Source: an uncultured Bacteroidota bacterium (lineage in GTDB: Bacteria > Bacteroidota > Bacteroidia > Chitinophagales > Chitinophagaceae). From it: a stretch of 64,000 bases of DNA. Within the stretch, counting starts at the first letter, position 1. Each line of letters opens with the position of its first letter. Made by a program: the position numbers and the translations under genes. Shown piece after piece: positions 1-64,000 of the stretch. The stretch lies in contig CAIOIZ010000156.1 in the NCBI GenBank assembly GCA_903858475.1, forward strand, positions 1 to 64,000, in the 5' to 3' direction. The notes beneath the pieces were generated by a model that saw nothing but the letters and a program-made list of their open reading frames with translations, was not told the origin of the DNA and ran no database searches.

Positions 1-3
1 CCT

Positions 4-11
4 TATCTTTG
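4..11 (+). promoter_or_regulatory. Bacteroidetes-type -7 element (TATCTTTG) upstream of atpB
   Basis: TATCTTTG matches the TAnnTTTG consensus, 20 nt before the atpB ATG; the -33 element would lie outside the window. Confidence 0.5.
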
Positions 12-31
12 CGCCAAATTTAAGGCATTTT

Positions 32-1192
32 ATGGCAGCAAAGAGCATCAAAGCAATACTGGTGGCGGTTTTCAGCCTGAGCTTGGTATTGATTTCTACC
101 GAACTTTTAGCGCAGGAACACGCAACTACAGAGGCCCCCGCTAAGAAAAAATTATTCGATGCCAATGAGGTGATTTTTGGTCATATCATGGATGCACATG
201 AATTTCACTTCCTGAGCTATAAAGACAGCGAAGGCAAAGACCACCACGCAACCATTCCTTTACCTGTTATATTGTATTCTTCCGAAGGAGGCTTCAGCGT
301 TTTTATGTCGAGCAAATTTCAGCATGGACACGAAGCTTACAAAGGCTATGCAATACTGACAGAACATAAGATTGAAGAAATGGGGCTTGACAAAAAGAAA
401 TTCAATGTTGGCCAGATTATTCCCGTAAATGAAAATGGGGAGTTAAAAGCTTCTGTAAAACTATACGATATTTCACTGAGCCGTAATGTGGTGCAGATGT
501 TATTGGCCCTGTCTTTATTGGTATTTATTTTAATTCGAGTAGCCAAAAAATATGGTCAAGGTCAAGGGGTTGATTCAGCACCAAAGGGAATGCAAAATGC
601 CATTGAAACAGTAGTTAATTTCATAAAAGATGAAGTGGCAACCCCCAATTTAGGGGCTAAGAGCAAAAAATACATGCCTTACCTGCTTACTGTATTTTTA
701 TTTATTCTAATTAATAATATCGTTGGGTTAATACCTGGCACTGCCAATGTAACGGGCAATATCGCTTTCACATTTGTTTTGTCGATCATTTCTTTTGTAG
801 TGATTTTGTTTAGCACCAATAAGCATTACTGGATGCATATTATCAATCCTCCGGGCGTTCCAGGTTGGGTTAAAATAATTTTAGTACCAGTAGAGATTTT
901 AGGAATTTTCACTAAGCCATTTGCCCTAATGATCAGGTTATTTGCCAATATGGTGGCTGGGCATATCCTTATTATTTGTTTGATTTCCCTGATCTTTATT
1001 ATGGGAGCTTTGAATCAATATGCAGGCTGGGGATTTGCACCATTCTCTATTGCATTTACCGTCTTTATTTATTTTATAGAAGTGTTGGTTGCCTTTTTAC
1101 AAGCCTTTATTTTTACCATTTTAACAGCGGTATTTATCGGTCAGGCTTTGGAAGGAGAGCATCATGATACCGAACATGCAGCAGCACACTAA
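32..1192 (+). CDS. atpB: F0F1 ATP synthase subunit a
   Basis: 386 aa with signal-like N-terminus; PFALMIRLFANMVAGHILI and C-terminal helices typical of subunit a; followed by atpE and atpF. Confidence 0.97.
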   Translation: MAAKSIKAILVAVFSLSLVLISTELLAQEHATTEAPAKKKLFDANEVIFGHIMDAHEFHFLSYKDSEGKDHHATIPLPVILYSSEGGFSVFMSSKFQHGHEAYKGYAILTEHKIEEMGLDKKKFNVGQIIPVNENGELKASVKLYDISLSRNVVQMLLALSLLVFILIRVAKKYGQGQGVDSAPKGMQNAIETVVNFIKDEVATPNLGAKSKKYMPYLLTVFLFILINNIVGLIPGTANVTGNIAFTFVLSIISFVVILFSTNKHYWMHIINPPGVPGWVKIILVPVEILGIFTKPFALMIRLFANMVAGHILIICLISLIFIMGALNQYAGWGFAPFSIAFTVFIYFIEVLVAFLQAFIFTILTAVFIGQALEGEHHDTEHAAAH

Positions 1193-1217
1193 ACAAGTTT
1201 TTTTTTAACCAATATAA

Positions 1218-1463
<246 letters not shown>

Positions 1464-1537
1464 AAACCTTACTGCATCCAAGGCACAGGGCGGAGGATGC
1501 AGTATTTTTTAATTTTTAGTCTTTAATTTTTTATAAT

Positions 1538-2032
1538 ATGCAATTACTTACACCGGCCTTAGGCCTTATTTTATGGACACTGCTTGCATTTGGCATTGTG
1601 TTTTTTCTTTTGAAAAAATTTGCATGGCCTGCCATTATGAGCGGCTTGGATACAAGAGAAAAAACCATCGCTGATTCTTTGGCTACAGCTGAAAAAATTA
1701 AATTAGAAATGGCTCAGATGAAAAATGACAACGAAGCCATTTTAATCAGTGCAAGAGAAGAAAGAGCAACCATGTTGAAAGAAGCCAAAGAAACCAAGGA
1801 CAAGATGATCAGTGAGGCTAAAAATGAAGCCAAATTACAAGCTGGAAAAATTATTGCTGATGCCCAGGCTGCTATCAATCAACAAAAAATGGCTGCATTA
1901 ACTGATTTGAAAAATCAAATTGGCAAACTTGTTATTGAAACAAGTGAAAAAGTCTTGCGCAAAGAATTAAGCAATAAAGCAGAGCAAGAGAATTATATCA
2001 AAACATTGGCTACAGAAGTAAAATTAAACTAA
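1538..2032 (+). CDS. atpF: F0F1 ATP synthase subunit b
   Basis: N-terminal TM helix followed by a long charged coiled coil; position after atpE. Confidence 0.96.
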   Translation: MQLLTPALGLILWTLLAFGIVFFLLKKFAWPAIMSGLDTREKTIADSLATAEKIKLEMAQMKNDNEAILISAREERATMLKEAKETKDKMISEAKNEAKLQAGKIIADAQAAINQQKMAALTDLKNQIGKLVIETSEKVLRKELSNKAEQENYIKTLATEVKLN

Positions 2033-2132
2033 ACCAGCACTGCTATTAAAAAAGCAGGACTTGTTTACATTTTTTAAACCATCAGTATATTAATAGTACT
2101 GAAATAAATGGCCCTCAGTAGAGGTTTGAGGT

Positions 2133-2696
2133 ATGAATAATCCACGTTTAGCAGCACGGTACGCAAAAAGTTTGATGGATTTGGCAACAGAAAAAAACCA
2201 AATTGATGCGGTGTATGCCGACATGAAATGGTTGCAAAAAATTTGCAAGAGCAACCCCGATTTTGTTAGTGTATTGCGTAGCCCGGTTATCAAATCTGAC
2301 AAAAAAGCCATCATTATTAATGCAGTTATTACAGATCGCGTTGCTGAGCTGACTACTGCATTTATTCAGCTATTGGTTCGTAAAACCCGCGAGAGTAATC
2401 TATCTGAAATTGTGAATGCCTTTATTGAACAGTTCAATGCATTGCGCAATATACATACTGTAAAAATTACCGCTGCATCGCCTATTTCAGATGAGTTGAA
2501 AGAAAGCATCATGGTCAATGTTAAATCTGCCATCAAGGCCAATTCATTTGAAATTGAAACAGCTGTTAATGATGAATTAATTGGAGGATTTATTTTAGAA
2601 ACAGGCGGCCAAATGGTGGATGCTAGTATCTTAAAAGATTTAAAAGATATCCGCAAGCAGTTTTTGAACAATGATTATATTCAGAAAATTAGATAA
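2133..2696 (+). CDS. atpH: F0F1 ATP synthase subunit delta
   Basis: MNNPRLAARYAKSLMDLA N-terminus and C-terminal NDELIGGFILETGGQMVDASI typical of AtpH. Confidence 0.95.
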   Translation: MNNPRLAARYAKSLMDLATEKNQIDAVYADMKWLQKICKSNPDFVSVLRSPVIKSDKKAIIINAVITDRVAELTTAFIQLLVRKTRESNLSEIVNAFIEQFNALRNIHTVKITAASPISDELKESIMVNVKSAIKANSFEIETAVNDELIGGFILETGGQMVDASILKDLKDIRKQFLNNDYIQKIR

Positions 2697-2715
2697 GATG
2701 TTAATATAAAATTGG

Positions 2716-2745
2716 AAATCCTGGTCTAGTACCGGGATTTTTTTA
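2716..2745 (+). terminator. Intrinsic terminator after atpH
   Basis: 10-bp stem AAATCCTGGT / ACCGGGATTT (one T:G pair), loop CTAGT, followed by a T run. Confidence 0.85.
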
Positions 2746-2769
2746 TATTTTTAATTTCAAACCTTTTTT

Positions 2770-5712
2770 ATGAACAGCAAAATGCTTGGTAAAACCCTGC
2801 TATTTTATAGTTTGTGCCTATTGTTTTCTCCTTTTGTATTTGGTCAACAAGTACTACAAGGCAATAAAGTTTTCCCTGTTAAAACAGCAGTTATTAATTT
2901 CAAAGAACTATCCGACAAAGAATTGTTGATGCCCCGAAATTGGTTATTGGCAGCACCCATTCCTAATGAAGGAAGAGAAGTAGAAGAGCCCTATTCTCCC
3001 AACGCTCCTCTAGGAAATACTAGTCCTGCTACCCCTACCAATCCCTTAGTAGTTTCTCCTTCTCCTTTATTGAGCTATGAAGCTGCACCAGATGAGGCAC
3101 AGGGCGGAGGCGTTTCGGGCACTTATAATATACCGCCAGATACACATGGTGCTGTTGGATTGGATAAGGTTTTTGTGAATTTAAATAACAACTATAAAGT
3201 ATTGGATAAAGCAACTGGTGCCCAGTTGAGCCTGGTGTCTATGCCAAGTTTTTGGGCAGCATTAGGTGCTGATGCAACTGGTGCTTTTGATCCGCGAATT
3301 ATGTTTGATCCTTATAATAATCGCTGGTTAGTGGCGGCTGTTTCAAATGGTAGTTTGGCCAGCTCAAGAGTGCTCCTTGCTATTTCTCAAACCTGGGACC
3401 CCATGGGGAATTATAATTTATATGCTTTTGATCCCGATACTGGCGCAACTGATTGGGCCGATTTTCCTATGCTTGGCTTCAACAAGAATTGGATAGCCAT
3501 TGGGGTGAATAATTTTACACTGGCTGGCGCATTTACAGTTGGAAAAATGTTTGTTATTGACTATCCCACCATTTTAACTGGTACAGCCAATGCAACTGTA
3601 TTTTCGGGTACTAATTTTTGTACGCATCCTGCCACAACCTATTCTGCAACAGAAGCCACATTATATGCACCAAATCATTTAAGCAGTGCAGGGGCAACCT
3701 ATGCACTTAATACTATTACCGGAACATCATCGGCTCCTGTATTTTCATCAGGAGCTACAAAAACAAGAACTGGTGGCGGTTGGGCACAGCCCACAGGCAA
3801 CAAGCAACCACAACAATGTTTAAGTGCTTGTCCGGGTACATTGGCATTATTGGATGGAGGTGATGCACAAATCAGGCATAATGTAGTTTTTAAAAATGGA
3901 TTTGTATGGTATCCACAAACTATTGGTTTGCCAACTGGTGTATACACCCATACAGCTGTGCAATGGACAAAACTAACAGCTTCTACCGGAAATTTTGCAG
4001 ATGGTGGCCGTGTTGAAGATGCGACAGCTACCGTAAGTAATGGAGGTCAGTGGTATGCATTTCCTTCAATTGCCGTAAATCAGAATAATGATGTATTGCT
4101 TGGATATTCAAAATTCGAAAGTGATGGTTTTGCTGGTGCGGCTTATTCATTCCGTTTGGGAACTGATGTAGCCGGATCCATGCAGGATGTGATTATTTAT
4201 AAGGATGGGTTAGATTATTACGATAAAGATTTTAGCTCTGGCCGTCAGCGTTGGGGCGATTATAGCCATACCATGGTAGATCCTTACGATTCGGTATCAC
4301 TCTGGACTATTCAAGAATATGCAAAACTAAGGGCTGCTCCCAGTGTAGGAGGAAGCACCAGTAAATGGGGTACTTGGTGGGCACAGGTAATGCCCAATCA
4401 ATGCAATGCAAATGTGGCCAGTGGCAACTGGAATACTGCTGCTACTTGGGGATGTGGCCATGTGCCTACCGCTACTGATAATATCGTTATTCAAAGTGGT
4501 CAAAACGTAACGCTTGATGTAGATCCTTTAGCAGCGAGTATTACCATTAATAATGGTGGTACACTAACAGTTAGCACTACACGAACTTTGTCTTGTAATT
4601 TACTTGTAAATGGAACGCTCAATATCACGGGAGGAAAACTTCAACTGGGCAACTTCAATGTATTTTTGGATAGGGCAGGTACCCTTACAGGCGCTTCCAG
4701 TACTTCCTATTTTGTAACAAATGGAACTGGTGCCGTTAGAAAGGCCGTTACAGCAGGTACCAATTTTCAATTCCCTGTTGCTGCTACTACCAGTTCTTAT
4801 ACACCACTAACGATTGCACTTAATGCGGGCGATCCAACTGAATTATTCGATGTGCGCGTAAGTACGGGTGTAAATCCTACCGCTTTTGATGCAGCTACTT
4901 GTGTACAACGCACTTGGAATATTAGTGAAACTACGCCTGGGGGCAATAATGCTACATTAACTTTTCAATGGACTGCGGCAGAACATGGGGCCAGCTATAA
5001 TCCAAGTATAGCAGCCACTGCTAATCGACACAACGGAGTAGCTTGGGTATTGGGAGCTTCAATGCCCATACCTAGTCTTGCAGCTGGAGTATACACGGCA
5101 GCAACTAGTACCACGGTGTCTAGCTTTTCTCCTTGGGTCATTTCATCTATTGGGATAATACCTGTTCGATTGGAATATTTCACTGGTAAAAAACAAGGCA
5201 ATGCCAATTGGTTGAATTGGAAAGTTACCTGCCAGAGTGATCGGGCGAAATTTAATATTGAAAGAAGTGCAGATGGGCGCAATTTTAATTCAATTGGAGA
5301 GCTAACGGCAACTACCACACGCTGCCTACAACCTTTTGATTTTACCGATGCGAATCCAGCTGCTGGCATCAATTATTATAGAATAAAAATGACCGATGCC
5401 GATGGTAAATTTGTATATACGCAGGTATTGGCCTTGCTAAATAATAGAAATGGCTTTGAAATTGTAAATATCAGTCCTTCACTGGTGGTGGATGGTAAAG
5501 CCATATTAAATCTTTCTTCAGCCCTAGCACAACAGGTAAATATTGTTGTTACTGGTGCGGCGGGCAATGTGCTTAATCAATTTACGCAGGTATTGATTGC
5601 AGGCGCTACTCAAGTACCAATGGACTTTTCTACATTGGGAGCTGGCACTTACTGGGTGTCGGTTTATACAGCCGATAGGGAGAAAAAATCGGTTCGTTTT
5701 GTAAAATATTAG
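2770..5712 (+). CDS. Secreted multidomain protein with C-terminal T9SS-like sorting domain
   Basis: Signal peptide; propeller-like N-terminal region; NVASGNWNTAATWGCGHVPTATDNIVI module; NWLNWKVTCQSDRAKFNIERSADG fibronectin-like module; C-terminal domain ending GAGTYWVSVYTADREKKSVRFVKY. Confidence 0.85.
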   Translation: MNSKMLGKTLLFYSLCLLFSPFVFGQQVLQGNKVFPVKTAVINFKELSDKELLMPRNWLLAAPIPNEGREVEEPYSPNAPLGNTSPATPTNPLVVSPSPLLSYEAAPDEAQGGGVSGTYNIPPDTHGAVGLDKVFVNLNNNYKVLDKATGAQLSLVSMPSFWAALGADATGAFDPRIMFDPYNNRWLVAAVSNGSLASSRVLLAISQTWDPMGNYNLYAFDPDTGATDWADFPMLGFNKNWIAIGVNNFTLAGAFTVGKMFVIDYPTILTGTANATVFSGTNFCTHPATTYSATEATLYAPNHLSSAGATYALNTITGTSSAPVFSSGATKTRTGGGWAQPTGNKQPQQCLSACPGTLALLDGGDAQIRHNVVFKNGFVWYPQTIGLPTGVYTHTAVQWTKLTASTGNFADGGRVEDATATVSNGGQWYAFPSIAVNQNNDVLLGYSKFESDGFAGAAYSFRLGTDVAGSMQDVIIYKDGLDYYDKDFSSGRQRWGDYSHTMVDPYDSVSLWTIQEYAKLRAAPSVGGSTSKWGTWWAQVMPNQCNANVASGNWNTAATWGCGHVPTATDNIVIQSGQNVTLDVDPLAASITINNGGTLTVSTTRTLSCNLLVNGTLNITGGKLQLGNFNVFLDRAGTLTGASSTSYFVTNGTGAVRKAVTAGTNFQFPVAATTSSYTPLTIALNAGDPTELFDVRVSTGVNPTAFDAATCVQRTWNISETTPGGNNATLTFQWTAAEHGASYNPSIAATANRHNGVAWVLGASMPIPSLAAGVYTAATSTTVSSFSPWVISSIGIIPVRLEYFTGKKQGNANWLNWKVTCQSDRAKFNIERSADGRNFNSIGELTATTTRCLQPFDFTDANPAAGINYYRIKMTDADGKFVYTQVLALLNNRNGFEIVNISPSLVVDGKAILNLSSALAQQVNIVVTGAAGNVLNQFTQVLIAGATQVPMDFSTLGAGTYWVSVYTADREKKSVRFVKY

Positions 5713-5737
5713 ACTTATTAATATTAAATAGGCTACT

Positions 5738-5770
5738 GGCTGTTCCAAAATCAAGGAACAGCCTTTTTTT
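5738..5770 (+). terminator. Intrinsic terminator after the inserted secreted-protein gene
   Basis: Perfect 9-bp stem GGCTGTTCC / GGAACAGCC followed by TTTTTTT. Confidence 0.88.
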
Positions 5771-5791
5771 ATACGGAAAATGCCCATATTT

Positions 5792-5823
5792 TTTGCCATT
5801 CCAACAGTCAATCCCTACCTTTG
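5792..5823 (+). promoter_or_regulatory. Bacteroidetes sigma-70-type promoter of atpA
   Basis: TTTG (5792-5795), 20-nt spacer, TACCTTTG (5816-5823); matches TTTG/TAnnTTTG. Confidence 0.65.
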
Positions 5824-5909
5824 CACCCGATTTAAACAAGGTTGATTTATTGTCAGGAAAATCATAGCCCTGTTAATTTCTTAGCCCTCAACATATCAAA
5901 AATTAAACT

Positions 5910-7487
5910 ATGGTAGAAATTAAACCAGATGAAATTTCGGCGATCCTTCGCCAGCAACTGAGCAACTTTAATGCAGGCGCCAGTTTGGAAGAAGTAGGAA
6001 CCGTATTGCAAGTGGGTGATGGTATTGCCCGCGTTTACGGACTGAACAATGTTCGCAGTGGGGAACTGGTTGAATTTGACAATGGAGTTAAAGCCATTGC
6101 ACTTAACCTTGAAGAAGATAATGTGGGTGTGGTATTGATGGGTGATAGCGGCGATATCAAAGAAGGCGCTAAAGTAAAACGTACTGGACAAATCGCCTCT
6201 ATTAAAGTAGGTGAAGGAATGTGCGGTCGTGTAATCAATACGTTGGGCGAGCCCATCGATGGTAAAGGTCCTATCAAAGGTGAGTTATACGAAATGCCTT
6301 TAGAACGTAAAGCACCAGGGGTAATTTTCCGTGAACCAGTTAAGGAGCCATTACAAACTGGTATCAAGGCCATTGATGCCATGATTCCAATTGGACGTGG
6401 TCAAAGGGAATTGATCATTGGTGATCGTCAAACTGGTAAAACTGCCATTGCCATTGACACAATCATCAATCAAAAAGAATTTTTCGCAGCAGGTAAAACT
6501 GTTTATTGCATATATGTAGCGATTGGTCAAAAAGCGTCTACTATTGCTGGTATCATGAAAACATTAGAAGAAAATGGCGCCATGGCTTATACCACCATCG
6601 TAGCGGCCTCTGCTTCTGATCCAGCACCTTTACAATTCTATGCTCCATTTGCTGGCGCAGCCATCGGAGAATTCTTCCGTGATACCGGTAGACCAGCATT
6701 GATTATCTATGATGATTTATCAAAACAAGCAGTAGCTTATCGTGAGGTGTCTTTGTTGCTTCGTCGTCCACCAGGCCGTGAAGCTTATCCAGGTGACGTA
6801 TTCTATTTGCATAGCCGTCTATTAGAAAGAGCTGCTAAAGTAATTTCTAAGGATGAAATTGCTCAGCAAATGAATGACTTACCTGCTTCTATTAAGCATT
6901 TAGTAAAAGGTGGTGGATCTTTGACCGCATTACCTGTAATTGAAACGCAGGCTGGTGACGTATCTGCTTATATTCCTACCAACGTAATTTCTATCACCGA
7001 CGGACAGATATTCCTAGAGGGTAACTTGTTCAACGCTGGTATTCGCCCTGCTATTAACGTAGGTATTAGCGTAAGTCGTGTGGGTGGTAATGCACAGATT
7101 AAATCAATGAAAAAAGTAGCCGGTACCCTTAAATTGGATCAGGCACTTTACCGCGAATTGGAAGCCTTCAGTAAATTTGGTGGCGATTTGGATGCTGCTA
7201 CCAAAAACGTAATTGATAAGGGTGCAAGAAACGTGGAAATATTGAAACAACCACAATACACCCCTTTCAGCGTTGAAAAACAAGTGGCTATCATTTACTT
7301 GGGTACACAAGGTTTACTGAAAGATGTGGCAGTTAAAAATGTAAAAGCATTTGAAGACCATTTCTTGATGGAAATGGAGCAAAAGCATCCTGAAATTCTG
7401 GCTGATTTCAAAAAAGGTAATTTACCTGAAGATGGCCTGAACAAAATGACAGAATTGGCAAAAGGATTATCTGCCCAGTACAAATAA
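5910..7487 (+). CDS. atpA: F0F1 ATP synthase subunit alpha
   Basis: 525 aa; Walker [57 protein letters not shown]. Confidence 0.99.
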
Positions 7488-7511
7488 TTTTTCACAAGCA
7501 CAAGTGAATAC

Positions 7512-7538
7512 ACCTCCCCTTTGGGGAGGTTTTTTTTT
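7512..7538 (+). terminator. Intrinsic terminator after atpA
   Basis: 8-bp stem ACCTCCCC / GGGGAGGT with TTT loop followed by a run of T. Confidence 0.9.
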
Positions 7539-7637
7539 GCCCTAAGTTCAACTTAATGGTACTGGTTTAGGATTGCTAAAATGTCAGTGATTATAATCGG
7601 GAATAGTTTTTGAGTTTTATAATCAAAACATATTAAA

Positions 7638-8333
7638 ATGACACTCGGTATTATGCTTATCTCTGGCTTCTTTATGTTGTTGGGGATGTTTGTTCAGTTT
7701 CGATTAAAAAGTAAATTCAATCAATATAGTCAAGTACTCACCAGTAGCAGGATGAGTGGAAAAGAAATCGCAGAAAAAATGCTAAGGGACAATGTTATAT
7801 ATGATGTAAAGGTTATTTCTGTAGATGGATTTCTGTCGGACCACTATAACCCTGTTAACAAAACAATTAATCTGAGTTCAGCAGTTTACGAAGGAAGAAC
7901 AGTTGCTGCTGCTGCTGTGGCGGCACATGAATGTGGCCATGCCTTGCAACATGCTCGATCCTATTCAATGCTACAATTACGAAGCAAATTAGTGCCAGCC
8001 GTACAAATCAGTAGTTCCTTGTCGCAATGGGTAATCATTGCAGGATTAGGTATGTTTGGTTTTGGTGGTGGAAATCCTACTATTCTATTAATTGGCATTG
8101 TACTTTTTGCAGTCACCACTTTGTTTTCGCTAATTACCCTTCCGGTAGAATTGGATGCTAGTGCACGGGCATTAAAATGGTTGGATACAGCCCATATCAC
8201 CAAAACCGCAGAACATCAACAAGCAAAGGATGCATTAAAATGGGCGGCTTTAACCTATGTAATAGCTGCATTGGCTTCTATTGCCATGCTCGTACAATAT
8301 ATTTTAATCTATCAATCAAGAACAAGGGATTAA
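7638..8333 (+). CDS. Zinc metallopeptidase, YugP-like membrane protease family
   Basis: HEXXH motif AAHECGHALQHARSY; N-terminal TM and further TM helices. Confidence 0.9.
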   Translation: MTLGIMLISGFFMLLGMFVQFRLKSKFNQYSQVLTSSRMSGKEIAEKMLRDNVIYDVKVISVDGFLSDHYNPVNKTINLSSAVYEGRTVAAAAVAAHECGHALQHARSYSMLQLRSKLVPAVQISSSLSQWVIIAGLGMFGFGGGNPTILLIGIVLFAVTTLFSLITLPVELDASARALKWLDTAHITKTAEHQQAKDALKWAALTYVIAALASIAMLVQYILIYQSRTRD

Positions 8334-8394
8334 GGAGCTTCATTGTTCCAATAGTTGCCCTGACGGCTCAATTTAAAGTCCGTTAATTATCAAC

Positions 8395-8402
8395 TATATT
8401 TG
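8395..8402 (+). promoter_or_regulatory. Candidate -7 element (TATATTTG) upstream of the first clpP
   Basis: TAnnTTTG match 25 nt before the ATG at 8427; it overlaps the upstream in-frame ATG at 8400, arguing against that start. Confidence 0.45.
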
Positions 8403-8426
8403 TTTATAAATTATAAATCAGATTAC

Positions 8427-9122
8427 ATGAATTTAGCCAAAGAGTTTGAAAAATATGCTGTAAAGCACCAGGGTATCAGTAGTAATACCCTTGATGGATA
8501 CATGAAATATAATGTAACCAATCTTACCCCTAATGTAATTGAAGAGCGCCAATTGCACGGAACTGTAATTGATGTATACAGCCGGTTGATGATTGATCGC
8601 ATTATTTTTTTAGGATACCCCGTTACAGATGAGGTAGCAAATATTATCACTGCGCAAATGTTGTTTTTAGAAAGCCAAGATCGCACCAGGGATATTCAAA
8701 TGTATATTAATAGTCCGGGCGGAAGTGTATACGCCGGATTAGGAATGTACGATACGATGCAATTCATTAATCCAGAAATCTCCACCATCTGTACCGGGGT
8801 AGCCGCCAGTATGGCAGCTGTGCTCATGTGTGCTGGTGCAAAAGGCAAAAGAACTGCATTAAAACATAGTCGTATCATGATGCATCAACCAAGTGCAGGT
8901 GCAGGTGGACAAGCAAGTGATATTGAAATTACAGTGAATGAAGTAAAAAAACTGAAGGCTGAATTGTACGATATTATAGCTTATCACACAGGACAGCCTA
9001 TTGAAAAAGTTGCCTTGGATTGCAATCGAGATTATTGGATGAGAAGTGAAGAGGCAAAGGCCTATGGTTTAATTGATGAAGTGCTTGGAATTAACCCAAA
9101 AAAATTAAATAAAGAATTGTAA
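8427..9122 (+). CDS. clpP: ATP-dependent Clp protease proteolytic subunit (first paralogue)
   Basis: Ser (GVAASMAA), His (IMMHQPSAG) and Asp (NRDYWM) of the ClpP triad; start MNLAKEFEKYA preferred over the ORF-track start at 8400. Confidence 0.95.
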   Translation: MNLAKEFEKYAVKHQGISSNTLDGYMKYNVTNLTPNVIEERQLHGTVIDVYSRLMIDRIIFLGYPVTDEVANIITAQMLFLESQDRTRDIQMYINSPGGSVYAGLGMYDTMQFINPEISTICTGVAASMAAVLMCAGAKGKRTALKHSRIMMHQPSAGAGGQASDIEITVNEVKKLKAELYDIIAYHTGQPIEKVALDCNRDYWMRSEEAKAYGLIDEVLGINPKKLNKEL

Positions 9123-9169
9123 TGCCAATCGGGCACTATTAATAGTTTGTAAAAATTAACCTAATTAAA

Positions 9170-9790
9170 ATGAATATTTATAATAATCGCATTCGCCTTG
9201 AAGAGGAAGAAACGCCCAATAATCTTCCTGAAAATCCAATGGAAAAAATGATGAGCGGGTGGCAGTTCGACAAGAAATTTATTGAACAAAGAAAGATTTT
9301 TTTATGGGGTGTTGTCGATGATAAAAGTGCAAAAGATATTACTGCCAGATTGCTTTATCTGGAGGCCATTGATCCAGGAAAAGAAATTACCTTTTATATC
9401 AATAGTCCAGGTGGTGTGGTAACCAGTGGAATGGTTATCTATGATACCATGAAAATGATTTCCTCTCCAGTAAGTACCGTTTGTATGGGCATGGCGGCGA
9501 GCATGGGTAGTATATTATTAAGTGGTGGTGAAAAAGGAAGAAGGTTTATTTTTCCACATGGCGAAGTGATGATTCACCAGCCAAGTGGTGGCGGACAAGG
9601 AACCAGTGCAGATCTTGAAATCATGGCTGAGCAAATTAAAAAAACAAAAGAAATGGGCGCACAGCTTCTGGCTGACAATTGTGGCCAAAGTTTTGAAAAG
9701 GTGATGAAGGATTTCGATCGGGATTATTGGATGGATGCCAAAGAGTCAATTTCATATGGTATAGTAGACGCGCTACTTAAAAAAATATAA
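9170..9790 (+). CDS. clpP: ATP-dependent Clp protease proteolytic subunit (second paralogue)
   Basis: [29 protein letters not shown] and DRDYWM triad motifs. Confidence 0.95.
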
Positions 9791-9810
9791 GGTTTACTAG
9801 CAATTTTTTC

Positions 9811-9837
9811 AAAAAAGCCTCTGCAAAAGGCTTTTTT
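9811..9837 (+). terminator. Intrinsic terminator between the second clpP and clpX
   Basis: AAAAAAGCCT / AGGCTTTTTT hairpin followed by Ts. Confidence 0.75.
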
Positions 9838-9900
9838 GCTTAGTAAGCAGCAAAGCATCGTTCCCCACAAAAAAATTGTCCTTAACAGAGGCATGTTATT

Positions 9901-9908
9901 TAACTTTG
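9901..9908 (+). promoter_or_regulatory. Candidate -7 element (TAACTTTG) of clpX
   Basis: TAnnTTTG match 42 nt upstream of the clpX ATG and downstream of a terminator. Confidence 0.45.
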
Positions 9909-9950
9909 CATTTCATTCTTAATTCAATGCTGCCTTGGTAGCAAATCAAT

Positions 9951-11189
9951 ATGGCAAAACAACCGGTTTTACATTGTTCATTTTGTGGTAGAAGCCGTGA
10001 TGAGGTAAAAATCCTGATTGCTGGACAGGATGGGCATATCTGTGAAAATTGTGTCGAGCATGCACAAGAAATTATTGCCCAGGAGTTGGTCGCTTATACT
10101 GATACCAAAGCAACTGGCAGCAGCAATAAATTAACCGTTCGTAAGCCAATTGAAATAAAGAAATTTCTCGATGATTATGTAATTGGCCAGGATGATGCAA
10201 AGAAAATTCTAGCCGTGGCGGTTTACAATCACTATAAGCGGCTGAATCAAAAAGTTGACAATGATGTAGAGATTGAGAAAAGTAATATTATTATGGTGGG
10301 CGAAACGGGTACTGGTAAAACCTTATTAGCCAAAAGTATTGCGCGTATGCTAAACGTGCCATTTGCAATAGTAGACGCCACTGTTTTTACCGAAGCAGGT
10401 TATGTGGGAGAAGATGTAGAAAGCATGCTGAGTCGCCTCTTGCAGGCATGTAATTATGATGTAGCTAGTGCGGAGAAGGGAATCGTATTTATTGATGAAA
10501 TTGATAAGGTTGCTCGCAAAAGCGATAATCCAAGTATTACCCGGGATGTGAGTGGGGAAGGCGTACAACAAGGATTATTAAAATTGCTAGAAGGAACGGA
10601 AGTGTTGGTGCCACCTCAAGGAGGTCGCAAGCATCCAGAACAGAAATTAGTAAAATTAAATACCCAGAATATCCTCTTTATATGTGGCGGAGCTTTTGAT
10701 GGCATCGACAAGGTAATTGCAAGAAGAATCAATACCCATGCCATCGGCTTTAATGTCAATAAAGATGCGCAAGAATTCCAGCACAACAATCTACTGCACT
10801 TCATAAATGCGGTTGATTTGAAACATTTTGGTTTAATACCTGAATTGCTGGGCCGATTGCCAGTAATTACCTATTTAGATCCATTGGATGCTGCTACGTT
10901 GCGTAATATTCTTACCGAACCCAAGAATAGCTTGATCAAGCAATTTACCAGGTTATTTGAAATAGAGGGTATTGCATTGACTTTTGACACTGCCACATAT
11001 GACTTTATGGTAGAAAAGGCCCTGGAATACAAATTAGGTGCAAGGGGGTTGCGTAGTATTTGTGAGAGTATTTTGACCGATGCGATGTTTGAATTACCCT
11101 CCCAGAAAATAAAGACATTTCATGTTAGTCTTGAATATGCACAACGTAAGTTTAGCAGTAGTAAGCTAAGCATGCTGAAAGTAGCATAA
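9951..11189 (+). CDS. clpX: ATP-dependent Clp protease ATP-binding subunit ClpX
   Basis: N-terminal zinc-binding [11 protein letters not shown]...CENC; Walker [49 protein letters not shown]. Confidence 0.98.
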
Positions 11190-11207
11190 TTTTCAAGGAA
11201 GATTTTT

Positions 11208-11233
11208 AATGGCTGCTGCGGTAGCCATTTTTA
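11208..11233 (+). terminator. Candidate terminator after clpX
   Basis: AATGGCT / AGCCATT stem followed by TTTT. Confidence 0.6.
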
Positions 11234-11397
11234 ATTGAATCATTTCTCCCCAAATTTCAAACATCCTCCCTTCATTTTAGGTGATTGATTTATTTCAATT
11301 TATTTTTACAACCTACAAGTGTTTAGCTTTGAACTAAGTGCCAGTTCAAACTGAACCAAATCTGAAGGGTCAAATAAATATTTAAAGTAAAAATAAA

Positions 11398-12660
11398 ATG
11401 GTTGATGTTATTTTAGGCCTCCAATGGGGCGATGAAGGGAAAGGCAAAATTGTAGATTATTTTGCTCCGGGTTATGACGTAATAGCTCGCTTTCAGGGAG
11501 GACCGAATGCTGGACATACACTTTATGTAGATGGTAAAAAAACAGTGTTGCACCAAATTCCTAGTGGTATTTTTCACGAGGACAAAATCAACCTGATAGG
11601 CAACGGTGTCGTTTTAGATGCAGTTACTTTAAAAAGAGAATGCGAAACAGTGGCTTCCTTTGGTGTTGATTATAAGAAAAATTTATATATCAGCGAACGT
11701 GCCCATCTTATTTTGCCTACCCACCGTGCGTTGGATAAAGCAAGTGAGTTGGCAAAAGGAAATGAAAAAATTGGCAGCACGTTGAAGGGAATTGGGCCTA
11801 CTTATATGGATAAAACAGGTAGAAATGGATTGAGAGTGGGTGATTTGTTGGATAAAAATTTTACGACGCAATACATCAAGTTGCGTATGAAGCACCAACG
11901 CTTGTTGGATAATTTTAATTTCGGAGAAGATATTACCCAATGGGAAGAGGAATTTTTTGAAGCCATTGAGTTACTGAAAGAATTTAAAATTGTAAATGGA
12001 GAATATTTTATCAATGACAAAATTCAACAAGGCAAAAAAGTATTAGCAGAAGGAGCACAAGGCAGCATGCTTGATGTTGATTTTGGCACTTTCCCCTTTG
12101 TAACTAGCAGTAATACTATTTCTGCAGGGGTTTGTACAGGATTAGGTGTGGCTCCTCAAAAAATCAAGGAAGTGCTGGGTGTTACCAAAGCTTATTGCAC
12201 TAGGGTAGGCAGCGGACCTTTTCCTACTGAATTATTGGATGAAACAGGTGAGTTGATTAGAAAAACGGGAAATGAATTTGGAAGCACTACAGGAAGACCT
12301 CGTCGCTGCGGTTGGATTGATTTGGTGGCATTACAGTTTGCATGCATGATTAATGGAGTAACCCAAATTGTAATGACCAAGGCAGATGTCTTGGATGGAT
12401 TGAGTGAATTGAGTGTTTGTAATGCATATAGTGTAAATGGGGAAGAAAAAAATTATGTACCCTTCCAAATGAACAGAGTGCCTATTGAACCCATTTATAA
12501 GCATTTTGAGGGATGGCAAGCAGATATTACCAATATCAAGGATTTTGGTTCAGTACCCGATAAAATGAAAGTGTATATCGAGTATATAAACCGTTTTTTG
12601 GGTATTCCAGTGAAATATATCAGCAATGGTCCAGGTCGTGATCAATTGATACTTGCATAA
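11398..12660 (+). CDS. purA: Adenylosuccinate synthetase
   Basis: VDVILGLQWGDEGKGKIVDYF; GPNAGHTLY; TSSNTISAGVCTGLGVAP; TTGRPRRCGWIDL. Confidence 0.98.
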   Translation: MVDVILGLQWGDEGKGKIVDYFAPGYDVIARFQGGPNAGHTLYVDGKKTVLHQIPSGIFHEDKINLIGNGVVLDAVTLKRECETVASFGVDYKKNLYISERAHLILPTHRALDKASELAKGNEKIGSTLKGIGPTYMDKTGRNGLRVGDLLDKNFTTQYIKLRMKHQRLLDNFNFGEDITQWEEEFFEAIELLKEFKIVNGEYFINDKIQQGKKVLAEGAQGSMLDVDFGTFPFVTSSNTISAGVCTGLGVAPQKIKEVLGVTKAYCTRVGSGPFPTELLDETGELIRKTGNEFGSTTGRPRRCGWIDLVALQFACMINGVTQIVMTKADVLDGLSELSVCNAYSVNGEEKNYVPFQMNRVPIEPIYKHFEGWQADITNIKDFGSVPDKMKVYIEYINRFLGIPVKYISNGPGRDQLILA

Positions 12661-12737
12661 AAAATAAAAAAAACATTGATTTTTTTTTGGCTAATTGAAA
12701 ATCCCTTATAAATTTTACAGCACAATTCGTTTAAACC

Positions 12738-13160
12738 ATGGCAGTAAAAAGTTCCAAAGAAAAAAAGGCAACTCCTAAAAAGACTGCAGTATCCTCTACT
12801 GCTGTTACTAAAAGTGCATCAAAGACTAAGAAAGTAGTAGATGATGACGAGGATGATTTTGATGAAGAGGAAATAGTGAAGCCTTCCACGAAAGTGAAAG
12901 CCGCCACTAAAAAAAGCAAATCTGATGACGACGACGAGGAGGAGGATGATGTAGAAGTAGATGACGATTGGGAAAAACAAGAAGAAGAGGATTCTTGGGA
13001 TCCTGATTTTGATGAATTTGATATTCCTAAATCTAAAGGGAAAAAGGCTGTCGGAAAAAAATCAAAGGAAGAGGATGATTTAAAATTAGAGGATGATTTC
13101 AAAGATCTAGGTTTTGATGATTTAGATGGCGGTGGATTTGACGAGGAGGATGATTTTTAA
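12738..13160 (+). CDS. Low-complexity, intrinsically disordered Lys-then-Asp/Glu-rich protein
   Basis: 140 aa; Lys/Ser/Thr-rich N-terminus (KKATPKKTAV...SKTKK) then long acidic tracts; co-directional between purA and pabB with 15 nt to pabB. Confidence 0.75.
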   Translation: MAVKSSKEKKATPKKTAVSSTAVTKSASKTKKVVDDDEDDFDEEEIVKPSTKVKAATKKSKSDDDDEEEDDVEVDDDWEKQEEEDSWDPDFDEFDIPKSKGKKAVGKKSKEEDDLKLEDDFKDLGFDDLDGGGFDEEDDF

Positions 13161-13175
13161 GCAGTATATTTAGCT

Positions 13176-14477
13176 GTGAATAATTACAACCAATATGCTG
13201 TAAATAATTTTACTGCATTCAGAAATAAAATGTTGAACTGGGCCAACCAGTTCAACATTTTTTGTTTTTTAGACAACCAACAATATTCCACAGACGAAAA
13301 TGCCTTTGAATGTTTATTAGGAGTAGGTGCAAGGCATACAATTCATCTTCATTCGGGCAATGCTTTTGAATCCTTAAAAGCATTTCATAAAAAATATCCA
13401 GGTTGGCTATTTGGACACTTAGGCTATGATTTAAAAAATGAAATAGAAGCTGTCACATCAACAAATACGGATATCATTGGCTTTGAAGATGGCTGTTTTT
13501 TTGTTCCGGAAACCGTTATACAGGTTTTCAAAAAGCATGTAAGAATCATTAGCACCGGCAATGCAACGGCTTTATTTGATGAGATAAATAATTACAGTGA
13601 AAAGCATGCTGTTTCAAATCAGCCTCCTCCTATAGCTATTCAAAGTAGATTTTCCCAATTGGAATACATCGAAACCATCAAAGCTTTACTGGAACATATT
13701 CATGTTGGGGATTGCTATGAGATTAATTTTTGCCAGGAATTTTTTGCTGAAAATGTGTGGATTGACCCAATTCTTGTGTTTGATAAACTATGTACAATAT
13801 CTCCTAATCCCTTTGCTGCCCTTTATAAACTCAATGATAAATATTGCATTTGTGCCAGTCCAGAAAGATTCTTAAAGAAACAGGGATATAAATTAATATC
13901 TCAACCTATCAAGGGTACTAGTCCAAGGGACTTGCAAAACCGTACCAATGATGATTCACTGAAAAATCAATTATTCTGGAGTAGCAAGGAAAGATCAGAA
14001 AATGTAATGGTGGTAGACTTAGTAAGAAATGATTTGAGTAAAATTTGTACAAAGGGCAGTGTGAAAGTAGAGGAGCTTTTTGGTATTTATAGTTTTCCTC
14101 AGGTGCACCAAATGATAAGTACAGTGAGTGGCGAAATGCCCCCCGATTTGCATTGGGTGGAAGCCATTAGGGCTTGTTTCCCCATGGGCAGTATGACTGG
14201 CGCTCCAAAGAAAAAAGTAATGCAGTTGATAGAAAAATATGAAAAGTCAAAAAGAGGGTTGTTTTCTGGTGCTATTGGATATATTATGCCTTCTACCGAC
14301 GATTCGTTGCAATTCGACTTTGATTTTAATGTTGTAATAAGATCTTTATTGTACAATGCATCCGCTAAATCACTGTCCTACCAAACTGGCAGCGGCATTA
14401 CTTTTTACAGCGATCCCGAGCTAGAATATGAAGAATGCCAATGGAAGGGCGCTGCAATAAAAAAACTTTTCGAATAA
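13176..14477 (+). CDS. pabB: Chorismate-binding aminodeoxychorismate synthase component I
   Basis: GTG start; GDCYEINFCQEFFAE; ISQPIKGTSPRD; MVVDLVRNDLSKIC; FPMGSMTGAPKKKVMQLIEKYE; GSGITFYSDPELEYEEC. Confidence 0.9.
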   Translation: MNNYNQYAVNNFTAFRNKMLNWANQFNIFCFLDNQQYSTDENAFECLLGVGARHTIHLHSGNAFESLKAFHKKYPGWLFGHLGYDLKNEIEAVTSTNTDIIGFEDGCFFVPETVIQVFKKHVRIISTGNATALFDEINNYSEKHAVSNQPPPIAIQSRFSQLEYIETIKALLEHIHVGDCYEINFCQEFFAENVWIDPILVFDKLCTISPNPFAALYKLNDKYCICASPERFLKKQGYKLISQPIKGTSPRDLQNRTNDDSLKNQLFWSSKERSENVMVVDLVRNDLSKICTKGSVKVEELFGIYSFPQVHQMISTVSGEMPPDLHWVEAIRACFPMGSMTGAPKKKVMQLIEKYEKSKRGLFSGAIGYIMPSTDDSLQFDFDFNVVIRSLLYNASAKSLSYQTGSGITFYSDPELEYEECQWKGAAIKKLFE

Positions 14478-14502
14478 AAAATTCTGTCATTGGTCTATAT
14501 TA

Positions 14503-15030
14503 ATGAGGTATTCGACGATTAAAAAAAGGAATCTTATATTTAACAGAAATTTGCATATGCTAAGAGTAAGGATATTGATAATTGCAGTAATTATGTCTTC
14601 AGTTTCTCCACTGCAGGCACAAAAAGCTACAAGTAAGTTTGTAAGTAAGTATGCTGATTTGGCAATTGCATTAAAGGAAAAATGGGGTATACCAGTATCG
14701 ATTATTTTGGGAGTTTCTACATTAGAGTCGGGTAGTGGCACTAGTATTAATTGTAAGCAATTGAATAACTATTTTGGTGTAACAGGTAAAAATCATTTGA
14801 AACACCGTCGCACAATGTATAAGCAATATGCCAGTGCAGAAGAATCTTTTGATGATTTTTGTGGAATTATTTCTAGGAAGAAATATTATCCAAAATTAAA
14901 AAATAACATGAGTTATCAAACTTGGCTAGCTGCTATGAATCATGGAAATTATGCTGGAGCTAAAGATGTTTGGGTGTCAAGGGTGACCAATATTATTAAA
15001 AAACAAGGTCTTTATAAATACGATAAATAA
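14503..15030 (+). CDS. Glucosaminidase (GH73 / FlgJ-like) domain protein
   Basis: Signal peptide; IPVSIILGVSTLESGSGTS...NNYFGVTGKNH; ASAEESFDDFCGIISRKKYYPKL. Confidence 0.85.
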   Translation: MRYSTIKKRNLIFNRNLHMLRVRILIIAVIMSSVSPLQAQKATSKFVSKYADLAIALKEKWGIPVSIILGVSTLESGSGTSINCKQLNNYFGVTGKNHLKHRRTMYKQYASAEESFDDFCGIISRKKYYPKLKNNMSYQTWLAAMNHGNYAGAKDVWVSRVTNIIKKQGLYKYDK

Positions 15031-15039
15031 ATTCGGTAG

Positions 15040-16395
15040 ATGAATTATCAAAGGCAAGTCCTGCTCTTCACCCTCTTTTTTTTAGTTTCATTGATTGCTG
15101 CCACCGTGCTCTTTCATTTCTACCCTTCTTTGGCAGGATCTACTTTGCGGCCAGTTAATATTGTTTCCGAAATAGTTAAAGACAGTGCCAGCAATGGAAA
15201 GAAATCGGTTGTAACTAAAAATGGCAAAATAGTAAAAGGCAATATTATTGTAAAAGACTACTTAACGGAAAAATCCTTAATAAATTCCTCTGGTGATAAA
15301 TTTGCACTTCAACATTTTCTTAAAAAACTAGCTGCACTAAAAAAAGACAAATCACGGAAAGTTAGGATTGGATATTTTGGTGATTCATTTATAGAGGGTG
15401 ATTTAATTACACAAGACTTGCGGAAGCAATTACAAGATACCTTAGGAGGTGATGGGGTTGGGTTTGTGCCTATCCGGTCTATCACAGAAGGTTTCCGGCA
15501 AACTATTATACAGCATTCTTCTGGCGATTGGGAGGAAGTGAGTTTTAAATCTGATAATCATGCAAGCGCCCAACTTTTCTTGTCGGGGCATAAGTTTTTT
15601 CCAGGGAATAATAGTAGTGTTTCATTTCGAGCTAGCAACCAGCCCCACCTCGATCATTTTGTGCATGCACAAGTACTTTATGGCAAAGCCTCTAATGGAA
15701 ATAACACAACTGGATCTATCTCCATCAATAGCCAATCATATACCCTGCATGCAAATGATGTTTTCAATGTAGATGAAATTAATCTTGGAAATTGTCAAGC
15801 TGTGAATATGAGTGCAAGTCCCTCTGGCATTCCCATTTATGGTCTTTCTTTCGAAACCCCTGTAGGCATTATGGTGGATAATTTTTCTTTCAGGGGTATC
15901 AGTGGGGTAGAATTGGATAATTTTTCTGAAGACTATCTGAGGGCAATGCAAGCTAAAAGGCCCTATGATCTATTGGTATTTCAATATGGCCCGAATCTTT
16001 TATTTAAAGGAGAGCTAGTGGAATTTAAATGGTATCAGAAAAAAATGCTGCCTATATTACAAAAATTAAAAAAAGCATTTCCACAAACTAGTATACTATT
16101 GGTGTCTACTGCAGATAAAGGGTATAAGTATGCAGGAGCATGGCGCACTCAAAAAGGAGTGGAGCCCTTGGTAGATGTGCAATACGATATGGCCAACAAT
16201 GCTGGATTGGATTTTTTTAATTTATACAATGCTATGGGAGGTGAAAATTCAATGGTAAAATGGGCCACCGAATCGCCGACATTAGCAAATAAAGATTATA
16301 CACACGTGAATTTTAGAGGTGCAAAAAAGATAGCAGATATTATTTATAACGCGATAATGAAAGAGTTTGATGATTATCAAAAGCATGGGGATTAG
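15040..16395 (+). CDS. SGNH/GDSL-type hydrolase-like secreted protein
   Basis: Block I YFGDSFIEGD; GxN-like FQYGPN; block V DYTHVNFRGAKKIADII; N-terminal TM/signal. Confidence 0.8.
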   Translation: MNYQRQVLLFTLFFLVSLIAATVLFHFYPSLAGSTLRPVNIVSEIVKDSASNGKKSVVTKNGKIVKGNIIVKDYLTEKSLINSSGDKFALQHFLKKLAALKKDKSRKVRIGYFGDSFIEGDLITQDLRKQLQDTLGGDGVGFVPIRSITEGFRQTIIQHSSGDWEEVSFKSDNHASAQLFLSGHKFFPGNNSSVSFRASNQPHLDHFVHAQVLYGKASNGNNTTGSISINSQSYTLHANDVFNVDEINLGNCQAVNMSASPSGIPIYGLSFETPVGIMVDNFSFRGISGVELDNFSEDYLRAMQAKRPYDLLVFQYGPNLLFKGELVEFKWYQKKMLPILQKLKKAFPQTSILLVSTADKGYKYAGAWRTQKGVEPLVDVQYDMANNAGLDFFNLYNAMGGENSMVKWATESPTLANKDYTHVNFRGAKKIADIIYNAIMKEFDDYQKHGD

Positions 16396-17200
16396 TTTTT
16401 TATTTTCCCTTTCTACTTCTTGTAGTAGTATCAATGCGGATACTGACCAGTCGTCTTTGTTAAAAGCAAAGGAGGGTGGGGGTATTATATTAGCCAATGC
16501 AAAAACTAAAGAACTTCAATTAGGAAATACCATAGCCAATAGCAATGCACTGGTTGCACTAAAATCAGTGATTAATAAAAATGATGCCGGTTTTCGGGTT
16601 ATAAATGTTTTGCATATTGGAGATTCTCATATAAAGTCAGGGCTTTATTCAGAGCCATTTATGCAAAAGTTGAATAATTATTATGGGCAAAAAAGAAAGG
16701 GAAAACTTTTCTTCAACTTTCAATGGTTTTGCAAAATTGGCACTAAGTATTCTGATTATAATGAATTGGCTGAATTAGATATTCAGTTGGTTAAATCCAA
16801 CCCTAATCTGGTTATTATTTCTTTAGGCACCAACGATGCGTTTTCGGGGTCATCGCATTCGAACTTTTATGCAAAAATTGATCATCTTGTACAAAAGATC
16901 CATGATCTAGCACCTCATGCAGCAATACTAATTACCACTCCACCTGATGGGTTGAAAAACACAGGTGGTTATTTTGAAGCGCTTCCAGAAATGGCCAATG
17001 TAGTCAATACCATCACTAGGTATTGCAGTGATAAAAATATTGCCTGCTGGAATTTACACCAGATTATGGGAGGAACATATGCCATTAATGCCTGGTATTT
17101 ACAGAAATTGGCAGCGCCCGATCGGGTGCATTATAGTGCTAAGGGGTATGCGAAATTTGCACAATGGCTATTTGATGCTTTTGTAAAAGCAATGAACTAA
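16367..17200 (+). CDS. SGNH/GDSL-type hydrolase
   Basis: Block I HIGDSHIKSG; block III LGTNDAF; block V DRVHYSAKGYAKFAQWLF; overlaps the preceding ORF by 29 nt. Confidence 0.85.
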   Translation: MMIIKSMGISFLFSLSTSCSSINADTDQSSLLKAKEGGGIILANAKTKELQLGNTIANSNALVALKSVINKNDAGFRVINVLHIGDSHIKSGLYSEPFMQKLNNYYGQKRKGKLFFNFQWFCKIGTKYSDYNELAELDIQLVKSNPNLVIISLGTNDAFSGSSHSNFYAKIDHLVQKIHDLAPHAAILITTPPDGLKNTGGYFEALPEMANVVNTITRYCSDKNIACWNLHQIMGGTYAINAWYLQKLAAPDRVHYSAKGYAKFAQWLFDAFVKAMN

Positions 17201-17228
17201 ATATTTAAATTTAATAACGAGTTATTAT

Positions 17229-18710
17229 ATGGGTTCAATTGACTTTGAAAAAATTTGGGAAAGTATTCTGTATAATCCAAAAGACCCCCTGCTTTTTAAC
17301 AGTGGCTTTTTTATATGGTTTTTTGCCATTTTTATTATTACCTATTCTTTTACTGCAAAGCATCGGAATGCGAGGGTACTGACCTTTACGCTTTTTTCAT
17401 TGTATTTTTTTTATAAGGCTTGCGGTTGGTTTGTTGGCTTGGTATTGCTTTCTGCGGTGATTGATTTTATCCTTTCCAACAGCATTTATAAAGTGCAAAA
17501 AAAATCAACTAAAAAATTATTATTGATTTTTAGTGTAGTCATCAATTTGGGTTTGCTTTTCTATTTTAAATACACGAATTTTTTCATCGGCCTTATGAAT
17601 GATTTCAATGGCGGTCATATTGAGCCATTGAAATTGATTTTGCCAGTAGGTATATCCTTTTATACTTTTGAGAACCTGAGCTATACAGTGGATGTTTATA
17701 GAGGACATTTCAAGCCCGTTACCCGCTTTATTGATTATTTGTATTTTCTTTCCTTCTTCCCCAAGTTGATGATGGGACCCATTGTACGGGCAGCGGATTT
17801 TTTGCCACAACTCAACAAGCCCTATTTTGTAAGTAAACAGGACTTTGCCGAAGGGTTTTATCTCATATTTTCCGGGCTCTTCAAGAAAATAGTTATTTCC
17901 GATTTTATCAATGTGAATTTTGTCGGCTATGTTTTTGATGATCCTAGTAAACATGTGGGTTTAGAATGCTTATTGGCTATTTACGGATATGCATTGGTGA
18001 TATACTGCGATTTTTCAGGGTATTCAGATATGGCGAGAGGCATTGCCCGTTGGTGTGGGTTTAATATACCGCCCAATTTCGACTCCCCCTATCAAAGCAA
18101 ATCAATTACAGAGTTTTGGAGAAGATGGCATATTTCGCTTTCCAGTTGGCTGAGAGACTATCTGTATATTTCGCTGGGGGGCAACCGAAAAGGGAAAGTT
18201 AGGCAGTATGTCAATTTGTTTATTACAATGCTATTGGGAGGGTTCTGGCATGGAGCAAGCTGGAATTATATTCTTTGGGGTGGTATGCATGGAGCTGCCC
18301 TTACCGTGGATAAAATAAAACTTTTTATCGGCGAGAAATTAAAAATAAGTGGCCGTTCATTTTTTGCAAAAGCACTAGGGGTGTTCTTTACCTTTCATTT
18401 TGTTTGCTTTTGCTGGATATTTTTTCGGGCAGATAGTTTTGCTGATGCTGGTGCAATGATTCATCAATTGCTTTATAATTTTGATGGAGCAGTATGGAAA
18501 GAAATAGGCGCTAACTATTATGCAGTATTAATGATAATGTTGCTAGGATTCGTTTTGCATTTTGTTCCAAAGTCAATGGAGGAAAAAGTAAAGACGGGGC
18601 TTGCTAAATTACCCTTGGCAGGTTATGTAATGGTAGGGCTGCTACTGTTTTTTATATTCCTGCAGATGAAAACAGCAGAACCGGTAATGCCGGTCTATCT
18701 TCAATTCTAA
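17229..18710 (+). CDS. MBOAT family O-acyltransferase (AlgI/PatA-like)
   Basis: Polytopic; LPVGISFYTFENLSYTVDVYRG; FPKLMMGPIVRAADFLPQL; TEFWRRWHISLSSWLRDYLYISLGGN; GGFWHGASWNYILWGGMHG. Confidence 0.95.
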   Translation: MGSIDFEKIWESILYNPKDPLLFNSGFFIWFFAIFIITYSFTAKHRNARVLTFTLFSLYFFYKACGWFVGLVLLSAVIDFILSNSIYKVQKKSTKKLLLIFSVVINLGLLFYFKYTNFFIGLMNDFNGGHIEPLKLILPVGISFYTFENLSYTVDVYRGHFKPVTRFIDYLYFLSFFPKLMMGPIVRAADFLPQLNKPYFVSKQDFAEGFYLIFSGLFKKIVISDFINVNFVGYVFDDPSKHVGLECLLAIYGYALVIYCDFSGYSDMARGIARWCGFNIPPNFDSPYQSKSITEFWRRWHISLSSWLRDYLYISLGGNRKGKVRQYVNLFITMLLGGFWHGASWNYILWGGMHGAALTVDKIKLFIGEKLKISGRSFFAKALGVFFTFHFVCFCWIFFRADSFADAGAMIHQLLYNFDGAVWKEIGANYYAVLMIMLLGFVLHFVPKSMEEKVKTGLAKLPLAGYVMVGLLLFFIFLQMKTAEPVMPVYLQF

Positions 18711-18715
18711 TTGGA

Positions 18716-19900
18716 TTAGGATTTGCTCCTGCCTGTTTTTCTGCTATATATTTTTTTGGGACTGGGATATATAGTATGAGTGCTTTCGATATTGTTTTCA
18801 CTTAACAATAATTGAACACACTCATTTAGAATAACATATTTATTAGCAAGAAATAATTGCATTTTATCGTCCGGTAATCTCAAATCATAGTTTCCGTTAT
18901 TGCTCATCATGGCATCAAACTCGGGGTTATACCTGTTGAATTGGGCTATATCCATTGTTAGGTTTTTTGCAATTACCAGCGAATTGTATTTCCCTGAAAT
19001 AGATTGTGTAGCCGTTTGTATTTGTTCCTCTTCCGACAGTACAGGTTTAATATCGTAAGGATTGGCAGATGGTATGCCCGTATTAAAATTGCCAGCCAAT
19101 GCATTGTTATTTACGCTAGTAGTTACACCACCTCCACCTTCCATAATATAGTGGGTTGCAATAAAGCGCTTGACATAGGTTCTGCTTTCTTCTGGTAGAT
19201 AATATTGCAGTTCCCAAAAATTCCTACTACCACTTCTTTGCATGGCACTCATCACTCTACCTGGGCCTCCATTATATGCGGCCATCACCAATAACCAATC
19301 ATGCAATTGTTTGTATAGGCTTAATAGATACCGTGAAGCGGCATGGGTACTTTTAAAATAGTCGGTACGCTCGTCTGTATAATTGTTGATTACAAGATTG
19401 TATTGTCTTGCTGTGGCAGGCATAAATTGCCAAGGCCCGCCCGCACCTTTCGAAGAAACAGCACCTGTTTTTAAATTGGATTCAATAACTGCAATATATT
19501 TGAGCTCCTTGGGTAATCCATATTGCATCAATATACTTTCAATTAAATTGAAATAAGGTTGGCCCCATCCCTTCATATTTTCTAGGTATTTGCCATGGCT
19601 CTTCATATAGGATTCAATAAAGCCAGTTGCATTACTATTTACCTGACCCGAATAAGGCATTGTTGGGTTATAGGCGAAATTTGAAAAAAGATTTTTAAAA
19701 CCATACCGAGTTACTTGGCTGAAGTATTGAACTTTATCTTTTGAAGGAATAGTTTTGGTTTTAATGACGGAGTCAATTAACTGATCCTCCTTTGCTTCTT
19801 CCACTACAATACTGTCTTGCGGAATTTGTTGCATAGTTTCTACACTTGCTCTTGAACCGAGCAAACAAAGTGAAAAGGCTATTGTAAAAAAATACTTCAT
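18716..19900 (-). CDS. Lytic transglycosylase, MltD-like (SLT domain)
   Basis: AVIESNLKTGAVSSKGAGGPWQFMPATARQYNL; MAAYNGGPGRV; signal peptide. Confidence 0.92.
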   Translation of the reverse strand: MKYFFTIAFSLCLLGSRASVETMQQIPQDSIVVEEAKEDQLIDSVIKTKTIPSKDKVQYFSQVTRYGFKNLFSNFAYNPTMPYSGQVNSNATGFIESYMKSHGKYLENMKGWGQPYFNLIESILMQYGLPKELKYIAVIESNLKTGAVSSKGAGGPWQFMPATARQYNLVINNYTDERTDYFKSTHAASRYLLSLYKQLHDWLLVMAAYNGGPGRVMSAMQRSGSRNFWELQYYLPEESRTYVKRFIATHYIMEGGGGVTTSVNNNALAGNFNTGIPSANPYDIKPVLSEEEQIQTATQSISGKYNSLVIAKNLTMDIAQFNRYNPEFDAMMSNNGNYDLRLPDDKMQLFLANKYVILNECVQLLLSENNIESTHTIYPSPKKIYSRKTGRSKS

Positions 19901-19917
19901 GTAAAGTATAGATAGTT

Positions 19918-21357
19918 TTAGCAGTCAAATTGCTGCAAGAGTAACTCCGAAAATTGCAACAAAGTTAATTCATCTTCCTGTGCTGTCATAATCTGCAGTC
20001 CAAAGGGCAGGCCATTACTGTGTTTGAACAAGGGAATAGAAATTGCAGGAACGCCTGTTAAATTGGCAAAAACGGTGTAGATATCAGCCAGGTACATTGC
20101 AATTGGGTCATTTGATTTTTCACCAATCGGAAATGCCGTAGTGGGTACGGTGGGCATGATGATAGCATCAAAGTCCTTGAATAGCAAGCTGGTTTTGTCC
20201 ACTAAAAGCCTTCTTACTTGCTGCGCCTTGCTATAGTACGCATCATAGTAGCCGGTACTCAAAACAAAAGTGCCCAACATAATTCTTCGTTGCACTTCTT
20301 TGCCAAAACCTTCAGTTCTTGTCTTGGAATAAAATGCTGTTAAATTTTTTACATTATCCTTGGTTCGGTGACCAAATCGTACGCCATCATATCTGCTGAG
20401 GTTACTGCTGGCTTCAGCTGTTGTCAATACATAATAAGTAGGTACAATGTATTCTAATAATTCAAAGTCAATGGCTTTTATTTGGTGTCCAGCTGCTTTT
20501 AATTTTTCTATGAAAGATAGGATTTGCTTTTTTATTTGTTCATCCAAGGAGGGATGATTTAATGCCTCTTTAAAATAACAAATAGAATATTTCTTGTCTT
20601 CCTGATTTGTTTTATCTGATGATTGCGAGAGCGGTGTTTTTAGTGCAGTTGAATCGTATTCGTCTGAACCGCTAATGGTTTGTAATACCAGCGCAGTATC
20701 GGGAATAGTTTGACTAAAAATTCCAATTTGATCAAAGGAAGAGGCATATGCAATTAATCCATACCTACTAATTCTTCCATAGGTTGGCTTAAGGCCTATG
20801 ATGCCACAAAAGTCAGCAGGCTGTCTTACAGAGCCTCCTGTATCGCTGCCCAAGCTTACCATACATAGGCCTGCTTGTACTGCAACAGCACTGCCGCCGC
20901 TACTTCCTCCAGGCACTTTTGAATTGTCTATGGCATTTAGTACAGGCCCATAGTAAGAATTTTCATTGCTGCTACCCATTGCAAATTCATCACAATTACA
21001 ATTGCCAATGATAATGGCATCTGCTGCTTCCAATTTTTCGATAGCAGTAGCAGAATATATGCTTTCAAAATTCTCTAAAATTTTGGAGGCAGCAGTAAGA
21101 CGGTGGTTTTTATAGGCCATCACATCCTTGATGGCAATTACCACCCCGTGCAAGGCTTTTAAAGGTTCCCCTTCCATTCTCTTTTTATCTAGCTGCGCTG
21201 CTTTTTCTACCGCTTCTTTTGCATAAACTGCTACATATGCATTAAGATTTTTATGCTCTTCTATTTGTGCCAAATAATGCGTTACTGCTGCTGTACAAGA
21301 AGTTGCCTGCAACCTAAGTTGTTCGTGGTATTGTTCTATGGATAAAAAGGAAAACAT
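19918..21357 (-). CDS. gatA: Asp-tRNA(Asn)/Glu-tRNA(Gln) amidotransferase subunit A
   Basis: Amidase signature VPGGSSGGSAVAVQAGL...GSDTGGSVRQPADFCGIIGLKPTYGRISRYGL; catalytic Lys in VIAIKDVM. Confidence 0.97.
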   Translation of the reverse strand: MFSFLSIEQYHEQLRLQATSCTAAVTHYLAQIEEHKNLNAYVAVYAKEAVEKAAQLDKKRMEGEPLKALHGVVIAIKDVMAYKNHRLTAASKILENFESIYSATAIEKLEAADAIIIGNCNCDEFAMGSSNENSYYGPVLNAIDNSKVPGGSSGGSAVAVQAGLCMVSLGSDTGGSVRQPADFCGIIGLKPTYGRISRYGLIAYASSFDQIGIFSQTIPDTALVLQTISGSDEYDSTALKTPLSQSSDKTNQEDKKYSICYFKEALNHPSLDEQIKKQILSFIEKLKAAGHQIKAIDFELLEYIVPTYYVLTTAEASSNLSRYDGVRFGHRTKDNVKNLTAFYSKTRTEGFGKEVQRRIMLGTFVLSTGYYDAYYSKAQQVRRLLVDKTSLLFKDFDAIIMPTVPTTAFPIGEKSNDPIAMYLADIYTVFANLTGVPAISIPLFKHSNGLPFGLQIMTAQEDELTLLQFSELLLQQFDC

Positions 21358-21382
21358 GCAGGCTATTACTATTAATAAAATA

Positions 21383-21443
21383 GGCTGAAGCGCAGCTTTG
21401 AACAGGCTCGAATTGGAGCATCTTCAAAGAAATCACTTCAGCC
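21383..21443 (-). other. Three-tier nested hairpin RNA element between tatA and gatA
   Basis: Perfect nested inverted repeats: GGCTGAAG/CTTCAGCC (21383-21390 with 21436-21443), CTTTGAA/TTCAAAG (21396-21402 with 21423-21429), GCTC/GAGC (21406-21409 with 21416-21419); ends 25 nt before the gatA ATG. Confidence 0.65.
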
Positions 21444-21468
21444 GATTGATTGTAAAATCGAAAAAATA

Positions 21469-21750
21469 TTAAGCCTGCTTTTGCTCAAGCTGGCGACGTA
21501 GTTCTTTAATTTCAGCGTCTTTGTCTTTTTCTTTCATGCCTTCTTCAATCTCCGTTTTCACATTGTCTTTAGCATCTTTGAATTCGCGGATACCTTTTCC
21601 AAGGCCTTTCATTAGTTCAGGGATTTTTTTACCGCCAAACAATAAAACAATCGCAAGGATTATAAAAATCCATTCAGAGCCGCCTGGCATGCCAATTAAA
21701 AAAATCGACAATAGTTTTGTTATCATCATGACAAAATATTTGAGGGTCAA
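21469..21750 (-). CDS. tatA: Sec-independent translocase TatA/TatE-like subunit
   Basis: [39 protein letters not shown]; the true start may be the internal MITKLL. Confidence 0.92.
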
Positions 21751-21896
21751 AGATAAATGAATTATTCATTACAGCTAACTTTTCCACCCTGCTAATTAGA
21801 AATGATTAACAGACTTTATTGGGAATGGTATTCTTACCTATAAAATTGATTGCCCAGTAATATTGTTTGTAATTGAATGCCCTTTATATAAAAGGA

Positions 21897-22025
21897 TTAG
21901 CGGATATAGTTTTTCCCACACCTGGCTTTGCCATTGGCAGCTTGTTCTACAGTGATGCCACGGGCACAAGAGGCTAAAAAGGCGAGGGCGAATAAAATAA
22001 CAAATGATAAAATCCATCTTCTCAT
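21897..22025 (-). CDS. Small (42 aa) lipoprotein, not in the supplied ORF track
   Basis: Hand translation: MRRWILSFVILFALAFLASCARGITVEQAANGKARCGKNYIR*; positively charged N-terminus, hydrophobic stretch, lipobox LASC. Confidence 0.7.
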   Translation of the reverse strand: MRRWILSFVILFALAFLASCARGITVEQAANGKARCGKNYIR

Positions 22026-22123
22026 GGTAGGAAAGGTTTAAGGGTTAATTACTAAAGTAAACGCTTTTAAAGCTATAAAGATTGTCGAAAATTCAAATAT
22101 TATGCCAAATTAATATTTGTGGC

Positions 22124-22152
22124 AAAAAAAAACGGAAACCTGTCGATTTCCG
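22124..22152 (-). terminator. Intrinsic terminator of rplS
   Basis: Minus strand CGGAAA-TCGACAGG-TTTCCG followed by TTTTTTTTT. Confidence 0.85.
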
Positions 22153-22177
22153 CTGAATATTATTCAATTGCTGTGCT

Positions 22178-22543
22178 TTATTTTGTAGCGACTGCTTGAC
22201 GTTTTTCCTTAATACGGGCACTTTTTCCGCTTCTTTCACGTAAAAAGAACAATTTAGCCCTGCGTACACGACCTGCCTTATTCAAAACAATACTTTCAAT
22301 ATTGGGTGAGAAATAAGGGAAAAGCCTTTCAACACCAACACCGTCGCTGATTTTGCGAACAGTAAAAGTAGCCGTAGCGCCAGTACCTTGGCGTTTGATA
22401 ACATCGCCTTTAAAGCTCTGGATACGCTCTTTATTACCCTCTACAATCTTATAATTGACAGTGATATTATCACCTGCTTTAAAGTTAGGATGGTTGGCTG
22501 TTTGGCTATTCAGCTGCTCGTGCACAAAATTAACTGCGTTCAT
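22178..22543 (-). CDS. rplS: 50S ribosomal protein L19
   Basis: [35 protein letters not shown]...[41 protein letters not shown]. Confidence 0.98.
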
Positions 22544-22688
22544 AATAGTTTTTTTTAAACGGAGGGCAAAGGTAAGGGTTTTAAGTAATAATTGGAAATG
22601 CTTTTTAGATAATTTTTGCAGTTTCTCCTAGGTTTTTCTAAATTTCAATACTTGTACCTGATTACTAGCATAAACCAGCCCTTTTTCT

Positions 22689-22721
22689 AAAAAAGAAAAC
22701 CGGCAATAGTATTTGCCGGTT
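22689..22721 (-). terminator. Intrinsic terminator of rny
   Basis: Minus strand AACCGGCAA / TTGCCGGTT stem followed by TTCTTTTTT. Confidence 0.85.
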
Positions 22722-22747
22722 CTATAGTAAAAAATTGAAAAATTAAA

Positions 22748-24313
22748 TTATCGAGCCACATTCACACTGCGTTTTTCCCTAATTACAGTTACTTTAATCT
22801 GTCCAGGGAAGGTCATTTCAGTTTGAATTTTTTGGGCTATTTCAAAGCTGAGTTTATCGCTATCCGCATCGGTTACTTTATCTGCTTCAACAATAACCCT
22901 CAATTCACGACCCGCCTGAATAGCATAGGCCTTCTCTACTCCGCTATATGCCATGGCTAGGTTTTCTAGGTCTTTAATACGTTGAATATACTGCTGCATG
23001 ATTTCACGCCTAGCTCCTGGTCTTGCACCGCTGATGGCATCGCAAGCCTGGATAATAGGAGAAATCACAAACTGCATTTCCATTTCATCGTGGTGAGCGC
23101 CAATGGCATTCACTACAGCCGGGTTTTCGCCATATTTTTCAGCCAGTTTAGCTCCTAATAGTGCGTGGCTCAATTCAGTTTCTTCGTCCGGCACTTTTCC
23201 AATATCATGCAATAGTCCGGCCCTTTTTGCGAGCTTAGAATTCATGCCCAATTCGGCAGCCATAATACCGCAAAGATTTGCCGTTTCCCGACTGTGCATT
23301 AATAAGTTCTGTCCATAGCTACTTCTAAAGCGCATGCGACCAACCATTCTTATTAATTCTTTATGCAGACCATGTACGCCTAATTCTATAACAGTTCTTT
23401 CTCCAATTTCCATTACCTGGTCATCAATCTGCCTTTTAGTTTTTTCTACCACCTCTTCAATGCGAGCAGGGTGAATACGACCATCAGCCACCAATCTTTG
23501 AAGCGATAGACGGGCAATTTCTCTTCTTAATGGGTCAAAAGACGATAATACAATTGCTTCAGGAGTATCATCTACAATGAGGTCAACCCCAGTTGCAGCT
23601 TCAATTGCCCTGATATTTCTACCTTCTCTACCAATAATCGAACCTTTGATTTCGTCACTTTCTAGGTTGAAAACAGTAATGGAGTTTTCAATGGCCTGCT
23701 CTGCAGCAGTACGTTGAATCGTTTGGATGATAATTTTTCTAGCTTCTTTACCAGCTTTTTGCTTGGCTTCTTCGATGATTTCTTGTTGCATCACCATGGC
23801 CTTGCTAGTGGTTTCATTGCGAAGACTTTCCAATAATTGTTTTTTGGCATCTTCTGCGGTCAGGTTGGCTACTTTTTCCAGGCGACGGATATGCTCTTCC
23901 TGGTGTTTTTCTAATTCTGTACGCTTAATATTGACTACTTCAATCTGTCTGTTGAGTGTTTCTTTGATTGCCTCGTTTTCTTTCAGCTGTTTGTCTAAGT
24001 TGCCCTCTTTTTGATTAAGGCTTTGTTCTTTTTGCTTAATGCGGTTTTCGCCTTCAACCATTTTTTGATTGCGTTGCATCACATCCCTGTCATGGGCAGA
24101 CTTCATTTGCACAAACTTTTCTTTTACCTCTAGTTCCTTTTCTTTGCGAATGGTTTCAGCTCTAAGTTCCGCTTCTCTAAGTATGGTATGTGATTGTTGC
24201 TCGGCTTCTTCTATTTTTTTCTTTGTATTCTTGGTAAAAATTAGTTTACCCAGTATAGTGCCTACCACTAAGGCAGCAGTACCGATGATGATCGAGAGTA
24301 TATTCGGTTCCAT
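22748..24313 (-). CDS. rny: Ribonuclease Y
   Basis: N-terminal TM and long coiled coil; KH segment [31 protein letters not shown] domain [15 protein letters not shown]. Confidence 0.98.
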
Positions 24314-24461
24314 GTAGCATTACGTTTTTTATCTGATTCACAATATTGTAAGTTCCCTCTGTACCCATAAATGGAGATATTGAGTTGAATGAGCGAAGAT
24401 AAGGAATTTTATGCAGCCTTCATGCCTTGGCAGGGGCCAAACTGGGGTAATCTGTTTTAAT

Positions 24462-24491
24462 ATAAAGGCCGAAAATGTATCCGGCCTTTAT
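24462..24491 (-). terminator. Candidate terminator downstream of leuS
   Basis: ATAAAGGCCG / CGGCCTTTAT inverted repeat just after the leuS stop; weak U tail. Confidence 0.55.
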
Positions 24492-24517
24492 ATTGTGTAA
24501 AATTTTGTAGCGACAGG

Positions 24518-27334
24518 TTAAATAACCACATTAATCATCTTGTTTTTAACGAAGATGATTTTTTTAGGAGGCTTCCCTTCTAGCCATTTTTGCACCATTT
24601 CATTTTGCAAAACAATGGCCTCTACCGCTGCTTGCTCAAGGTCTAGGGAAAGGGATAAACTGGTTCTAAGCTTTCCATTTATTGAAACGGGATAATCTTT
24701 GCTACTTTCTACTAACAAGACAGGATTGAAAATTGGATATGCTGCATCGAGCACACTGCCGCTATTGCCCAACTGCTGCCATAATTCTTCAGCAATATGG
24801 GGGGCATAAGGCGCTAATAGAATCAGTATTTTTTCCAATATTTCTTTTTTATTGCATTTGCTGTCTGCCAACTCATTCACCGCAATCATGAAAGTACTTA
24901 CCGCCGTATTGAAACTAAATCGCTCTGTATCTTCTTCAATCTTTTTTATAGTGCGATGTAGGATTTTTAATTCCGTTTCAGTAGGCAACTCATCATTCCA
25001 AACCTTTCCTTTAATATCGTCAAAGAATAAACGCCATAATTTTCGCAGAAAGCGATGCACCCCTTCGATGCCCTTTGTATCCCAGGGCTTGCTGGCTTCA
25101 ACAGGTCCTAAGAACATTTCATACATGCGGAAGGTGTCGGCTCCATATTTTTCACATAAATCATCAGGATTGTCAACATTAAATTTTGATTTTGACATCT
25201 TTTCAGATTCTTCTTTCAAAAAAATAAATACCTCCGTCCCGTCCTCCTTCCATTCAATTGGCAATTGAACGGCATCTAATGGGTGTGCGGTATTGTACTG
25301 ATCCAATGAGGCACGGGTAAGTTTTCCGGTACTGTCAACAAATTGATGACCATATTTGAGTCTTTGAAAGCTATTTGTCTGGCTGTCTTTGTTGTAGGAT
25401 ACAATTTTCTTTGTACTATCAGTGGCATTGGGATTGTGGTCTATTTCAAAGAAAAAAGACTTGCCAGTAATCATGCCCTGGTTCAATAGTTTTTTAAAGG
25501 GTTCATCAAACCCAATATAGCCTAGATCAAACAATACTTTTGTCCACATGCGGCTATATAACAAATGCCCCACTGCATGTTCGGTACCCCCGATGTACAA
25601 ATCCACTTGATTCCAATAATCACTTAATTTTCTGTCGCAGAAAGTATCCTTATTATGGGGGTCCATATATCTTAAAAAATACCAACTACTTCCTGCATAG
25701 CCTGGCATGGTGGAAGTTTCTCTTCTGCCGTTTGAGAGATTAATCCAATCTTTCAAATTGGCTAATGGGCCTTCGCCATCAGGTCCTGGGCCATATTTGT
25801 CAACATGGGGAAGTTCCAAGGGTAATTCAGTTGCATCAATGGGGATGGCAGTTCCTTCGTTCCAAATAATAGGAAAGGGCTCTCCCCAATAACGTTGACG
25901 GCTGAATCCTGCATCCCTCATGCGATAGTTCACTTTGCGTTTGCCGATGCCTAGTGCTTCAATTTTATCAATGGCAACAGCAATGGCATCTTTCATAAGT
26001 AGGTCATTGAGAAACCCACTGTTTTGTAACCGAGCTTCCTTGGTGGGATTGGCTTCAGTACCAGTATAAAAATCGCCAATGATATTGGTGATTGGGATAG
26101 TAAAATGTTGGGCGAATGAAAAATCGCGTTGGTCACCACAAGGCACGGCCATGATAGCGCCGGTGCCATATCCTGCCAATACATATTCAGCAATCCAAAT
26201 AGGAATTTCTTTTCCATCAAAAGGATTAATAGCATAAGCTCCTGTAAAGCAGCCGGTAATTTGTTTTACTTCAGAAAGTCTTTCTCTTTCACTTCTGCTT
26301 TTTACATATTTTAAGTAAGCCTCGATGGATTCTTTTTGATTCGCCGAAGTAATGCTATTCACCAATTCATGTTCTGGCGCCAACACCATGAAATCGACGC
26401 CAAAAATGGTGTCGGGCCGGGTTGTATAAACGCTGATTTGTGAATTAGAATTTTTAATATTGAAGTCCATTTCAGCGCCTTCACTTTTGCCAATCCAATT
26501 ACGTTGCATTTCTTTCATGCTATCACTAAATGCAACTGTTTCTAGTCCTGCCAATAGCCGCTCTGCATAATTAGTAATGCGGAGGTACCATTGTCTCATT
26601 TTCTTTTTTTCAACTGGGTGTCCTCCTCTTTCGCTCAGTCCATTGATTACTTCGTCATTGGCTAAAACGGTACCTAGGGCTTCGCACCAATTAACTTCGC
26701 CATATTTACTAAAGCAGAGTCGGAAGTCCATCAGTATTTCCTGTTTTTTCTTTTCTTCAAAACTGTTCCAATCCACTGCTGAAAAAGACGCGTTATTATA
26801 AAAATATAAGCTTTGGCTACCATTGGTTTCGAAAATGGTAATCAGTTCTGTAATGGGTTTGGCCTTTTTTGATGGAAGGTCGAAATAGCTATTGAAAAGT
26901 TGAAGAAAAATCCATTGGGTCCATTTGTAGTAGGAGGGATCGCTGGTCATCACTTCCCTTTCCCAGTCATAGCAAAAACCTATTTTATCTAATTGCGCTT
27001 TAAAAGTGGCGATATTTTTTGTGGTGGTAGTAGCAGGATGTTGTCCAGTTTCCAGTGCATATTGTTCGGCTGGTAGGCCAAAGCTATCAAAGCCCATTGG
27101 ATGCAGCACATTGAAACCTTTAAGTCTTTTGTATCGGCTATAAATATCGCTGGCAATATAGCCTAGTGGGTGACCTACATGGAGTCCTGCACCACTGGGG
27201 TAGGGAAACATATCCAGCACATAGTATTTAGGTTTGGAAACCTGTCCTTCTTGCGGATTTTGTACCTGGTAGGTTTTGTTTGTCTTCCATTTTTCTTGCC
27301 AGGACTGCTCTATCTTTCTAAAACTGTATTCCAT
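24518..27334 (-). CDS. leuS: Leucyl-tRNA synthetase
   Basis: FPYPSGAGLHVGHPLGY HIGH-type motif; EKMSKSKFN; GSSWYFLRYMDPHN; GGTEHAVGHLLYSRMWTKVL. Confidence 0.98.
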   Translation of the reverse strand: MEYSFRKIEQSWQEKWKTNKTYQVQNPQEGQVSKPKYYVLDMFPYPSGAGLHVGHPLGYIASDIYSRYKRLKGFNVLHPMGFDSFGLPAEQYALETGQHPATTTTKNIATFKAQLDKIGFCYDWEREVMTSDPSYYKWTQWIFLQLFNSYFDLPSKKAKPITELITIFETNGSQSLYFYNNASFSAVDWNSFEEKKKQEILMDFRLCFSKYGEVNWCEALGTVLANDEVINGLSERGGHPVEKKKMRQWYLRITNYAERLLAGLETVAFSDSMKEMQRNWIGKSEGAEMDFNIKNSNSQISVYTTRPDTIFGVDFMVLAPEHELVNSITSANQKESIEAYLKYVKSRSERERLSEVKQITGCFTGAYAINPFDGKEIPIWIAEYVLAGYGTGAIMAVPCGDQRDFSFAQHFTIPITNIIGDFYTGTEANPTKEARLQNSGFLNDLLMKDAIAVAIDKIEALGIGKRKVNYRMRDAGFSRQRYWGEPFPIIWNEGTAIPIDATELPLELPHVDKYGPGPDGEGPLANLKDWINLSNGRRETSTMPGYAGSSWYFLRYMDPHNKDTFCDRKLSDYWNQVDLYIGGTEHAVGHLLYSRMWTKVLFDLGYIGFDEPFKKLLNQGMITGKSFFFEIDHNPNATDSTKKIVSYNKDSQTNSFQRLKYGHQFVDSTGKLTRASLDQYNTAHPLDAVQLPIEWKEDGTEVFIFLKEESEKMSKSKFNVDNPDDLCEKYGADTFRMYEMFLGPVEASKPWDTKGIEGVHRFLRKLWRLFFDDIKGKVWNDELPTETELKILHRTIKKIEEDTERFSFNTAVSTFMIAVNELADSKCNKKEILEKILILLAPYAPHIAEELWQQLGNSGSVLDAAYPIFNPVLLVESSKDYPVSINGKLRTSLSLSLDLEQAAVEAIVLQNEMVQKWLEGKPPKKIIFVKNKMINVVI

Positions 27335-27618
27335 TTTTTATTTTTTATTTATCTTATTCTATTGCTTAATAGAAATAGGCTACTCAATGCTTAATATTAA
27401 ACCATATTGTTATTTATTTTCTCTGTTAGTACAGTAGTTACTAACCAAAGTAGACATTGTGAAAGAAAAGTTATATATCTTCTTTTCTATACACAAAACG
27501 CCGGGAGAAAAAATAAATAAGGCGGGCAATCGTTTTGCAGAAGGCAAAAATAATGTAATACACGCAAATTGGATTAATTTGCAGTTCATAGCCATCTAAT
27601 AAAAAAGTAAATTTAAAT

Positions 27619-28497
27619 ATGTCTCAATTCGGAAGAGCAAGCAGTAAACGCGGAAAACCCAATTATGCTTATGCCATTATTGGCGTAGCCTTGGTGTTAT
27701 ATCTATTTGGTATAGTAGGATGGTTTTTTCTGAACCTTAGAAAAACAGGGGATTATTTTAAAGAGAATATCCAGGTGCAAGGATTTTTGAATAGAGACGC
27801 TTCTAAGAAGAAGATCGACAGTGTAAAGAATTTTGTAGGCGCGCTGCCCTATGTAAAATCGATTGAGTACATCACTAAGGAGATGGCAGTTAAACGGTAT
27901 GAAGCCGACAATGATACTACCTGGCGTAAATTCATTGATAATAACCCTTTGCCAGAGAGCATCGATTTTTTTGTTAAGGCCAGTCACGTTCAAACAGATA
28001 GTTTAAAAAATATTTCTAATATTATCGATGCCCGATTCCCTGGGGTAATTTCAGAATTTAAATATCCCGAGGAAATTGTTTCCAAGGTGGGTGGTTTTGC
28101 AAAAAACCTGGTATTAGGCTTTTTGTTTGCTGCTATATTGCTGACCATTTTAGTGATTATTTCCATTGATAACACTATAAGATTGGCAATGTATAGTAAT
28201 CGTTTTTTAATCAAAACGATGCAAATGGTAGGGGCAACCCGCTGGTTTATAGCCAAGCCAATTAATATTAGGGCCATTGTTAATGGGTTGGTTGCATCTG
28301 GAATTGCCATTGTTTTAATATGGATTTCCGTCTTATTGATTGAGGCTTTTCGTCCAGAATTCAAAGTTTTAAGAGATAATAAGAGTCTGATTCTATTGTT
28401 TTTTACCATTATTTTTGTGGGCATAACCATTACATTGGTGAGTACACATAGGGCAGTTATAAAATACCTGAAAATGAAATTGGACGATTTATATTAA
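27619..28497 (+). CDS. ftsX: Cell division permease-like protein FtsX
   Basis: N-terminal TM, periplasmic domain, NRFLIKTMQMVGATRWFIAKP and C-terminal TM helices. Confidence 0.9.
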   Translation: MSQFGRASSKRGKPNYAYAIIGVALVLYLFGIVGWFFLNLRKTGDYFKENIQVQGFLNRDASKKKIDSVKNFVGALPYVKSIEYITKEMAVKRYEADNDTTWRKFIDNNPLPESIDFFVKASHVQTDSLKNISNIIDARFPGVISEFKYPEEIVSKVGGFAKNLVLGFLFAAILLTILVIISIDNTIRLAMYSNRFLIKTMQMVGATRWFIAKPINIRAIVNGLVASGIAIVLIWISVLLIEAFRPEFKVLRDNKSLILLFFTIIFVGITITLVSTHRAVIKYLKMKLDDLY

Positions 28498-28519
28498 TAT
28501 TGCATCCTAATAAGTATTT

Positions 28520-28777
28520 ATGAGTAAAGACAAAAAACAAGCGCCGATTACCAATACCCCCTTATTTGGGAAAGAAAATTTTATTTGGATGGTGGCTGGA
28601 TTAGTTGTGATGGCCATTGGATTTTTTCTAATGTCTGGTGGAAAAAGCCCCGACCCTAACGTATTCAAGGATGAAGAGGTAAATAGTTTTACCCGCATTA
28701 CCTTGGCACCCATTCTGTTGGTAGCAGGTATGGTGATGGAGGTTTTCGCCATTATGAAGAAACCTAAAGACAGTTAA
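28520..28777 (+). CDS. DUF3098-type small membrane protein
   Basis: 85 aa, two TM helices, PLFGKENFIWMVAGLVVMAIGFFLMSGGKSPDPNVFKDEEVNSFTRITLAPILLVAGMVMEVFAIM; follows ftsX. Confidence 0.85.
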   Translation: MSKDKKQAPITNTPLFGKENFIWMVAGLVVMAIGFFLMSGGKSPDPNVFKDEEVNSFTRITLAPILLVAGMVMEVFAIMKKPKDS

Positions 28778-28801
28778 TATTATTATATAAATAATTCATA
28801 T

Positions 28802-28830
28802 GCGGAGTATAACAAGTACTTCGCTTTTTT
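28802..28830 (+). terminator. Intrinsic terminator between the DUF3098 gene and uppP
   Basis: GCGGAGTA / TACTTCGC stem (one G:T) followed by TTTTTT. Confidence 0.7.
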
Positions 28831-28847
28831 ATTTTTAAAATTTCAAT

Positions 28848-29639
28848 ATGAACAGCATAGAATCTATTATTGTCGCTATTGTGGAGGGCTTGACGGAGTT
28901 TTTGCCCATTAGTAGTACAGGGCATATGATTATTACAGAAAAATTATTGTCCATTACTCCTACCGATTTTACAAAACTATTTACTGTAGCTATCCAATTG
29001 GGTGCTATTTTGGCGGTCGTAGTATTGTACTGGAAAAAGTTTTTTGATTTTAAGAAATGGCAATTTTATGTAAAACTGGCTGCTGCGGTGGTGCCTGCAT
29101 TGATACTCGGTTTATTGTTTAGCAAAAAAATTGACCTGTTGCTAGAAAGTGCATTAACTGTTTCTATCACCATGTTAGCAGGCGGCGTTGTTTTAGTATT
29201 TGTAGATCGATTTTTTAGTAAACCTCAAATTGATACAGAAGAAAAAATAGCCTTTCCAAAGGCAATTATCATTGGTTGCTGGCAATGTTTGGCGATGATT
29301 CCTGGTATGAGCAGAAGTGCAGCATCTATTATTGGAGGAATGCAACAAGGACTGACGCGAAGTGCTGCTGCAGAATTTTCTTTTTTCTTGGCGGTGCCTA
29401 CTATGCTAGCGGCCACCGGCTATAAATTATTAAAGTACTTTAAAGAACATGGCGGTTTTACCAGTGCCGAGATACAACAATTGGCTATCGGAAATTTGGT
29501 GGCTTTTGTGGTGGCTTTATTGGCTATTAAATTTTTCATCAGTTTTGTAAAAAAATATGGCTTTAAAGTATGGGGCTGGTACAGAATTCTGCTTGGTTTG
29601 GTTTTGTTGATTTTAATTTATAAAGGATACATACAATAA
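28848..29639 (+). CDS. uppP: Undecaprenyl-diphosphate phosphatase
   Basis: EGLTEFLPISSTGHMII and IPGMSRSAASIIGGMQQGLTRSAAAEFSFFLAVP. Confidence 0.97.
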   Translation: MNSIESIIVAIVEGLTEFLPISSTGHMIITEKLLSITPTDFTKLFTVAIQLGAILAVVVLYWKKFFDFKKWQFYVKLAAAVVPALILGLLFSKKIDLLLESALTVSITMLAGGVVLVFVDRFFSKPQIDTEEKIAFPKAIIIGCWQCLAMIPGMSRSAASIIGGMQQGLTRSAAAEFSFFLAVPTMLAATGYKLLKYFKEHGGFTSAEIQQLAIGNLVAFVVALLAIKFFISFVKKYGFKVWGWYRILLGLVLLILIYKGYIQ

Positions 29640-29708
29640 ATAGCGCCTTTGCTATGCACAATTGGAAGTAGCAATTATAGCTATAGGAAATAGGAATTTA
29701 TTCAGCTT

Positions 29709-29750
29709 AAAGAAACTAGGGCGTTGTAAATGCAACAGTTTCTTTTTTTT
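29709..29750 (+). terminator. Intrinsic terminator after uppP
   Basis: AAAGAAACT / AGTTTCTTT outer stem with inner GTTG/CAAC, followed by T8. Confidence 0.75.
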
Positions 29751-29779
29751 ATGTACTTTCAGCATTCTAAAATAACTGC

Positions 29780-31057
29780 ATGAAAACAGCATCCAAAAAA
29801 GTAATTAATGGCTGGGCGATGTACGACTGGGCCAACAGTGTATATAATTTGGTTATAACCACCACTTTTTTCCCCGCCTACTACGCGTTCGTTACAGGTC
29901 CTGATAAACCTGGTTTTGAAAAAGGGGTGTCTTTTTTAGGACGCAATTTCGTGAATACTGAAATAAAGGATTATATACTGGCTTTTGGTTTTTTACTGAT
30001 TGCATTTTTTTCTCCTGTATTATCTTCTATGGCAGATTACAAAGGCAATAAGAAAAATTTCATGCGCTTCTTTTGCTATTTAGGGGCACTAAGCTGTAGT
30101 CTGATGTTTTTTTTCGATAAAGATCATGTAACCCTTGGGTTGTTGTGTTTCATGTTTGCGGGAATTGGTTTTTATGGAAGTCAGGTTTTCTACAATTCTT
30201 ATTTACCTGAAATTGCAGCGGAAGAAGATCGAGATAGGGTAAGTGCTCGTGGGTATACTTTTGGGTATATAGGAAGTGTATTGATGCAGTTAATTGCGTT
30301 TGGGTTGGTGATTTTGATACCTGACAATCCGCTTCCTTTGAAAATAACTTTTTTGTTGGTGGGAGTGTGGTGGGTTGCTTTTGCACAAATAACATTTGCA
30401 CGATTACCTATGTCTTCCAGTTCAGAGCGCAGCGAAAAAAAGCATATTCTTACCAATGGATTTCATGAATTGAAAATTGTTTGGAATCAGCTAACGCATA
30501 TGCCTGTATTAAAAAGGTTTTTATCTGCCTTCTTTTTTTATAGTATGGGGGTGCAAACAGTTATGTTGGTAGCGATTGATTTTGGAATTAAAGAGTTGAA
30601 ACTAGAAAACACCAAACTCATCATTACGGCAGTTATCATTCAGTTGGTGGCCATCGTTGGGGCATTGGGGATGTCGAGGTTGTCCTCAATTTATGGAAAT
30701 ATAAAAGTGCTCATTTTTACCGTATTGCTTTGGATTGGTGTTTGTATAACAGGTTTTTTTATTCATACTGAAATGCATTTTTATATTTTGGCTTCACTGG
30801 TAGGCTTGGTGATGGGTGGTATTCAGTCGCTGAGCAGGAGTACCTATAGTAAACTGATGCCAGAGACAAAAGACACTGCCTCCTTTTTTAGTTTTTATGA
30901 TGTTACAGAAAAATTGGCCATCGTAATTGGTTTATTTAGTTTTGGTTTGATTGAAGGATTAACGCATAATATGCGCAATTCTATTTTAGCACTGGTGGTC
31001 TTTTTTATAGTTGGTTTGGGCTGTTTGTTGCTGACCGCTGCTAAGCAAAAAAAATAA
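29780..31057 (+). CDS. MFS transporter, UMF1/Atg22-like
   Basis: INGWAMYDWANSVYNLVITTTFFPAYY N-terminus; 12-TM pattern; GGIQSLSRSTYSKLMPE. Confidence 0.88.
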   Translation: MKTASKKVINGWAMYDWANSVYNLVITTTFFPAYYAFVTGPDKPGFEKGVSFLGRNFVNTEIKDYILAFGFLLIAFFSPVLSSMADYKGNKKNFMRFFCYLGALSCSLMFFFDKDHVTLGLLCFMFAGIGFYGSQVFYNSYLPEIAAEEDRDRVSARGYTFGYIGSVLMQLIAFGLVILIPDNPLPLKITFLLVGVWWVAFAQITFARLPMSSSSERSEKKHILTNGFHELKIVWNQLTHMPVLKRFLSAFFFYSMGVQTVMLVAIDFGIKELKLENTKLIITAVIIQLVAIVGALGMSRLSSIYGNIKVLIFTVLLWIGVCITGFFIHTEMHFYILASLVGLVMGGIQSLSRSTYSKLMPETKDTASFFSFYDVTEKLAIVIGLFSFGLIEGLTHNMRNSILALVVFFIVGLGCLLLTAAKQKK

Positions 31058-31067
31058 AACTAACATA

Positions 31068-31937
31068 GTGAAATTATATAGTATCAATACTGGTTATTTT
31101 AAATTGGATGGCGGCGCTATGTTTGGAGTAGTGCCTAAGTCAATTTGGAATAAATTGAATCCTGCAGATGACAATAATATGTGTAATTGGGCATTGCGTT
31201 GCCTATTGATAGAGGATGGTGATAAATTGATTTTAATCGATAATGGTATGGGGGATAAGCAAGACGCAAAGTTTTTTAGTCATTATTATCTTCATGGCAA
31301 CGATACGTTGGATAAATCATTGGCTGCGCAGGGGTTTGTTAAAGAAGATATTACCGATGTGATATTAACACATCTTCATTTTGATCATTGTGGGGGCAGT
31401 ATCGAGAGAGTGGGCGGTCAATTAGTACCAGCATTTAAGAACGCAAGGTACTGGAGCAATGCTTTGCATTGGAAATGGGCAACAGTGCCCAATGCTAGGG
31501 AGAAAGCAAGTTTTTTGAAAGAGAACATTTTACCCATACAGGAAAGTGGGCAACTTCATTTTATCGACATTCCTATTCCCGGTGATTCCTTGATTTCCAC
31601 TGCTGCCACTTCTATTTCTTCTAATATTTCAGTGATTAGCGTAAATGGTCATACCAATGCAATGATGTTGCCTAAAATTCAATACGGGGAACGCACATTG
31701 GTTTTTATGGCAGATTTATTGCCCTCTGTTGCTCATATACCCTTGCCTTATGTAATGGGGTATGATATGTTTCCTTTGACCACATTGAATGAAAAACAAG
31801 CTTTTTTTGAGGAGGCTATTGCACAACAATATACCTTGTTTTTTGAGCATGACCCATCAGTAGAATGCTGTAACTTAATGCTAACAGAAAAGGGTGTTCG
31901 AAAAAATGAAACTTTTCAATTAAAAGAATGGTTGTAA
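31068..31937 (+). CDS. MBL-fold metallohydrolase
   Basis: GTG start; LTHLHFDHCGG; VNGHTNAMM; FEHDPSVE. Confidence 0.9.
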   Translation: MKLYSINTGYFKLDGGAMFGVVPKSIWNKLNPADDNNMCNWALRCLLIEDGDKLILIDNGMGDKQDAKFFSHYYLHGNDTLDKSLAAQGFVKEDITDVILTHLHFDHCGGSIERVGGQLVPAFKNARYWSNALHWKWATVPNAREKASFLKENILPIQESGQLHFIDIPIPGDSLISTAATSISSNISVISVNGHTNAMMLPKIQYGERTLVFMADLLPSVAHIPLPYVMGYDMFPLTTLNEKQAFFEEAIAQQYTLFFEHDPSVECCNLMLTEKGVRKNETFQLKEWL

Positions 31938-31943
31938 AGCTTT

Positions 31944-32744
31944 CTAGCGTACACTTATCAAAGAGGTAAGTGGATAGCGAAGATTTTTGTAAGTAAGCAT
32001 ATCTATTTTTACACTTCCCACAGCAATGGGGCTTTCCACGCGAAGCAGTAAATGATTGGGATCATCACTGACCCATGCGGTCATTTTTTCCCCACCCTCA
32101 AAAATAGTTCCTTTCAATAGTAGCGGCTTGAATTTGATGGCATTGAATTTTCCATACCGAGTTTTTAATTTTTCTTTTCCCATATACCGGATATACATGT
32201 GAAATACTTCATCATCCAGAAACATATCAAAAGGTATCTTGTCGTCAACATTGTATTTGTTAAAATCAATATTCCGTGCGTAATAAACTCCGCTAACTAC
32301 ATCTTGAATGCAGTTGGGCACTTTAAATACCCCATTGGTGCTAACAGCAGTGCCGGCACTCTGGTTAAACGTTACATTGTTGTATTTTTTATAACCTCCC
32401 TCATCTACATTGCGTACAAATTTATAGGGTAATAAATTTGCAGTATCTATATAGCTTTCATATCGGTCTCTTACTCTAAAAAAATTATCAAAGAACGAAT
32501 AACTTTTTCCTTCTCCTACACAGTGGTAAACTGGTTTTCCGCCAAATCGTTCTAATGAAGTAGTGAAGGTAGCTTCCCCAGCACCAATATACATCCCTAG
32601 TGTACTGTAATAAACTTTCATGGTCACTTGTTCTCCATCCTGAAAAGCAGTATTCCTAATGCCACAGAAATTATCATAATCAGGCGTAATGCTAAAAGAG
32701 CAAAGAATCAGGGTGGGTAAAATGAATTTCAAAATTTTAATCAT
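31944..32744 (-). CDS. DUF3108-type exported protein
   Basis: Signal peptide; GEQVTMKVYYSTLGMYIGAGEATFTT; YESYIDTANLLPYKFVRNVDEGGYKKY; AWVSDDPNHLLLRVESPIAVGSVKIDMLTY. Confidence 0.8.
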   Translation of the reverse strand: MIKILKFILPTLILCSFSITPDYDNFCGIRNTAFQDGEQVTMKVYYSTLGMYIGAGEATFTTSLERFGGKPVYHCVGEGKSYSFFDNFFRVRDRYESYIDTANLLPYKFVRNVDEGGYKKYNNVTFNQSAGTAVSTNGVFKVPNCIQDVVSGVYYARNIDFNKYNVDDKIPFDMFLDDEVFHMYIRYMGKEKLKTRYGKFNAIKFKPLLLKGTIFEGGEKMTAWVSDDPNHLLLRVESPIAVGSVKIDMLTYKNLRYPLTSLISVR

Positions 32745-33723
32745 CTGTCTTGGATGTTTTAATTCCTAAAATTAATAAACTACCAGCAAGTGCAGGTAGG
32801 AACAGGTTAATGAGCCAAATCCCAAACGTAACGGTTAGAATACCTAATACATTTCCCGTGTACGCAAAAAGGCTGGTTGCAATGGCTCCTCTAATGCCTA
32901 ATTCAGCTATTGCAAAGCTCGGTATAATTGCCAGTAAAAGAAACATAACAGATACCAGCCAAAAACTTTGCCAACTATTCTGTTCTACCTGCATCAATTG
33001 TAGCATAAAGATGTATTGTAAAGCGAATACAAAGTACCGAAGGGTAGACAAGGCAAGTAAACTTAACAAAATTTTTACATCCAATTTTTCAAGCACGGCA
33101 ATGTGTTTTACAAAGGGACGGGTAAAAGAAAATCGTTCCACCCATTTGGTGAGCCATGCCATTTTGAAATAGAACAAGCAAAGGAGTATAGTTACCAATA
33201 AGCAACAAGCAATCAATATGGTTAGCCAAATATCATGGATGCCAATTGTACTCAGCGAAAGTTTTTTAGCTAGTAAAAGATATAGTAGTCCTAGAGATCC
33301 TATTATAAGTGTTATAATTAATTGGGCAATGCTGCCAGCAACGGATAGTGATACAGCTTGTAGTCGATGGCCTTCTTTTATAAAAAAAACTCTTCCTCCA
33401 TATTCTCCAATACGATTCGGTGTAAAAAAAGTAAGGGTTATGCCACACAATACCGATTTAATGGATTGCAATAGGGGCATGCTTTGTATGGTTGAAACCA
33501 ATAATTTCCATTTGTATGATTCAATGCCCCAGTTTAAAAAGACCAATATTATTATCAACCAACTTTTCCAAGCCTCGCTGCCAACCATTGCTTGTAATAA
33601 TAGTTGCCTAATCGAAGTAAAGTCTTCCTGTCCGTTAATTTTTTTATAGAGAAAATAAAAAAGTCCGGCAGTTAAAAGGAGGGCTACCAGCCACTTGATT
33701 AATATTTTAATACTTTTGTTCAA
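32737..33723 (-). CDS. Flippase-like/lysylphosphatidylglycerol synthase transmembrane family protein
   Basis: Polytopic; LCGITLTFFTPNRIGEYGGRVFFIKEG; 8-nt overlap with the DUF3108 gene. Confidence 0.82.
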   Translation of the reverse strand: MNKSIKILIKWLVALLLTAGLFYFLYKKINGQEDFTSIRQLLLQAMVGSEAWKSWLIIILVFLNWGIESYKWKLLVSTIQSMPLLQSIKSVLCGITLTFFTPNRIGEYGGRVFFIKEGHRLQAVSLSVAGSIAQLIITLIIGSLGLLYLLLAKKLSLSTIGIHDIWLTILIACCLLVTILLCLFYFKMAWLTKWVERFSFTRPFVKHIAVLEKLDVKILLSLLALSTLRYFVFALQYIFMLQLMQVEQNSWQSFWLVSVMFLLLAIIPSFAIAELGIRGAIATSLFAYTGNVLGILTVTFGIWLINLFLPALAGSLLILGIKTSKTDD

Positions 33724-33769
33724 TATACAATGTTACTTTAAATAAGAGGTTTATAAAAATATTTAGCAC

Positions 33770-34330
33770 TTGTCGCAGAAATCAACAATTATTTTAGGGA
33801 TTGATCCTGGTACCATCGTAATGGGCTATGGTATTATTAAAGTGGTAGGAAATACCATAACATTGGTCGACTTGGGTGTATTAAAGCCAGGGAAAGTGCC
33901 AGATGTATACAAAAAATTGCAGTTGATTTTTAATACTGTCAGCGGATTAATTACTAAATATCAGCCTACCGATTTTGCCATTGAAGCTCCTTTTTTCGGG
34001 AAAAATGTACAAAGTATGCTCAAATTAGGACGAGCTCAAGGGGTGGCGATTGCCGCCGCCATGCGGCATGGTTTAGATGTAACGGAATACTCGCCCAAAA
34101 AAGTAAAGCAATCTGTTACCGGAAATGGGAATGCCGATAAAGAGCAAGTTAGAAAGATGTTGGAGCAATTATTACATTTTAAATACGATGCTAAACTCTA
34201 TGATGCTACTGATGCACTAGCCGTGGCAGTTTGTCATCATTTTCAAGACAATCCAGTATTGAAAACTCCTGGCAATAAGGTAAAAGGATGGGAAGCTTTT
34301 ATTAAGAATAATCCTGGAAGAGTAAAATAA
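33770..34330 (+). CDS. ruvC: Crossover junction endodeoxyribonuclease RuvC
   Basis: ILGIDPGTIVMGYGII; AIEAPFFGKNVQSMLKLGRAQGV; YDATDALAVAVCH; TTG start. Confidence 0.95.
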   Translation: MSQKSTIILGIDPGTIVMGYGIIKVVGNTITLVDLGVLKPGKVPDVYKKLQLIFNTVSGLITKYQPTDFAIEAPFFGKNVQSMLKLGRAQGVAIAAAMRHGLDVTEYSPKKVKQSVTGNGNADKEQVRKMLEQLLHFKYDAKLYDATDALAVAVCHHFQDNPVLKTPGNKVKGWEAFIKNNPGRVK

Positions 34331-34348
34331 GATGATCTATTTGCAGCC

Positions 34349-34738
34349 TTATAAATGTGCAAGGATGTTTTGTTGAATTTCTTTTAGTGATTCAGGCGAA
34401 AACTCCAGTTTATCATTCGTGAAGTTCAAGTCATCCGCATCGTTGATAGGCAACAAATGCAAATGTGCGTGCGGAACTTCTAGTCCAATAACGGAAATGC
34501 CACAACGATTACAGTCAAATGCTTTTTCGATGGCCTTGGCAATGGGTTTTGCAAAAATTAAAATTTCTTGTAAGTAGTCGTCTGTTAAGTCAAAAAATTT
34601 ATCTGTTTCAATTTTAGGCACCACCAATACATGTCCCTGTACCAATGGAAAAATATCTAGGAAGGCATAGAACTTTTCGTTTTCTGCAATTTTATAAGAG
34701 GGGATTTCGCCGGAGATTATTTTCGAGAATATAGTCAT
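34349..34738 (-). CDS. HIT family hydrolase
   Basis: MTIFSKIISGEIPSYKIAENEKFYAFLDIFPLVQGHVLVVPK; HAHLHLLPI. Start set at 34738, not the track's 34972. Confidence 0.93.
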   Translation of the reverse strand: MTIFSKIISGEIPSYKIAENEKFYAFLDIFPLVQGHVLVVPKIETDKFFDLTDDYLQEILIFAKPIAKAIEKAFDCNRCGISVIGLEVPHAHLHLLPINDADDLNFTNDKLEFSPESLKEIQQNILAHL

Positions 34739-34817
34739 GTCAAATTCTTTGAGTAAAAGTACAAAACAAAAAAAGATTCTTAACTTGAATCCTCTCCCCA
34801 TAAAAATTAAAAATGGC

Positions 34818-35228
34818 ATGACAAAAGCAGCATTATTACAAGAATTGGCAAACAATACATGGGTTCGATTAAAGCCCAGTGGCTTACATGGTATTGGTGT
34901 ATTTGCTATTAAAGTAATACCTAAGGGGTGTAAAGAAATGTTTGCGGCAGAAATGGGCGATTGGGTGACCATTGACCGAAAAGAGGTGGAAGCATTGCCG
35001 GTTTATGCAAAAGACCTCGTTGAGAATTTCTGTTTATATGATGAAGTCAATTATTTCTTGCCTGCGCAGGGATTCAAGTCGATTGACTTGTCATTGTTTC
35101 TAAACCATGCGGATAGTCCAAATATTCAATCAGTAAATGACGGTGCTTATTTTGAAGCCCTTCGTCAAATTGAGGAAGGAGAGGAGTTGGTAATTGATTA
35201 TGGTGAAATTGTATCGGGCGAAGAGTAA
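34818..35228 (+). CDS. SET domain-containing protein
   Basis: WVRLKPSGLHGIGVFAIKVIPKG; LSLFLNHADSPNI; GEELVIDYGEI. Start MTKAALLQEL; alternative ATG at 34737. Confidence 0.85.
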   Translation: MTKAALLQELANNTWVRLKPSGLHGIGVFAIKVIPKGCKEMFAAEMGDWVTIDRKEVEALPVYAKDLVENFCLYDEVNYFLPAQGFKSIDLSLFLNHADSPNIQSVNDGAYFEALRQIEEGEELVIDYGEIVSGEE

Positions 35229-35277
35229 TTGTATTCACAGTTATTAATAACCTGATCAATAACAGTGAGAAATTATA

Positions 35278-35751
35278 TTAGGAAGTTATTTTTTCGATTT
35301 TGAACTTTAAAGTGCCTGCCGGTACTATTACTTCTGCAATATCACCTACCACTTTGCCTAATAAACCTTTTCCAATTGGAGAGGTTACTGAAATTTTTCC
35401 CAATTTCAAATCGGCCTCTTTTTCGGAAACAATCTGGTAGGTTACTTGTTTTTTTGTGCCCAAATTGGTCAATGCAACTTTTGTCAGTATAGATACTTTG
35501 CTGGTGTCAATATTGTTTTCATCCAATATTCTTGCAGTTGCAATAACGCCTTCTAAATATTTAATTTTAGCCTCCAGCATACCTTGAGCTTCTTTGGCGG
35601 CATCATATTCTGCATTTTCTTTTAAATCGCCTTTTTCTCTGGCTTCTGCAATAGCTCTGCTAGCAGCAGGTCTTTCAACCCCTTTCATTTGCTGCAATTC
35701 CAGTTTCAATTTTTCAAAAGTATCCTTGGTAACGTAATTAAAATCAGCCAT
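35278..35751 (-). CDS. greA: Transcription elongation factor GreA
   Basis: N-terminal coiled coil RAIAEAREKGDLKENAEYDAAKEAQGMLEAKIKYLE; C-terminal domain SPIGKGLLGKVVGD. Start MADFNYV. Confidence 0.95.
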   Translation of the reverse strand: MADFNYVTKDTFEKLKLELQQMKGVERPAASRAIAEAREKGDLKENAEYDAAKEAQGMLEAKIKYLEGVIATARILDENNIDTSKVSILTKVALTNLGTKKQVTYQIVSEKEADLKLGKISVTSPIGKGLLGKVVGDIAEVIVPAGTLKFKIEKITS

Positions 35752-35772
35752 ACAATTCATTTAAGCAAGTAG

Positions 35773-35811
35773 AAAAAAAATACAACGCCCCGTATCTACC
35801 GGGACGTTGCA
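35773..35811 (-). terminator. Intrinsic terminator after the 2-hydroxyacid dehydrogenase gene
   Basis: Minus strand CAACGTCCCGG...CGGGGCGTTG hairpin followed by a T8 run. Confidence 0.75.
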
Positions 35812-35836
35812 TTGTTCACAAAGGTAAGAAATTATA

Positions 35837-36763
35837 TTAAAAGATAATTTTTTCCAATAAGACTTTGGCCATTTTATACAGGGCTTCCTGGCTATAACCG
35901 GCGATATGGGGGGTTAATAACACATCCGATCTGCTATTTAAAAATTCCAATTCTTGGGTTTGCTGTACACTAAGGCTGTCTATTTTTTCATTTTCCAAAA
36001 CATCCAGGCAGGCCCCTTTTAATCTTCCCTTTTGCAATGCTAGTACAAGCGCTTTTGTATCTATAACTTCTCCTCGAGAGGTGTTGAGTAACCATGGCTG
36101 CTTGTTCATTTGTTGTAAAAGTGATTCATCACAAAAATGCTTGGTTTCGGCACTAAGTGGTAAATGAAAACTTATAATATCAGCCTCTTTTAGTAGTGTT
36201 TGCAAATCCGTTTCCTTTACCTGTTGATTTCCAAATCCTTTTTTGTATTTATCATAGGCCAGTATGCTTACTTCAAATGATGCTAAGCATTTGGCAAAAT
36301 TGGAGCCAGTGTTTCCAAATCCAATGATCCCAACAGTTTTGCCTGCAAGCTCTGTACCTCTATTGGCTTCTCTATTCCATTTGCCGTCTTTAATTTCTTC
36401 ATTTGAAACATTTATTCGATGCAGTAAACTAAGCAACATGCCAATAGCATGCTCTGCTACTGCATTGCTATTGCCCTCTGGGCTACTATAGCATTGGATT
36501 CCTTTTGTATTAGCATAGGCAACGTCAATCAATTCCATACCGCTACCTAATCTACCAATCCATTTTAATAGTGGAGCCTGGTCAATCATATTGGAGTGAA
36601 TGACCCGGGTAGTAACAATCAAGCCATGTGCGTCAGTAAGGAGTGTAGCCAATTCAGTATCAGTGGCATTGGGTACTGAAATTACATCAAACCCTTTCTC
36701 TATTAAGGAGTCAATTAAATAGACATGTGCATTGGCCGCAACAATAACCTTTTTTGTAGGCAT
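35837..36763 (-). CDS. D-isomer-specific 2-hydroxyacid dehydrogenase (phosphoglycerate dehydrogenase-like)
   Basis: GKTVGIIGFGNTGSNFAKCLASF; ADIISFHLPLSAETKH; LLNTSRGEVIDTKAL; LTPHIAGYS. Confidence 0.92.
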   Translation of the reverse strand: MPTKKVIVAANAHVYLIDSLIEKGFDVISVPNATDTELATLLTDAHGLIVTTRVIHSNMIDQAPLLKWIGRLGSGMELIDVAYANTKGIQCYSSPEGNSNAVAEHAIGMLLSLLHRINVSNEEIKDGKWNREANRGTELAGKTVGIIGFGNTGSNFAKCLASFEVSILAYDKYKKGFGNQQVKETDLQTLLKEADIISFHLPLSAETKHFCDESLLQQMNKQPWLLNTSRGEVIDTKALVLALQKGRLKGACLDVLENEKIDSLSVQQTQELEFLNSRSDVLLTPHIAGYSQEALYKMAKVLLEKIIF

Positions 36764-36814
36764 AATCCTTATTAAAATGAATTAACTTAGAAGACAAAAT
36801 TAAAACATCCTCTT

Positions 36815-37333
36815 ATGTTTACTAAAACTTCTTTTGCAATAGTACTGCTGCAATGTTTTTTTTATTTTGCTCCAGCACAAATCTTCGATTTAGGTGAAAA
36901 TGCTCCTGTAACTGAAAATGGGATGGAATATGGTTATATAATACGAAATGAACAGATTAAAGAAAATAAAGGAGAAGAGTATAGCCGATACGAGATTGCC
37001 TTATTTATTGCCAATCGAAGTGGCTGTACAAAATTGTATTCCGATCGGAAACCATTTTCTACCAATGGAGAAACCCCCAACCTGTTGGCCACATTTAACG
37101 TAAGCAATGCCAATGGCAAGCGTTTAACAGCTAAAAGTGGAACAATTCGGGCAAAAGATTTTTACATCAATGTAAAAGTAAAGGAGAATGATAAGGAGGA
37201 GTCCAAATCGGTAAAAGCAGGTTTTATTTTCCGAAATGGAGACATCCTTAAAGGCAATATTGTTGTATTGGTGCCAAAAGGGGATCGACCCATCATTCAG
37301 TGTTCCCTTGGAAATCCGTATGAATTGCAATGA
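36815..37333 (+). CDS. Secreted protein of unknown function
   Basis: 172 aa, signal peptide MFTKTSFAIVLLQCFFYFAPAQ; no domain recognised. Confidence 0.6.
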   Translation: MFTKTSFAIVLLQCFFYFAPAQIFDLGENAPVTENGMEYGYIIRNEQIKENKGEEYSRYEIALFIANRSGCTKLYSDRKPFSTNGETPNLLATFNVSNANGKRLTAKSGTIRAKDFYINVKVKENDKEESKSVKAGFIFRNGDILKGNIVVLVPKGDRPIIQCSLGNPYELQ

Positions 37334-37714
37334 TTATTTTGAGGCAATCATGCTGATTTCAACATTTACATTTTTGGGAAGACCTTTTACCGCCACCGTT
37401 TCTCTTGCAGGAAAATCATTTTCAAAATATTTTCCATAAACCTGGTTTACTTCCGCGAAGAATGACATGTCACTAAGGAAAATAGTGGTTTTAACAATAT
37501 GGCTAAAATCCATTGCGGCGGCTGCAAGAATAGCCTTGATATTTTGCATCACTTGGTGTGTTTCTTCTTGAATATCTTTATTGGCCAATTCTGAACTTGC
37601 TGGTACCAAGGCAATTTGACCTGAAATATACAGTGTGTTGTTTGCCAATATGGCTTGACTATAGGGGCCAATTGGAGAGGGGGCATTGTCTGTTTGAATG
37701 ATTTGCTTGCTCAT
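37334..37714 (-). CDS. RidA family protein
   Basis: DNAPSPIGPYSQAILANNTLYISGQIAL; ARETVAVKGLPKNVNVEISMIA. Confidence 0.95.
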   Translation of the reverse strand: MSKQIIQTDNAPSPIGPYSQAILANNTLYISGQIALVPASSELANKDIQEETHQVMQNIKAILAAAAMDFSHIVKTTIFLSDMSFFAEVNQVYGKYFENDFPARETVAVKGLPKNVNVEISMIASK

Positions 37715-37783
37715 TGTGATATATATTTTCTTAGATGCAAATATATCTTTTTGTATCTGCTTATTTTTGTAAAAATTATTTTA

Positions 37784-38389
37784 ATGACCATTCTCGTTTT
37801 GGCTACAGATATTCAGTGGGAAGAAATGCAATTGCTTGTAAATGATCAATGGCATCGTGTAGTAGATGAAGCAGCTTTTTTTGCAGGTAAAGCAGATATT
37901 TATATTAATCTTTTAGAAGACTCCATAAAGAAGGATTATAGTAAAATGCCGGAGCCGGTATTGGTAAATGCTACCTGTACAACCTTGCATTCAATGCAGG
38001 CACCTAGCCATGTTGGCCGATTGAATGGTTGGCCAGGTTTTTTGAATCGCAGCACTTGGGAATTAGCAGTTTCAACAGCTTCCTTATTTGAAAACTTTTT
38101 CAGAGAAAATAAAATAACTCCCCTATACGTAGCAGATGAACCCGGATTGGTAAGTGCCAAGGTAATTGCTATGATTGTAAATGAAGCTTATTTTGCACTA
38201 GCGGAAGGGGTGAGTACAAAAGCGGAAATTGACATTGCAATGAAGCTTGGAACAAATTATCCCTTTGGTCCTTTTGAGTGGAGCGAAAAAATAGGTGTTC
38301 ATAAGATTGCCTCATTATTACTTAAATTGAGTGAAACAGATTCCAGGTATACAGCCTGCCCGTTATTGCTAAAAGAATCCAATTTATAA
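37784..38389 (+). CDS. 3-hydroxyacyl-CoA dehydrogenase-like protein (truncated N-terminal domain)
   Basis: C-terminal 3HCDH-like DEPGLVSAKVIAMIVNEAYFALAEGVSTKAEIDIAMKLGTNYPFGPFEWSEKIG; no GxGxxG. Start MTILVLATD; the track start 37655 overlaps ridA. Confidence 0.75.
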   Translation: MTILVLATDIQWEEMQLLVNDQWHRVVDEAAFFAGKADIYINLLEDSIKKDYSKMPEPVLVNATCTTLHSMQAPSHVGRLNGWPGFLNRSTWELAVSTASLFENFFRENKITPLYVADEPGLVSAKVIAMIVNEAYFALAEGVSTKAEIDIAMKLGTNYPFGPFEWSEKIGVHKIASLLLKLSETDSRYTACPLLLKESNL

Positions 38390-39078
38390 TGTCAAAAATT
38401 CTTCAAATAGATACAGCTAATAGCCTTGCAGCGGTAAGTCTTTCCAATGAAGGAAAGTTATTGGCTGTTTTGGAAAGTGAGGATCAAAAGAACCATGCTT
38501 CATTTTTACAGACTGCCATTCAAAAAATATTGCAGGAGCAGCAAATGAATTTAAATGAACTAGATGCCGTTGCAGTAGTAGCTGGTCCAGGATCCTATAC
38601 CGGGTTAAGGGTAGGTTTGGCCAGCGCAAAAGGAATCTGCTATGCCATTCAAAAACCAATCATTTGCATTAATACCTTAGACTATCTAGCTGCTTCTGCT
38701 ATTCATCAGATAGATCCATTGAAGGAGAATTCCAATACTTTATTCTGTCCAATGATGGATGCAAGAAGGATGGAAGTATACACTGCTTTGTATGATAATC
38801 AATTGAATAAGATTATTGAACCAATGGCTTTGATACTTCAATCGGAATGTTTTATAGAATTTTTAAATATGAAAAAAATTCTATTTTTTGGAAACGGGAG
38901 CAGGAAATGGAAAAATATTTGCGATCATTCTAATGCTCATCTACATGAAGTTGCATTTCAACCTTTTGTTTTAAGTGAAATTGCTTTTCAATATTATATT
39001 AAAAAACTGTTTTCAAACCTCGCCTATTGTGAGCCAACTTATCTAAAAGATTTTTTCGATACCAGTGTCAAACACTGA
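38389..39078 (+). CDS. tsaB: tRNA threonylcarbamoyladenosine biosynthesis protein TsaB
   Basis: ILQIDTANSLAAVSLS; VVAGPGSYTGLRVGLASAKGI; start overlaps the preceding stop. Confidence 0.95.
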   Translation: MSKILQIDTANSLAAVSLSNEGKLLAVLESEDQKNHASFLQTAIQKILQEQQMNLNELDAVAVVAGPGSYTGLRVGLASAKGICYAIQKPIICINTLDYLAASAIHQIDPLKENSNTLFCPMMDARRMEVYTALYDNQLNKIIEPMALILQSECFIEFLNMKKILFFGNGSRKWKNICDHSNAHLHEVAFQPFVLSEIAFQYYIKKLFSNLAYCEPTYLKDFFDTSVKH

Positions 39079-39150
39079 TTCAGCCTACAATTGAAAGAAA
39101 ATAGTTGAAATAAATATCCTTTAAAATTTATTTACATAAGCAAACATTCT

Positions 39151-39178
39151 TATATTTGGTTGTTCAAATATTGTTCAA
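39151..39178 (+). promoter_or_regulatory. Promoter -7 element and candidate ArsR operator
   Basis: TATATTTG (39151-39158) overlaps the dyad ATATTTG-N6-CAAATAT (39152-39158 / 39165-39171); TTGTTCAA direct repeats at 39160-39167 and 39171-39178. Confidence 0.5.
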
Positions 39179-39202
39179 GCATTTTTAAAAACTCTAACTT
39201 CT

Positions 39203-39550
39203 ATGGCGGTTAAAAACCAAACACATGGGAAAGCTACGGCTTCCGGTGGTGGATCTACATCATTAAATGTAGATTACCATAGCCTAAAAAAAGCAGCTCT
39301 TGTTTTGCGGGCACTCAATCACAAACTTCGTCAACAAATTCTTAAGTTGATTGAAGACAAGAAAAAAATCACCGTTACAGAAATCTATGTCAAATTAAGA
39401 CTAGAACAATCTGTTGCCTCACAGCATCTTGCTATTTTAAGAAGAGCAGGAATTGTACTTACAGAAAGAGACGGTAAGTTTATTTATTATGGTGTTAATT
39501 TTAAACGTATTGATGAAATCAGCCATTTTGTGGAAGGTTTATTAAAATAA
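39203..39550 (+). CDS. ArsR/SmtB-family winged-helix regulator
   Basis: LVLRALNHKLRQQILKLIEDKKKITVTEIYVKLRLEQSVASQHLAILRRAGIVLTERDGKFIYYGVN. Confidence 0.9.
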   Translation: MAVKNQTHGKATASGGGSTSLNVDYHSLKKAALVLRALNHKLRQQILKLIEDKKKITVTEIYVKLRLEQSVASQHLAILRRAGIVLTERDGKFIYYGVNFKRIDEISHFVEGLLK

Positions 39551-39568
39551 GTTTATATTAAACATGTT

Positions 39569-39600
39569 AAGGCGGATGTTCATACATCCGCCTTTTTATT
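39569..39600 (+). terminator. Intrinsic terminator after the arsR-like gene
   Basis: Perfect 11-bp stem AAGGCGGATGT / ACATCCGCCTT followed by TTTTATTTTT. Confidence 0.85.
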
Positions 39601-39629
39601 TTTATATTTGCAAGCTAAAAATAAATTAC

Positions 39630-41033
39630 ATGTTTATTAAACAATTATACACTGGTTGCATAAGTGAAGCAGCTTATTTTATAGAGAGTGAAGGAGAAGT
39701 GGCTATTATTGATCCTTTGCGAGATACAGACGAGTACTTGGCTATGGCAAAAGATAGACAAGCCAATATTAAATATATTTTTGAAACACATTTTCATGCG
39801 GACTTTGTAAGTGGGCATATTGACCTAAGCAAAAAAACAGGTGCTACGATTGTATACGGTCCAAGTGCTACTACACAATATCAAGTTCATCATGCAAAGG
39901 ATGGAGAAATTTTTAAACTTGGAAAAATTACCATCGAGTTAATGCATACACCCGGACATACTTTAGAAAGCAGTTGTTATTTACTGCGAGATGAAGCGGG
40001 TCAGCCAAATGCCATCTTTACTGGCGACACTTTATTTATTGGCGATGTAGGTCGACCAGATTTAAGTAGTGGTAATTTAAGCAGTGAGGAACTGGCTGGT
40101 ATTTTGTACGACACTATTCAAGAAAAAATTTTGCCACTAGCTGATGAGATAATTATTTATCCTGCTCACGGTGCCGGAAGTAGTTGCGGTAAAAATTTAG
40201 GTCCCGAAACTTTTAGTACTATGGGTGAGCAAAAGAAAACCAATTATGCCTTGCAGCCACAAAGCAAAGAGAAATTTATTAGTGCTATAACCCAAGGCCT
40301 AACTACTGCGCCCAAGTATTTTGCTATTAATGCAATGATCAATATGAAAGGATATGACCCTTTGGAAGAAGTTAAAAAAAGAGGACTGGCTGCATTGTCG
40401 ATTAATTCATTTAAAGAAAAACTGCAAACAGATTGTATTGTATTAGATACTAGAGCTGCAAACGTATTCACCGAGGGTTTTGTGCCTGGAAGTATTTTTA
40501 TTGGATTAGAAGGACGTTTTGCTGAGTGGGCAGGCAGTCTACTATCATTTGATAAACCTATATTATTGGTTACAGATAAGGGTAAAGAAGAAGAAACAGT
40601 GATTCGGCTTAGTCGCGTTGGCTTCGACAAAATGATAGGTTATTTGAAGGGGGGATTTGAAGCATGGAAAGCAGCAGGAGAAAAAATTGATTTAATAATT
40701 GATGTGGAGGCAGATGAGTTAGCAATGGATATTCCTCATGATGCCGATCTTCATGTGGTGGATGTGAGAAAGGAAACTGAGTTTGCAGATGGGCATGTGA
40801 AAGCAGCACTAAATATGCCTCTTTTAGAAATGACTGATCTCGTACATTTAGCTGGATTCGAAGATCATCAAAATTTATATGTGCACTGTGCAGGTGGCTA
40901 TAGAAGTGTAATTGCCTGTTCATTGATGAAGCGACAGGGTATTCATAATTTAAGGAACGTAGTAGGGGGCTGGTCCGCCATTAAAGAACAAGCATCTATT
41001 GTTGTAGAAAAAGATATTGCGATGCTCAATTAA
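39630..41033 (+). CDS. Persulfide dioxygenase-like MBL protein with two rhodanese domains (CstB-like)
   Basis: ETHFHADFVSGHIDL; MHTPGHTLESSCY; FTGDTLFIGDVGRPDL; first rhodanese lacks the active Cys (LLVTDKGKEEE), second has it (VHCAGGYRS). Start MFIKQLYTGC. Confidence 0.9.
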   Translation: MFIKQLYTGCISEAAYFIESEGEVAIIDPLRDTDEYLAMAKDRQANIKYIFETHFHADFVSGHIDLSKKTGATIVYGPSATTQYQVHHAKDGEIFKLGKITIELMHTPGHTLESSCYLLRDEAGQPNAIFTGDTLFIGDVGRPDLSSGNLSSEELAGILYDTIQEKILPLADEIIIYPAHGAGSSCGKNLGPETFSTMGEQKKTNYALQPQSKEKFISAITQGLTTAPKYFAINAMINMKGYDPLEEVKKRGLAALSINSFKEKLQTDCIVLDTRAANVFTEGFVPGSIFIGLEGRFAEWAGSLLSFDKPILLVTDKGKEEETVIRLSRVGFDKMIGYLKGGFEAWKAAGEKIDLIIDVEADELAMDIPHDADLHVVDVRKETEFADGHVKAALNMPLLEMTDLVHLAGFEDHQNLYVHCAGGYRSVIACSLMKRQGIHNLRNVVGGWSAIKEQASIVVEKDIAMLN

Positions 41034-41937
41034 TAGTAGAACCGGGATTGGGCACTTTGTCAATCCATAGCTTTTCGAATTCTTTGGTGTAATTGTATTT
41101 AAATCTTTTATGACTCCATAAATAATTCGCTGGATCTTGGCGAATTGTTTTTTCCAAGATATCCCTATACAATACAGTTAACTCGCCTATATTGGTTGCC
41201 GCTGATTGTTCACATAATAAAGTAGTTTCGAAGTGGTAGTACCCTCTTTTTATTTTTTTAAATCCAATATAAACTACTGCTGAATTGTTTTTTATAGCAC
41301 CCTTTTCTGGTCCTGTTATAAAGGGCGTTGGTCTGCCAAAAAAATGTAACCAATGTGCAGAACCCGGGCTGCCCGGATTTTGATCAGCTGCTAGTGCCAG
41401 CAAATACTGTTTTTTAAATACATCATGCATTTTGTTTTTGAAATCCGGCGCACTGATAAGGATGGTTCCAAATTGACCACGGAAATCATAAAATATTTTT
41501 TCAAATATTTTATTTTTAATAGGCATATAAATGCCAACATAATTTACTTTGAGGTGAAGGGCACATAGTAAATTGGCATATTCCCAGTTAAATTGATGCC
41601 CAGCCATTAAGTTAACATTGCATCCCTTTTTTATTAACTCATTAATTATTTCAAAAGAACCCGTACTTCTCTTGAGTATTTCCTTTTTTGAAATCGAAAT
41701 AAATTTGAGGCTTTCAATCATTGTATCAGTGAAATATTGATAGAATTTCTGACAAATTTCATTTCGCTCCTCGATTGATTTTTCTGGAAAGGCGATGGCT
41801 AAATTATTTAAAACCACCGCTCTTCGATATTTAAATACATGACATAGCAAAAAGGAGATGAAATCGCTGATGCCATATAAAATAAAAAATGGAAGTAACG
41901 ATATTAAGTATAGAATGGGGAAAACAATATAATACAT
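41026..41937 (-). CDS. LpxL/HtrB-family lipid A acyltransferase
   Basis: HX4E motif GHQFNWE; ALAADQNPGSPGSAHWLHFFGRPTPFITGPEKGA. Confidence 0.9.
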   Translation of the reverse strand: MYYIVFPILYLISLLPFFILYGISDFISFLLCHVFKYRRAVVLNNLAIAFPEKSIEERNEICQKFYQYFTDTMIESLKFISISKKEILKRSTGSFEIINELIKKGCNVNLMAGHQFNWEYANLLCALHLKVNYVGIYMPIKNKIFEKIFYDFRGQFGTILISAPDFKNKMHDVFKKQYLLALAADQNPGSPGSAHWLHFFGRPTPFITGPEKGAIKNNSAVVYIGFKKIKRGYYHFETTLLCEQSAATNIGELTVLYRDILEKTIRQDPANYLWSHKRFKYNYTKEFEKLWIDKVPNPGSTIN

Positions 41938-42008
41938 GCGCGAATTTGAACAGCAAAGGTAGGTTTAAGCCTGCTTAGTCGCAAATCTCCAAAAATCTGA
42001 CTTAAGTA

Positions 42009-43607
42009 TTACAATACTATCTGTTGAGTCATGGTTGATTTACCAGGGAAATCTGTGTTGAAATGCAAGCCCCTGCTTTCGTGTCGGAAGCCAGCGCTTT
42101 TTACAATCAGATAAGCCACCGTAATCATATTTCTTAATTCACATAGTTGAGGTGATACAATGGTTTTTTTATAAAGCTCTTCCGTTTCATCATATAATAA
42201 ATCTAATCTTTTCATTGCCCTTAACAATCGTTCATTGTTGCGTACAATGCCCACATAGTCACTCATTAATAATTTTAGTTCTTTAAGGCTTTGTGTTATT
42301 AGAATCATTTCTTTTGGCGAACTAGTGCCGTCGGCTCTCCAATCGGGAAGATCATTTTTGTATGCAACTTCATTGATTTGTTGAATGGCATCGCGATGCG
42401 CACGGTGTGCAAAAACCATTGCTTCTAAGAGAGAATTACTTGCTAATCGATTGGCTCCATGTAAACCAGTGCTAGCGCATTCTCCCGCAGCATAAAGATT
42501 TTTTATGGAGGTTCTTCCCCATTCATCTGTTTTAATTCCGCCGCAGCTATAGTGCGCAGCAGGTGCAACAGGTATCAAGTGCTTTGTGATGTCAATACCT
42601 ATGCTCAAGCATTTATCATAGATATTGGGAAAATGTTCGGTAAATTTTTCTTTGCTAAAGTGTCGGCAATCGAGGAATACATTTTCTGTGCCAGCTACTT
42701 TCATTTCATTATCGATGGCACGTGCAACAATGTCTCTGGGGGCAAGGTCTTTACGGGTATCATACCGCTCCATGAATGCTTCTCCTGCTGCATTCCGTAA
42801 AATGCCGCCATCGCCCCTAACTGCTTCCGTTATCAAAAAACTTTGTCCTCTCACTCCAGGCTCATATAATGCGGTGGGATGAAATTGAATAAATTCCATA
42901 TTCTCAATTCTTCCTTTAGCTCTATATACCATGGCTACACCATCTCCTGTAGCGATTGCAGGATTAGTAGTGCTTCTATACACCTGACCATTACCGCCTG
43001 TAGCCAGTAAGGTAATTTTAGCTGCTATTTTTTCAATTTTATTATTACTTAGGTTTAAAACATATACTCCATAGCATTCAATGTCTGGGGTAGATTTTGT
43101 GATTAGATATCCTAGGTGATGTTGCGTGATAATATCTAGTACGAAGCAATGACTTATTAAATGGATGTTTTTTTGTTTAGCTATAGCTGCCAATAGGGCT
43201 CGTTCCATTTCCATGCCAGTGACATCCTTGTGATGTAAAATTCTAGATTCACTGTGTCCTCCTTCTTTTCCTAATTTATAATCACCCTCCGGGTCTTTGT
43301 CAAACTGCGCACCCCAATCAATGATTTCTTGAATTCTATCTACCCCTTCTTTGACAACTATTTCTACAATGTTTTTATTGCAAAGTCCATCACCCGCAAT
43401 CAGGGTATCCTCTACATGTTTGAGAAAACTATCATTGTTGAAATCCATTACACCTGCAATACCACCTTGTGCATATTTTGTATTGGTTTCGTCACTTTGT
43501 GTTTTAGTCAATACCGTGACTGTTTTGGCTGGGCATTCCTGCGCTGTTTTCAAAGCGTAAGTGAGTCCAGCAATACCACTTCCAATAACAAGAAAATCAG
43601 TTTGCAT
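42009..43607 (-). CDS. nadB: L-aspartate oxidase
   Basis: FLVIGSGIAGLTYALK; TKYAQGGIAGV; PVAPAAHYSCGGIKTDEWGRTSIKNLYAAGECASTGLHGANRLASNSLLEA. Confidence 0.97.
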   Translation of the reverse strand: MQTDFLVIGSGIAGLTYALKTAQECPAKTVTVLTKTQSDETNTKYAQGGIAGVMDFNNDSFLKHVEDTLIAGDGLCNKNIVEIVVKEGVDRIQEIIDWGAQFDKDPEGDYKLGKEGGHSESRILHHKDVTGMEMERALLAAIAKQKNIHLISHCFVLDIITQHHLGYLITKSTPDIECYGVYVLNLSNNKIEKIAAKITLLATGGNGQVYRSTTNPAIATGDGVAMVYRAKGRIENMEFIQFHPTALYEPGVRGQSFLITEAVRGDGGILRNAAGEAFMERYDTRKDLAPRDIVARAIDNEMKVAGTENVFLDCRHFSKEKFTEHFPNIYDKCLSIGIDITKHLIPVAPAAHYSCGGIKTDEWGRTSIKNLYAAGECASTGLHGANRLASNSLLEAMVFAHRAHRDAIQQINEVAYKNDLPDWRADGTSSPKEMILITQSLKELKLLMSDYVGIVRNNERLLRAMKRLDLLYDETEELYKKTIVSPQLCELRNMITVAYLIVKSAGFRHESRGLHFNTDFPGKSTMTQQIVL

Positions 43608-43645
43608 AGTATAGTTACTTAAGTTGGATATGGATTGCTTGAAAA

Positions 43646-45619
43646 TTAATGAATGGTAGGGTTCACCCAGGCGCTATTTTCTTTTAATAAATTGATAAGT
43701 TCATCAACAGCAATGTTGGAATCAATATTTCTTTTAACTATTTCCTTTCCTTTGTATAAAGTTATTTTACCAACGCCACTACCTACATATCCAAAATCAG
43801 CATCGGCCATTTCGCCTGGTCCATTAACAATACAACCCATAATTGCAATTTTAACACCTTTTAAGTGGTTGGTGACTGCCCTTATTTTTGCGGTGGTTTC
43901 CTGTAGGTCAAATAATGTACGACCGCAACTTGGGCAACTGATATATTCTGTTTTACTGATTCTTGAACGGGTAGCTTGTAAAATGCCGAATGCAATTGAG
44001 TTTAAAATTTTTGGTTGGGCGGCAAATGAATGGTCTTCATAGTGAAGTCCAAAACAAAGGCCATCAGAAAAGCCATCTAATAATAAACCTCCCGTTTCGA
44101 TGGCGTAATGAATTAAACTCTGGTCAATCGTTTCGTCCTTGCTGTCACAAATAATAATCGTGGGTGCCGTAATATTATTTTCCATTAAGGTTACAAACAT
44201 TCTTCTGATACTTTGCAATGCATTTTTATTGGTGCTGCTCAGGCATAATACAGCTGTTGGGTCTTTTTCTACTGCTGCAAATAATTCGGTAATATTTTCA
44301 GCTGAATTATTTTTTGAAAAACAATCTAGCATAATAAAATTTACTGCATGCGATAGTGGGTTTGCTTCCAAATACTTGGCGGCGTCCATTATAGGGAAAC
44401 ATTTTTCTTTATCATGGCTAGTAAGCCATGTTTGATAGGGGAGTATAATTTTCAAGCTGCCCGGCAAGGCAAATTCAATTTCATTATTGGCAAATAAGTA
44501 ATCGGCTGCAGCATCGCCAATATGCCACTTGTCATTAATTGAATCGTATTGATAGCCAATTGTACTTAAGTCCTGCGGTTGCAAAACTGTTGATTTGCTG
44601 AAATCCGCTATTACAACGGGGACTTGCTTTCCTCCTAAATTATTTACTTCCTTGGTTTGTCTTCTCTTATATTCAAATGGATTATAAGGTAGTTTGATGG
44701 TAGAATCTGCTGCTATTGTTGATACACTAGCAGTGCTTTGGTGATATCTATTTACGATGTCTTTACAAACAGGAATTTCTAATTCTGGGTCTTCGGTAAG
44801 GGATACACGTATTGTATCGCCAATGCCATCCTCGAGAAGGCTTCCAATGCCAATAGCAGATTTAATTCTTCCATCTTCTCCGTCACCTGCTTCAGTAACT
44901 CCAAGGTGCAGCGGATAACATTCCCCAAACTCTTCCATCATATGGTATACTAATAATCGGTAGGCCTGCACCATTACTAGCGGGTTACTACTTTTCATAC
45001 TAAGAATGATATTGTGATAATCCTCGCTTCTGGCAATACGCAAAAATTCCATTGCACTTTCAACCATGCCCATGGCGGTGTCACCATATCGACTCATAAT
45101 ACGGTCGCTCAGGCTGCCATGGTTGGTGCCAATACGCATGGCGGTTCCATATTCTCGACAAATTTTTACAAGTGGTGTAAATCTTTCTCTGATGCGCTCT
45201 ATTTCTTCTGCATATTCAGCATCTGTGTAATCGATTTGTTCAAACTTTTTCTTGTCAACATAATTGCCCGGGTTCACCCTTACTTTCTCAACAATGCGGG
45301 CAGCAATTTCGGCTGCATTCGGCGTAAAATGAATGTCTGCAATAAGTGGTGTGGTATAGCCTCTTTTTCTCAATTCATCTTTGATAAGCTGTAAATTTTC
45401 TGCTTCTTTTTTTGAAGGTGCAGTTATACGAACCATTTCAGCACCGGCTTCAATACAACGAATGCTCTGTTCCACTGTTGCCATTGTATCCATCGTGTCT
45501 GTTGTGGTCATAGTTTGAATCCGAATAGGGTGACCTCCTCCCAAAAGAAGATGACCAATTTTAACTACTCGGGTAGTCAAACGCCTATATGAATACAGGG
45601 AAGGGGTATATACTTGCAT
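43646..45619 (-). CDS. ispG: 4-hydroxy-3-methylbut-2-enyl diphosphate synthase, long form
   Basis: 657 aa; PLIADIHFTPNAAEIAA; KVRVNPGNYVDKK; C-terminal ISCPSCGRTLFDLQETT...KIAIMGCIVNGPGEMADADFGYVG. Confidence 0.97.
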   Translation of the reverse strand: MQVYTPSLYSYRRLTTRVVKIGHLLLGGGHPIRIQTMTTTDTMDTMATVEQSIRCIEAGAEMVRITAPSKKEAENLQLIKDELRKRGYTTPLIADIHFTPNAAEIAARIVEKVRVNPGNYVDKKKFEQIDYTDAEYAEEIERIRERFTPLVKICREYGTAMRIGTNHGSLSDRIMSRYGDTAMGMVESAMEFLRIARSEDYHNIILSMKSSNPLVMVQAYRLLVYHMMEEFGECYPLHLGVTEAGDGEDGRIKSAIGIGSLLEDGIGDTIRVSLTEDPELEIPVCKDIVNRYHQSTASVSTIAADSTIKLPYNPFEYKRRQTKEVNNLGGKQVPVVIADFSKSTVLQPQDLSTIGYQYDSINDKWHIGDAAADYLFANNEIEFALPGSLKIILPYQTWLTSHDKEKCFPIMDAAKYLEANPLSHAVNFIMLDCFSKNNSAENITELFAAVEKDPTAVLCLSSTNKNALQSIRRMFVTLMENNITAPTIIICDSKDETIDQSLIHYAIETGGLLLDGFSDGLCFGLHYEDHSFAAQPKILNSIAFGILQATRSRISKTEYISCPSCGRTLFDLQETTAKIRAVTNHLKGVKIAIMGCIVNGPGEMADADFGYVGSGVGKITLYKGKEIVKRNIDSNIAVDELINLLKENSAWVNPTIH

Positions 45620-45721
45620 GATGCAAAAATAACAAAGAAATAAAGCAATGGTTCTATAAAAAATACCCTGATTTGATGCTAATCCATAAAATAAAAGGAA
45701 TAGAATTGCCCACTTGCAATT

Positions 45722-47440
45722 TTACCAGTCTTTTTCGGGTCTTTTGGGGTCTCCTGATTTCACTTTTCTGAGCTTGTCCTGCAAGTTTTTTTCCTGTTGT
45801 AATAAAGCCTTTAATTTTTCTTCAGCATCTTGTTTGGTTAATTTGGAAGGCTGTGGTTGTGGCTGATTGTTTTTTTCTTCCTGGTCTTTTGGTTTTTCTT
45901 TATTCTTCTGTTGTTGATCTTCCTTTGGTTTGTTCTTCTTTTGTTGTTCTTGTTTTTGTTGTTCTTTTAATTGTTGCAATGCTTTTTGCAGATTTTGTCT
46001 TGCATCATCATCCCCAGCATTTAATTTCAATGCATTTTTGTAAGCATCGATACATTCAGGTAATTTTTTACCATTTTGAAGGACTACTCCTTTATTATAA
46101 TAAGCTTCCGACTTGGCCTCCTTTTTTTTGGAAACCTGAATCGCATTGTTGTAGGCTTGAATAGCTTCTTCCGTCTTATTGCCTTTGTATAAAGCATTGC
46201 CTAAATTAAATTGTGCAGCTTCGTCTGCTGGGTTTTTGCTGATTGCCTCTTGATATTGTACTGCAGCTTTGTCAAAATCCTGTTTGTTATAAGCATCATT
46301 TCCTTTTTTGATAATGCTATTTGTTTTCTGTGCAAACAGGGCTGAACTTAAGCTGGTAGATAGTAGAAGGAATACAAAAAAGCTTTTAATATGGCTGGTA
46401 ATATGCTCCTTGTTTTTATTTCTTTTTAAGAAGCCTGGCAGTTGAAACGAATTGCCAATATTTTCAGATACAAAGAATTCTATAATCAATAATAGTAGAG
46501 CAGGTATCAGTAGCCATTGAAAAAAAGTTTTGTAATTGACCAGCGAATCCTCGGTAACAGTGCGTTGATCCATTGAGTTAAGTTGTTGGTCTAATTTGCC
46601 CACCACTTCTTCTGTATTATTAAAAATCTGATAGATGCCATTGCCTTTCTCTGCAATGTTTTTAAGTTCTTCTTCATTTAATTTAGAAACAACAACATTG
46701 CCATCATTGTCTTTTTTTACTTCATTGGTAGTGGCATCTACTAATGTAGCACCTTCTGGAGAGCCAATGCCGATTGTACAAATCATGATGCCCTCCTCCG
46801 ATAATTGTGCTGCAGTTTTAGTGGCTGCTTCGTCATGGTCTTCCCCATCACTTATAAGAACAATGGCTTTGTATTTTTTTTCGGCTTTGTTAAAAGCCAT
46901 GCCACACATTTTTAAAGCATCTGCTATTACAGTTCCTTGTGTTGGTACTGCGTCTACATTGGCAGCAGTTAAATACATTTTAGCAGCACCATGATCGCCG
47001 GTTAATGGCATTTGCAAATAGGCGCGACCGGCAAAAATAACAATGCCGATTCTGTCATTGCTTAGGCGGTCAATCAATTTGCTCACCACCTGCTTTGCTC
47101 TTTCCAATCGAGAAGGGTTGATGTCTGTTGCTAGCATACTTTTGCTAACATCCAATGCAATCATTACATCAATACCATTGCGGTTTACTTTTTCTGTGCC
47201 TTCTTTTGACCTTGGATTGGCCAATGCGAAACAGCCTGCGATAAAGGCTATTATTAGTAAAATGAATTTAATTCGATGTTTTTTCGGAGAATAGTTTTTA
47301 ATTAATTCTTTCACTAATCTTTCATCCCCAATTTTTTTTTGAGTATTCTTCTTCCATTGGAGCAATAATATATAGCCTAGTACCAATAAGGGAATGGCGA
47401 ATAAAAACAATAAATAGGCGGTATGTTGAAATAGAGGCAT
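45722..47440 (-). CDS. VWA-domain/TPR fusion protein (BatB-BatC-like)
   Basis: MIDAS DVSKSML...TQGT...ISDGED; C-terminal TPRs and KQEQQKKNKPKEDQQQKNKEKPKDQEEK tail. Confidence 0.9.
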   Translation of the reverse strand: MPLFQHTAYLLFLFAIPLLVLGYILLLQWKKNTQKKIGDERLVKELIKNYSPKKHRIKFILLIIAFIAGCFALANPRSKEGTEKVNRNGIDVMIALDVSKSMLATDINPSRLERAKQVVSKLIDRLSNDRIGIVIFAGRAYLQMPLTGDHGAAKMYLTAANVDAVPTQGTVIADALKMCGMAFNKAEKKYKAIVLISDGEDHDEAATKTAAQLSEEGIMICTIGIGSPEGATLVDATTNEVKKDNDGNVVVSKLNEEELKNIAEKGNGIYQIFNNTEEVVGKLDQQLNSMDQRTVTEDSLVNYKTFFQWLLIPALLLLIIEFFVSENIGNSFQLPGFLKRNKNKEHITSHIKSFFVFLLLSTSLSSALFAQKTNSIIKKGNDAYNKQDFDKAAVQYQEAISKNPADEAAQFNLGNALYKGNKTEEAIQAYNNAIQVSKKKEAKSEAYYNKGVVLQNGKKLPECIDAYKNALKLNAGDDDARQNLQKALQQLKEQQKQEQQKKNKPKEDQQQKNKEKPKDQEEKNNQPQPQPSKLTKQDAEEKLKALLQQEKNLQDKLRKVKSGDPKRPEKDW

Positions 47441-47511
47441 ATTGCTTACTGCAAATTAGTAAATCATAATAAAGGATACTGTTAAAAGTGAATTGGGCAG
47501 GTGTCTTGCCT

Positions 47512-48345
47512 TTATTTTTTTCCTTCAAAAAAGCCGTATTTACTAAGAATACCACGGGTAATATTATCTCTTACCTGTTTAATATCAATTGGCCCAGGCG
47601 GCGCCTTGATAAATGTTACAAAGAAGTAAACATGTTTATTCTCTTCAATCCAGCCTACTTGCCAACCAATATTATTATTATTTTCGTCTTGGGTCCAACC
47701 TGTTTTAAAACATAGTTTATAGGCAGTATTTTCTTCTTGTATCATGGCATTCCTTACCATTTCATGTACACTTTTCCTAAAGGGTAACTGATCAAAATAC
47801 AATCGTTTTACTAATCCCAATTGCTCATCGGGTGAAACTTTAAGTGCGTTGTTTAACCAAAATGAATCAATAGGCCCCTGTAAGTTTTTATTGCCATAGC
47901 CAAGGCTGTCAATCCAGTGCTGCATAGTATCTCTGCCTATTCTGCGGGCCACTTCTTGATAATAGGGAACACAACTAACTTTAAAAGCCTCTGTCATACC
48001 CATGTCTTTGTTCCAGTTTTTTGCCGTATCTCCATTGGAAAAGACACGTGTTTTTCCATCCCAGGGAATTGTCATCGTATCATTTAAAATTACCCCAGTT
48101 TGTAAGCCTATCAAAGAATTGACAATTTTATAAGTGGAAGCTGGGGAAAATCTTTGTGTGTCTAGTTCCATGTTGTAAACAGTTACTTGCCCTGATGCAT
48201 TATCAAACATGGTAAAACAACCATCTACTTTGTTCTCGTCAAAATACTTTTTTAGTGAGTTGTCGATTTTCGCTTTGTTGGCTGAGCAAGAAAAAAGCAC
48301 AACTGCAAATAGGAGGGCTATTGGGGTGTAAAGTATTTTTTTCAC
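47512..48345 (-). CDS. Class D (OXA-type) beta-lactamase, probable lipoprotein
   Basis: GTG start; lipobox LFSC; STYK; SCV; YGN; KTGW. Confidence 0.9.
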   Translation of the reverse strand: MKKILYTPIALLFAVVLFSCSANKAKIDNSLKKYFDENKVDGCFTMFDNASGQVTVYNMELDTQRFSPASTYKIVNSLIGLQTGVILNDTMTIPWDGKTRVFSNGDTAKNWNKDMGMTEAFKVSCVPYYQEVARRIGRDTMQHWIDSLGYGNKNLQGPIDSFWLNNALKVSPDEQLGLVKRLYFDQLPFRKSVHEMVRNAMIQEENTAYKLCFKTGWTQDENNNNIGWQVGWIEENKHVYFFVTFIKAPPGPIDIKQVRDNITRGILSKYGFFEGKK

Positions 48346-48350
48346 AACTA

Positions 48351-48944
48351 TTATTTTGGATTATTTTTTGATTGCATGTGTTTGGCAGTAGCGTCTAAAT
48401 CCTTGTAAAACTGTGCGCCGTATTTTCTTGTCAGGGGTTCTTTCAAGAATTTATACACAGGCACTTTTAATTTTTTGCCTAGCGCACAAGCAGCTTTACA
48501 ATTATCTTCTCGAGGTTCGTAATTAACATATTCTGTTGCTGTTAATTTACTTTTCTTGGTAATAATGGGGAATAGATGGCAACTGATGGGTTTTTTCCAT
48601 TTTACCTTCCCGTCGATATAAGCTTGTTCGATACCACATTTTACGATACCCTCTTTATCCTTAATTCCATATACACAAACCTTGCTATCAATAGTGGGGG
48701 TTACCCATCCAAACTCTTTGTCGTATACATACCTGCCTTGTCTCTCAAGTTCTTTTCTACTTTCCGCATTGAGATAAGGCAACACTTTTTCAAAGACAGC
48801 ATTTATTTGATCTAATTCTTCTTTTTCTAAGGGGGCGCCTGCATCACCATCTACACAACAGGCTCCCTTGCATTTGCTTAGGTCGCAGACAAATTGTTCT
48901 TTCACAATTTCATCGCTTATTAATTTATTGTCAATTACAATCAT
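48351..48944 (-). CDS. DUF3109 family cysteine-rich protein
   Basis: FVCDLSKCKGACCVDGDAGAPLEKEEL; CVYGI...KCGIEQAY...ISCHLFPI; DNCKAACALGKK. Confidence 0.88.
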   Translation of the reverse strand: MIVIDNKLISDEIVKEQFVCDLSKCKGACCVDGDAGAPLEKEELDQINAVFEKVLPYLNAESRKELERQGRYVYDKEFGWVTPTIDSKVCVYGIKDKEGIVKCGIEQAYIDGKVKWKKPISCHLFPIITKKSKLTATEYVNYEPREDNCKAACALGKKLKVPVYKFLKEPLTRKYGAQFYKDLDATAKHMQSKNNPK

Positions 48945-49022
48945 GGGCGCAAAAGTACGAACTTAAAGCGAAGTGCAGGTAGGGCATTTGGCAGATAATG
49001 GGAGGCGTAAATTATACCAATG

Positions 49023-49745
49023 CTAGTTGTTCACCCATCTAAAACTATTGATCATATGGTCAATGTCCCTGCCTACAAATTCTTGCATGGGCTTGATGGA
49101 ATCTGCATTGGGGGTAGCAGAAAAATAGAGAGCTCCTCTAATAAAATGCTTGATAGTATCACTCAAGAAAAACTGTCGAGCAGTTGCTACATTTCCGCCC
49201 AATTTAAAGGAGACACCAGTTATGCCATTGGGGGTATGTAGTAAACTGTCCTTTTTTGAACTAGCCACCGGTTCATTTTTATTAGTCAAATTAAACGCAT
49301 CTGCCACCATTTTATCAAAAACATTGATTCCAAATGAATCTACGTATTGGCCATTAGGCTGTTTTATTTTGTATAGTGATTTTCCTCCCACTGCTTTGTA
49401 ACTGAGGAAAATTCTTGCATTAAAATCGGGGAAATCAATATTATACCAGAAAGGGCTTTCGGGGTCGTTGTCAAAGTAGGTACTGTCTTTAATGACATTG
49501 GCATAGGCTGGGTACTCAAAACTGTAGGGTACTCCCACTTTTTCAAAAAGAAGGTATTTTTTTTCAGGAAAATCCACTTTAAAGTATCCTTTTTTCTTGG
49601 ATGTATAGGTGCTATTACATTGTGCTAATCCTATTAGCATAGCGAGCGTCCAAAATATTTTCTTAGATAATACAACAGCATTTTTAACACTAAATATATT
49701 TAGGCGACATCGTTGTGAAAAGGAAGCGTTAAAAAAAATAGGCAT
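49023..49745 (-). CDS. gldD: Gliding motility lipoprotein GldD
   Basis: Lipobox LAQC; YFKVDFPEKKYLLFEKVGVPYSFEYPAYANV; PFWYNIDFPDFNARIFLSY; adjacent to gldE. N-terminal start uncertain. Confidence 0.88.
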   Translation of the reverse strand: MPIFFNASFSQRCRLNIFSVKNAVVLSKKIFWTLAMLIGLAQCNSTYTSKKKGYFKVDFPEKKYLLFEKVGVPYSFEYPAYANVIKDSTYFDNDPESPFWYNIDFPDFNARIFLSYKAVGGKSLYKIKQPNGQYVDSFGINVFDKMVADAFNLTNKNEPVASSKKDSLLHTPNGITGVSFKLGGNVATARQFFLSDTIKHFIRGALYFSATPNADSIKPMQEFVGRDIDHMINSFRWVNN

Positions 49746-49764
49746 ATCAATTGGGGATAGTGTG

Positions 49765-51129
49765 TTAAGATTTGGCTTGTATAATTACTTTAATGGTATC
49801 TATTCTGTTTTTTTCAATTTCAAGCGGAATAAATATAAAATTACCGCTTGAAATTTCCTCATTAATCTGTGGAAATTCTCCTGCAATTTCTAGTACCAAA
49901 CCAGCGAGTGAATCACTATCACCTCTGGTGGCCTCAAAGATGTCTGCTGGTAAATTCATTGCTTTGCATACATCATTAATCATTGTCTTTCCTTCAAAAA
50001 TAAATGTATGGTCATCAATTTTTTTGTTGGCGCTTTCTTCATCGTCAAATTCATCTTTTATATCTCCAATGATTTCTTCCATAATGTCTTCTAATGTTAC
50101 AATGCCGCTGGTGCCTCCAAATTCATCCACTACAACTGCAAAGTGAATTCTTTTTGACCTGAATTCTTGCAAAAGGTCCTCGATTAATTTTTGTTCGTGA
50201 ATAAAATATGGGCGGCGCATGAGCTCATGCCAATTGAAATCGGCCGATTCATTCAAATGTGGCAATAGGTCTTTTGTATGCAAGATGCCTACCACTTCAT
50301 CTAGATTGTTTTTGTAAACAGGAAGCCGACTGTAATGCAATTCTTCCACCTTGCGAATGGCATCAGTCAAACTACTTGTGTAATTGATGCCACTAACATC
50401 TAATCTGGTATGCATGATTTGTTTAACCGTGGTATCTCCAAACTTCCGAATCCCTTTCAAAATTTGTTTTTCTTCCACTGTGGCTTCGTGTTCGGGTAGC
50501 AAATCAATAGCATGGTCTAGCCTTGAGCTATCTAATACAGCATTGGTTTGCACTGAAAATTTCTTTTCAATGCCGTCGCTCATTTTGACCATTCTTTTAC
50601 TGATGTTGTAAAATAGACTATTAAAGATGTCGACAATCAACGAGGAGGTTGCGGCAAATCTTATTTTATCATAGGTTGCCCAAACTTTTGGCAATACTTC
50701 ACAAAACAAAAGAATAAGGAATGTTACTGCCACCACTTTTATTAAGAAGCCAACCCAAAAGCCAACATGGAGTCCGCCTATCCAATCATTGATGAGAATA
50801 TTGCTGATTAAAATGATGCAGATATTTACCAACGAATTGGTGATAAGCATGCTGGCCAATACTATTTTGGGCTGTTCTAGTAAACTAACAATTCTTCTGT
50901 AGCTGGGATGTTGTAAAGTTTTAAGCCTGTTGATATCCTTATTATTCAAGGAAAAAAAAGCTACTTCAGCACCAGAAATAAAAAATGATATTCCTGAAAG
51001 CAGCGCTCCTAAAATCAACAAAACAGTAGTACCTGCAGGGGCAATGGCCAATAAAGAAAATACGGCGCTAGTAGAAAAATCCAAAACCGAATGATAGTCC
51101 AAGTCGAAAAATTTGATTAAAAATAACAA
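49765..51129 (-). CDS. gldE: Gliding motility-associated CBS-domain protein GldE
   Basis: DUF21-like TM region, CBS pair (MHTRLDVSGIN; EVVGILHTKDLLPHL; VVVDEFGGTSGIVTLEDIMEEIIGDI), transporter-associated C-terminus. Confidence 0.9.
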   Translation of the reverse strand: MLFLIKFFDLDYHSVLDFSTSAVFSLLAIAPAGTTVLLILGALLSGISFFISGAEVAFFSLNNKDINRLKTLQHPSYRRIVSLLEQPKIVLASMLITNSLVNICIILISNILINDWIGGLHVGFWVGFLIKVVAVTFLILLFCEVLPKVWATYDKIRFAATSSLIVDIFNSLFYNISKRMVKMSDGIEKKFSVQTNAVLDSSRLDHAIDLLPEHEATVEEKQILKGIRKFGDTTVKQIMHTRLDVSGINYTSSLTDAIRKVEELHYSRLPVYKNNLDEVVGILHTKDLLPHLNESADFNWHELMRRPYFIHEQKLIEDLLQEFRSKRIHFAVVVDEFGGTSGIVTLEDIMEEIIGDIKDEFDDEESANKKIDDHTFIFEGKTMINDVCKAMNLPADIFEATRGDSDSLAGLVLEIAGEFPQINEEISSGNFIFIPLEIEKNRIDTIKVIIQAKS

Positions 51130-51196
51130 TTTTTAATTTGTCAGTAGCAGCTTCTAGTAAAAGGCTAACAGAATGATAATTGCTTTTGGATTTATA

Positions 51197-51622
51197 TCAG
51201 AAGGGGAGTGTTTCGCCGCTATCTTCAATAGGTGGAATTTCGGGGCTATTGTGACTTTCCAGATTATCTGGCAATGAAATAGATCCATCCGTTCTTTTAT
51301 CTAGCATAATTAAATTATCCCCGACAATTTCAGTAGCGAATTTTTTATGCCCTTCCTTATCTTCCCATGTCCTGGTTTTTAAACGTCCTTCTACATATAC
51401 CAAACTGCCCTTATGAAGGTATTTCTGTGCTAAATCTGCCAGTCCGCGCCATAAAACAATGGTATGCCATTCTGTTTGTGAAATTAACTTTCCACTTCTG
51501 TCTTTATACGTTTCAGTAGTGGCAAGGGAGAATTTGGCCACGGCGATATTTCCTTCTAAGCTTTGAATATCTGGGTCTTTACCCAAATTGCCAATCAACA
51601 TAACCCTGTTTACGCCTCTCAT
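51197..51622 (-). CDS. ssb: Single-stranded DNA-binding protein
   Basis: RGVNRVMLIGNLGKDPDI; TEWHTIVLWRGLADLAQKYLHKGSLVYVEGRLKTRTWEDKEGHK; acidic tail ending in F. Confidence 0.96.
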   Translation of the reverse strand: MRGVNRVMLIGNLGKDPDIQSLEGNIAVAKFSLATTETYKDRSGKLISQTEWHTIVLWRGLADLAQKYLHKGSLVYVEGRLKTRTWEDKEGHKKFATEIVGDNLIMLDKRTDGSISLPDNLESHNSPEIPPIEDSGETLPF

Positions 51623-51785
51623 ATTGTGTTATTTAATGAATAAAATTTTCTTCAATAACTAACCATCTCTCTAAAGGTACATTTTTTTAAAAAATAGGCT
51701 TCTATTTTTTTGTGTCTTAACATAGCTTTAAAATATTCATATTATTCATTCCCGGTTTTCATTGGGTACTAGGGTAAGCTGATTA

Positions 51786-53507
51786 TCAATAATCGTATTC
51801 TCTTTTAAACATATTCAACCTAATGCCAGCTGTAATCATTTTGCAATCTGGTTGACCTGTAATATTGGCTTTTGAGTATTTTCTGTATTGCAATGAAAGA
51901 TCAAAAAACAGGTTTTCTTTCCATTCATAGGAAGTTTGTATTAAAATATTCAGGCAAGTAGCTTTAATGCCACTGCCAATTTTAAAGCCGGATTCCCTTG
52001 GTCTATTGATATAAGGCAACAATGGGTTACTCCCAAAATCTCTCCCTGCGCTATCCAATCCCTGGTAATAATAAATTCCTTTTGCCAACAGAAACCATTT
52101 GGGAGCAGGCTGATACCGGAGGATTCCAATGAATTCTTGAAAATTACTACCTAGTGGGTGTGCCAGTGGTTGATTGTAGTGGGTGTAATTGGCAATGGAA
52201 TCTTTGTGTGAATACGTATATGGACGAACTCGGTTGGTTTCTACTTGTAGGTCTAAGTTTTTTACACCAAATGCATCTAGGTATTTTACACCCAATTGGA
52301 TGCCCCATTTATTTACCCAGCTAGTTGGATTGTTTTTTATTTCAGATAAAATAAATTCATCCAATAACAATTGGCCGTATACCTGTGCTCTATGGGCAAT
52401 ATTGGCTTTGAAATCGAGGCCAGCAATGGCATTGTCAGGACTGCCCACCATGCCTTCAATATGTCTGTAAAAAATAATTGGATTGAGGTATTGTAAATCG
52501 AACCTATTTTTTCTGCCAAATACCACGCCTTCAAATACGCCTACATTAAGCCATTTGGTAACGTTCATGCTTAAGTGATGAATGGCTGCATATTTTCTAT
52601 CTAATAGGGTATCGCCGCTTTTCTTGAATTGTGGCATCAATTCCATGAAGATATTCTGGTAATTAAATTTCCATACCTTGGTGTTGAGCTTAAGAAATAG
52701 ATAGCTATTACCCCAATCACTCAAGAACAGGCTTCTATATCCATTGCCAATAAAATTTTTGTCATAGCCAAACTGTAGGTCTACAAATTTGGTGGCATTA
52801 AATGTTATATAGCCTCTTGCATCAAAATAGTCTACCCCCGTTTTTTTAAATGTTTTATAAAAGCCAACGCCTGGAACAGCCCTGAAATTATTTACTTGTT
52901 GTTGAAAAAATTGTGGACCTCTTTCTTGGTTGTCTGTTAGAAAAGTGGAGAAACCTATTTTTCTTCCAATTAATCCTCGCGCCGTTATACCGCGGCTATT
53001 GATAAATAATCGATCGCTTTGGCCAGATTCTACTCCCTGGTGAAATTGTATAACTGGATTGACTGCAATGAAAAAATCCTTTGTTTTGGCTTCAATGAAA
53101 TTCGCCTTGGTTTTATAAAAGGTTCTTAGCAGCATTTTTTTGCTCATAAAGGGGTCCGAGGGGGTGGTTGTCCATTCGGCATTATTCAACAACAAACTTT
53201 TGAGATTGTATTCATCCGTTGGGGTGAGGTCTAAGTCGGTCCATTCTTTATATTTGTCAACCCCCGTTAGGCTATCGATATAACCCATTCGGGCACTGTC
53301 TAAAAATTCAGCCTGGCGAACAATGGCCTTTCTATTAAAAGGCCTTAGTGTGCTAAAATTAAGATCAGTATTGGTTTGTTGTTTAATTTCCAGTCTGTCT
53401 ACAAAATGGGCATCTTTGGAGCCTTGTAATAAGTAAGTGGATTGAGCCGTAGCAAAAGCAGGGCAAATAAAAACAAAGAGTTTGGCGAAGCTTTTAATAA
53501 TTTGCAT
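51786..53507 (-). CDS. Outer-membrane beta-barrel-like protein, possibly capsule-assembly Wzi-like
   Basis: Signal peptide; alternating aromatic strands; FINSRGITARGLIGRKIGFSTFLTDNQERGPQFFQ; barrel-like C-terminus. Confidence 0.65.
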   Translation of the reverse strand: MQIIKSFAKLFVFICPAFATAQSTYLLQGSKDAHFVDRLEIKQQTNTDLNFSTLRPFNRKAIVRQAEFLDSARMGYIDSLTGVDKYKEWTDLDLTPTDEYNLKSLLLNNAEWTTTPSDPFMSKKMLLRTFYKTKANFIEAKTKDFFIAVNPVIQFHQGVESGQSDRLFINSRGITARGLIGRKIGFSTFLTDNQERGPQFFQQQVNNFRAVPGVGFYKTFKKTGVDYFDARGYITFNATKFVDLQFGYDKNFIGNGYRSLFLSDWGNSYLFLKLNTKVWKFNYQNIFMELMPQFKKSGDTLLDRKYAAIHHLSMNVTKWLNVGVFEGVVFGRKNRFDLQYLNPIIFYRHIEGMVGSPDNAIAGLDFKANIAHRAQVYGQLLLDEFILSEIKNNPTSWVNKWGIQLGVKYLDAFGVKNLDLQVETNRVRPYTYSHKDSIANYTHYNQPLAHPLGSNFQEFIGILRYQPAPKWFLLAKGIYYYQGLDSAGRDFGSNPLLPYINRPRESGFKIGSGIKATCLNILIQTSYEWKENLFFDLSLQYRKYSKANITGQPDCKMITAGIRLNMFKREYDY

Positions 53508-53547
53508 CAGAATTGTATCATTTAAATTAAACTTTATATATCAAGAT

Positions 53548-54888
53548 ATGCAAAAATACCTTTTTAAAAACATACAGGTAGTAAATGAGGGTAAAATCAT
53601 TGTGTCTGATTTATTAACGGAGGGTGAAAGAATAGAAAAAATCGCTTCAAATATAGCAGTGCAGGGAAATGTAATAGAGATAGATGGAACGGGTAAATAT
53701 CTTTTTCCTGGGGTCATTGATGATCAAGTACATTTTAGGGAGCCTGGGATGACGCACAAAGCTTCTATATATACCGAAAGCAAAGCTGCTGTTGCAGGGG
53801 GTGTTACCAGTTTTATGGAAATGCCCAATACAATTCCCAATGCACTTACCAAGGAATTGCTGGACGATAAATATACCATTGCTCAGCAGCACGCACTTGC
53901 CAATTATTCTTTTTTCATGGGCACGAGTAATGATAATGCGGAAGAGGTGTTGAAAATGAATCAGTTTAAAGAGCAGGTTTGTGGGGTGAAAATATTTATG
54001 GGTGCCAGTACAGGAAATATGTTGGTGGATAGTCATACAACCCTCGATACCGTTTTTCGGGAATCTGAAATGTTGATTGCAACCCATTGCGAAGACGAGC
54101 GCATTATTAAAGCTAATTATGAACGTATAAAAAAGGAAAGACCAGTTTTGACAATCGCTGATCACCCCCTTATTAGGGATGAAGAAGCTTGTTTTGAAAG
54201 CTCCTTAACTGCTATTCAATTTGCAAAAAAATACAATAGTCGTTTGCATATACTGCATATTAGTACAGAGAAAGAGTTGCAACTATTCGGCAATATGTTG
54301 CCATTGAAAGATAAACGAATTACTGCAGAGGTTTGTGTACATCACCTACATTTTACTGCAGATGATTATGATCGATTAGGGTACAAGATTAAGTGTAATC
54401 CAGCCATTAAGGCAGCTCATCACAAGGAGGCATTGTGGAAGGCATTGTTAGATGACCGCCTGGATGTTATTGCTACTGACCATGCGCCTCATTTGTTAGC
54501 AGAAAAGGAAGGTGATTATGAGCATACGCATGCGGGACTTCCGCTCGTACAGCATCCTTTATTATTGATGCTACATTATTATCAGGAGGGTCGTATTTCT
54601 TTGCAGAAAATTGCAGAGAAAATGAGTCACGCAGTATCCGATTGCTTTCAAATTCGTGATCGGGGATATATAAGGGAAGGCTATTTTGCTGATTTGGTGA
54701 TGCTGGACCTTACCCAACCGACAATGGTAACAAAAGAAAATATTTTATATAAATGTGGTTGGAGTCCTTTAGAGAATTTTCGGTTTTCTGCATCTATTCT
54801 AAAGACAATGGTTAGTGGGCACTTAGTATGGAATGAGGGAGAATGGGATGAATCTGTAAAAGGCAGCCGATTGTTATTCAATAGATAA
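53548..54888 (+). CDS. pyrC: Dihydroorotase
   Basis: YLFPGVIDDQVHFREPGMTHKASIYTESKAAVAGGVTSFMEMPNT; HILHISTEKEL; DVIATDHAPHLLAEKE. Start MQKYLFKN. Confidence 0.92.
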   Translation: MQKYLFKNIQVVNEGKIIVSDLLTEGERIEKIASNIAVQGNVIEIDGTGKYLFPGVIDDQVHFREPGMTHKASIYTESKAAVAGGVTSFMEMPNTIPNALTKELLDDKYTIAQQHALANYSFFMGTSNDNAEEVLKMNQFKEQVCGVKIFMGASTGNMLVDSHTTLDTVFRESEMLIATHCEDERIIKANYERIKKERPVLTIADHPLIRDEEACFESSLTAIQFAKKYNSRLHILHISTEKELQLFGNMLPLKDKRITAEVCVHHLHFTADDYDRLGYKIKCNPAIKAAHHKEALWKALLDDRLDVIATDHAPHLLAEKEGDYEHTHAGLPLVQHPLLLMLHYYQEGRISLQKIAEKMSHAVSDCFQIRDRGYIREGYFADLVMLDLTQPTMVTKENILYKCGWSPLENFRFSASILKTMVSGHLVWNEGEWDESVKGSRLLFNR

Positions 54889-54912
54889 TTTATACAAACT
54901 TGATGCGCTCGT

Positions 54913-56229
54913 ATGGAAATAGATAAAACAACGCTTACGGATTTGTCGATATTTAATACAGAGGAAGAATATTCTGTATTTTCTAAATTAAATCTTTGTA
55001 CTACCACGAGTGGAAGAGAAAGGCTGCAGTATAATTTTGCTCATCCATTGAAAAGCAGGGCTGCTATACAGGGTGTGCAGTCAACCATTCAGTTTATATT
55101 AGCACATCAACAACATTGGCCGCAGCAAATCAGCAATGGAGGCCTATTGATGATTGATAAATTTTTCAGTGCTACCATTGATGAAATTCCTGCTCAACCT
55201 TCTACCGCTGGGGCAATGGCGTATAAGCTTTTCCATGGTCCCGATTTTTCCTTGGTAAAATATTCGGCCTTGCATTGTTTTGATTTTATTAAGGGAATGC
55301 AGCAAATGCAGGAGACTTATTTAAGAGTTGATACACCATCGCCGTTGAAGCAATTATTAGAGCAGGTTAAGAAATCAATTAGTAAAGAGCAATTTAGTTT
55401 TTTAGCCAAGCACAAAACAATTGCAACCGTTGGCTTACCCGAGCAATTGTCATTTGCCCATTATATTCGTTATCAGTACAAATTGCATATGCTTGAGTTA
55501 ATGGATATCTATGCACAATTGGATGCATGGTACGGAATGGGGCAGGCAGTAATAACTTATCAGCTGGTTTTCCCAGAATTTATCGAAAGCCAAGCACCCG
55601 TGATGAATACAGTAGGTCTTTATCATTTGTTATTACCTACACCAGTGTCTTATGATGTTACATTGGATCAATCTAGTAATTTTTTATTTCTTACTGGCGC
55701 TAATATGGCGGGGAAAAGCACTTTTATCAAATCTGTAGGAACTGCTGTTTTTTTAGCACATATAGGAATGGGAGTGCCAGCCAAGCAAATGCAGTTAACC
55801 GTATTCGATGGATTACTGAGCAATATTAATGTAGTGGATAATTTGGTGAAGGGAGAAAGTTATTTTTACAATGAAGTACAGCGTATAAAGGCAACCGTTA
55901 CTAAGGTAAATGATGGCAGGAAATGGCTTATCTTAATTGATGAATTATTCAAGGGCACCAATGTGCAGGACGCTATGAAGTGTTCCACAGAAGTGATAGA
56001 AGGTTTGTTGAAAATTAAAAATTCTTTGTTTATACTTTCTACACATTTGTATGAAATCGGAGACAGCTTGAAACATTACTCTAATATTAATTTCAAATAT
56101 TTTGAAACTGCTGTGGTGGACGATCAGTTGCAATTCAGTTATCATTTAAAAGAGGGCATTAGCAATGATCGACTAGGGTATCTGATCCTTAAAAAAGAGG
56201 GCGTGGTTGATTTGTTAAGAAAAATTTAG
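54913..56229 (+). CDS. MutS-family DNA-binding ATPase without mismatch-recognition domain
   Basis: Walker A TGANMAGKSTFIKSVG; LILIDELFKGTNVQDA; FILSTHLYEIGD; only about 438 aa. Confidence 0.88.
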   Translation: MEIDKTTLTDLSIFNTEEEYSVFSKLNLCTTTSGRERLQYNFAHPLKSRAAIQGVQSTIQFILAHQQHWPQQISNGGLLMIDKFFSATIDEIPAQPSTAGAMAYKLFHGPDFSLVKYSALHCFDFIKGMQQMQETYLRVDTPSPLKQLLEQVKKSISKEQFSFLAKHKTIATVGLPEQLSFAHYIRYQYKLHMLELMDIYAQLDAWYGMGQAVITYQLVFPEFIESQAPVMNTVGLYHLLLPTPVSYDVTLDQSSNFLFLTGANMAGKSTFIKSVGTAVFLAHIGMGVPAKQMQLTVFDGLLSNINVVDNLVKGESYFYNEVQRIKATVTKVNDGRKWLILIDELFKGTNVQDAMKCSTEVIEGLLKIKNSLFILSTHLYEIGDSLKHYSNINFKYFETAVVDDQLQFSYHLKEGISNDRLGYLILKKEGVVDLLRKI

Positions 56230-56342
56230 GTGTTTAACTGCAGATAAATCCTCTTTTGAGAGAGGAAAATAGCCTCAATAATAGTTTTTTACTCCGTTCG
56301 AATTATCAAGTCCTTACGAGATTACTGTTTTATTAAACAACT

Positions 56343-57887
56343 ATGTTAATTAAAACATTTGGTAGTGCCGTCTATGGTGTAGAAGCCATTACCATTACGG
56401 TGGAAGTAAGTGTAAACAATCAGGGAAAGGATTATTATATAGTAGGATTGCCAGATAGTGCAGTGAAAGAAAGTTTGCAAAGGGTGGAGTCTGCTGTGAA
56501 AAGCAATCATTATTTTATGCCAAGAACCAAATTAGTGGTGAATTTGGCGCCGGCTGATATTCGGAAAACGGGGACTGCTTTTGATTTGCCGATTGCTATT
56601 GGTACACTGGGTGCTACAGCGCAAATTGAAAATCCAGAACGGTTAATTGAATATGTAATAATGGGTGAATTGAGTTTAGATGGAGAAATTAGGCCGATTA
56701 AGGGTGCATTGCCTATTGCCATACAAGCAAAAAAAGATCAGTTTAAAGGTTTAATGGTTCCAATACAAAATGCAAAAGAGGCTGCAATGGTAGAGGGGCT
56801 TTCGGTATATGGTGTTGGACATATTGAAGAGGTGATTGCTTTTTTTAGGGATGAAAATTATTTGCAACCTACTATTGTAAATACCCAGCAAGCATTTGAG
56901 CAAGCTCAAACTGATTTTGAAATTGATTTTGCAGATGTAAAAGGACAGGAAAATATAAAAAGGGCATTAGAGATTGCGGCAGCTGGAGGGCATAATGCAA
57001 TATTAATCGGTCCTCCTGGAGCTGGCAAAACAATGTTGGCAAAAAGGCTTCCTACTATATTGCCTCCATTAAGTTTGCAGGAGGCTTTAGAGACTACCAA
57101 AATTCATTCAGTGGCAGGTAAGTTACCAGAAAATGCCACTATTATTTCTAAACGCCCCTATCGTTCACCACATCATACCATCAGTGATGTTGCATTAGTA
57201 GGTGGCGGCGGTAATCCACAGCCTGGCGAAATTTCATTGGCACATAATGGGGTCTTATTTTTAGATGAATTGCCAGAATTTAAAAGAACTGTATTGGAAG
57301 TAATGCGGCAACCGATGGAGGAAAGAAAGGTAACCATCTCTAGGGCTAAAATAGCATTGGACTTTCCTGCTAGTTTTATGTTAATCGCAAGCATGAATCC
57401 CTGTCCATGCGGTTTCTTCAATCATCCTGAAAAAGAATGCACTTGTCCCCCAGGAACAGTTCAAAAATATTTAAATAAGATTAGTGGCCCATTGCTTGAT
57501 AGAATTGATTTGCATGTTGAAGTTACTCCTGTTGCTTTCAGTGAATTGTCTTCTATGCATGTATCAGAAAAAAGTAGGGACATAAGAAAACGTGTTATCG
57601 CAGCCCGACAAATTCAAGCATTACGATATGTAAATAGTGATGCAGTATATGCCAATGCACAAATGAGCAGCAAGCAATTAAAAGAGATTTGTAGTATCAA
57701 TGCAACAGGTCAGGGGTTGTTGAAATCAGCGATGGAAAAATTGAATCTTTCAGCCAGGGCATATGATCGTATTTTAAAAGTTAGTCGCACCATTGCTGAT
57801 TTGGCGGGTAGTGAACATATATTATCAGAACATTTGGCGGAGGCAATTCAATATCGAAGTTTGGATAGGGAAGGTTGGGCTGGGTAA
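56343..57887 (+). CDS. YifB/ComM-family Mg-chelatase-like AAA+ ATPase
   Basis: GPPGAGKTMLAKRLPTILPPL; FRSPHHTISDVALVGGG-type segment; GVLFLDELPEF; CPCGFFNHPEKECTCPPG. Confidence 0.95.
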   Translation: MLIKTFGSAVYGVEAITITVEVSVNNQGKDYYIVGLPDSAVKESLQRVESAVKSNHYFMPRTKLVVNLAPADIRKTGTAFDLPIAIGTLGATAQIENPERLIEYVIMGELSLDGEIRPIKGALPIAIQAKKDQFKGLMVPIQNAKEAAMVEGLSVYGVGHIEEVIAFFRDENYLQPTIVNTQQAFEQAQTDFEIDFADVKGQENIKRALEIAAAGGHNAILIGPPGAGKTMLAKRLPTILPPLSLQEALETTKIHSVAGKLPENATIISKRPYRSPHHTISDVALVGGGGNPQPGEISLAHNGVLFLDELPEFKRTVLEVMRQPMEERKVTISRAKIALDFPASFMLIASMNPCPCGFFNHPEKECTCPPGTVQKYLNKISGPLLDRIDLHVEVTPVAFSELSSMHVSEKSRDIRKRVIAARQIQALRYVNSDAVYANAQMSSKQLKEICSINATGQGLLKSAMEKLNLSARAYDRILKVSRTIADLAGSEHILSEHLAEAIQYRSLDREGWAG

Positions 57888-57934
57888 ATACTTGAAAAAC
57901 CAATTTGCAATTAATCAAATTTTCGTTCTAATAA

Positions 57935-57974
57935 AAAAGCCGTTACAAGTAGAGACCTACCCGTAACGGCTTTT
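57935..57974. terminator. Bidirectional intrinsic terminator between converging genes
   Basis: AAAAGCCGTTAC ... GTAACGGCTTTT inverted repeat with A/T flanks between converging CDSs. Confidence 0.8.
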
Positions 57975-58044
57975 ACATTTGGTAATCCTTGACAGTAGCA
58001 GCCATACCTTCATCATTATCCTGGCGCTGTCATTCTGATTCAGC

Positions 58045-61000
58045 CTAATTGGCTACAAGCATTTTTTGAACTGTTTTGTTTCCATCGGGGTGTAGGACTA
58101 CCAACTGATAATTTCCATTGGCAACCTGTTTGCCAATATTCAATGTTTGACTTGTATTGCTATTGCTTAATTCTATATTTTGTTTCATTACTATTTGACC
58201 AGCGTAATTGACCAATTGAACGGTATACAACCCTTTCTCCATATTAAATAGTTGAATATTCATCTTGTGTTCAATAACAGGATTTGGATAAATACTGATG
58301 GATGGTTTTCCTGATCCTATTTTTACTTTCACTATTATACTGTATCTGGCATCACCATTTAAACTGATGCTACGAATGCGATAGAAATGATCTCCACTTG
58401 CAGGATGTAGGTCTTGCCAGTTGTATGTAGCATTAGAGCCATTCGCGCCAGTTGCTGCTTGTGTACCAGCTTTACTAAATGTTCTGCCATCAGTAGATTT
58501 TTCGATTTCATACCTTAGCATATTAACCTGATTCTCTACCTTCCATTCAACCTGAATGTTATTTGCAAGTTCAACAGCTTTTATGCTGGTAATCGTTACC
58601 GGTAGTGGGGTTGCAGGACCGAATACAATTTTAAAACGAGCTGTATCTGCTGAAAGAGGATCACTGTTTACACTGAAAGGATAAATAGTATTGCCATCCA
58701 AATTCAATGGAGTTGATGTGCTGGTATAATTATCTTCCAAGAATCCATAAAGATTTGGATGATTCATCAAAACAGCGGTTAAATCAAGTTGATAATCCCT
58801 GATTCGCGTGTTAGCTAATTTTAGAAAAATGGTATCCGTACTAGCAATGATTGTTCTTCTTTCTACAGTCAAATCCATTCCAAGCCTAGTCATAGAAATA
58901 TTTTCTGTTCCAGGATTTGGCAATTTACCTGCATCATATTGATCAATAAGGTTTGAATTAAAATCATTGTACATTGCTAAAGCGCCGTCTATAATTGGAG
59001 GAGTAGGTTCCCCATTAACACCACGGAGATTAATGAATAATTGTTCATTGACACCCTGTGCTCCATAAACATTGTCGCTGCCTAGTGCTGCTTTATTTGA
59101 TTCAGCAATTGTTAATGTGCCACCTCCATTCGATTCAACAAAGAAGCCAGCGCCAGATTGTAGGTATCCTGACAATGAACTAGTACTTGGAGGAACCATC
59201 GTATAATCTGACCCATTCCAGGTTGCAGTAATGAAACCACCTACATTATAATCACCTCCTGTTTTAGGATCCCAGATTTTGAAATTGTCTTTTATAACAG
59301 TACTATTAGCTAGCGCAATACTGTGTAAATTGATAGCAGAAACATATGGATTGTCTACCATGCTAAAACCACTAACAGGTACATTCGAAGGCTGGCTACC
59401 TGTTTTTAAATTTCCAATTATTCTTAGTGTTGTGTTGTCTGTAGCAGCATAGATGCCTTGGCTTAAATTATTTGCTCTAGATCCACGCACAAATAACATA
59501 TAGGCCGGTTGGTCAGTTATTTTAGAAACATCTGTATTAGGGGTTGCAACCCAATTACCACCAATGTATTCTTTCAGCGATGAGCTTAACATTGGATTCA
59601 CATCAAATCCATTTGATGGAGCTGTGGTACCAGTAATATGTGTACCATAACCTGTATTTGGATTGTCAGCAGCATTAATTGCTCCTTCCTGCCATGCATT
59701 GTGAATGGTGGGAGCATTGGTAGTACTAATGGGTGCTGATAATAATCTCCATGCTCTGTGTGCAGGTATAAAACGTTCTATTCTTACCATGCCATTGATG
59801 GCATTTCCATTATTCGCTCCTGCATTGGTAATATCAGCTAAGCGTGCAGTTGAGTCTATACTTGATTTGAAAGTGAGCCCAATATTTGAACCACTTGTAT
59901 TGGTGCTAATAGTAACATTGCTAGCCGTGAATGCCACATCGCTGTATATATTTACACCAGGGGTATTGGCAATACCAACATTTCTGCCTGCATGGAATCT
60001 ACTCAAGTTATTGCTACCACTGGTGAATGATAAATCGTTGAATGTTGCACCTGCACCATCTACTACCAAGGAAGCAGTAGCGCTTCCAGATATTGTACCA
60101 CTTGTTCTGCTATGATTACCGCTTAGTGTTAATACATGGTTGTTGCCAATATTCAAAGCACCACTACTCAAGGTAAGTGCTGAGGCTACATGTAAGGACG
60201 TGTTCATTGCAACTCCATTGCTATTATTAATGGTTAGTGTTCCCAAATCTGCAATACTAGCAGGAATGAATATACTATTGAATGAGCCACCAAATGATAA
60301 ACCTGAACTGGATGTACTAATCAGGTTTGTAGAAGTTCCTGCAATGGCAGTTCCATTCAAGCTGAGTACTTTGTCTGCAAGATTAAATGTACCAGCAGTT
60401 AAAGTAGTACTTCCATCAATTTGTACATTGCCATTCAATGAAGCAGTTCCAGAAGATTTGTTGATAGCGAAATTATTAAAGGCACCTGTTGAGCCAATTA
60501 ATTGATCACCCAGCCCATTAAATTGAATTGTACTACCTGTATTGGTAAATGTACCTGCGGTCATATTCCAGTTGCCGCCTACTAAATGTGTGTAAGCACC
60601 TGCAGCAAAGGTAGTGCCAGCTGTAGTTTGGGTATAAGTGCCCAGCATGGTTAATGCACCTGATGGAGTTTTTGTTCCTGATCCGCTGATTTTTATTCCA
60701 CCATAAGTAATGGCATTGTTTATTGGTTGTGCTGCACCCGCAAATTCAATGGTGCTGGCACTATCCAAATTGAAATAAGTAATTCCACTTGGCATACCAT
60801 TAGTGCCTCCTATTTGCATGGTAGCAGCACTATCAACTATTAAAGTGGCTCCGAATGCAGGCTCTTGTGTAAGTGTATAACTGCCAATATTTAATGTACC
60901 GCTAAGCACTTGAATTAAATTCAACGAGTCGAAATTAACATTCAACGTTGCTGTTGAAGTAGGCGTAGTTTTTTCTATACTTATATTGGCAAAAAAGAAG

Positions 61001-64000
61001 GGGGGATTATTCGAACTGAAACTTGATGATCCGCTTCCTGTGAACACTAAAGCCGCCGTTGGGTCATTGAAAAGTGTACCCGCAGTTTTGCTATAATTTC
61101 CATTAATATTTAAATTGCCATCTGGAATAATAATTCCTGAAGTACTAACATTATTAAAGGAAGAATTACCAGATGCAACCGTTACATAGGATCCAGTAAA
61201 ACTAAATGTGGATGTTTCTGCGTTCAAGATATTGTGATTATCGAAATTACCTGCTACTATATGTGTATAGGAACCTGCATTAAAAATTCCTGCATTAGCT
61301 ATAAGGAAGTCGCCATTAACTGTCAATGCAGCCGGAGGGGTAATGCCAAGTGTATTTGAAATGGTAAGGTCGTTAAGATTAGCAAAACTACCAGTTAAAC
61401 TGATGCTTCCAGTTCCACCTAAATTAATAATTCCAGTACTGTTTACTTTACTGCTACCTAAAGCAATTGCAACGGTACTAGTTGGATTAAATAAAAGCGT
61501 ACCTGAGCTAGTAACATTGCCATTTGCAGTAAAGTTGCCTGCAAAACTCTGCGTATATCCTCCGCCATTGTAAGTAGCACCATTTGCTACAGTAAATGCC
61601 CCATCAACAATCCATCCCATTGATGGATTAATACCTGATGCACTTGTATTGTTGATATTTACTATGTTAAAATGAGGAGATCCATTTGAATTGAAAACAG
61701 GCGCAATAGTGCCATTGAAATTAACCGTTCCTGTTAGGTTAAATGAAGTGGCATTGATTGCTTGTATGCTTTGAAGACTTGTACCACTGAATATAACAGT
61801 GCCACTACCAGATAATGATCCGCTATTCGTAAGGTTTCCGCTAATGGTGGTGGTTGCTGAACCAAGATTAAAACTTCCGCTAGCAAATACTTCTAAAAAA
61901 TTAGTATAGCTACTATTTATATCATTTACTGCATATGATCCGGAGATATGTGCGTTGTAAAAACTGGTTACACCATCAATGAGTTTGTTGGTTCCATCGA
62001 ACCCAATGGTACTTGTGGACGAATTAAAAGCTCCATTATTTGTCCAGTTGCCTAATAAAGATATATTAAAGGCATTGCCATCAAGCGTGGCACCATTATT
62101 TATGGTTAAATCTCCAGATACAATACAATCGCCTCCAATGGTTTTTGCATTGCTTCCTCCATTTGATAAGAGGAGGTTTCCGTAATTACTGGCTGCAATG
62201 GTTTGAGCTACGGTACCATTGTAATGAGTATTACTTCCTGCATGTGCAGTATAAATTTTGAAATTGGCAGGATAATTATTGGCACCACCAATTAATAAAC
62301 TGGCACCATCCCCAATTTGGAAAGATCCTCCAACAGAATTTCTATTGGCTGTATAAGTTGAAAGGTCAAATGTTCCTGCAACAATATCGATGTCACCTTT
62401 TAAATCAAGATTGCCTGTGAGGGTAGCAGTACCTCCTGATTTATTAATATCAAAAATATTTAATGGAGCTGCAGAAATAGATTGATTTTTGTTGCCATTT
62501 AGTGTGAATATACTTCCGTCAGTACTCATGAAACCACTATTATTTAAATTGCCTGACAAGTAGATATGTACAACATTGTGGTCAATATACATTTTAGCTC
62601 CACTGGCAATGCTTAAATTTCCAGCAATCTGCCAAACATTATCAATGTCCACTACACTTGAACCCTGAATATCCATACTGCCATATATGTCAGCATTCCC
62701 CTCACTTTCTGCCAATCCGCCCGACTTATTAAAGTTGAGATTACGATAATAAATTCCTGCTACTGTTTGGTAACCAGAACCATTATAAGTAACCGTACCT
62801 GACCCACCTGGCCAGAAAGTACCGCCTTCGAAAAAGTTGCCTCCTATATTCAGGTTGCTAGTTCCAGTACAGTTGAAAACTGAGTTTCCACTCATATAGA
62901 GATCTCCAGATACATTTACAATGCCACTATTTACATTGATATTGATATTGTGGTCAGTCGTTAAATCACTCATGTATATTTGGCCGTTCACAGTAAGTGT
63001 TTGCGCACCTACATTGATCGTGTGTGCAGCATTTCCAGACCAGGTTCCATTGATATTACCATTTAAGGTTAATGAACCACCAGTGCCAATAGTAAGTGTA
63101 GATGCATGTGTATTATTGAACTGCAAACTTCTTACAGTTATAGCAGAACTAATGGTAGGCTCATAGCTATGATTATTATTTCCTATTTCAACAATTTCTT
63201 CTCCTGTAGGAGGAATTGTAGGAGCTCCAGTAACTGCTGTCCAGTTGGAAGGATTTGTCCAATCGGCACTTACATTTCCATTCCACAAAACAATTTTATT
63301 TAATCCTGCTAAGGTCCACCTGCCGCCCATGCTGCTGATGGGAGAAAATTGTACGTAGTTATTGGTAGCATCAATACCAGTATTAGTAGTTGCTACCCAA
63401 GCGCCAGCGTTTTGATATAAATTAAGAGCAGCTTCATTGTTGCCATTTAATTCTGCATCTTCATAGTGTAATTTTAAAATACCTGTATAAGTACCTCCAT
63501 TGATACTCAATTCATATTCTCTGTTAATAGCACCACCTCCAGCGAAATCGCCAACTGGAATAAGGCTGACTTTCACTGTTGCATCTGTTACACCAGCAAC
63601 AGATGTAAAATTGATTGTATTATAGGGGCTTTCGAATGCATAGTCTGTTGCAGTGGAAAAACTATGTTGATGCTTGATGGTGCCATAAATGACGCCCGTT
63701 CCATTTCGTGTGCCCGTAATAGTGAGTGTAAAAGTAGTCGTTTCAATTCTGCCAGTAGTTACTGTAACATTTGTGGCACTTACGTTGCTGTTTGTTAATT
63801 GCACATAATAAATGGCGCTTGCTTTGTTAACCACTAGGTTATTGAAAGTAACTGCTCCCGAAATATGTGTTACTTGATAACCGTCAAAAGTAAATGTGCT
63901 TGTATTGGCATTGAATGTGCCATTGTTATAGAAGAATCTTGTGATGCTGTGAGAGTAGCTGCTTGCATCGAAACTGGTACTAGCTCCAATTATAAAATCA
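58045..64000 (-). CDS. Giant T9SS-secreted repeat (adhesin-like) protein, 5'-truncated by the window edge
   Basis: Frame stays open from 63834 to 64000 (upstream residues ...IIGASTSFDASSYSHSITRFFYNNGTFNANTSTFTFDGYQVTHISGAVTFNNLVVNK); beta-helix-like repeats; C-terminal type A sorting domain ISIYPNPVIEHKMNIQ...GNYQLVVLHPDGNKTVQKMLVAN. Confidence 0.9.
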   Translation of the reverse strand, partial: DFIIGASTSFDASSYSHSITRFFYNNGTFNANTSTFTFDGYQVTHISGAVTFNNLVVNKASAIYYVQLTNSNVSATNVTVTTGRIETTTFTLTITGTRNGTGVIYGTIKHQHSFSTATDYAFESPYNTINFTSVAGVTDATVKVSLIPVGDFAGGGAINREYELSINGGTYTGILKLHYEDAELNGNNEAALNLYQNAGAWVATTNTGIDATNNYVQFSPISSMGGRWTLAGLNKIVLWNGNVSADWTNPSNWTAVTGAPTIPPTGEEIVEIGNNNHSYEPTISSAITVRSLQFNNTHASTLTIGTGGSLTLNGNINGTWSGNAAHTINVGAQTLTVNGQIYMSDLTTDHNININVNSGIVNVSGDLYMSGNSVFNCTGTSNLNIGGNFFEGGTFWPGGSGTVTYNGSGYQTVAGIYYRNLNFNKSGGLAESEGNADIYGSMDIQGSSVVDIDNVWQIAGNLSIASGAKMYIDHNVVHIYLSGNLNNSGFMSTDGSIFTLNGNKNQSISAAPLNIFDINKSGGTATLTGNLDLKGDIDIVAGTFDLSTYTANRNSVGGSFQIGDGASLLIGGANNYPANFKIYTAHAGSNTHYNGTVAQTIAASNYGNLLLSNGGSNAKTIGGDCIVSGDLTINNGATLDGNAFNISLLGNWTNNGAFNSSTSTIGFDGTNKLIDGVTSFYNAHISGSYAVNDINSSYTNFLEVFASGSFNLGSATTTISGNLTNSGSLSGSGTVIFSGTSLQSIQAINATSFNLTGTVNFNGTIAPVFNSNGSPHFNIVNINNTSASGINPSMGWIVDGAFTVANGATYNGGGYTQSFAGNFTANGNVTSSGTLLFNPTSTVAIALGSSKVNSTGIINLGGTGSISLTGSFANLNDLTISNTLGITPPAALTVNGDFLIANAGIFNAGSYTHIVAGNFDNHNILNAETSTFSFTGSYVTVASGNSSFNNVSTSGIIIPDGNLNINGNYSKTAGTLFNDPTAALVFTGSGSSSFSSNNPPFFFANISIEKTTPTSTATLNVNFDSLNLIQVLSGTLNIGSYTLTQEPAFGATLIVDSAATMQIGGTNGMPSGITYFNLDSASTIEFAGAAQPINNAITYGGIKISGSGTKTPSGALTMLGTYTQTTAGTTFAAGAYTHLVGGNWNMTAGTFTNTGSTIQFNGLGDQLIGSTGAFNNFAINKSSGTASLNGNVQIDGSTTLTAGTFNLADKVLSLNGTAIAGTSTNLISTSSSGLSFGGSFNSIFIPASIADLGTLTINNSNGVAMNTSLHVASALTLSSGALNIGNNHVLTLSGNHSRTSGTISGSATASLVVDGAGATFNDLSFTSGSNNLSRFHAGRNVGIANTPGVNIYSDVAFTASNVTISTNTSGSNIGLTFKSSIDSTARLADITNAGANNGNAINGMVRIERFIPAHRAWRLLSAPISTTNAPTIHNAWQEGAINAADNPNTGYGTHITGTTAPSNGFDVNPMLSSSLKEYIGGNWVATPNTDVSKITDQPAYMLFVRGSRANNLSQGIYAATDNTTLRIIGNLKTGSQPSNVPVSGFSMVDNPYVSAINLHSIALANSTVIKDNFKIWDPKTGGDYNVGGFITATWNGSDYTMVPPSTSSLSGYLQSGAGFFVESNGGGTLTIAESNKAALGSDNVYGAQGVNEQLFINLRGVNGEPTPPIIDGALAMYNDFNSNLIDQYDAGKLPNPGTENISMTRLGMDLTVERRTIIASTDTIFLKLANTRIRDYQLDLTAVLMNHPNLYGFLEDNYTSTSTPLNLDGNTIYPFSVNSDPLSADTARFKIVFGPATPLPVTITSIKAVELANNIQVEWKVENQVNMLRYEIEKSTDGRTFSKAGTQAATGANGSNATYNWQDLHPASGDHFYRIRSISLNGDARYSIIVKVKIGSGKPSISIYPNPVIEHKMNIQLFNMEKGLYTVQLVNYAGQIVMKQNIELSNSNTSQTLNIGKQVANGNYQLVVLHPDGNKTVQKMLVAN

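Follow-up and report, generated by a model that had tools for sequence, protein, structure and literature searches.

A glucosaminidase-SGNH-SGNH-MBOAT gene cluster of Chitinophagaceae as a candidate O-acetyl-peptidoglycan cluster of Bacteroidota

Four genes on the + strand of a 64,000-nt stretch of DNA from an uncultured Chitinophagaceae bacterium (positions 1 to 64,000 of contig CAIOIZ010000156.1, hereafter the window) encode a GH73 glucosaminidase, two SGNH proteins (SGNH1 and SGNH2) and an MBOAT acyltransferase, and are followed by a convergent gene for an SLT-domain transglycosylase (LT). A sequence-only reading had taken all five for a candidate under-described system acylating peptidoglycan or an exopolysaccharide. 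Which of these genes belong together, what they would acylate, and which SGNH protein would transfer the acyl group are the questions raised by this locus. Its features were as follows.

14503-18710, + strand: GH73, SGNH1, SGNH2 and MBOAT genes, then the convergent SLT-domain transglycosylase gene on the - strand
14503..15030, + strand: GH73 glucosaminidase, secreted (PF01832, E 5.5e-20)
15040..16395, + strand: SGNH1, with N-terminal membrane anchor, flexible linker and Ape1-type SGNH domain
15385..15387, + strand: SGNH1 catalytic Ser116 (GDSF), with Asp419 and His422 at 16294-16305
16367..17200, + strand: SGNH2, secreted Ape1-type SGNH protein (PF00657, E 1.4e-14, also PF13472)
16625..16627, + strand: SGNH2 catalytic Ser81 (GDSH; numbered from ATG 16385)
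17229..18710, + strand: MBOAT O-acyltransferase, PatA-like (PF03062, E 4.3e-31)
18690..18707, + strand: C-terminal acyl-shuttle hexapeptide PVYLQF with Tyr490 (compare PatA FXYXXF)
18716..19900, - strand: SLT-domain (MltD-like) transglycosylase (PF01464 SLT, E 5.6e-24)

The ORFs were found at the positions given by the sequence-only reading and in the same tight layout, with spacings of +9, -29, +28 and +5 nt (ORF coordinates of the window), and Pfam agreed with its calls of GH73, SGNH2, MBOAT and LT. SGNH1 had no match in Pfam or NCBIfam; despite this, its identification as an SGNH protein was borne out by its match to Ape1 (4k3u) in both sequence and fold. The 29-nt overlap between SGNH1 and SGNH2 requires a TTG start for SGNH2, and the ATG codons at 16370 and 16385, which give less overlap, are as likely to be the start as the TTG. 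The GH73 gene probably starts at ATG 14557, immediately 5' of a signal peptide ending in PLQAQ, and the Glu of its STLESG motif was present.

We found that the first four genes form a genuine unit. Gene mapping covered 140 loci, including the best 80 of 505 relatives from a scan of named genomes (the 80 retained being mostly Chitinophaga) and one-per-family samples from 45 families. SGNH1, SGNH2 and MBOAT were encoded on one strand in the same order in 34 of the 45 sampled Bacteroidia families (one genome per family), with a fused form in one more, and of 295 genomes sampled from the class, 153 had a match to the SGNH1 profile. Since the identical gene order recurs throughout Bacteroidia, the cluster is beyond chance. 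The conservation of the full five-gene neighbourhood, suggested earlier as a check, was therefore confirmed for SGNH1-SGNH2-MBOAT, whereas adjacency of the LT gene was confined to the closest relatives. The genes 3' of MBOAT were diverse across loci, and in family f31 the cluster lay directly 3' of mreB-mreC-PBP2-rodA. Family f60, considered as a case of MBOAT and SGNH2 without SGNH1, was dropped, as its MBOATs accompanied other genes in the three loci examined.

Among the named loci (best 80 of 505 relatives), 75 of 80 had a GH73 gene immediately 5' of SGNH1. Across the sampled families, a peptidoglycan glycosidase occupied this position in 15 of 45, and it belonged to either of two unrelated folds: GH73 in five families (f1, f39, f28, f40, and f20) and an SLT-domain enzyme in ten (f22, f26, f29, f30, f41, f48, f51, f69, f70, and f79). 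The SLT-bearing families formed one clade in the SGNH1 tree, so the families are not independent, and the 15 cases reduce to a minimum of two separate events in which unrelated enzymes were recruited. Since the genome of the window had only two GH73 genes and one SLT gene above curated cut-offs, adjacency by chance is unlikely. LysM domains were present in many of the LTs and in some SGNH2 relatives.

The convergent LT gene, previously counted as a member of the cluster, behaved differently. All 11 congeneric genomes that have both gatA and the LT gene carried them as same-strand neighbours, whether or not the cluster was there: the pair occurred without the cluster in G004, G006, G008, G011, G012, G013, G016, G018, and G022, and with the cluster on another contig in G009 and G015. 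Because the gatA-LT pair persists without the cluster, the LT gene is best regarded as a neighbour and not a member. The closest relatives (L025, L028, and L039) shared the 5-nt convergent spacing, and next to gatA and an SLT-LysM gene in G148 (f75) there was likewise a related MBOAT; both would fit a functional fifth member. However the LT gene is on the opposite strand, most related loci had no LT downstream of MBOAT, and the conserved pairing in congeners with no cluster, or with the cluster on another contig, makes such membership very unlikely. The claim that the module is packed with the hydrolases it controls was thus retained for GH73 as part of the unit, and given up for the LT, which pairs with gatA instead.

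The MBOAT matched DltB structures (E 3e-28), and scored 179.5 bits against the NCBIfam DltB model, under its cut-off of 375. H301 and H341 were invariant among homologues. The C-terminus [PF]-[IV]-Y-[LF]-x-F was found in 121 of 123 MBOAT homologues; PVYLQF keeps the Tyr and the terminal Phe of FXYXXF, with the first F replaced by P in most homologues. PatA of Campylobacter jejuni auto-acetylates the Tyr of its FXYXXF motif, and a peptide of this kind serves PatB as donor (PMC12148441). By analogy, a Tyr shuttle step in the MBOAT of the window is a well-founded expectation. The same genome also encodes a second, separate MBOAT-SGNH pair.

Both SGNH proteins were most similar to the peptidoglycan esterase Ape1. 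The SGNH1 AlphaFold model (pLDDT 89, pTM 0.82) consisted of a membrane helix (residues 3-27), a disordered linker, and an SGNH domain interrupted at about residues 156-272 by a beta-rich, CBM35-like insert. Its best fold match was Neisseria meningitidis Ape1 (4k3u; E 2e-26, TM 0.84 by target length, full-length alignment), with Campylobacter jejuni Ape1 also matched, and its sequence matched 4k3u at E 1e-18 over residues 79-439 (profile E 4.6e-38, 134.5 bits). The features of Ape1, namely the fold with the CBM35-like insert, the catalytic Ser-Asp-His and the oxyanion Asn, were all present. Among SGNH1 homologues with a letter at the site, Ser was conserved in 136/136, Asp in 134/134, His in 134/134, and Asn319 in 135/135. 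SGNH2 matched 4k3u at E 1.5e-17 by phmmer (family profile E 3.1e-50, 174.7 bits), and its model (pLDDT 89) had Ape1 4k3u as the best fold at E 1.9e-10, over the SGNH part only. Its homologues conserved Ser (124/124), Asn150 (124/124), Asp246 (121/124), and His249 (124/124), and most kept the Ape1 motifs GDSH, G[VI]NGA, GTNEA, and DxxHF. The SGNH2 of the window has no beta-rich insert; since most SGNH2 relatives have one, its absence is lineage-specific. SGNH2 was frequently secreted without an anchor.

Neither SGNH protein was closer to PatB than to Ape1. The fold match of SGNH1 to PatB 8tlb (E 1.4e-4) was far weaker than that to Ape1, and SGNH2 matched PatB 7tjb at E 1.3e-7. With either SGNH profile, no PatB chain was matched at E 0.01. 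PatB has Ser or Asn in place of the block II Gly; this Gly was retained in 134/136 SGNH1 and 123/124 SGNH2 sequences, the column being assigned through HMM alignment to Ape1 rather than superposition, and neither protein of the window has the PatB replacement. Judged by its content and by the failure of the SGNH profiles to reach PatB chains, the cluster appears to lack a PatB-like SGNH. The structural comparison with PatB, Ape1, and AlgJ/AlgX proposed earlier therefore gave Ape1 as best for both proteins, and neither AlgJ nor AlgX came up in the top 50 fold matches listed for each.

We compared the cluster with known acylation systems. The PatA/PatB/Ape1 system of Neisseria and Campylobacter likewise combines an MBOAT bearing a Tyr shuttle motif at its C-terminus with two SGNH proteins, one of them TM-anchored and the other secreted (PMC12148441, PMC6174289), but its order is patA-patB-ape1 instead of SGNH-SGNH-MBOAT. 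DltB/DltD/DltX, which D-alanylates teichoic acid, shares the MBOAT core and the Tyr shuttle hexapeptide; however its shuttle peptide is on DltX, whereas that of the window is within the MBOAT, and the carrier-protein genes are absent from the window's cluster. No OatA-like AT3-SGNH fusion was found in the genome: its two AT3 proteins are encoded away from the cluster, by open frames (380 and 376 aa) that leave no room for an SGNH domain. The closest counterpart was the 'OAP cluster', ape1b-ape1c-pat in that order, of B. thetaiotaomicron, B. fragilis, and P. gingivalis (Weadge et al. 2005, PMC1199599). It is defined by an MBOAT clustered with Ape-family SGNH genes and by the order ape1b (with insert), ape1c (without insert), pat, and both fit the window. 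The shared features are the SGNH-SGNH-MBOAT order, the DxxH motif, and the MBOAT; moreover ape1b resembles SGNH1 in its GDS(H/F) and in a beta-rich stretch some 100 residues long, which ape1c, like SGNH2, does not have. The match to the Bacteroides clusters is one of gene order and features. No glycosidase was reported in the OAP clusters of 2005, whereas the window has GH73. On sequence evidence, which established the gene order and its conservation, the catalytic residues, the shuttle motif, and the Ape1 fold, the locus is probably a Bacteroidota O-acetyl-peptidoglycan (OAP) cluster.

A peptidoglycan target is further indicated by the linkage to GH73 and LT genes, the mreB-mreC-PBP2-rodA neighbour in f31, the LysM domains, the Ape1 fold, and the Tyr hexapeptide, and Ape1 was the best solved relative of both SGNH proteins by sequence and fold. 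MBOAT-SGNH pairs acylate polysaccharide in the alginate and cellulose systems, and AlgI/AlgJ/AlgX consists of one MBOAT and two SGNH proteins, as in the window. Acylation of exopolysaccharide, capsule or LPS in place of peptidoglycan would also agree with the second MBOAT-SGNH pair in the genome. However, the folds were those of Ape1 rather than AlgJ/AlgX, no alginate genes were recognised nearby, no polysaccharide synthesis genes were recognised adjoining the cluster among the neighbour genes of the mapped loci, and the links to GH73, LT, and mre-PBP2-rodA point elsewhere, leaving a polysaccharide target highly improbable. In sum, what stood of the sequence-only reading was a putative module for O-acylating peptidoglycan, made up of a PatA-like MBOAT, a pair of SGNH proteins with their catalytic residues intact, and a glycosidase belonging to the same unit; the transglycosylase, the exopolysaccharide or alginate-like target, and the 'under-described' core did not, as ape1b-ape1c-pat has been known in Bacteroides and Porphyromonas since 2005 (PMC1199599).

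We infer the substrate, acetyl as the acyl group, the direction of each SGNH protein, and the coupling to GH73. One Ape1-type SGNH would accept acetyl on its catalytic Ser and hand it over to the C6-OH of MurNAc, and the second would strip the acetyl so that the GH73 of the cluster and other enzymes that cleave glycan could cut. Provisionally, and with confidence and doubt about evenly balanced, we assign the membrane-anchored SGNH1 of the window as the transferase partner of MBOAT and the secreted SGNH2 as the esterase. This assignment was based on three observations. A strong N-terminal membrane segment was present in 97% of SGNH1 versus 45% of SGNH2 sequences. In 20 of the 80 related loci SGNH2 was turned round (on the opposite strand after MBOAT in 17), displaced or absent, and SGNH1 and MBOAT remained adjacent there (best 80 of 505). 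In a comparison of tree distances, the partial r of MBOAT was 0.82 with SGNH1 and 0.06 with SGNH2 (bootstrap difference 0.55-0.90), a co-evolution signal that stems from the GH73-bearing lineages and vanishes when those are left out. On the other hand, the CBM35-like insert as in Ape1 and the glycosidase adjacency are what would be expected of an esterase, and these count against SGNH1 as the partner. In the SGNH tree, SGNH1 and SGNH2 lay to either side of the two long-branched Ape1 sequences, which favours neither as the Ape1 orthologue.

Gene splits ran both ways. SGNH1 and MBOAT were found without SGNH2 alongside in G002, G334, G335, and G336, and SGNH1 and SGNH2 without MBOAT in G068 and G148. 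Conversely, SGNH2 and MBOAT were linked with SGNH1 elsewhere, mostly beside an LT gene, in f70 (6 genomes), f68-G200, and f19 (2 genomes), and in G171 MBOAT adjoined an SGNH2-LysM protein and SGNH1 was not found. In all nine f29 genomes found, SGNH1 was followed by a single ORF of 932-974 aa that is SGNH2 fused to MBOAT. The fusion throughout f29, these SGNH2-MBOAT linkages, and G171 would fit reversed roles, in which SGNH2 is the transferase partner of MBOAT and SGNH1 an esterase working with GH73 or LT. The glycosidases adjoining SGNH1 in 15 of 45 families, which recall the LtgA-Ape1 complex of N. meningitidis (PMC7083599), agree with this, and the SGNH2 of the window, like PatB, has no CBM-like insert and matched PatB better than SGNH1 did. 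Yet SGNH2 keeps the Ape1 motifs and outscores SGNH1 against Ape1, it is often anchorless and displaced or missing in a quarter of the related loci, and fusion of adjacent genes is easy and need not reflect partnership. We consider reversed roles possible but rather doubtful. It is also conceivable that both SGNH proteins transfer, in relay or at two sites (AlgJ and AlgX being a parallel), with the esterase encoded elsewhere. The two co-occurred almost strictly (in profile searches of 295 class genomes at E 1e-20, 156 had SGNH2 and 145 had SGNH1, with some cross-hits), and both have intact catalytic residues. However each resembles the hydrolase Ape1, some lineages have no second SGNH near MBOAT, and PatA/PatB/Ape1 clusters already account for two SGNH proteins per MBOAT, so transfer by both is unlikely.

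A core of this kind has thus been described, and the peptidoglycan of Bacteroides is known to be heavily O-acetylated: 27-69% in two Bacteroides with the OAP cluster (PMC1199599), and 56-66% of MurNAc in a further report (PMC11382707). The 2005 study took both SGNH proteins of the OAP cluster for esterases, before its Ape2 was proved to be the transferase PatB (PMC6174289). The clusters of Bacteroidetes have no ape2, so the transferase there is unnamed. A 2024 review limits Pat enzymes to Pseudomonadota and Campylobacterota, a 2018 mechanistic review leaves Bacteroides unmentioned, and we found no paper identifying the Bacteroidetes transferase in a search with most subscription literature outside it. 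As far as we found, novelty appears to lie in the class-wide spread, the glycosidase link, the split loci, and the SGNH2-MBOAT fusion seen throughout one family.

We lean slightly towards Bacteroidota O-acetylating peptidoglycan without PatB, through an Ape1-fold SGNH turned transferase and a paralogue serving as esterase, with GH73 or LT built into the operon. If true, marking, unmarking, and cutting of the wall would be produced together from one operon. The peptidoglycan of Bacteroides is among the most highly O-acetylated reported, and this cluster is the obvious candidate. A cluster without a recognisable PatB raises the question of how one SGNH fold becomes a transferase or a hydrolase, which the natural SGNH2-MBOAT fusions and split loci make testable, and on which the lysozyme resistance and muropeptide release of dominant gut bacteria hinge.

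Besides the cluster, the window's own genome encoded a second MBOAT, and in family f29 the MBOAT was fused to SGNH2:

Contig C54 of the window's genome, locus L037, 9292-11844, minus strand: second MBOAT (C-terminus FIYFQF) and its neighbour
Locus L173, 4913-7711, minus strand: SGNH2-MBOAT fusion in a single ORF

The second MBOAT was adjoined by a 348-aa protein, which contained a GSSR motif and had no match in a Pfam scan, and the locus by an aldehyde dehydrogenase-MaoC gene. The MBOAT and the GSSR protein probably formed an MBOAT-SGNH pair separate from the cluster. The fusion recurred in L227, L228, L230, and L231, with 933-968 aa across f29.

Two features were observed upstream of the cluster:

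Window 12738-13160, plus strand: acidic low-complexity protein of 140 aa between purA and a pabB-like gene, without a match in Pfam or NCBIfam
Window 13227-13261, plus strand: 15-bp inverted repeat without mismatches and, after it, a T-run, within the start of the pabB-like ORF (13176-14477)

The window's arrangement was resembled on contig C11 of genome G148 (L241), where gatA and an SLT-LysM gene adjoined a PatA-like MBOAT. SGNH1-SGNH2 were located elsewhere in that genome, and the likeness may be coincidental.

SGNH2-like proteins were present in L208, L211, and L212-L214, with a LysM domain in all three scanned against Pfam (L208, L211, and L212). Neither the cluster MBOAT nor SGNH1 adjoined their genes in family f60 (L212-L214), whose proteins are possibly stand-alone peptidoglycan esterases. 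Four f60 and f82 loci (L232, L233, L234, and L239) carried a cluster-like MBOAT with an SGNH of 267-281 aa upstream (motifs GDSM..DGAHP) and more genes downstream, and represent an MBOAT-SGNH system different from the cluster.
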